Virus record (IMG/VR): IMGVR_UViG_3300024999_000355
Coordinates: 1 to 25,852 of that record
Strand: one strand, 5' to 3'
DNA length: 25,852 nucleotides
From: a virus
Program-made: the position numbers and the translations under genes
Part shown: positions 1-25,852 of the stretch, piece after piece
Position numbering within the stretch: the first letter of the stretch is position 1
How the letters are laid out: each line of letters starts with the position of its first letter
Notes under the pieces: generated by a model
What the model was told of the DNA's origin: nothing
Seen by the model: the letters and a program-made list of their open reading frames with translations, nothing else
Databases searched by the model: none

Positions 1-560
1 TTACCTTCGAGGTCTAAATACCCTCCCACATTCAGGTTTTCAGGTAGTGCTGTGATCTGAGTACCCCTGAGGTATAAAGAGCCTCCCACATTCAGGTTTT
101 CAGGTAGTGCTGTGATCTGAGTATCCCTGAGGTCTAAAGAGCCTCCCACATTCAGGTTTTCAGGTAGTGCTGTGATCTGAGTACCCCTGAGGTATAAAGA
201 GCCTCCCACATTCAGGTTTTCAGGTAGTGCTGTGATCTGAGTACCCCTGAGGTATAAAGAGCCTCCCACATTCAGGTTTTCAGGTAGTGCTGTGATCTGA
301 GTACCCCTGAGGTATAAAGAGCCTCCCACATTCAGGTTTTCAGGTAGTGCTGTGATCTGAGTACCTTCGAGGTCTAAATACCCTCCCACATTCAGGTTTT
401 CAGGTAGTGCTGTGATCTGAGTACCCCTGAGGTCTAAAGAGCCTCCCACATTCAGGTTTTCAGGTAGTGCTGTGATCTGAGTACCCCTGAGGTCTAAAGA
501 GCCTCCCACATTCAGGTTTTCAGGTAGTGCTGTGATCTGAGTACCCCTGAGGTATAAAGA
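1..560 (-). repeat. Tandem 60-bp repeat array (about 9.3 copies), coding for LRR units
   Basis: Exact 60-bp periodicity is visible from position 1 to about 560. In each full unit a block of about 39 bp (for example 82-120) is identical in every copy. Differences fall only in the first about 21 bp of each unit. Read on the minus strand, each unit encodes 20 residues, Q-I-T-A-L-P-E-N-L-N-V-G-G followed by a variable S/Y-L-Y/D-L-R/E-G/D-T. No unit shifts the frame. From the N-terminal side the variable part reads SLYLRGT, SLDLRGT, SLDLRGT, YLDLEGT, SLYLRGT (three times), SLDLRDT, SLYLRGT, YLDLEG. The near-identity suggests recent amplification or homogenisation. The array continues past the left edge. 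Confidence 0.95.
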
Positions 561-647
561 GCCTTTATAAGAAAACGAATTACCGTTTTGTTCAACTGTA
601 ACACCCAATAGTTTTTCAACTGCTGCTTTTGTTTTGTACTTATTCAT
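1..647 (-). CDS. Leucine-rich-repeat protein, partial (C-terminus beyond left edge)
   Basis: An open frame runs from the ATG at 647-645 to the left edge with no stop (at least 215 residues). About 28 non-repeated N-terminal residues (starting MNKYKTKAAVEKLLG) are followed by 20-residue leucine-rich repeats of the phage-type LPxxLxVGGxLxLxGT pattern, which should stack into a solenoid with a binding face. No signal peptide or membrane segment is seen. The start overlaps the stop of the upstream helicase gene (ATGA), so the two are probably translationally coupled and this is the last visible gene of the early operon. LRR proteins of this kind occur in several phage groups without an assigned function. 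A protein-binding role is inference from the fold. Total length is unknown. Confidence 0.85.
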   Translation of the reverse strand, partial: MNKYKTKAAVEKLLGVTVEQNGNSFSYKGSLYLRGTQITALPENLNVGGSLDLRGTQITALPENLNVGGSLDLRGTQITALPENLNVGGYLDLEGTQITALPENLNVGGSLYLRGTQITALPENLNVGGSLYLRGTQITALPENLNVGGSLYLRGTQITALPENLNVGGSLDLRDTQITALPENLNVGGSLYLRGTQITALPENLNVGGYLDLEG

Positions 648-2323
648 AATTTCATTGTAAAAAGGTTAATAATTCCATCCATAACCGATTGCTCAACATC
701 ATCCTTCGCTCCGGTGATGGTATTGGCAACCGCACGTTTATCATTGATGATCTGGTAAATCCATTCATCAATCGTATTCTTTCCAAGAAAGTAGGTGCAC
801 TGAACCGAATCAACCTGACCGATACGGTGACATCGGTCTTCGCACTGTTCGCTGTCAGCAGGGTGCCAGGGTAATTCCACAAATGCAACTCTGGATGCTG
901 CGGTTAAAGTAATTCCAACACCTGCAGCTTTTATTGAACAAAGAATTACTTTGGCTTCAGGATCGTTCTGGAAACGGTCAACGTTTCGCTGACGGGTAAC
1001 TCCGTCATCTTCTCCCAAAATTGTGAGTGCATTGGGAAAATGAGATTTCAGGTTTTTCTGGACATCGTGCAAATGGGTAAACAAGACAATCTTTTCACCG
1101 GAATCAATTACATCATTGACATATTCAACCACATCAGCGATTTTTCCACGGGCTGAGATATTCTTCAGAACTCCGATTTTAACCATAACCTCGCCTTTCA
1201 TGGACCGGGCCACCTGATCATCCGTGGCATGTTTGTATTTCTTTAGGTATTCTTCCAAATCCTTTAAAGCATCGTGATACTCTTTTCTGGTTGCTATTTC
1301 GCACAATACAACCTGTCGCATTTTGGCTGGAAGGTCTTTTAATACTTCTGATTTATCTCTCCGGTAAAAGCAGGTTTTTGAAAGCACATAGTTGAGTTCT
1401 TTCAGATTCGAACCGTTTCCGTATGTATCATCACAGTATTTCTTTACGAAGTGGTTATACCCACCAAATTCGTTTAACTGATCAATTATTCCAAGCTGAC
1501 TAATTAAATCCTTTGGCTTGTTTACAACAGGAGTTCCCGTGAGCGCTAAAATCCATTCTTTGCCGTGCGATATGCCTTTAACGAACTTCGTTTGCTGTGT
1601 TTTTAAGTCCTTGCAGCGGTGCGATTCGTCAATAATGACCGATTTGAAAAGGTTGATAATTTGCTTGAATTTGATGTGATTCAACCTCAATGGAGTATCG
1701 GCTTGCTTGTCAATCGATGCAACAAAATACTTTTTCAGACTTTCGTAGTTCACAATGAATACGTGGTTCATAACCGAACCTTCAAACAGGTTACTTCCTG
1801 TTTGTGCGAACATTGGCCATGTGTCTTTATTCTTGTCGCTTAACAACATGGCTTTTTTATCCGTCCACATGTGGAATTCCCGTTGCCAGTTCAGCTTTAA
1901 AGAAGATGGACAAATAACCAAACAAGGAAAAGCGTTTGCAGCCGTTACCGTTGCTATTGCCTGAGCCGTTTTACCTAATCCGGGTTGATCACCAACAATC
2001 AACCTTTTTTTATCAAGGCAATAGGCTACTCCGTTAGTTTGAAAATCGAACAGTTTCATTTTTAATGGGATGTTGATTTTCAGTGCAGGAAGTGCAGGAA
2101 TGATGAAGTTTTCCTTTTCTGCTGGTCTATTTTTTTCGGCAAAAGTGAACCCGTAACGGCTGGCAAAATGTTCAACCATCTGGCGGCTCGAAACCGGAAC
2201 TTTCCATGACCGTGAAACCGGGTCCCACCTTCTTCCAGCCAAACCTTTTACCGCTTCAACTAAATGTGGTTTGTAGTTGAACACGATGAACAGATACCCG
2301 TTTTTTTCAATTATCGTTTGCAT
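644..2323 (-). CDS. SNF2-family DNA helicase with HARP-like N-terminus
   Basis: A 559-residue protein with a full SNF2/superfamily 2 set of motifs: GLGKT (Walker A, residues 115-119), DESH (motif II, 232-235), TGTP (motif III, 262-265), the GVGITLTAA region (motif V, about 468-476) and QCEDRCHRIGQ (motif VI, 493-503). Residues 1-60 contain a GRRWDPVSRSWKVP stretch like the HARP domain of SMARCAL1-type annealing helicases. It probably acts on forks or recombination intermediates during phage replication, as similar proteins are common in phage replication modules. The start overlaps the end of the nuclease gene by 13 bp and the stop overlaps the LRR gene start, so the three form a coupled set. 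The family call is secure; the exact substrate is inference. Confidence 0.93.
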   Translation of the reverse strand: MQTIIEKNGYLFIVFNYKPHLVEAVKGLAGRRWDPVSRSWKVPVSSRQMVEHFASRYGFTFAEKNRPAEKENFIIPALPALKINIPLKMKLFDFQTNGVAYCLDKKRLIVGDQPGLGKTAQAIATVTAANAFPCLVICPSSLKLNWQREFHMWTDKKAMLLSDKNKDTWPMFAQTGSNLFEGSVMNHVFIVNYESLKKYFVASIDKQADTPLRLNHIKFKQIINLFKSVIIDESHRCKDLKTQQTKFVKGISHGKEWILALTGTPVVNKPKDLISQLGIIDQLNEFGGYNHFVKKYCDDTYGNGSNLKELNYVLSKTCFYRRDKSEVLKDLPAKMRQVVLCEIATRKEYHDALKDLEEYLKKYKHATDDQVARSMKGEVMVKIGVLKNISARGKIADVVEYVNDVIDSGEKIVLFTHLHDVQKNLKSHFPNALTILGEDDGVTRQRNVDRFQNDPEAKVILCSIKAAGVGITLTAASRVAFVELPWHPADSEQCEDRCHRIGQVDSVQCTYFLGKNTIDEWIYQIINDKRAVANTITGAKDDVEQSVMDGIINLFTMKL

Positions 2324-2691
2324 GTAGATTTGTAAATTTTTTCGATAAGCTGTAAATGATCTTTTCGCTCCATCATTTGATAAGTGAACTGAAATACCCT
2401 ATACCCATGAAATTGAGCTAAATTCAATTTTGTTAAGTCGTTTTCGTATTGAGTGTATTCCTGATTCTTAATTTTGCCAGCTCTGGTGTGCCTTCCCTGA
2501 TTATACTGACCCCCATTTACTTCAATTATCAATCGTAGATTTGGTAAAAAGAAATCAGCCCTATATTTTCGGGTAGTTTTAATGAACTTTGAAAATGGAA
2601 ATTCCATTTTAGTATCTGAATCAATTAACTTTAAAGCATTTAGCATTTCTTGATATAATGCTTTTCTTTTCAATATAGGGCTGATTTGCAT
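2311..2691 (-). CDS. Vsr/DUF559-like PD-(D/E)XK endonuclease
   Basis: A small nuclease-like protein of 126 residues from ATG at 2691, or 128 from an in-frame TTG at 2697. I prefer the ATG because the TTG overlaps the upstream stop and has no extra support. Numbering from the TTG, the core reads Y-R-A-D-F-F (Asp48), then a hydrophobic strand ending I-I-E-V-N-G-G (Glu59, Asn61), then QYNQGRHTR and a C-terminal N-D-L-T-K-L-N region followed by GYRVFQF. This matches the layout of Vsr-like/DUF559 nucleases, with Asn or Glu in place of the usual Lys of the ExK motif. It overlaps the SNF2 gene and probably works with it in DNA processing. It could be a resolvase-like or nicking enzyme; specificity cannot be read. 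Confidence 0.7.
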   Translation of the reverse strand: MQISPILKRKALYQEMLNALKLIDSDTKMEFPFSKFIKTTRKYRADFFLPNLRLIIEVNGGQYNQGRHTRAGKIKNQEYTQYENDLTKLNLAQFHGYRVFQFTYQMMERKDHLQLIEKIYKSTCKR

Positions 2692-2693
2692 GA

Positions 2694-3263
2694 TCAATTT
2701 TCTGCATCAAATGATTTAACTTCCTCCTCAAACACTTCTTCCATTTCCGGTGCCTGACCAAGCTCCAGTTCATCATCGGCAAACAGTTTTCCCTGAGTCT
2801 TTTCAATGTCAGAAGTGGTCATGTGTTCAACAAAAGTGAGTTCCGGCCTTTCACGGTGAGTGTAGGTTTTCATGCCTTCCGATGGAGTGTGCATTTTCAC
2901 GTCACATTCCAGGTGAACGATCTTGTCATTCCAAATATTCCAATCCACATCTGACATGTTTTCAACCCAACTTTCACCGTTATCTTCCCTGATAAGGGTT
3001 TTCTTTCCCTTGATTGGGAAATGGTAGTTTACTTCACAGGTCACGTTACGGTGCTCATACTTGTTGGCCACCTGAGTAGCTGTCATGCTGATTTCTTCTT
3101 TTTTGATCTTTGCCTGACTTGCAAAATGGGCAACTGAAGATTTCTTTTCATCTTCGATCTGGTCAGCTTCCTGTTGAAGGATTGCGAGCCGTTCTCCTAA
3201 GTTTAGTAACTCTTCATCACTGAAGTTGCACTTCAATTTGTGCGTTTCTGTTCTTTTGTCCAT
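2694..3263 (-). CDS. Phage protein of unknown function with an internal duplication
   Basis: A 189-residue protein in the replication/recombination operon. Residues 12-65 are charged and probably helical or coiled. Residues about 75-104 and 119-149 look like two copies of one small beta-rich module. Both follow C-(D/E)-V-x-x-H-x-P-x-x-G-x-K-T, then end V-E-x-M. The C-terminal 30 residues are strongly acidic. Proteins with the first module (C-E-V-x-x-x-x-P-x-x-G-x-K-T-x-x-R) recur in tailed-phage early regions, but I know of no assigned function. The stop (2696-2694) overlaps the TTG codon and lies just before the ATG of the nuclease gene. The leader at 3264-3280 carries an ATAAATCAAA box. Cargo or nucleic-acid binding would be a guess. 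Confidence 0.7.
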   Translation of the reverse strand: MDKRTETHKLKCNFSDEELLNLGERLAILQQEADQIEDEKKSSVAHFASQAKIKKEEISMTATQVANKYEHRNVTCEVNYHFPIKGKKTLIREDNGESWVENMSDVDWNIWNDKIVHLECDVKMHTPSEGMKTYTHRERPELTFVEHMTTSDIEKTQGKLFADDELELGQAPEMEEVFEEEVKSFDAEN

Positions 3264-3283
3264 AACTGAAATGGTTTTTTGAT

Positions 3284-3547
3284 TTATACTAATTCCGCCA
3301 CTTTTAGCGGTTGTTTCCGGTAAATTCCGGCTTCATTATCTTCGCAGATATATCCGAATGTTTGAGGATCATCTTCTCTGGCTTCACGTAAGCGGCGAAG
3401 GATAGAGCCGTCCATCAGGAACGGACGGGCAGTAATTTCACGAACGGCTTGACAAAGCCTGATTGAGTGAAACTTTGAATCCATCTTTCGAAAGGCCATC
3501 TCAACGGCTTCACGGACGGAATAGACTGATTTACGGTTTCTTGACAT
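3284..3547 (-). CDS. Small protein of unknown function (87 aa), possibly DNA-binding
   Basis: A basic 87-residue protein with a predicted helical N-terminal half (residues 8-38) and a segment around 50-70 (SILRRLREAREDDPQTFGY) resembling the recognition-helix and wing part of a winged-helix fold. I do not recognise the family with confidence. Its start ATG (3547-3545) overlaps the TGA stop of the NinB-like gene (TGATG), so it belongs to the same operon and is probably translationally coupled. The position between recombination and replication genes fits an accessory DNA-binding role, but this is inference. Confidence 0.6.
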   Translation of the reverse strand: MSRNRKSVYSVREAVEMAFRKMDSKFHSIRLCQAVREITARPFLMDGSILRRLREAREDDPQTFGYICEDNEAGIYRKQPLKVAELV

Positions 3548-3957
3548 CAGATAAAATCTTTATAGGTTTCGTAAAATTCTTTGAAGTGTAAGTCGTTCGG
3601 ATTTGGCAGTATGATCCCAAATTCTACGTTTGCAAACTGCTGAACCCGATTGAGGTAGTGAGTGAATTGAAGTGTGTCTAATCCGGTTGTTGAAACCGTT
3701 ATCTCAACTTTTTCTCTACAGATGATCCGGCTTTCTTTCGGTAAGTACTTCTTTCCAAAATACTCATGCAAAAAGTCTTTGTCGTTTCCGGTTTCAGCCA
3801 TGATGCAGGTGAGCCAAAGCCAGTAAAGAGCGTTTTGACTGAGCGACCTGATTTCACGCTTTTGTTTGATTTCAACGGTGAATTTCTTATCAGGCAACTT
3901 GTCAATATATTCCTTTACCTTCTCTTTATCTGATGGCTTTAAGATTTTAAGTTTCAT
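3547..3957 (-). CDS. NinB-like recombination accessory protein
   Basis: A 136-residue protein. Residues 37-52 read R-S-L-S-Q-N-A-L-Y-W-L-W-L-T, matching the best conserved element of the NinB/Orf family of phage recombination mediators (lambda NinB has RSLDQNRKLWACL at the equivalent place). NinB-type proteins bind single-stranded DNA and SSB and can replace RecFOR functions. The rest of the protein (DFLHEYFGKKYL and a C-terminal mixed region) fits that size class. It lies four bases downstream of the RecE-like gene and just before the small HTH-like gene, which supports a recombination role. The family call rests on one motif plus context, so it is moderate. No catalytic nuclease motif is visible. 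Confidence 0.55.
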   Translation of the reverse strand: MKLKILKPSDKEKVKEYIDKLPDKKFTVEIKQKREIRSLSQNALYWLWLTCIMAETGNDKDFLHEYFGKKYLPKESRIICREKVEITVSTTGLDTLQFTHYLNRVQQFANVEFGIILPNPNDLHFKEFYETYKDFI

Positions 3958-3961
3958 GCTT

Positions 3962-4594
3962 TTAAGCGATTAAGTTCCAATATTGAAAAGCTAATTCTCT
4001 GTATTTATCCTGACCGGACTGAAATAATGCATCACCTCTTTTAATCGGTATTTTGAAGACCTGAAAGTTGACCTTTGAGATTGCGATTAGAATATCCTGA
4101 TTGCTTCCGGCAATGTCCATATAGAATGCTCTTTGACGGTCATAATCGAAGTGTCTGGCAGCTTCTTCAAATTGCTTTTGGCTGGTTGCAGTGGTTGACT
4201 TTATGTCTCCACCCCAATTGAGGTGCTTCATATAAATATCCCATTTGCAACGAACCGGAAGAGTGAACTCAAAGCCTTCAAATTCAATTTGCATTTCCCG
4301 GAACATGATCGCCTGAGTATCGGCTCTTTCGAGCATCCTTCGAGCTAAATCATCTTTAAAAAATGCCCGTTTCATTTGTCTGGCCTGTTCAAATTGTTCC
4401 GGGGTGTATTGTTCCCCGGAACAGGTATAATTGTAGAAATTCACTTTGTCAGGTTCGGTAAGCATACAGTCAAGCAATGTCCCAAATTTATAGGCCTCGA
4501 AAGGATCGAACTTATTACCTCCATTTAAGAGGTATTTCAGAGTCGATAAATCGCTGTTTGAAACTTCCGTCCGTGAGTAGTAGGGATCCTTCAT
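3962..4594 (-). CDS. RecE-like PD-(D/E)XK exonuclease
   Basis: A 210-residue nuclease-like protein. An N-terminal region (YSRTEVSNSDLSTLKYLL; GTLLDCML at 38-45) is followed by the nuclease core: K-W-D-I-Y (Asp119), G-G-D-I-K-S-T (Asp130, Lys132), and Q-R-A-F-Y (Gln154, Tyr158), the glutamine-tyrosine signature of RecB/YqaJ/RecE-type exonucleases. Such enzymes resect double-stranded ends to give 3' single strands for a RecT-type annealing protein, and a RecT-like gene lies 1.2 kb upstream in the same operon. The histidine often found in the N-terminal GTxxH motif is Asp42 here. The start overlaps the stop of the 404-residue protein (TAATG). Family call strong, polarity of digestion inferred. 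Confidence 0.8.
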   Translation of the reverse strand: MKDPYYSRTEVSNSDLSTLKYLLNGGNKFDPFEAYKFGTLLDCMLTEPDKVNFYNYTCSGEQYTPEQFEQARQMKRAFFKDDLARRMLERADTQAIMFREMQIEFEGFEFTLPVRCKWDIYMKHLNWGGDIKSTTATSQKQFEEAARHFDYDRQRAFYMDIAGSNQDILIAISKVNFQVFKIPIKRGDALFQSGQDKYRELAFQYWNLIA

Positions 4595-5808
4595 TATGCT
4601 TTTGCAACTGCTTTGAAAGTTTCCTTGTATTTCACGTATGTAGAAGTGATCTTTTCCCCTTCTTTGGCGGCGTAGGTTTGGCAGAATGTTTTCATCTGGT
4701 CGAGTGATTTTCGCCCGATTTCATCAATAGGCAAATCGTGACCTGAATTTATCCACCAGAAGTTAAAGATTTCGAGCCATCCTTTTTGATGGGTAACAGT
4801 GATCTCGTAACCAGTTCGAACCTGAGAAGTATTGACCGTTTCAACCGGAGTTGCATCGAACAGGTTTTGCATCTGAGCAGTTGACTTTTCCTGTCCAACT
4901 TTCAATTCAGTTTCTTTTTTTCGGTTTTCAGCCTCTTGTTGCTGTTTTAGCTTTTCTTCAGCTTCACGGTCAGCCTGTTGTTTTTTAAGCCTGTCAGCCT
5001 CTTCTTTATTAGCTTTTTCAGCTTCAGCAATCTGTTGAAGTTCCTGAAGCTTTCCGGGCAACTTTTCAACTAGGTTCAGTTTCAAGTCATCTATTTTGTT
5101 CCAATAGATTTCAGCGAACATCTTAAATGTTTCTTCTGATTTGGTTTCATCGATGATTGAGGTGATTGTATTCTGGTCAATATAAATGACACTGACAGAC
5201 TTTGTAAACTGGTCAAAGTGTTTACGGTCATAAACAACCGGAAAGGCTTTTATTGAAAGTGACTTTTCGTTGAAATCTGAAAGATTTGCTTTGTTGAAGA
5301 AATTCAACAGCATGTCAATTGACATCTGTAGGTGAGTTTCGAAATACTCATTCAGTGCAAGGCTTATTTTTGACCGGACATCTACCTTTTCATTTTCGAT
5401 AGCAAGTAATCTTTGACGTTCGAGTTCGATTTGTTTTGCTTTTTCAGCTTTTTCAGCGGCGTAAATGTCGCGGGCTTGCTGAATTTGGAAGTAAACCGAT
5501 CCGTTTGTTTTCGGGTCAAGATCATTTTCAAACCCGGTGAAAACCTTTTTCAAGGTATCAAACATCTGGGTGATCGGCTTACGGCGGTCGAGCATGGCAG
5601 CTCCTGTCTTTCTGATCTTAACCAGCATCAGGTTACATTTTTCGTCCATTTCATCCGACATGCCCATTTCACTGATTTCGTCAATCAATGCAAATCCGGC
5701 TTGTTTTGCACGTGTTGCAGAGATTTGATTTGCTGTGATAGCTTCATTGGTCTGAACGACAAGGCTATCAATCTGTTCTTTTTTGACTGCTAATTCTGTA
5801 CTTTCCAT
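4594..5808 (-). CDS. Coiled-coil protein between RecT-like and RecE-like genes
   Basis: A 404-residue, highly charged protein. Residues 75-100 hold RRKPITQMFDTLKKVFTGFE, similar in feel to phage DUF1351-type proteins that also accompany RecT. Residues about 107-145 and 245-310 are long Glu/Lys/Gln-rich helices, almost certainly coiled coils. Residues 325-404 form a separate domain (W344, WW at 351-352, two conserved-looking Tyr in YVKYKE). No nuclease, ATPase or membrane motif is seen. Tight linkage to the exonuclease (overlapping TAATG) and to the annealing protein (nine-base gap) suggests a scaffold or modulator of the recombination complex. I do not recognise a named family securely. Confidence 0.65.
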   Translation of the reverse strand: MESTELAVKKEQIDSLVVQTNEAITANQISATRAKQAGFALIDEISEMGMSDEMDEKCNLMLVKIRKTGAAMLDRRKPITQMFDTLKKVFTGFENDLDPKTNGSVYFQIQQARDIYAAEKAEKAKQIELERQRLLAIENEKVDVRSKISLALNEYFETHLQMSIDMLLNFFNKANLSDFNEKSLSIKAFPVVYDRKHFDQFTKSVSVIYIDQNTITSIIDETKSEETFKMFAEIYWNKIDDLKLNLVEKLPGKLQELQQIAEAEKANKEEADRLKKQQADREAEEKLKQQQEAENRKKETELKVGQEKSTAQMQNLFDATPVETVNTSQVRTGYEITVTHQKGWLEIFNFWWINSGHDLPIDEIGRKSLDQMKTFCQTYAAKEGEKITSTYVKYKETFKAVAKA

Positions 5809-5817
5809 GACTTTTAT

Positions 5818-6744
5818 TTAAAAGATTTCTTCACTGTCAATTGTCACACCTTCGGGTTCGTCGCCTGTGGGCTCTTCAGCGAATGATTGAATTTCAGGTT
5901 TTGAACTACTGAACTCTTTCACATCTGCCGCGCTTAATCCGTAGTCTCCGGGCTTTGGTTCATCTTCGAATTGCTGAAGGGTAGTAAACTGGCCGATCTT
6001 TATTTTCGGGAAAACCATCAGCGAGTGTTTCAGGGTTTTGGCTTCAAGGAAACCAATGTCGATTTGTCCATCGTTTGCGGTGTAAAGAGCATTGGCCTTA
6101 TTCCCTGATGAATCGCCTTTATTTTGTTTGTTGGATGCTTTTTTCAGACGTTCAATCTCTTCATCCATCATCCAGAAGAAATCAATTGAGCCATCCGGAC
6201 GGGTAAGTCCAATAAATGAACCGATGATGTTTTTTGATTTGCGGGGAACTGCGGCCATATACTTTACAAACTTTCGTCCGTATTCGTTTATGCCAGGCTG
6301 AAAGATGTCGCCATCGTAAACCACAACCGGACGGTCAACATAAAGGATTTGTCCGGCCTGAATACGAAGTGCAAGCTCACCGTAAGGGCTGATCTGAATG
6401 TAGGCTCGTTTTTCCCAGACATCATTGTTTTTAACACCTACATTTACGTTCCGTGTCAGGATGTACAAAAGAGGCTTTGTGTCTGGTGTAATAGTTAATC
6501 CCATTGCGGCAATGTCCATCAGGATGCCATAGATCGAGAATCCCGTACATTCTTTCAAATCCTTCGAGTTGCTTAGTAACTTCTGAAAGTTGTATCTTTC
6601 AGATTCGTAGAACATCTCACCATCTTCTGAATTATGAATCTGGTTGTACTTATCAATGAACCTACTGCGGATGTTGTCGCTATCGAGTATCTCGAAAGCC
6701 TTCATCTTATTCAGTTCTTCAACTTTAATTGGAATATTTCCCAT
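5818..6744 (-). CDS. RecT-like single-strand annealing protein
   Basis: A 308-residue protein. Residues 65-130 follow the RecT core: a helix with small residues (IYGILMDIAAMGLTITP), a P-L-L-Y-I strand, and A-Y-I-Q-I-S-P-Y-G-E-L-A-L-R-I-Q-A-G-Q, equivalent to the Y-R-G-x-x-x-L-A-x-R-S-G element of RecT. A later F-W-M-M-D-E-E-I-E-R-L segment matches the M-S-x-E-E-I of the family. It is followed by an acidic tail from about residue 278, which in other annealing proteins can mediate contacts with SSB. It would anneal homologous single strands made by the RecE-like exonuclease during replication and recombination. Its leader (TTTAAAGTC before ATG) resembles that of the next gene. Confidence 0.75.
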   Translation of the reverse strand: MGNIPIKVEELNKMKAFEILDSDNIRSRFIDKYNQIHNSEDGEMFYESERYNFQKLLSNSKDLKECTGFSIYGILMDIAAMGLTITPDTKPLLYILTRNVNVGVKNNDVWEKRAYIQISPYGELALRIQAGQILYVDRPVVVYDGDIFQPGINEYGRKFVKYMAAVPRKSKNIIGSFIGLTRPDGSIDFFWMMDEEIERLKKASNKQNKGDSSGNKANALYTANDGQIDIGFLEAKTLKHSLMVFPKIKIGQFTTLQQFEDEPKPGDYGLSAADVKEFSSSKPEIQSFAEEPTGDEPEGVTIDSEEIF

Positions 6745-6753
6745 GACTTTAAA

Positions 6754-6963
6754 TTATTTTGTAAGAGGTAAATAGTGACCTTTTGCATCGCGTTTCCTGT
6801 ATGCCCTTTCATAAAGCCCTACATTTGCTTCCCGGAGAATCTTATTCTCTTTCCGAAACATGGAGACTTCGTCAGTTAATTGACTGACATTAATTCTTTC
6901 TGTGGCTAGTTGAGCCTGAAGTCTTTCGACTTTACTTTTTCTGATTGTAGTAAATCCAAACAT
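6754..6963 (-). CDS. Small coiled-coil protein (69 aa), unknown
   Basis: A 69-residue protein. After a short N-terminus, residues 10-50 form a heptad-like helix (VERLQAQLATERINVSQLTDEV and on), then a basic C-terminus (YRKRDAKGHYLP). It probably forms a dimeric coiled coil. It is nine bases upstream of the RecT-like gene and preceded by an ATAAAAATCAAG leader, so it is most likely a real operon member. No family is recognised and no function is claimed. Confidence 0.6.
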   Translation of the reverse strand: MFGFTTIRKSKVERLQAQLATERINVSQLTDEVSMFRKENKILREANVGLYERAYRKRDAKGHYLPLTK

Positions 6964-6985
6964 GATCTTGATTTTTATAGGGTTA

Positions 6986-7189
6986 TTAATTCATGAAAAT
7001 TCCTAAGTCTGAATCATCGTTTTTCATTTTTTCAGCGACCTCATAACGATAACGGCTGTGAAGTTCTGATTTGCCATCAGCAGGATAATTTCTAAACAGG
7101 TAATTGAAAAGGTCAATTCCAACCATTACCAGATAGATAAATAATGCAACGGTTATTGCACAAAAGCAGATTTTAGCTATTGTTTCCAT
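6986..7189 (-). CDS. Small membrane protein (67 aa), unknown
   Basis: A 67-residue protein with one clear transmembrane helix at residues about 6-30 (ICFCAITVALFIYLVMVGIDLF), followed by a charged cytoplasmic-type tail. It is the first gene after the tRNA and its putative terminator, upstream of the recombination block. Single-pass small phage membrane proteins may act in superinfection exclusion or host membrane takeover, but nothing in the sequence decides this. The leader (TATAAATTAAACTTA before ATG) is A/T-rich without a Shine-Dalgarno. Confidence 0.6.
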   Translation of the reverse strand: METIAKICFCAITVALFIYLVMVGIDLFNYLFRNYPADGKSELHSRYRYEVAEKMKNDDSDLGIFMN

Positions 7190-7223
7190 TAAGTTTAATT
7201 TATAGAGTGATTAGTTGATTTCT

Positions 7224-7263
7224 AAAAAAAAGCCCGTGACGTACCCGAAAGACCTATCAGGCT
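7224..7263 (-). terminator. Possible rho-independent terminator after the tRNA
   Basis: On the minus strand AGCCTGA (7263-7257) can pair with TCA...GGCT (7239-7231, two-base bulge), followed by a run of eight T (7231-7224). The 17-base loop is large and the stem short, so strength is uncertain. It sits between the tRNA and the first gene of the recombination block, where it could separate two early transcription units or act as a read-through control point. Confidence 0.5.
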
Positions 7264-7293
7264 GTTTTTGTGGCAAATAATATTATAAAATTG

Positions 7294-7367
7294 TAGCGTG
7301 GTGAAGGATTCGAACCTCCGATCTCAGCCTTATGAGAGCTGCGAGATGGCCACTTCTCTAACCCGCT
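7294..7367 (-). tRNA. tRNA with CAT anticodon (Met or lysidine-type Ile), acceptor stem bulged
   Basis: Minus strand, 74 bases without encoded CCA. Acceptor AGCGGGT (7367-7361); TA; D arm GAGA-AGTGGCCA-TCTC; anticodon arm CAGCT-CTCATAA-GGCTG with anticodon CAT at 7334-7332; variable AGATC; T arm GGAGG-TTCGAAT-CCTTC. The 3' acceptor strand is ACCACGCT: all seven pairs form only if one A (7299) is bulged. Otherwise two or more mismatches occur. Discriminator A at 7294. It lies inside the early operon. CAT could be elongator Met or Ile2 (lysidine-modified), which the sequence alone does not settle. The bulge may mark a decaying or specially adapted tRNA. Confidence 0.85.
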
Positions 7368-7368
7368 G

Positions 7369-7395
7369 TTTTGTCCGGTGACCAACCGGACAAAA
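7369..7395. other. Perfect 11-bp inverted repeat directly 5' of the tRNA
   Basis: TTTTGTCCGGT (7369-7379) and ACCGGACAAAA (7385-7395) are exact reverse complements around a five-base loop. On the tRNA strand the hairpin ends one base before the tRNA 5' end. The U run is at the 5' side and an A run at the 3' side, so it is not a canonical intrinsic terminator. It might guide processing of the tRNA 5' end, protect or pause the transcript, or bind a protein. Confidence 0.75.
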
Positions 7396-7438
7396 ATTCA
7401 ATCAATAATTAAGTACCAAAAAAAACTATCTGCCTTGT

Positions 7439-7606
7439 TTATAATTGATCTGCAAATGCTTCCTCTTTTCTGTATAGGTGAATCATTCGAGCGTGCAATA
7501 TTTCTTTCGCTTCCGGTGATTCTGCCTGTTTTTCAAGCTCTGATAATTGATTCCAGTCATCAGCAACAATGCCTTTATTTATCAGTTTTCTGTCGTTCTC
7601 ATTCAT
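7439..7606 (-). CDS. Small acidic protein (55 aa), unknown
   Basis: A 55-residue protein from the ATG at 7606-7604 (MNENDRKLINKG...), chosen over an upstream in-frame codon at 7624 because it leaves only a short overlap with the preceding HTH gene (stop at 7599). It is helical and acidic with no recognised domain. It is the last protein gene before the hairpin and tRNA. Reality rests on operon position and the coupled start. Confidence 0.5.
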   Translation of the reverse strand: MNENDRKLINKGIVADDWNQLSELEKQAESPEAKEILHARMIHLYRKEEAFADQL

Positions 7607-7877
7607 GGTTAAAATGCTTTTCAATTAGTTCGTTTTTGTTTTTCATCAATTCCAATTCAAATACATTGTAGTAGATAATACCACCTTTTTTGTGTGGGTT
7701 AACTTTGCCTTCCCGTTTCCATCTCCGCACGTTTGTTTCTCCATATTTGCGGAAAGACTCCCGTTGCGAAAGCTGGCTTTTCATCAATCCCAATTCTGCA
7801 AGCATCCTGTTTGCATATATTTCACCTGACTTTTCCATCAGGGATAGAATCTGAAATTCTGATAATTCGTAAATCAT
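7599..7877 (-). CDS. MerR-like helix-turn-helix protein
   Basis: A 92-residue protein. Residues 36-76 (LSQRESFRKYGETNVRRW, then KREGKVNPHKKGG and YYNVFELE) follow the winged-helix pattern of MerR/excisionase-type DNA-binding proteins: helix-turn-helix, R-W, basic wing, then Y-x-x-x-E-L-E. The N-terminal 30 residues are helical. It starts four bases inside the end of the LuxR-type gene (ATGA), so it is co-translated in the early regulatory block. It could be an excisionase/recombination directionality factor or an early transcription factor. Similar proteins recur in Bacteroidota mobile elements, but the role here is inference. Confidence 0.7.
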   Translation of the reverse strand: MIYELSEFQILSLMEKSGEIYANRMLAELGLMKSQLSQRESFRKYGETNVRRWKREGKVNPHKKGGIIYYNVFELELMKNKNELIEKHFNHE

Positions 7878-8434
7878 ACTATTCCGATTTGGTGTGCTTT
7901 TATTAACAGGTCTGTTTTGCTTGTTGCAGAAAATTTATCGCGTAAGCGACTCATCAGACTGTTCACCGAATTCTGGCTATTGAAACCCATTTCGCACCTG
8001 ATCTCTGCATAAGATTTGCCTTTGTTGTTGAGCCGAAGGCATTGAAGTTCGCGATGAGTAATTTTTACACTACAAAATACAAGCTTGCAAACAATGCCTT
8101 CACCTTCACATTTGCCATGCTTACCACAATCAACGAACTCGCGTGTTAATTTTAAGCTTGATGAAATGTCTGGTATTGAGTCTAATTGTCCACGGTTGCA
8201 ATAGTTGTATTGCTCAACGATGTTTTCAGACTTAACACCCATATTTCGTAAAGCTTTCACCGCCTTTTTGTCGGCAAAACATTCACTATAAAGCGATGGG
8301 ATCACTTCGATGGGTAATTCATGAAATGGTCGTGTTTGACCATATTCAACAAACAGGCATTTCCCGAACTGGTCAGGATTTGCAAACAGTTCAATGTTGC
8401 AATCTTCGGGGAGTAATCCGGCTGGGAGTTCCAT
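7874..8434 (-). CDS. LuxR-type HTH regulator with a cysteine-rich middle
   Basis: A 186-residue protein. Residues about 125-182 form a GerE/LuxR-type helix-turn-helix (ITHRELQCLRLNNKGKSYAE, then NSQNSVNSLMSRLRDKF). Residues 100-121 have C103-x5-C109-x6-C116-x4-C121 with His106, written DCGKHGKCEGEGIVC, a possible metal-binding cluster. The N-terminal about 90 residues are unknown. It lies three bases after the Cro-position gene in the early operon. It probably regulates later phage or host genes. The combination of Cys/His motif and LuxR HTH recurs in Bacteroidota phages as far as I recall, without a defined function. No phospho-receiver domain is present. Confidence 0.75.
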   Translation of the reverse strand: MELPAGLLPEDCNIELFANPDQFGKCLFVEYGQTRPFHELPIEVIPSLYSECFADKKAVKALRNMGVKSENIVEQYNYCNRGQLDSIPDISSSLKLTREFVDCGKHGKCEGEGIVCKLVFCSVKITHRELQCLRLNNKGKSYAEIRCEMGFNSQNSVNSLMSRLRDKFSATSKTDLLIKAHQIGIV

Positions 8435-8436
8435 GA

Positions 8437-8667
8437 TTATAGGGAGTTAATGAGTCTGGCATTAGCCTTATTCAACTGGCTTCGTTTGTCAATAACCTTT
8501 TTTGCGGCAACAACGATTTTAGTAATGCTATCATCAGTCAAATTATCTTCGTTTCCGTTAAAGAACTTATTAACAGTAACGTTAGATAGCCCGGTCAATT
8601 CACAGATTGCCTTCTGGTCACCTTTCTTTAGGTGAGCATTTAATTTCTCAATATCTTTCTTTTCCAT
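8437..8667 (-). CDS. Cro-position helix-turn-helix protein
   Basis: A 76-residue protein. Residues 16-45 (GDQKAICELTGLSNVTVNKF and onward) form a plausible helix-turn-helix with the pattern of small phage regulators, followed by a helical C-terminus. It is the first gene of the minus-strand early operon, divergent from the CI-like repressor, which is where Cro proteins lie. The leader contains TAATTAATCCAAA directly before the ATG. It likely binds the operators in 8735-8800. No sequence similarity to Cro itself is claimed. Confidence 0.7.
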   Translation of the reverse strand: MEKKDIEKLNAHLKKGDQKAICELTGLSNVTVNKFFNGNEDNLTDDSITKIVVAAKKVIDKRSQLNKANARLINSL

Positions 8668-8742
8668 TTTGGATTAATTATTACCTTTATTGATTGTTTA
8701 ATTTGAATTACATTTGATTTATAATTCGTTTTAATAATGGTT

Positions 8743-8774
8743 CAAATATAAATGTTAGTTGCGACATATCGCAA
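8743..8774 (-). promoter_or_regulatory. Early promoter of the minus-strand operon
   Basis: On the minus strand TATATTTG (8750-8743) matches the Bacteroidota -7 element TAnnTTTG exactly. A TTG (8774-8772) lies 21 bases upstream, a plausible -33 element. Transcription would start near 8736, about 70 bases before the ATG at 8667. The -33 part lies inside the palindrome at 8759-8774, so repressor binding would block it. Confidence 0.6.
8759..8774. promoter_or_regulatory. Operator-like palindrome
   Basis: TTGCGA-CATA-TCGCAA: perfect six-base arms around a four-base spacer in the divergent control region. A related copy, TTGCAACAT at 8791-8799, matches TTGCGACAT (8759-8767) at eight of nine bases with a 32-base offset, three helical turns. 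Both are good candidates for CI/Cro binding. Confidence 0.65.
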
Positions 8775-8790
8775 TATAAAATGAAATATT

Positions 8791-8799
8791 TTGCAACAT
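8791..8799. promoter_or_regulatory. Second operator half-site
   Basis: TTGCAACAT resembles the left arm of the palindrome at 8759-8774 and lies 20 bases before the repressor start. It overlaps TATTTTG (8787-8793), a near match to a -7 element for the plus strand. Repressor binding here would autoregulate the repressor operon. Confidence 0.45.
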
Positions 8800-8818
8800 T
8801 TTTAAAAATATTTTTAAT

Positions 8819-9433
8819 ATGCTGAAATTAAAAGACTTAAGAAATGAAAAAGGAACAACACTTGACCAACTTGCGGCTTCAAGTGGCGTTTCAAAGCGAA
8901 TGATTTCAGCTTATGAGGCAGGAGAAAATGATATTACACTGTCAAAGTTGCAAAATATCGCAAATGCTTTGGGTGTTTCAGTTTCTCAATTAATTGGGGA
9001 AACTGCTATTATTGAGTTAAACGAATCAATTCCGATTTACGGCAAAGAGGTTCCGTTTTGGAATCTTCCCGTATCGGCTGGCAGGAGTATTAAAGATATA
9101 ATTGGGGCATCAAAGCCTGATGGTTTTATATCTGGATTGCCCGGAGTTGATATTGCTGAAAATATTTTACCAGTTACCGGAACTTCGATGGAACCTGAAA
9201 TTAGCCCAGGTGCAATTATTGGGGTCAGATTAATGAACAACTATGATACGCTGAATACAGAAAGAATTTATCTGATTATAACATCTGATGATCGTATGAT
9301 TAAAAGAATTGAACATGATTCCGAAAATGAAGATATTTTATGGTGTGTAAGTCCGAACTATCCACGGTTCAAGATTTACAAAAGCGACATTATTGAAATT
9401 CAAAGAGTTTGTTTCGTTTATAATACGAAGTAG
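8819..9433 (+). CDS. CI-like repressor (XRE HTH plus S24 peptidase)
   Basis: A 204-residue LexA/CI-type repressor. Residues 5-60 are an XRE helix-turn-helix (TLDQLAASSGVSKRMISAYE, then KLQNIANALGVSVSQL). Residues 75-200 are an S24 peptidase: the Ala-Gly scissile bond is probably Ala87-Gly88 in LPVSAG, the serine is Ser123 in VTGTSMEPEI and the general base is Lys162 in RMIKRIEHD. RecA-stimulated self-cleavage would lift repression after DNA damage. It is divergent from the Cro-position gene, with operator-like palindromes between. It is the first gene of a plus-strand operon with three closely spaced cargo genes. The function call is strong; the inducing signal is known from the family, not shown here. 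Confidence 0.93.
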   Translation: MLKLKDLRNEKGTTLDQLAASSGVSKRMISAYEAGENDITLSKLQNIANALGVSVSQLIGETAIIELNESIPIYGKEVPFWNLPVSAGRSIKDIIGASKPDGFISGLPGVDIAENILPVTGTSMEPEISPGAIIGVRLMNNYDTLNTERIYLIITSDDRMIKRIEHDSENEDILWCVSPNYPRFKIYKSDIIEIQRVCFVYNTK

Positions 9434-9462
9434 GGAACATAAACTAAACAGAACGAATAATT

Positions 9463-9825
9463 ATGGATGATTTCTTTAAAAATTTAAGTCAAAAAACAAA
9501 AGAACTTGAAAAGTGGAATAGAGAGTGGGAAAAGATTCATAATCCTATTTGGAAATTTAATAATAAAGGAATTTCTTTTGAAAAAGCTGGCAAAATTGAA
9601 AAGGCAATATCCGAATATGAAAAGTGTCTTAGGTGGATGTATGATCATTTCGATAATGAATATCTGAATCAAATTGCATGGCATTCTCCCAATAGACTTA
9701 GGATTCTTTATAAGAAAGTTAAACATCAGAATGAAAAAGAATTTCTAATTGAATTCACCTTATTCTGCAAATCAAAAGGAATTGAATATCCTGCGACATT
9801 TGATAACCAATTAAATAAACTATAA
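9463..9825 (+). CDS. TPR-like cargo protein, unknown
   Basis: A 120-residue, mostly helical protein. Residues 31-58 (KFNNKGISFEKAGKIEKAIS and onward) match one tetratricopeptide repeat. The rest (AWHSPNRLRILYKKVKHQNE) looks like a second, atypical helical pair. There is no signal peptide, so it is probably cytoplasmic. It lies 30 bases after the repressor with no terminator between, so it should be expressed in the lysogen. TPR-like proteins bind partner proteins; immunity, defence or fitness cargo are options that the sequence does not separate. Confidence 0.7.
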   Translation: MDDFFKNLSQKTKELEKWNREWEKIHNPIWKFNNKGISFEKAGKIEKAISEYEKCLRWMYDHFDNEYLNQIAWHSPNRLRILYKKVKHQNEKEFLIEFTLFCKSKGIEYPATFDNQLNKL

Positions 9826-9836
9826 AGCCAATTAAA

Positions 9837-10166
9837 ATGAAATATCTACTATTGCTGTTTGTCGTATGCCTTTTTGCATGTGAAAGTTCATATAAGGAAT
9901 TTCCGGGCAAAGTAGAATTCAGTGGAAGTACATTTTATGTGATAAATAACTCTGATCTGAAATTTGATAACGTTAGGTTTACTCTAAATGACAATTTTAA
10001 ATATAAAGGTTACAGCATAAAACCTCACGATACCGCAGTATTCACGGTTGAAACATTCTCGAATAGTGACGGATTAAAGTTTGATCCTAATACAATGATG
10101 GTAAACGTGTTGTATTTCGCTTGTGACAATGGAAAGTTTAAATACTCAATGCAATACAGTAAATAG
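9837..10166 (+). CDS. Small lipoprotein encoded in the repressor operon
   Basis: A 109-residue protein with a lipoprotein signal: hydrophobic residues 4-13 and a lipobox L-F-A-C with Cys15. The following ESSYKE could act as a Bacteroidota surface-export signal, which is usually acidic after the cysteine, but this is weak. The mature part (FYVINNSDLKFDNVRFTLND) is beta-rich, like an immunoglobulin-like fold. It is 12 bases downstream of the TPR-like gene in the lysogenic operon. Prophage lipoproteins often block superinfection by masking or inactivating the receptor. That role is plausible here but not shown. Confidence 0.7.
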   Translation: MKYLLLLFVVCLFACESSYKEFPGKVEFSGSTFYVINNSDLKFDNVRFTLNDNFKYKGYSIKPHDTAVFTVETFSNSDGLKFDPNTMMVNVLYFACDNGKFKYSMQYSK

Positions 10167-10167
10167 C

Positions 10168-10941
10168 ATGGTTTTCCACCTCGAAATATCGTTCAAAAAA
10201 TCACGGTCGAAGGATTTCAGCCTGGTACTGAAACATGGCCGTGAATTTGATTATTTCAAGGAATCGATTGATTTTAAACTAGAAATTTACAGTGTTGAAG
10301 AATTGTTTTTAAAATGGGAGCATTTCAATATCATTCATCATTATACCCGGAAATGGAGCGGAACGACATTCAGCATAAACGATACAGTTTATTTGGGAAA
10401 TGAGGTTTTTTATTCACTTCAGGAAGTAAAAGATTGCTACAAACAATATCAGAAGTCATACGATAAACAGGGATTCTGCGATGCTTCAGAGTGGGGATGT
10501 CACAAACTAAAATCAGTTGGCCGGTTCGTTGATCAGAGTTTTGGACCTTATTGGTACGATTACGGAAAGTTCACAAACGAAACTACATGGAAGATCGACA
10601 AGCGAAGGATCCTGAATATACTCACCGAAGAAAGCAGTCAAAAGAAACTCCATTTTTGCCCGGTATTCAATGAATATAAAATAACCAGTCTATTGCTCCG
10701 GTTGCCTGATGAAATTAACGTGGACGGTAAGAAATGGCAAAAGACAAGTAAATTGGAATACCGAGAGAATGGTCCGGTTTGGGTGCCTTTTAAAATTGAG
10801 CACGGATCAGAATCAGAATATGAAGAAGATGCGCCGGAATTCTTTAATAATTATCCTGAATTTGAAATGCCTGAAAATATTACTGATGATGTGGCAAACA
10901 GACTTATTGAACTGCACTTACGCCACAAATCAAATCAATAA
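10168..10941 (+). CDS. Unknown cargo protein at the end of the repressor operon
   Basis: A 257-residue protein from ATG 10168, two bases after the lipoprotein stop. I chose this over an in-frame ATG at 10123 because the longer form would overlap the lipoprotein by 44 bases. It has no signal peptide or membrane helix. Notable features are many aromatic residues (SFGPYWYDYGKF), Cys/Trp pairs and a very acidic stretch (SESEYEEDAPEFF) before the C-terminal helix. I do not recognise a family. Its 3' end overlaps the integrase 3' end by 38 bp (convergent), with no terminator between, so antisense or collision effects are possible. It is likely co-expressed with the repressor. Confidence 0.65.
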   Translation: MVFHLEISFKKSRSKDFSLVLKHGREFDYFKESIDFKLEIYSVEELFLKWEHFNIIHHYTRKWSGTTFSINDTVYLGNEVFYSLQEVKDCYKQYQKSYDKQGFCDASEWGCHKLKSVGRFVDQSFGPYWYDYGKFTNETTWKIDKRRILNILTEESSQKKLHFCPVFNEYKITSLLLRLPDEINVDGKKWQKTSKLEYRENGPVWVPFKIEHGSESEYEEDAPEFFNNYPEFEMPENITDDVANRLIELHLRHKSNQ

Positions 10942-12163
10942 CCTTTCGGTTGCTTTCATCGATGATTGAATAGTTGTATTTGATATACATATCAGTGACC
11001 TTATTGTCTTTATCTTCATGCCCAAGACAAAGCGCAACGTCATCCTTATTGATTTTACAGTCATTCCTGGCAATTGTGGCCCAGGTATGACGTGACCAAT
11101 TTGAGGTTATTTTTTCAGGAAAATCAAGTCTTACATTATTGGCAATTTCTTCAGGTGTTCTTTTTACCTCAAACTCTATGTGAAGTGAATTGCAAATAGC
11201 CTTCAGTCCTACATTAACAGCCTTCTGGAAGTTGAGATAGTCAGTATATGAATCAGAAACGTTTAGAAGTCTGATTTTGCTTTTATGTCGCTCAATGATT
11301 TCAATAGCTTCAGCCTCCAGCTTGATTGAATATTCCCTTTTAGTTTTAAAGCGGTCAAACCTTAATCTTCCTATTACCGGCTTTGCAGCAAAGAATAAAT
11401 CCTTGGTATTTATTCCAATCAGGTAGAATTGAAGCATAAACATGTCTTTTGCCAATTTTGGGCGATCTGAGACAGGTTTATAGTTTATAAACATTCGCAT
11501 TTGCTCAACCGTCAAACAGCTATCCTGAGCCATCGTGACGGGCTGTCTGATCTTGTATTTCTTAAACGGATAGTTGGTAATTCGCATCAATCCCCGGTCA
11601 TCATCATTATAGTGTTCGCGGCCCTTATTGAAGATAACCCGAAAGCGTGACATATAACTTTGCACGCCGTTTTCAATGCCTCGTTTTTTGAGGTAATTTT
11701 CAAGGCTGGTTAAGAATCTTGAATCAATCTGATGAAAGTATAGGGTAGGGGAAAAAGCTTTCAAATTGACCAGAAAACCACGAACTGCACGGATGCTTCC
11801 AGCCTTACCCTGTGATTCAAGTTGCTTCATGTAGTTGTCTGTAAACTGAATAAAATCAATTTCATTTTTCTTTTCTTCAGTTATTTCCTTTTTGAGTTCT
11901 TTTACGGTCAATAATCTAGCTTTATCACCTAAATTCAAGTATGCTTTTTGATATTTGCTAATGTAGTCCGTTATGCGATCAGCAACATACTCCGAATTAC
12001 TTCCGGCTGAATATCCTTTTTTTGTTTTGTCAGGAGTAACATAAAGGTCAGTACTAATGTAGTCTGCTTTTCGATTGTGAGTAATCCTGATTTTGATGTT
12101 GGCAGTACCGTCTGATTTGATGTGTATGTCACCTTTGAGAATAACCGCTTTAAATGTTGCCAT
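10904..12163 (-). CDS. int: Tyrosine recombinase (phage integrase)
   Basis: A 419-residue integrase: N-terminal arm-binding domain (about 1-95), SAM-like core-binding domain (about 100-205, FIQFTDNYMKQLESQGKAGS) and catalytic domain to residue 410. Recognisable catalytic elements are R358-H359 in W-S-R-H-T-W-A-T, G381-H382 in C-L-G-H-E, and the probable nucleophile Tyr393 in T-D-M-Y-I-K. The usual first arginine is replaced by the GINTKDL segment (Asn252), a variant I recall from Bacteroidota phage integrases. Its start is five bases from a 19-bp repeat and about 110 from a tRNA-Thr fragment, so it almost certainly integrates into that tRNA gene. Its 3' end overlaps the convergent cargo gene. 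Confidence 0.9.
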   Translation of the reverse strand: MATFKAVILKGDIHIKSDGTANIKIRITHNRKADYISTDLYVTPDKTKKGYSAGSNSEYVADRITDYISKYQKAYLNLGDKARLLTVKELKKEITEEKKNEIDFIQFTDNYMKQLESQGKAGSIRAVRGFLVNLKAFSPTLYFHQIDSRFLTSLENYLKKRGIENGVQSYMSRFRVIFNKGREHYNDDDRGLMRITNYPFKKYKIRQPVTMAQDSCLTVEQMRMFINYKPVSDRPKLAKDMFMLQFYLIGINTKDLFFAAKPVIGRLRFDRFKTKREYSIKLEAEAIEIIERHKSKIRLLNVSDSYTDYLNFQKAVNVGLKAICNSLHIEFEVKRTPEEIANNVRLDFPEKITSNWSRHTWATIARNDCKINKDDVALCLGHEDKDNKVTDMYIKYNYSIIDESNRKVIDLICGVSAVQ

Positions 12164-12167
12164 TTGA

Positions 12168-12186
12168 TTTATAAACTATTTATAAA
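12168..12186. repeat. Integrase arm-site-like direct repeat, left copy
   Basis: TTTATAAACTATTTATAAA. The identical 19 bases recur at 12376-12394, on the other side of the tRNA fragment. Each copy is itself two TTTATAAA boxes 11 bases apart. The left copy lies just upstream of the int start codon, so bound integrase could repress its own gene. The pattern fits arm-type binding sites flanking an attP core. Confidence 0.65.
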
Positions 12187-12227
12187 CTAATTGCAGCAAA
12201 TTAAGCATTTTTTGATTTAATATGAAA

Positions 12228-12267
12228 ATAAACAGAGGTCTCAAATTCCTTTGAAACCTCTGTTTAT
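12228..12267 (-). terminator. Strong hairpin terminator between attP core and int
   Basis: ATAAACAGAGGT (12228-12239) pairs perfectly with ACCTCTGTTTAT (12256-12267). A further four-pair inner stem (CAAA/TTTG) follows a 2x2 internal loop, with a four-base loop at the top. Read on the minus strand the stem ends in TTTATTTT, a U-rich tail. It may be the terminator of the host tRNA carried in attP, and it would separate late transcription from int. Confidence 0.75.
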
Positions 12268-12272
12268 ACTAG

Positions 12273-12320
12273 AGCCTTTTGGCGGACTCGAACCGCCGAC
12301 CTGCTCATTACGAATGAGAA
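12273..12320 (-). other. attP core: 3' half of a tRNA-Thr(CGT) gene
   Basis: On the minus strand the anticodon arm CTCATTCGTAATGAG (12318-12304, anticodon CGT), variable AGGTC-type region, a perfect T arm GGCGG-TTCGAGT-CCGCC and the acceptor strand AAAAGGC (12280-12274) plus a discriminator are intact. A proper 5' half is missing: upstream bases give neither a good acceptor partner nor a standard D arm. A 3'-half tRNA beside an integrase gene is the classic form of a phage attachment site, since integration restores the host tRNA. Phage genes on both sides mean it is attP, not attL or attR. Confidence 0.8.
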
Positions 12321-12375
12321 AGCCAATGTTCTATCTCGCTTTATTGGTAAGGCTTTCAGCGTTTTTTGAAAATCG

Positions 12376-12394
12376 TTTATAAACTATTTATAAA
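12376..12394. repeat. Integrase arm-site-like direct repeat, right copy
   Basis: Same 19 bases as 12168-12186, 208 bases away. It includes the stop codon of the endolysin gene (TAA at 12390-12388), so the last codon region of the lysis gene doubles as a putative integrase-binding site. Confidence 0.65.
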
Positions 12395-12858
12395 AAAGAC
12401 CTCGAAATCCACCCTTTTAGATACTTTATTTTAACAGGATCCTTGATCACAATGTCAACATAGTGTAAGTTACGAAATTTTACGAAACGCTTGATCAGGT
12501 CTGGAAAATTGATCACTGCCATTGCTGAAAGTGTTCCGTTTCCTAATACTCCGTCATCCGAAATATTCAAAGCTTCCTGAAGGGCTTTTACTGAAGTTCC
12601 AACTCCGGCATTCACGGCGAAGTCAAACACGTTCAGGGCCAGTTCGTCATTCTGAATATAATCACCTTTTATTTTATCCCAAAAATCGGACTTATAGATT
12701 TGTTTTGCCCGGTCAATAGTGAGGTTTTTTATGTCCTCTTTTGGATAACTTCTTTTTGAAATTCCGTATTTTGTTTCACCGCCTTTATCATCCGGATCAT
12801 TCACATAACCGCCTTCATTCTGAAGTACATGTGATAAAGCCTTTTCAAAGTTTGCCAT
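12388..12858 (-). CDS. Endolysin, GH108-type muramidase
   Basis: A 156-residue lysozyme-like protein. The N-terminus has the glycoside hydrolase 108 signature Q-N-E-G-G-Y (catalytic Glu15) followed by DPDDKGGETKYGIS (21-34). The C-terminal half (ALNVFDFAVNAGVGTSVKAL and LGNGTLSAM) matches the phage peptidoglycan-binding domain usually attached. It cleaves the glycan backbone of peptidoglycan after the holin opens the membrane. No signal peptide is seen, so it depends on the holin. It is the last gene of the late operon, ending within the right arm-type repeat of attP. The family's usual length is about 160-180 residues, so it is full length. Confidence 0.9.
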   Translation of the reverse strand: MANFEKALSHVLQNEGGYVNDPDDKGGETKYGISKRSYPKEDIKNLTIDRAKQIYKSDFWDKIKGDYIQNDELALNVFDFAVNAGVGTSVKALQEALNISDDGVLGNGTLSAMAVINFPDLIKRFVKFRNLHYVDIVIKDPVKIKYLKGWISRSFL

Positions 12859-12861
12859 AAC

Positions 12862-13452
12862 CTATTTTTTAAGTTCAATATATTTGGTGTAAACGATTTT
12901 CGTGTATGGATTTTTGCTTATTACCTCCTGCCTGATTGCTTTGGTACCGTATCGAAAAAACAGGAATTTGCGCGGTACACGATGAACGAACTGTTCAATG
13001 GTATCCCTACTCTCAATAATGCCAGAAAACTGCTTATTCTGGACACAACCCACAATAGTTAGCCATTTATCCAGATGTTTGATACATTTGATTGTATCTG
13101 TTCTTCCAGATAAATAAATCAGCGAATCTTTGATCTGTATTTTAACATCATAAGCGGTATTTGTTGCTGTCTGGCTGGCTGATTGCAACCTTCGAACTTT
13201 CAGGTTTAGGCTTTCGACTGTTTCAACCAATCCTATATTGGATTCTTTGAATTCTTTGTTGCTTAAAGTCAACTTTTTCACACTGGCCACGTTCAGGCTG
13301 TCTTTCGATTTATAAATCTTTACTTCACTTAAAAGTGAACGCTGATTGGCCTTAAATCTTACTTTCTCTTTGTGTTCGGAAGAATACAGAAAAGCAAGAA
13401 CAGCAACCGCAATGACAGTTATTGCCAGCGCGTAATTTTTAAGTTTGTTCAT
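12862..13452 (-). CDS. Rz/spanin-like membrane-anchored protein
   Basis: A 196-residue protein with an N-terminal membrane helix (residues 7-23, YALAITVIAVAVLAFLY), then a long charged helical segment (about 35-95, KANQRSLLSEVKIYKSKDSL and onward) likely to form a periplasmic coiled coil, then a beta-rich C-terminal domain. It overlaps the holin gene by 14 bases and is three bases from the endolysin. That position and topology match an inner-membrane spanin (Rz-like), which would fuse inner and outer membranes at lysis. It also resembles DUF6549-type proteins of Bacteroidota phages as I recall them. No separate outer-membrane spanin gene is seen in the window. Confidence 0.65.
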   Translation of the reverse strand: MNKLKNYALAITVIAVAVLAFLYSSEHKEKVRFKANQRSLLSEVKIYKSKDSLNVASVKKLTLSNKEFKESNIGLVETVESLNLKVRRLQSASQTATNTAYDVKIQIKDSLIYLSGRTDTIKCIKHLDKWLTIVGCVQNKQFSGIIESRDTIEQFVHRVPRKFLFFRYGTKAIRQEVISKNPYTKIVYTKYIELKK

Positions 13453-13711
13453 TTGGTTTAACTAAAGGTGTTGAATTGTGAATCATCTCAGTCTTTTCAG
13501 AGGAACCTTTATTGGATGCAAAGAAGTATCCCAGAACAAGCATAAATCCTGAATGATACGCCATTGCTATGCCATAGATCAAATTAACGATTGCCTGATC
13601 TGTAGTGCTGGCTCCTTTCATCCATAGAATAAGTAAAAACGTGATCATTGCTATTTCTCCAATCACAATGATGCAAGCAAGGCAATACTGAAATATGTCT
13701 TTTGCTTTCAT
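13439..13711 (-). CDS. Holin
   Basis: A 90-residue protein with two membrane helices (about 9-32 and 42-64) and a short charged C-terminal tail. The sequence L-G-Y-F-F-A-S-N-K-G-S-S-E-K-T-E at the end of the second helix matches the G-x-x-F-G-S-S-x-G-S-x-x-K-T pattern of a common phage holin group. It forms holes in the inner membrane that let the endolysin reach peptidoglycan. It precedes the spanin-like and endolysin genes, so the lysis cassette order is holin, spanin-like, endolysin. It starts 12 bases after the beta-helix gene stop. Confidence 0.75.
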   Translation of the reverse strand: MKAKDIFQYCLACIIVIGEIAMITFLLILWMKGASTTDQAIVNLIYGIAMAYHSGFMLVLGYFFASNKGSSEKTEMIHNSTPLVKPNEQT

Positions 13712-13723
13712 GGTATTTAATTT

Positions 13724-15691
13724 TTAAAACATCATTCTTTGTTTATGATATACCAACATTTTCTTATGGTAAGTTCCGGCTGCTCTATCACCCGGCACAG
13801 GATCAGGGTCTTGACGGTAAAGCAACACGGATGTGAACGGCTGTAAAGTAACCTCCGTATAATCAACATCGCTGGTTATCCCTTTATAGTTTGCACCCAA
13901 CTGTACTGTTATAGGACTTTTAGTGTCGTTGTATTCAAGTCTTAAACTGGATAATACTTTTGCCTTCAGTATAGTTTCAGATTCCTGACCAGTGAAGGTT
14001 TTCCAACCGGCAAAAGTGTAGTTATTTAAAGTGTAGCTAGGCAATACCCATTCTGCTTTATGAACGTTTAATCCGGTTGATTCGACCACGAACGTATTAT
14101 TGTCGCTTGTTCCGAAATCATCTGTAGTAAATGTGCTATTATCAATCAGTGAGGTCATTCTGGCGGTATTTACGCCCTGTGCGATAACATTTGAACTCAA
14201 AGTGTTATCGTGAGCATAACCACCACCCATGTGTAAATTTTGGATAGAAATTCCTGTAAGAACTGCATTGAAAAATGTATTATTATGGACATTGACAAAA
14301 TAAGGGTCATTCATGTGCATCCCACTTTTTGCCATGTTGATTACAGTATTGTTATCCCACTCAATGTGGTTCGCATTGTTATCATTGTACAGCCCATTTG
14401 CATTGCCATTTAGTAGGATGTTATTATGCACCCTTTGGCCTGAACTTGTCGCAGGGTTACCGATAAACGTATAAATACATGCACCGTCAGTTAGTATGGA
14501 GCAGTTAGTATCAATTTTATTATATCGAACAATGAAGTTGTTATTATAGAACATCAACCCACAATAACCACAATTTGTAATCTGGTTATATTCGACCAAT
14601 CCACCAGTGCTGGTGATTCGAACTCCCCAGTAGGAAAATCCATCTGTACCACCCATGCCCGACAAAAGACCTGAATTATTTATAACACAATCTCTGATAA
14701 TAGAACCGTTTCCGGTCATGTATATTCCACAACCGTTTGAATCAGATATGTTGCAACCGTCAATAGTAACAGGAGGACTGCCCGGTGCATATACTCCTAT
14801 GTTTCCAGAAAAGTTTATACTGCAATTGTTTAAAGTAATATTGACTGAAGCAGGTATATAAACATTGTAAGAATTTCCGCCTTCGATTGTAAGGTTGTTG
14901 GCGGCAACGGTATTTTTACCATTTATTGTAAGTACCGTAGTTACCGTACTGGCCTTTACTACATATGATGTAGGGTCATTTGCTCCAAAATACATATAAA
15001 GGTATGTGCCGTCACAATACCATTCCCCAAGAGTAGTGCCTGTCTGACTTAATGTTGTCAGGCTTTTTTGAAAAAAGTATTGTTTAAGGCCATCTACTGC
15101 AACTGGATTATTTGTTGAGCCGGACGTATAGGTTATTGTTGTGCCTGAATGGTTCGTTATAAGGCTTCTGTCAATTGTCCAGTTGTTCTTTTTAATTACA
15201 ACTTCAGCTCCTGTCCAACTAGGTGAAGCGGGAAGTTCATCATCAGTGAAAGAAGTTCGGCCAGTAGAAGTGGTCATTGTTAGCCAATCTGTTTTAGGCC
15301 ATCGGCCCATTGCTTTACTAACACCATCAACCGTAACCATGTTGCAACTGGCTGAAGCCGTTGCTGAAGCCCGATAAATTCCACTACCTTGATCAGACCA
15401 TCCTGTAATTGTTTGAAAACCGCTAATCACAGGTTTATTGCCTGTTCCGTAAGCGCCATATCCCATATTCCATCTTTGTGCCGTCAAAGAGCCTAAAAAA
15501 GTGTCGCCTCGTTTAAATAATATGGAATCATTGGCAGCAAGCGTCAAGGCATTTGCAGCGGTCAGTGTCTGTTTGGGTAATCCCGTTGTCAGTCCCGAAT
15601 TACTATCCGAACCCGATGTGCTGAAGTAATATTTTGCTGAATATCCTGAAATGCTGCAAATCAGGAATATAAATGGCATTAACTTTTTCAT
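13724..15691 (-). CDS. Right-handed beta-helix protein with signal peptide
   Basis: A 655-residue protein from ATG 15691-15689, one base after the upstream stop. I reject a longer start at 15751 because this one begins a classic signal peptide (MKKLMPFIFLICSISGYSA, cleavage probably after Ala). Residues after it (YYFSTSGSDSNSGL and the LPKQTL motif) open a parallel beta-helix of the kind found in pectate lyases and tailspikes. Asn/Gly-rich rungs (NNxIxxN, for example in NNTVINMAKSGMHMN) run through the middle. A beta-sandwich-like end (TLQPFTSVLLYRQ) is followed by a short basic tail. It may bind or cut surface polysaccharide. Whether it joins the virion or is exported from the cell is unclear. 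Confidence 0.75.
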   Translation of the reverse strand: MKKLMPFIFLICSISGYSAKYYFSTSGSDSNSGLTTGLPKQTLTAANALTLAANDSILFKRGDTFLGSLTAQRWNMGYGAYGTGNKPVISGFQTITGWSDQGSGIYRASATASASCNMVTVDGVSKAMGRWPKTDWLTMTTSTGRTSFTDDELPASPSWTGAEVVIKKNNWTIDRSLITNHSGTTITYTSGSTNNPVAVDGLKQYFFQKSLTTLSQTGTTLGEWYCDGTYLYMYFGANDPTSYVVKASTVTTVLTINGKNTVAANNLTIEGGNSYNVYIPASVNITLNNCSINFSGNIGVYAPGSPPVTIDGCNISDSNGCGIYMTGNGSIIRDCVINNSGLLSGMGGTDGFSYWGVRITSTGGLVEYNQITNCGYCGLMFYNNNFIVRYNKIDTNCSILTDGACIYTFIGNPATSSGQRVHNNILLNGNANGLYNDNNANHIEWDNNTVINMAKSGMHMNDPYFVNVHNNTFFNAVLTGISIQNLHMGGGYAHDNTLSSNVIAQGVNTARMTSLIDNSTFTTDDFGTSDNNTFVVESTGLNVHKAEWVLPSYTLNNYTFAGWKTFTGQESETILKAKVLSSLRLEYNDTKSPITVQLGANYKGITSDVDYTEVTLQPFTSVLLYRQDPDPVPGDRAAGTYHKKMLVYHKQRMMF

Positions 15692-15692
15692 T

Positions 15693-16760
15693 TTACTTGT
15701 ATAGCCAGAGTCCGTAAACGCTACTTGTCCCAACAGCGCTGTTGGTGTCAAAATCAGTTGTATTTGGAAGATAACTTGTTGTACTTAGGTACGACCCCGT
15801 TTTAATAATACCATTTAATAATTGTGCTGAAGATGGTATTACTGCATGATTATAAATGACAGGGACGGTTGCAGGGGAGGCATCACTTGTATTCCAGATA
15901 CCCATAACTAAATATGCGCCTGGCGTAAGGATTCTTTGCGTACCAAATGCTTTATAGCCTTTTCCGAATGCAGTAGTTTTCCATATATTTCCATCGTTTG
16001 CAGTGGAATCAATAACAGTTGCGGCGTTTGTTCCTGTATTAAGCGAAAATAGTTTGAACCCATTATATTTGTCCGCAACAAAGTTCCCAGCTGTTTGCTG
16101 AACAAAACCAACACCTGTGACAGTATCCGTTCTGAATACATAAAAAACCTCAAGGTATGGACGCCCATCAACCATCGTTATTGTTGTTCCTAGCGGCGTT
16201 AATACCATTGCGGGGAAATATTTAACTTCCTGACTATTGAAATTGCTTCCAATAGCTTTCATTTCTTCCATGAATTTATTTTTCTTCAGGTAGTTTGTCT
16301 GAAGCCTGAAATCATATCCTGTTACATATTTTCCGGGAGTAGTGCCAGAAGAATCAGCTTTCATTACAACAAGCGTTGACGCTGTTACCGAATCTGTTGC
16401 AAGCGGCACATTAAGTGCAGCCCTCATTTGTACGTCTGAAAGTGGCGATATGGTGTTGTTTGCGTTAAACTGAGGAAAACTAACTGTATTAGGATTAGCC
16501 ATCTTCATAATATTATTGCCTATAGAAGTGGTCTGTACTCCGCCAACTTTAAACAAATCAGGAATGTATGGCTGTAGTAAAGTTGCCCCTTTGAATATTC
16601 TGTAAGCATCAGTTGAATATTGAGTCAAACTATCAATTGTGATTACGGAAGTACCTGAAGGTGTTTTGCCTATTTTAAGGCCCTTGGGGGCTGTTAGTGG
16701 TTGTGCGCTTGCGAAAAGAACGCAAATCGATATGAATGATAATAAAATAAGTTTTTTCAT
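15693..16760 (-). CDS. Fibre-like protein with signal peptide
   Basis: A 355-residue protein. The N-terminus is a clear signal peptide (MKKLILLSFISICVLFASAQ, cleavage probably after SA). The mature part starts PLTAPKGLKIG and has low-complexity beta-rich sequence like phage fibre or appendage proteins (QFNANNTISPLSDVQMRAALNVPLA is split over residues near 97-122). A C-terminal globular region of about 130 residues ends VYGLWLYK. It lies in the tail operon with tight spacing to the beta-helix gene. A signal peptide is odd for a structural tail protein. It may be displayed at the cell surface, or assembled with the virion after export. No enzymatic motif is visible. Confidence 0.65.
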   Translation of the reverse strand: MKKLILLSFISICVLFASAQPLTAPKGLKIGKTPSGTSVITIDSLTQYSTDAYRIFKGATLLQPYIPDLFKVGGVQTTSIGNNIMKMANPNTVSFPQFNANNTISPLSDVQMRAALNVPLATDSVTASTLVVMKADSSGTTPGKYVTGYDFRLQTNYLKKNKFMEEMKAIGSNFNSQEVKYFPAMVLTPLGTTITMVDGRPYLEVFYVFRTDTVTGVGFVQQTAGNFVADKYNGFKLFSLNTGTNAATVIDSTANDGNIWKTTAFGKGYKAFGTQRILTPGAYLVMGIWNTSDASPATVPVIYNHAVIPSSAQLLNGIIKTGSYLSTTSYLPNTTDFDTNSAVGTSSVYGLWLYK

Positions 16761-16787
16761 GATTATTTGATTTTAAAATTTGACTGA

Positions 16788-17204
16788 TTATTGTCCACCG
16801 ATGTTTTCCCAGCCAACCCCTTCTGCTCCTGAAAATCCGCCAATAATCAATTCCTGATCAATGGCATACGTGAACCCGGCACGGTAGCCGAAGCGAACTT
16901 TTAAGCCAGTCGCTGTATTTGGAAGGTACAAGAAACCGTCTGAGCCAACTCCGCCTCCGCTTACCCTAAAAAAAAAAGTACCTGAAACAGCGTTGAAGTC
17001 AGCTATGTCGGTGTAAAAATCACCTTCTGCATTCTTGCACACTTCTTTTACATCAAATTCATTTCTGAATACAGTACCGTCAAGGTTTCGAAGTTCAACC
17101 TTATCTTCTGATGTTGGGCAAACCCAAAGCTGACCTTGATAAATGCTCGTAGCATTATCTCCGTAGATCATTGCGCCGTCTGAAACTCTCTTGAATAAAT
17201 ACAT
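16788..17204 (-). CDS. Small tail-operon protein (138 aa), unknown
   Basis: A 138-residue protein rich in Gly, Phe, Tyr and Asp, predicted as mostly beta strands (MYLFKRVSDGAMIYGD..., FFFRVSGGGVGSDGF, GFSGAEGVGWENIGG at the end). No signal peptide or membrane segment. It lies between the small late proteins and the secreted fibre-like protein, so it could be a virion decoration or fibre-associated protein. I do not recognise a family. The leader carries the ATCAAAATAATCAGCC box before the ATG. The 138-base gap upstream (17205-17342) shows no gene and no clear promoter. Confidence 0.6.
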   Translation of the reverse strand: MYLFKRVSDGAMIYGDNATSIYQGQLWVCPTSEDKVELRNLDGTVFRNEFDVKEVCKNAEGDFYTDIADFNAVSGTFFFRVSGGGVGSDGFLYLPNTATGLKVRFGYRAGFTYAIDQELIIGGFSGAEGVGWENIGGQ

Positions 17205-17342
17205 GGCTGATTATTTTGATTGTTAATATTCCAAAATTCTATATAAAAGTCAGGATGCAGAATAAACACACATTCAATAATATGACTCTTAAAGTATTGT
17301 CATTAATTAAAATATATGATTGAGAAACTCAAGCCGGTTGTT

Positions 17343-17840
17343 TTATTCTTCTATCAGCGGCATAACCGCTTTCATTTGTCTTTGATTCAGCCCAAGACTT
17401 TCAATCGTTGAAAATTTGATTTTGTAAAGCACAATGTCGCTGTCCGATTCAAGCAATTTGTCAACTTCTTTCTGGTAGGCTTCCGACTGTTTTTTCCATT
17501 CTTCGCCTTTTTCCCATTCTGCCAGTGTTTTTTTCTCGATTTCAGCCTGTTGTTCGGGTTTGGCATCCTTCATGGCTGCTTCCATGATAGGCAAAATTTC
17601 TGCGTGTAACTCTTTGAATCCGGCTGGCTTCAGGTTTTCAATTACCTTTCGGAGCGTTTTCACTTCGCTTTCGAGCCTGTCAACATTGCGCTGGACTGCA
17701 TATTGAAATGTCGAATTTTGAATGTTGTTAAAATCTGTTTGCTCTAAAAGGTTGAGCAGATTAAATACTTCTGATTTTTTCATGTTTGATTTATTTTGTG
17801 TTAAAACTTGGACTTCTTTACGCTTGATTTTGGTTTCCAT
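17343..17840 (-). CDS. Small helical tail-operon protein, DUF1617-like
   Basis: A 165-residue protein (146 from an alternative ATG at 17783, where MKKSEVFNLLNLLEQ begins and the family-like part starts; both have TAAATCAA-type leaders). It is highly helical and charged. Residues about 50-70 (AVQRNVDRLESEVKTLRKVI) are a coiled coil, and the end reads LNQRQMKAVMPLIEE. The order of features resembles DUF1617-type small proteins found with phage tail genes, whose role is unknown. This is a weak match by eye. Possible chaperone or assembly factor. Confidence 0.6.
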   Translation of the reverse strand: METKIKRKEVQVLTQNKSNMKKSEVFNLLNLLEQTDFNNIQNSTFQYAVQRNVDRLESEVKTLRKVIENLKPAGFKELHAEILPIMEAAMKDAKPEQQAEIEKKTLAEWEKGEEWKKQSEAYQKEVDKLLESDSDIVLYKIKFSTIESLGLNQRQMKAVMPLIEE

Positions 17841-17872
17841 TTTGATTAATTATTTGGTTAAATAAAATATTT

Positions 17873-18358
17873 TTATGGAGCTGATTCTTCGGTGAGTGAA
17901 TACACAACTGATGAACTGTCCGTAGTCCGTGCAAATGCCCGTATAGATGCTGCTGACCATTCGGGATTGTACATATCATCGGTGTAAGTTCCGACACCAT
18001 AACCACCACCCGAATTTGAATGAGCTGCAACGGAATCACTTATTGTTGGTGTTCCCGGAATTGAGAATACCCAACATACGCCTATCACATTGTAAAGAAA
18101 ACCACCTAGACTATTAATTTGATAAGTGACCCGCCAATGGTCCATATCAGGTACGCCATATTCAACGTTCAGTATTGTTATTGCATCGGAAGGGATTTGA
18201 TAATTTCGAAAATTACTCAACCGGTCTTTACTTCCTTTGTAAGCGGCATCGAAATAGGCATCAACCGAATTGGCAAATGAAGACGATAGGGAAGCACCGC
18301 CAACAACGGCAACTACATCCTGAAGAGTAAACGTATTGGTATCGGGTACGCTAGGCAT
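17873..18358 (-). CDS. Small Bacteroidota-phage tail-operon protein, unknown
   Basis: A 161-residue protein from the ATG at 18358-18356 (a longer frame from 18403 would overlap the fibre gene by 53 bases and is less likely). It opens with TFTLQDVVAVVGGASLSSSFAN and continues DAYFDAAYKGSKDRLSNFRNY, a recurring segment in Bacteroidota phage proteins near fibre genes. The remainder is beta-rich with a Gly/Ser stretch. It starts five bases before the fibre stop is complete, so it is coupled to the fibre gene. A fibre-tip or adaptor role is likely from position but not shown. Confidence 0.65.
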   Translation of the reverse strand: MPSVPDTNTFTLQDVVAVVGGASLSSSFANSVDAYFDAAYKGSKDRLSNFRNYQIPSDAITILNVEYGVPDMDHWRVTYQINSLGGFLYNVIGVCWVFSIPGTPTISDSVAAHSNSGGGYGVGTYTDDMYNPEWSAASIRAFARTTDSSSVVYSLTEESAP

Positions 18359-21300
18359 GGATTTGTAATTTAAGTTTTTCAACTTCGGCTTCCAGATAAG
18401 CAACTTTGGCTATTAGCAAATCAGTGTATGAAACCGACTTCATACCGGCTTTATCTGTATAAACCAGATCGGGTACAATCTTTTCAAGTTCCTGTGCAGG
18501 AACCCCGTAACGCAGGCGGCTAAGGTCGTTATTCATCCGAAACTCTACTAAATTGACATTCTTTACCCAGCTTAAATCCTGAATTGGTTGGATGTCAGTT
18601 TTCAGCCGAATATCTGAACTCAGAATAAAGTTAGTTGCTGTAAATGTTGAATTGTTGGTTACTGCGCCGGTAAAAGCACATCCTGCCAAGTCAGCTTTTA
18701 ATGCTAAAGCAGTATAAACAGCACCCGAATTTATTGGTAGTAATCCATTTTGCGATACACTTCCATCTGTATTTAATGATATTGCATTTGTATTCCATGA
18801 AAAAAAGAATGGGTCTAAATTACCATAGGTGCTCGTTCCGAACAGTTTCACCTTACCCATATTTGTGGAAGCTGCATCGAGGTTGGTTTTATCGGCGGCT
18901 GTCATTACACCGGCAATCGACGTAGTTGCAGCGGTAATGTCTTTGTAAAACGTGTCGGTGTCGTAAAGCCGAACATAGGTGGATGTTTGACTTGAACTAC
19001 CTGAGCGGGCAATCCAACCACCGCCGCCTCTGTAATAAGGTGCACCTCCTACAGGAGCTTCAGGAAAGGAGACTGTTGATGAAGGCGCGAAATCTGTTGA
19101 AGCTGAATTTGCAGCAGTGCCAAAAGTACGGTAAGCAAGAACATCTGTACCAATCACCAAACCTAACGAAGTCCTTCCGGTTGCAGCATTTAATCCGGTT
19201 GCGCCGCCATCCCACTGATTATATTTGTCCCAATTGGCTGAATTGTTCGCAATAAAACTCCATACACCTGCACCATTCGAAACGGGGATTCCCGAACCAT
19301 CATAAGAACTAACCGCGTAAGGCACATTGATAGTGTAAGCATTTGTAGCTTTACTAATTGACACATTTGTGCCTTGAATAAAGTTTAAAGCATCACCATT
19401 ATTCACAGTAGATTCAGAAGACCCTCCTAATTGAGTTCTGAATGAATAACTTGATCCGGGTGCAGGTATCGGTACATTAATCCAGTTTGTACCATCCCAT
19501 TTCAGAATGTCGTTTGTCTGTTTTGAAGTGATTGAGATATTCGAGTGCGAATCGAGCGTATGTGCTGAAGGCGCAAAAGTTGACGGTACATTTATTAAAT
19601 CGGTATAGCTGCCCGAAAACAAAGTAGGCTTCCCGGTAAGGTCGGCATATGCTCCTGAAAACAAGGCCGGAAAATCAGTCCAAACAGGAGTTGTACTTAT
19701 TCCCTGTGATTTTAAGTATTGCCCGGCAGTTCCGGCATAGCCTGTGCGAGTCCAATCAAGAAAGGTTGAAACTCCTGAAAGTTTATAGCCGGTTGCATTT
19801 ACGGTTGAAAGAAAATCGGTTGTGCCATCGGCATTTATTGTAGTCCTGACAATTCCGTTAGTTCCAAATTGAAGATTTGTAGCATTATCCGTTCCAACAA
19901 TTCCGGCATAAGCAGACGATCCAGTAAATACACCCCCACCCACAGAAGACTCAACTCCTGTATATAAACTTCCACCCGTGTTAATAAAATTAGCAGTCCT
20001 GCGCGAAGTTGCAGTTTCGCCAAATGTCATGTTTCCACCAAATTGCCCAGTACCGTTTATCCACATATTAGCAGTTTGGGCACTGGCGTTTTGGTTCCAG
20101 ATTACATCTTCCTTGTAGGTAAGAGTTTTGCGGGTAGTACCTGAGGGTGTAAAATATAAGTTGGTAGCATCACGTTCCATCAACCCTGCTTCTGGAGTAG
20201 TTACAAGGGTGGAAGCTTCAAATTTTAATTGGCCAGTACCTGCCGTGGCTGTTCCGGCTTTGATGTGAAGGTAGGCGGTGGGATCAATCCCGCCAATTGA
20301 AACTTTTCCTAGGTCACTCAAATATAGGGTTTCTATATTATTTGGTTTAAATCTTATGCCAGCATCACCTCCTGTATTTTTGCTCGTTACAAAATACGCA
20401 CCAGAATCGTGATGATAATTCATCAAAAAATATGAATTTGCACCAGTATTTCTGCTTCTTATTACCAGCGAGGGGTTGTCAATAAAATTTGCGTCTGCGT
20501 GTAGTATCGTTGTGCTAAGTGATGAATAAGACAAGTCTTGACTTTTAATTTGCACGATTCCTTTTACATTTTCCGAGGTGTGAGTTCCGTAAACGTTGAA
20601 GTTTAAAGTAGCCCCGGAATCGTAGTATCTTATTTGCCCCACGCCTCCTGTACCATCCAAAATTTGTAGCTGGGCAAAAGAATCGGCCCATATCGCCCCA
20701 TGTACTCTTAATTTATAACTGGAGCTAATATTTGGCGGTCCCCCTATTCCAACTGTTCCTAAATTGCCAACAATCAGTCCTGGAGTTCCAGAACTTATTA
20801 GAGCCGAAAAAACTACAGGTATTTTTGTAATTGTCGAAGTAGGTGTGTCTGTAAACGGAGTATCTACTGTCAAACTAGTGTTTGATCCAATAGCTGTTAC
20901 TATTCGAGTTTCGGCATTGATAGTAATTCTGTCTCCAATCATCAACTCTGTTAAAAATAACGTACCTGTTCCAATTAATGTCGTACTGACAGTTGGGTTT
21001 GCCGTCCCCGTCAAGGTTGAAGCATCTGCGCCAGTGATTTTCGTTGACCCTCCATCCGTCCAAATCGGCGAATTGGCCAATACCCCCGCAGTTTTATAAG
21101 GCAAATAGCCGGTAGTTAGGCCAGTGGCAGGGTAAACAGATAGAGGGGCGTAAATTGTGCTATGGTCATGATCTCCATAAGCTGCCAGCACGTGCGAAGT
21201 GCCAAAGCCGGGGAAGGAGACTGTTGAAGATGGGGCATAATTAGTACTTACCGAAATTAACCCTGCACCATCGATACTCACCCCTGAACCGATTTTTACA

Positions 21301-21485
21301 CCTCCTAAAACTGAGGCAGTGGCGGTGGGGAGGGTGTAGGAGCTATCTGTTCCAACAATCAGATTTCCGTTAACATCGAATTTCATAATTTTACCTTCAG
21401 CCCAACCTGTTCGGTCAATACCCTTTAATTTCCAAATCGAATTTAATGAGGATACATTTCCCCATAGCAAACTTGCATGTCTCAT
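18351..21485 (-). CDS. Tail fibre with C-terminal intramolecular chaperone (peptidase S74)
   Basis: A 1044-residue protein. The N-terminal about 80 residues (GKIMKFDVNGNLIVGTDSS; TATASVLGGVKIGSGVSIDG) are typical of trimeric fibres. The shaft holds recurring motifs such as APSSTVSFP (twice, far apart) and TAADKTNLD. The last 90 residues are the endosialidase-type chaperone: S-S-D-I-R-L-K-T-D starts near 956, with the autocleavage bond at Ser957-Asp958, then YGVPAQELEKIVPDLV, SVSYTDLL and a closing coiled coil. The domain drives trimerisation and cuts itself off. It follows the Tal-like gene with overlapping stop and start (TAATG). Receptor binding is inferred. Codon and composition bias is repeat-rich, as usual for fibres. 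Confidence 0.88.
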   Translation of the reverse strand: MRHASLLWGNVSSLNSIWKLKGIDRTGWAEGKIMKFDVNGNLIVGTDSSYTLPTATASVLGGVKIGSGVSIDGAGLISVSTNYAPSSTVSFPGFGTSHVLAAYGDHDHSTIYAPLSVYPATGLTTGYLPYKTAGVLANSPIWTDGGSTKITGADASTLTGTANPTVSTTLIGTGTLFLTELMIGDRITINAETRIVTAIGSNTSLTVDTPFTDTPTSTITKIPVVFSALISSGTPGLIVGNLGTVGIGGPPNISSSYKLRVHGAIWADSFAQLQILDGTGGVGQIRYYDSGATLNFNVYGTHTSENVKGIVQIKSQDLSYSSLSTTILHADANFIDNPSLVIRSRNTGANSYFLMNYHHDSGAYFVTSKNTGGDAGIRFKPNNIETLYLSDLGKVSIGGIDPTAYLHIKAGTATAGTGQLKFEASTLVTTPEAGLMERDATNLYFTPSGTTRKTLTYKEDVIWNQNASAQTANMWINGTGQFGGNMTFGETATSRRTANFINTGGSLYTGVESSVGGGVFTGSSAYAGIVGTDNATNLQFGTNGIVRTTINADGTTDFLSTVNATGYKLSGVSTFLDWTRTGYAGTAGQYLKSQGISTTPVWTDFPALFSGAYADLTGKPTLFSGSYTDLINVPSTFAPSAHTLDSHSNISITSKQTNDILKWDGTNWINVPIPAPGSSYSFRTQLGGSSESTVNNGDALNFIQGTNVSISKATNAYTINVPYAVSSYDGSGIPVSNGAGVWSFIANNSANWDKYNQWDGGATGLNAATGRTSLGLVIGTDVLAYRTFGTAANSASTDFAPSSTVSFPEAPVGGAPYYRGGGGWIARSGSSSQTSTYVRLYDTDTFYKDITAATTSIAGVMTAADKTNLDAASTNMGKVKLFGTSTYGNLDPFFFSWNTNAISLNTDGSVSQNGLLPINSGAVYTALALKADLAGCAFTGAVTNNSTFTATNFILSSDIRLKTDIQPIQDLSWVKNVNLVEFRMNNDLSRLRYGVPAQELEKIVPDLVYTDKAGMKSVSYTDLLIAKVAYLEAEVEKLKLQIHA

Positions 21486-23803
21486 TATTCTTCCCCCGCT
21501 GATATAAATCCAAGTTTATACATCAAATAACCGGCATCGCGCTTTACCTCGATGTGCGCCGGATCAACCTCAATGGTACAAGATGTACTTTCCTCTGTCA
21601 GATCGACTTTTGCATAAATGTAGTAGAGCGCTTTCGTTGCAAGCGTAATGTCTGTGTTGGGTATAATCCATGTCCGGGTAGGATTATAGCCCGTAGTAAT
21701 TTGTTCGCGCTGTTTGGTTGCCAGTCGCCAATTGGTAATACTGATCGTTCCAGCAGAGATGTTTATTTTATCCTCGTCGTCATCTACATTCTCGGTAAGC
21801 ATCGCCCCGGCAATATAAAATTGAGGCACCCCGGCATCATACGCCAACATGCGCGGGTCAAGGCTCTCGTCACGGACAATCTCGTTAGCCTTGAATTTTT
21901 CGTCAAGCGGATTCAGAATTGTGTTTTTGAGCTCAAGCGTTGTTTGTTCGCCTCCCCTGATTGTTTGAACCTGATCAAGTTTTGCAGCCTTGATACTCAT
22001 TTCCAGTTTGGCAACTTTCAGAGCCAGTTGTGAGCGTTTGTATTTTTCAATAAACCACGAAAGTGTGATTGTGCAAACGTTGGAATAAAGGTTTTTGCTG
22101 ATCTCACTAATCCTGATCTCAGCATCAATACCGAAGTCTGTATCTGTTAAATTTACGGTATCACCGGGAAAATAATTGAGGTTATAGAAAGGATTCGATT
22201 CAACTGTATAGGTCGGTTTCGGATTCGAAAATTCATCAATATGAGCATCAGCGGCAACCTGTAACCGATCTTCAGCATCGTCAATATGGGATTGAGGTAA
22301 ATTAATGTCTAATATCTTGTACTCATCACCAGCATCCGGATGCAAAGTAGCATTTGGGTACATCTCACCATTCACTTCTTTAAAAGGTACCAGATAGAAT
22401 GATTTGGTACTGTGATCGTAATCCAACACCTCAAATTCAAACCCAGCCAAGGCTCCTGAATTGAAATGAATTTTAGCCGATGTACCAGAAATGAGATAAA
22501 TCGTATTTCCTGAGATGTCTTTTTCTTTCAAATCAAAAGGCATAGCACTATCAACCATCACATAAGTTGAATTCTCAATTGGATCATTTTCGGTATAGGT
22601 GTAACTGGTAACAGTCCCGGTCCGTTCAGGGAAAATATCATCAAAGATTTTAGTCCTTTCGATATGCATCCCAAAGAATTCACGGGTAACCGGCTCAGTT
22701 GCTAATTTAAGGCGTGGAAATCCATAACTGGCCGGAATGTTACGGTCCGATCCGTAAGCATAAAGGCGAGTAACCAACAATTCACGACCCGTTGAAACCC
22801 TGCTGATTTTGTACAGTGTATTACCTTGACCATATGTGAAAAGCGTTCCGGTTGCAAATCCAATCTGCTTTTTAACCGATATCACAATCGTACCTACTCC
22901 GGGCTTAAATTCATATTCAAGCTCATAATCACTGCAAATCCGGTTTAAAACAGTATAGCAATCTTCATTATTAAATTGATGATTCCGATATTCAGTAGAA
23001 TCAACCGTTCCTTTGACAAATAAGCCTGAATAAGCACGGTTTGCGTTGGTAATGATCAAATCAACCACATCTTCCATTGTGGCATAAAGCGTAGTCTCTG
23101 CCCGGTCCACAACCATAAACTGAATATCCTTCAGCAAAAAAAACTGATGAGTAAAAGTGACCCGATAGATATATTTGTTCGTGCTATGCTTATCGATTTG
23201 AGGGTATTCCAGTAAATAATACTTTTCATCTTCCCAAATGATATAATCACCGCGACCAATAGACTGAATGGAATTGAATTCACAACTAAACGAAATCTCA
23301 GAAGTTCCCTGAAGTGCCCTAAACAGTTTAGCATCCTGACCATATTTCACCACTGCCCGGACTTCACCAATCGCATTATAAATGGTGATGAGCTTTGTTT
23401 GTGAATCACCGGAAACGGTTAGGCGAAGGGTAAAAACCCCAATTTGAAGACTACTGACATACGAACCCTTACGTGTCACCTGAACAGCTTGCTGAAGGCT
23501 AATGTCAATAGTATTTCCGTAAGGTGTTTCAAGGCTTCGGACACCTGCAGCAACCAAAGCCGTAAAGAATGCAGAAACCCGCGTTTTAAACTGAGCATAG
23601 CCCGATGCTTTTATCCAGCAACTCAAAACTATCTCACGATCTTCAAATTTCACATCCGCAATTCCCTGCCAATAATCACGTCCATTCAAATCAAGCCAGT
23701 CTGTTGATTTATCAACGATTTTTGGCAAATCAAGGACACCGGATGATTTTGAAACATACACCCCGTAAGTATTGAAATCGATATTATCAAGCTTCCAGCT
23801 CAT
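21485..23803 (-). CDS. Tail-tip protein, Dit-like N-terminus fused to Tal-like body
   Basis: A 772-residue protein. Residues 1-140 are a distal-tail-like beta sandwich (GVYVSKSSGVLDLPKIV; DVKFEDREIVLSCWI; ETPYGNTIDISL). Residues about 145-590 have the pattern of a Tal/gp44-like hub (YGQDAKLFRALQGT, EVLDYDHSTKSFYLVP, FFPG-type NLNYFPGDTVNLTD). The last 180 residues carry helices (QLALKVAKLEMSIKAAKLDQ) and a beta-rich end that may connect to the fibre. It would form the tail tip that contacts the cell surface. Neighbours are the tape measure and a second Dit-like gene upstream and the fibre downstream. The fused architecture is inferred by eye. Confidence 0.75.
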   Translation of the reverse strand: MSWKLDNIDFNTYGVYVSKSSGVLDLPKIVDKSTDWLDLNGRDYWQGIADVKFEDREIVLSCWIKASGYAQFKTRVSAFFTALVAAGVRSLETPYGNTIDISLQQAVQVTRKGSYVSSLQIGVFTLRLTVSGDSQTKLITIYNAIGEVRAVVKYGQDAKLFRALQGTSEISFSCEFNSIQSIGRGDYIIWEDEKYYLLEYPQIDKHSTNKYIYRVTFTHQFFLLKDIQFMVVDRAETTLYATMEDVVDLIITNANRAYSGLFVKGTVDSTEYRNHQFNNEDCYTVLNRICSDYELEYEFKPGVGTIVISVKKQIGFATGTLFTYGQGNTLYKISRVSTGRELLVTRLYAYGSDRNIPASYGFPRLKLATEPVTREFFGMHIERTKIFDDIFPERTGTVTSYTYTENDPIENSTYVMVDSAMPFDLKEKDISGNTIYLISGTSAKIHFNSGALAGFEFEVLDYDHSTKSFYLVPFKEVNGEMYPNATLHPDAGDEYKILDINLPQSHIDDAEDRLQVAADAHIDEFSNPKPTYTVESNPFYNLNYFPGDTVNLTDTDFGIDAEIRISEISKNLYSNVCTITLSWFIEKYKRSQLALKVAKLEMSIKAAKLDQVQTIRGGEQTTLELKNTILNPLDEKFKANEIVRDESLDPRMLAYDAGVPQFYIAGAMLTENVDDDEDKINISAGTISITNWRLATKQREQITTGYNPTRTWIIPNTDITLATKALYYIYAKVDLTEESTSCTIEVDPAHIEVKRDAGYLMYKLGFISAGEE

Positions 23804-24156
23804 TCGGTTATGGTTACTTTAAATGTAATTTTTACAACTGTCTTGAATACATCTACCCTGATTCCGTCTGTGACAACTCCGGAAAATATCTGCGAATGCT
23901 CCGAGACATTGAAAATATGAACCAGGTCAGAGGTGATTAAATTTCTAAAAAGCGAAATCTTCGAAAACAAATCAGCGGTATCCGGATAGCTTCCAAATAA
24001 TGTTATGACAGGTTCTTTTGATTCGAATTTGATGTCTTTTGCATCAAAAGAAGGTTCAGATAAGGTTTTCTTTCTTGCAGGCTGATTGTAATAATCGCCC
24101 AAATAAGAAAGGCTCAATCCGTACAGAGTTTTTATATTGTTGCCGTCAATGGTCAT
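23800..24156 (-). CDS. Small Dit-like tail protein
   Basis: A 118-residue protein between the tape measure and the Tal-like protein, with overlapping starts and stops on both sides (TAATG and ATGA). Its core D-I-K-F-E-S-K-E-P-V-I-T-L parallels D-V-K-F-E-D-R-E-I-V-L-S of the neighbouring 772-residue protein, and both end in an alternating hydrophobic strand (VVKITFKVTIT versus VFTLRLTVSG). It therefore looks like a stand-alone copy of the distal-tail N-terminal domain, which forms a hexameric ring at the tail end. Family call rests on position and this similarity. Confidence 0.65.
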   Translation of the reverse strand: MTIDGNNIKTLYGLSLSYLGDYYNQPARKKTLSEPSFDAKDIKFESKEPVITLFGSYPDTADLFSKISLFRNLITSDLVHIFNVSEHSQIFSGVVTDGIRVDVFKTVVKITFKVTITE

Positions 24157-25852
24157 TATTGCATTTTTTTAATGTTTTCATTCATGGACTTCAACTCATA
24201 TTCAATGTTTTCAAGCCTTGAAATACCTTTTGTGTTATTGGCTATGGTTTGAAAGACAGCAAGGCTCGCATCCATCAATTCAAGCTGATCTTGCATGATA
24301 TTCTGATTTATCTTTGTGTCTCTGACCAAAGTCACATTCAGCCCGGCAACCATACTCATAGTTTCTTCTGATGCACCTGCAATTGATCCTGTAAGCGGGG
24401 ATCTGCTTGTATCGGTTTTTGAAAGATTTAGGGCAGATGTCAAGCTATCCCAGAGAGGTTTATTCTTTTCAATAATATCTTGTGCCATAGAATTTACCTT
24501 CGCAATATCTTCTGAACTCAACACATTATCAGAAAGAGCGCCTTTTATAAATTCAGAGAGAGCTGTAATTTCAGGACCAAGTATTTCGGCTTTAAAAACC
24601 GAAAGGACAGCATCAAACAGCATGTCGTTTACAAACTCTGCGAAGTCTTTAACACTTGTTTTGCCATCCTGAAATCCCTGGGCAATCGAATCAGCTATAG
24701 TATTTTCAGTAAGTCCACCCCGGATAAAATCATCCCACTCGGTTTTTATGTCTTCTATTTGATTCTGAACTTCTTCAAGTGCTTTTTTTGCTCTTTCTAG
24801 TGCGTTTCTTTCATCAACAGGGCTAGTAAAAATACCAAACGCTCCTGAGTTTCTTTTTTGTATCGCACGAGCGTAAGCCTTTTCCATGTTTGCAACGTTC
24901 TGCTTGTCCAATTCCTCTTGTTTTTTAAGAAGATTGAGTCGTTGCTGATAGGCTTCATCTTGTCCGCCTGTTCTAAGGCTTTGATTTAATAGTCTTTCGT
25001 TATCTTCTAAAAGACCATTGATTACTTCCAATTGTTTTGCATACGCTTTAGCATAAATTTCAGCATATTTTGTATCGGAAGTAATTAACGATAATGCGCT
25101 AAATGCAGCCTGTATATAATTGCCAGTTGCCAGGTTTGCAGCGACATCAACCATTCCCTGCAAAGATCTGGCTTGACTTTCGGTAAGATCAAGCTGTTCA
25201 ATGTATTGGTTGGTCAAATCATAGGCACCACTAATTAGCTGTTTTTGTCGTTCTTTCTTTTTGTCATCGGCTTTTGTCTGTTCATCGTCCAGTTTTTTTA
25301 AATTAGCATGCATTTTTTCTCCCTCAAAGTCAGCCTTATTCTTTGTTGGAGTTTTTTTATTCACATCAATACCAAACATACGGGCTATATCTTCATTGGC
25401 CTTTCTGGTTGTAATACTTGTTATTCCCTTATTCAGGGCAATCTTTCTTTCCATTTCCAGCATTTCTGACTGGACGTCACGTTGCTTTTCAAGCAAGATA
25501 AGTTGCTTGATAGCCTGGTTGTATTCGTCACCTTTTAACGTTTTAAGCTTTTCTTCAAGAGCCTTAATTCGATCATCAATGGTTTTTTTCTTTTTTTCTT
25601 CATCAATACCGGTGAGAATTTTGAGCTGTTCTTTGAGATTATCCCTGATACCTTCTTGTTTTTTGATTTCTTCAGGAGTGGAAGTTGAAGTTGATTTTCT
25701 CATCTCCTTCAGCTTTTTCTCTTCAGCGGTCAACTTCTTTTTTGATTCCAGTATTTGATCAGAAACCGATTTTGCAGTTTTACCGGCATTCTCTTCTGCT
25801 TTTTCACCTGCAACAGTGGCCACAATGTTTGCCCTGATTTGTTTTTCCTGTT
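24156..25852 (-). CDS. Tail tape measure protein, C-terminal part (runs off right edge)
   Basis: The frame is open through the right edge, so the visible 565 or so residues are the C-terminal part. The GTG at 25823 is not taken as the true start because codons upstream of it are also open (QEKQIRANIV). It has long charged helices (residues about 20-110), a hydrophobic segment GMVDVAANLATGNYIQAAFS likely to insert in membranes, and a helical C-terminus with many Asn/Asp (INQNIMQDQLELMDAS). This matches tape measure proteins that set tail length and help DNA entry. It is followed by Dit-like and Tal-like genes, the standard order for long non-contractile tails. Confidence 0.78.
   Translation of the reverse strand, partial: QEKQIRANIVATVAGEKAEENAGKTAKSVSDQILESKKKLTAEEKKLKEMRKSTSTSTPEEIKKQEGIRDNLKEQLKILTGIDEEKKKKTIDDRIKALEEKLKTLKGDEYNQAIKQLILLEKQRDVQSEMLEMERKIALNKGITSITTRKANEDIARMFGIDVNKKTPTKNKADFEGEKMHANLKKLDDEQTKADDKKKERQKQLISGAYDLTNQYIEQLDLTESQARSLQGMVDVAANLATGNYIQAAFSALSLITSDTKYAEIYAKAYAKQLEVINGLLEDNERLLNQSLRTGGQDEAYQQRLNLLKKQEELDKQNVANMEKAYARAIQKRNSGAFGIFTSPVDERNALERAKKALEEVQNQIEDIKTEWDDFIRGGLTENTIADSIAQGFQDGKTSVKDFAEFVNDMLFDAVLSVFKAEILGPEITALSEFIKGALSDNVLSSEDIAKVNSMAQDIIEKNKPLWDSLTSALNLSKTDTSRSPLTGSIAGASEETMSMVAGLNVTLVRDTKINQNIMQDQLELMDASLAVFQTIANNTKGISRLENIEYELKSMNENIKKMQ

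Follow-up and report, generated by a model that had tools for sequence, protein, structure and literature searches.

A homogenised leucine-rich repeat array in an early phage gene, probably part of a modular binding solenoid

An early phage gene of tandem LRR units lies at the first contig edge of IMG/VR record IMGVR_UViG_3300024999_000355, a linear virus fragment of 25,852 bases referred to below as the window. The evidence inclines us to the view that this gene encodes a modular, fast-evolving binding solenoid, a putative binder that is changeable via its units. At the level of the family of related arrays, we found the hallmarks of hypervariable repeats: concerted evolution of the units, diversifying selection at surface residues and an unstable unit number.

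The array in the window and its surroundings

A single array was detected in the window by TRF (positions 9..564, period 60, 9.3 copies, 96% matches). In the minus-strand reading frame, it comprises nine complete units of 60 bp plus 26 nt from a tenth one at the contig edge (3..566), so that the repeats described in the initial annotation are real. The LRR unit GGxLxLxxTxIxxLPxxLxV is present in nine full copies and consists of KG or GG followed by [S/Y]L[D/Y]L[R/E][G/D]TQITALPENLNV. Among units 2-9, columns 5, 7, 12, 18, 19, 20, and 22 of the 60-bp unit vary, yielding four unit types (SYRG, SDRG, YDEG, and SDRD). Each unit thus has a variable segment of 18 bp and an invariant block of 42 bp, which had been noted correctly as a block but with a length of about 39 bp. 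The constant part contains zero synonymous changes, as had been reported, and the single synonymous change (GGC/GGG in codon 2) is located at the edge of the variable segment. The clustering of substitutions was likewise confirmed as far as their confinement to the 18 bp is concerned, but not as a significant feature of this array alone, because P is about 0.24 assuming only three independent events and about 0.002 when each of the seven columns is counted as an independent event. By itself, the array of the window is too small to demonstrate selection. With a longest exact internal repeat of 171 bp and a contig that stops within the array, neither the number nor the order of the units in the window is secure, and the number is a lower bound. 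The cut tenth unit deviates in its final base, at window position 1 (GGTAA on the gene strand versus GGTAC elsewhere), which is perhaps a contig-end error.

The encoded N-terminal part of the LRR solenoid protein (3..647, minus strand, 215 aa; Pfam LRR_4, E=1.4e-7) reaches no stop and is truncated by the contig end. It starts with the N-terminal cap MNKYKTKAAVEKLLGVTVEQNGNSFSYKG (561..647, minus strand). Related caps are present in L007, the closest complete relative, and in a GAC-type gene (L113), the latter likeness being judged by eye. A signal peptide of the product was looked for by eye and none was seen. The gene for an SNF2-family helicase (644..2323, minus strand; PF00176, E=8.5e-27) is located upstream in the same direction and its end overlaps the start of the LRR gene; relatives of this helicase were sought in viral contigs, but none was confirmed. 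By its gene content, which includes an integrase, a GH108 lysin, a prophage tail protein, a CI-type repressor, RecT, and a PDDEXK nuclease, the phage of the window reads as temperate, and it is of Bacteroidota type.

The exact constant block of the units was found in only one other contig of IMG/VR, IMGVR_UViG_3300025030_000512 (L020), the start of which is identical to 124 bp of the window (14..137, minus strand). L020 begins within the array and continues with a C-terminal domain termed GCF, an SSB gene and, farther on, a terminase-like gene, judged from its sequence. Because of the 124-bp exact overlap, a tetranucleotide correlation of 0.983 with the window, and the gene order, we took L020 as the partner contig; it is probably the other half of the window phage or of a very close phage. 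With this join, the LRR gene would be flanked by the SNF2 helicase gene on one side and the SSB gene on the other, and the GCF domain would follow the solenoid. The LRR stretch of SlrP matches the LRR protein of the window. An LRR E3 ligase of the IpaH/SspH/SlrP type was nevertheless rejected, since the LRR stretch alone matches (52 bits versus a cut-off of 1113) and the C-terminus of L020, where an NEL domain would lie, gave no match in Pfam.

A RecT-type single-strand annealing protein (5818..6744, minus strand; PF03837, E=4.1e-8; phrog_148) is encoded in the window 5.2 kb from the LRR gene, together with the PDDEXK nuclease (3962..4594, minus strand; DUF3799, PF12684, E=2e-11), a candidate RecE-like partner. 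RecT or ERF genes were also found near genes of this kind in the phages Edno5, TJE1, EBPR podovirus 1, and CRP6, and in 10 of the 11 records with a detected RecT/ERF the distance to such a gene is no more than 2.3 kb, a proximity to be read with the tendency of early accessory genes to sit there anyway. The family-based search missed the RecT of the window itself, and absences in such searches mean little. Recombination may be the motor of unit turnover, with the RecT and the RecE-like nuclease of the phage itself, proposed in the initial annotation, as mere candidates for the enzymes.

The model of L007 (mean pLDDT 80) comprises the cap, the LRR solenoid and a C-terminal domain. The solenoid is predicted to be curved, with parallel strands at the LxL positions. 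On the concave strand, the LRR register interleaves positions 3, 5, and 7 with leucines 4 and 6, which are buried. The DSSP strands at the LxL positions of the model agree with this register, and the placement of positions 3, 5, and 7 on the concave face is derived from the motif register and these strands. The best structural match was an LRR protein of a polar flagellar motor (8z5u_0; Z 10.5, rmsd 2.7, 90 aligned), which is also the closest solved LRR by sequence (E 1.9e-27). This protein differs in having diverged units and in being part of the flagellar assembly, and the match showed no GCF domain. Lamprey variable lymphocyte receptors were among the fold matches, too (Z 5.5-6.8); they resemble the phage protein in the LRR solenoid and in the variability of the concave face, a likeness of fold and logic only, and they differ in being vertebrate proteins assembled somatically from cassettes.

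Variation and turnover of units in related arrays

Homogenised arrays of the 20-residue LRR type were gathered by two viral scans and one genome scan and originate from phages and bacteria of several phyla. In 25 arrays with a mean unit identity of at least 90%, amino acid differences between units occurred at positions 3, 5, and 7 in 0.45-0.49 of the unit pairs, at position 8 in 0.14, and at every other position in 0.08 or below, as retrieved with search patterns and a unit regex that favour such units, the regex fixing L4, L6, T9, and I11 and, loosely, positions 14, 18, and 20. The proposal that the changes affect exposed LRR positions is therefore borne out by the family, in which they concentrate at the LxL concave-face positions. 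The alphabet used there is small, namely S/Y/W/F at position 3, D/Y at position 5, and R/S/E/G/C at position 7. For 24 non-duplicate homogenised arrays, we determined pN and pS with bootstrap intervals. pN at positions 3, 5, and 7 was 0.228 and pS over all codons 0.052, resulting in a ratio of 4.4 (CI 2.9-7.6). With the imprecise pS of the three variable codons alone (0.105, CI 0.04-0.18), the ratio is about 2.2. The other 17 codons look to be under purifying selection (pN 0.017 versus pS 0.045). In 11 of the 24 arrays, less than 70% of the amino acid differences fell on the three positions. As amino acid differences there are about fourfold above synonymous ones, we infer that selection rather than drift keeps these positions variable.

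Homogenisation accompanied by changes in copy number, as had been suggested for the window, was evident from three comparisons. L014 and L017 contain six and five units, respectively, and differ by exactly one unit, and their downstream 1.5 kb are 99.87% identical; since their upstream flanks differ, they are mosaic relatives. The orthologous gene has seven units in Edwardsiella phage Edno5 and one in GF-2. In the Riemerella phages CRP5 and CRP6, which are 99.3% identical upstream, another, BspA-like LRR array shows a difference of 132 bp. Two further candidate pairs were dropped: L101/L102, because L102 begins at a contig edge within the array, and L166/L168 versus L171 on like grounds. The L017-type gene was also sought in E. 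coli genomes, without a match. Shuffling of variant sites, the other part of the proposal, was supported by four-gamete violations in 9 of the 24 arrays, but the array of the window has none. The initial annotation had named a fixed number and order of units in relatives as an observation that would speak against it. We saw this for a diverged relative with LRRs that resides on Citrobacter and related plasmids; 106 records matched it across 80% or more of its length, and the full-length rows among the matches listed each consist of a single 843-bp piece. This relative keeps its length, unlike the homogenised arrays, which are not fixed.

Two further observations were made on LRR genes. In L018 (1-200), the same stop codon (GGA to TGA) is present in two adjacent units, which looks like the copying of a damaged one. 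One phage locus (L051, also L052 and L053) harbors three paralogous diverged LRR genes.

Restricted variation was not confined to the 20-residue LRRs; in all repeat classes measured, it fell on two to four codons of the unit, and synonymous changes were nearly absent. Eight arrays of an 18-aa LRR class vary at the same three slots (S/Y, D/Y, and R/S), and in four arrays of a 9-mer class three codons vary with synonymous change of about 0. In YdcK-type 6-mer arrays of 17-24 units, three codons switch (TCC/TAC, AAT/GAT, and CGG/TGG/CAG), and the units are otherwise nearly invariant, silent sites included; the switches in L175 (991-1734), L178, and L181 are single-base changes and, in two of these three, near 50:50 at two codons. 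Pentapeptide arrays are restricted likewise. Their GCF-bearing gene is 92-96% identical between the Listeria phages A500 and WIL-1, the arrays of which are 70 residues apart. These are phages of different kinds, WIL-1 being a Pecentumvirus and A500 a phage which we take to be smaller and temperate. ORF-55 of Edwardsiella phage GF-2 (L090, 1343-2389), located directly upstream of the one-unit LRR gene, contains an array IGSSG[DS/DR/ND/YY]A[QR] with the same restricted variation and is annotated as collagen-like.

Proposed mechanism, alternatives and known systems

In the reading we favour, the early protein would be composed of a short N-terminal cap, at least ten 20-residue LRRs, and the GCF domain from the probable partner contig. 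Recombination would copy, drop, and exchange units while most of each unit stays identical, as suggested by the copy-number differences and four-gamete violations in relatives. The side chains of positions 3, 5, and 7 would flank the two LxL leucines on the concave face and be kept variable from a small alphabet. The solenoid would then most likely represent a binding surface that is quickly re-made by adding, removing, and swapping units, and the constant C-terminal domain would do a common job. As to the target, a variable protein of the host or of a rival element, e.g., a defence component, would be the likeliest one, a speculation that we consider rather doubtful. The early gene location fits an anti-defence role and proves nothing. 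Somewhat less tentatively, and still short of even odds, phages may carry a whole modular class of hypervariable binders, in which a solenoid of one of several interchangeable kinds (two LRR lengths, pentapeptide, YdcK-type, 9-mer, and others) has units homogenised save two to four switch residues, is placed on a constant GCF or GAC domain, and can be quickly re-targeted against host or rival proteins.

Two alternatives appear unlikely to us, but deserve weighing. The array might be a neutral coding minisatellite that is subject to slippage or unequal crossing-over under little constraint, with positions 3, 5, and 7 being structurally free. Slippage or recombination alone accounts for the gain and loss of units, and the stop repeated in two units of L018 indicates that damaged units spread, too. 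At a free position, however, pN is expected to be near pS, whereas pN at positions 3, 5, and 7 is 4.4 times the pS of all codons; moreover, the remaining 17 codons seem constrained, and narrow alphabets recur in unrelated repeats. Restricted alphabets and near-perfect periodicity would also suit a protein whose near-identical turns fit a periodic target, for example DNA, a polymer or a filament, with a tuned length and residue types that simply fit; pentapeptide solenoids are in fact known as DNA mimics. Against this, the near 50:50 binary mixtures at variable codons and the different unit orders in relatives suggest that the differences between turns matter.

The other alternatives are far less probable. 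An origin or distortion of the array in short-read assembly, for which the 171-bp exact internal repeat, the contig end within the array, and the 32 of 71 non-duplicate GAC loci that also end inside the gene could be cited, is very improbable, since complete isolate phage genomes contain arrays of this type; of the artefact foreseen in the initial annotation, only the doubt about unit number and order in the window persists. Targeted mutagenesis, e.g., by a diversity-generating retroelement writing the variable codons, is disfavoured and scarcely probable. It could explain why single bases switch at constant sites of the units, and 2 of 28 records contain a reverse transcriptase that exceeds the family cut-off. 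But the variable bases are not adenine-templated, as position 5 is GAC/TAC or GAT/TAT without any AAC/CAC in the 24 arrays, and RVT_1 was not detected in the window or L020 in a loose first-look search of fragments of the type that missed the RecT of the window. A virion or surface adhesin is hardly credible: repeat solenoids are common in fibres, but this gene lies between the SNF2 helicase and, on L020, the SSB genes, far from tail genes, and no signal peptide is visible.

The closest functional parallel to the modular binder is provided by the fungal HNWD genes (het-d/het-e/het-r). They undergo concerted evolution, have a variable repeat number, and show diversifying selection at four surface residues per repeat (PMC1805685), and repeat rearrangements were found in mutants with altered recognition specificity (PMC2873952). 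The phage arrays resemble them in near-identical tandem repeats of variable number, concerted evolution, and a few diversifying residues per repeat on the interaction surface. In the fungus, by contrast, WD40 repeats are attached to a STAND NTPase, whereas in the phages a small C-terminal domain accompanies an LRR solenoid or beta-solenoid; the parallel would be a likeness of working, not kinship. If our reading holds, phages would evolve binding specificity like these fungal recognition genes by copying, losing, and swapping units, while selection keeps a few surface residues variable. The open papers searched included none on such phage repeat genes. Also close are two Edwardsiella phage genes, Edno5_0047 and GF-2 ORF-54, which share the 20-residue LRR type and a GCF-type C-terminal domain; Edno5_0047 also lies in the early region and adjoins RecE/RecT. 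Both come from a different host group and differ in unit number, as mentioned above. Pentapeptide-repeat proteins of Listeria phages (A500 gp54, B025 gp51, WIL-1, and others) have a GCF-type C-terminal domain after a length-variable array as well, but their units are pentapeptides.

The C-terminal domains GCF and GAC

The GCF domain of L020 was modelled alone with a pLDDT of 90. Its best match in the PDB (Z 4.2) was taken as noise, and it matched viral proteins with E <= 1e-3, several of which are named pentapeptide, hexapeptide, beta-solenoid, YdcK-type or polymer-forming. By sequence, the domain follows YdcK-type and pentapeptide arrays in other phages. It matches PHROG 20532 (E 9.4e-10) and PHROG 7964 (E 1.4e-7), both listed with unknown function, of which the latter also spans a whole YdcK-type solenoid protein; the member tested has a YdcK-type solenoid and not LRRs. 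In L178, a pentapeptide-GCF gene and a YdcK-type-GCF gene are located close together in one phage locus.

A second domain, GAC, occurs in at least 136 IMG/VR stretches, where it caps the LRR type of the window as well as several further kinds of repeat. The C-terminus of L020 is without the motif [YF]R[IVL]ITGAC and was therefore not assigned to it. Pfam contains no model for GCF or GAC, and a search of both profiles against PDB sequences gave nothing significant (AcrIIC4 at E=1 was disregarded). In 395 Bacteroidota genomes, GAC was found in a single, already known genome, and the GCF profile gave one weak match in a frame with a stop. Homology between the two domains is unsupported by profile comparison (0.4-0.8% probability); the weak alignment falls on the GCF and GAC motifs. 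Since such genes break short-read assemblies, as seen from the truncated GAC loci mentioned above, they are under-sampled in metagenomes. The two domains offer a handle for finding these genes and for asking what they bind.

Two database entries deserve mention. In Tetrasphaera phage TJE1 (L026, 3928-4338), an LRR-GAC reading frame is open on the strand that faces the annotated orf50, which is probably annotated on the wrong strand. Dulem virus 31 (L094, PP511318) is classed as Microviridae, yet comprises 35.8 kb with exonuclease and replisome genes, and this classification looks wrong.
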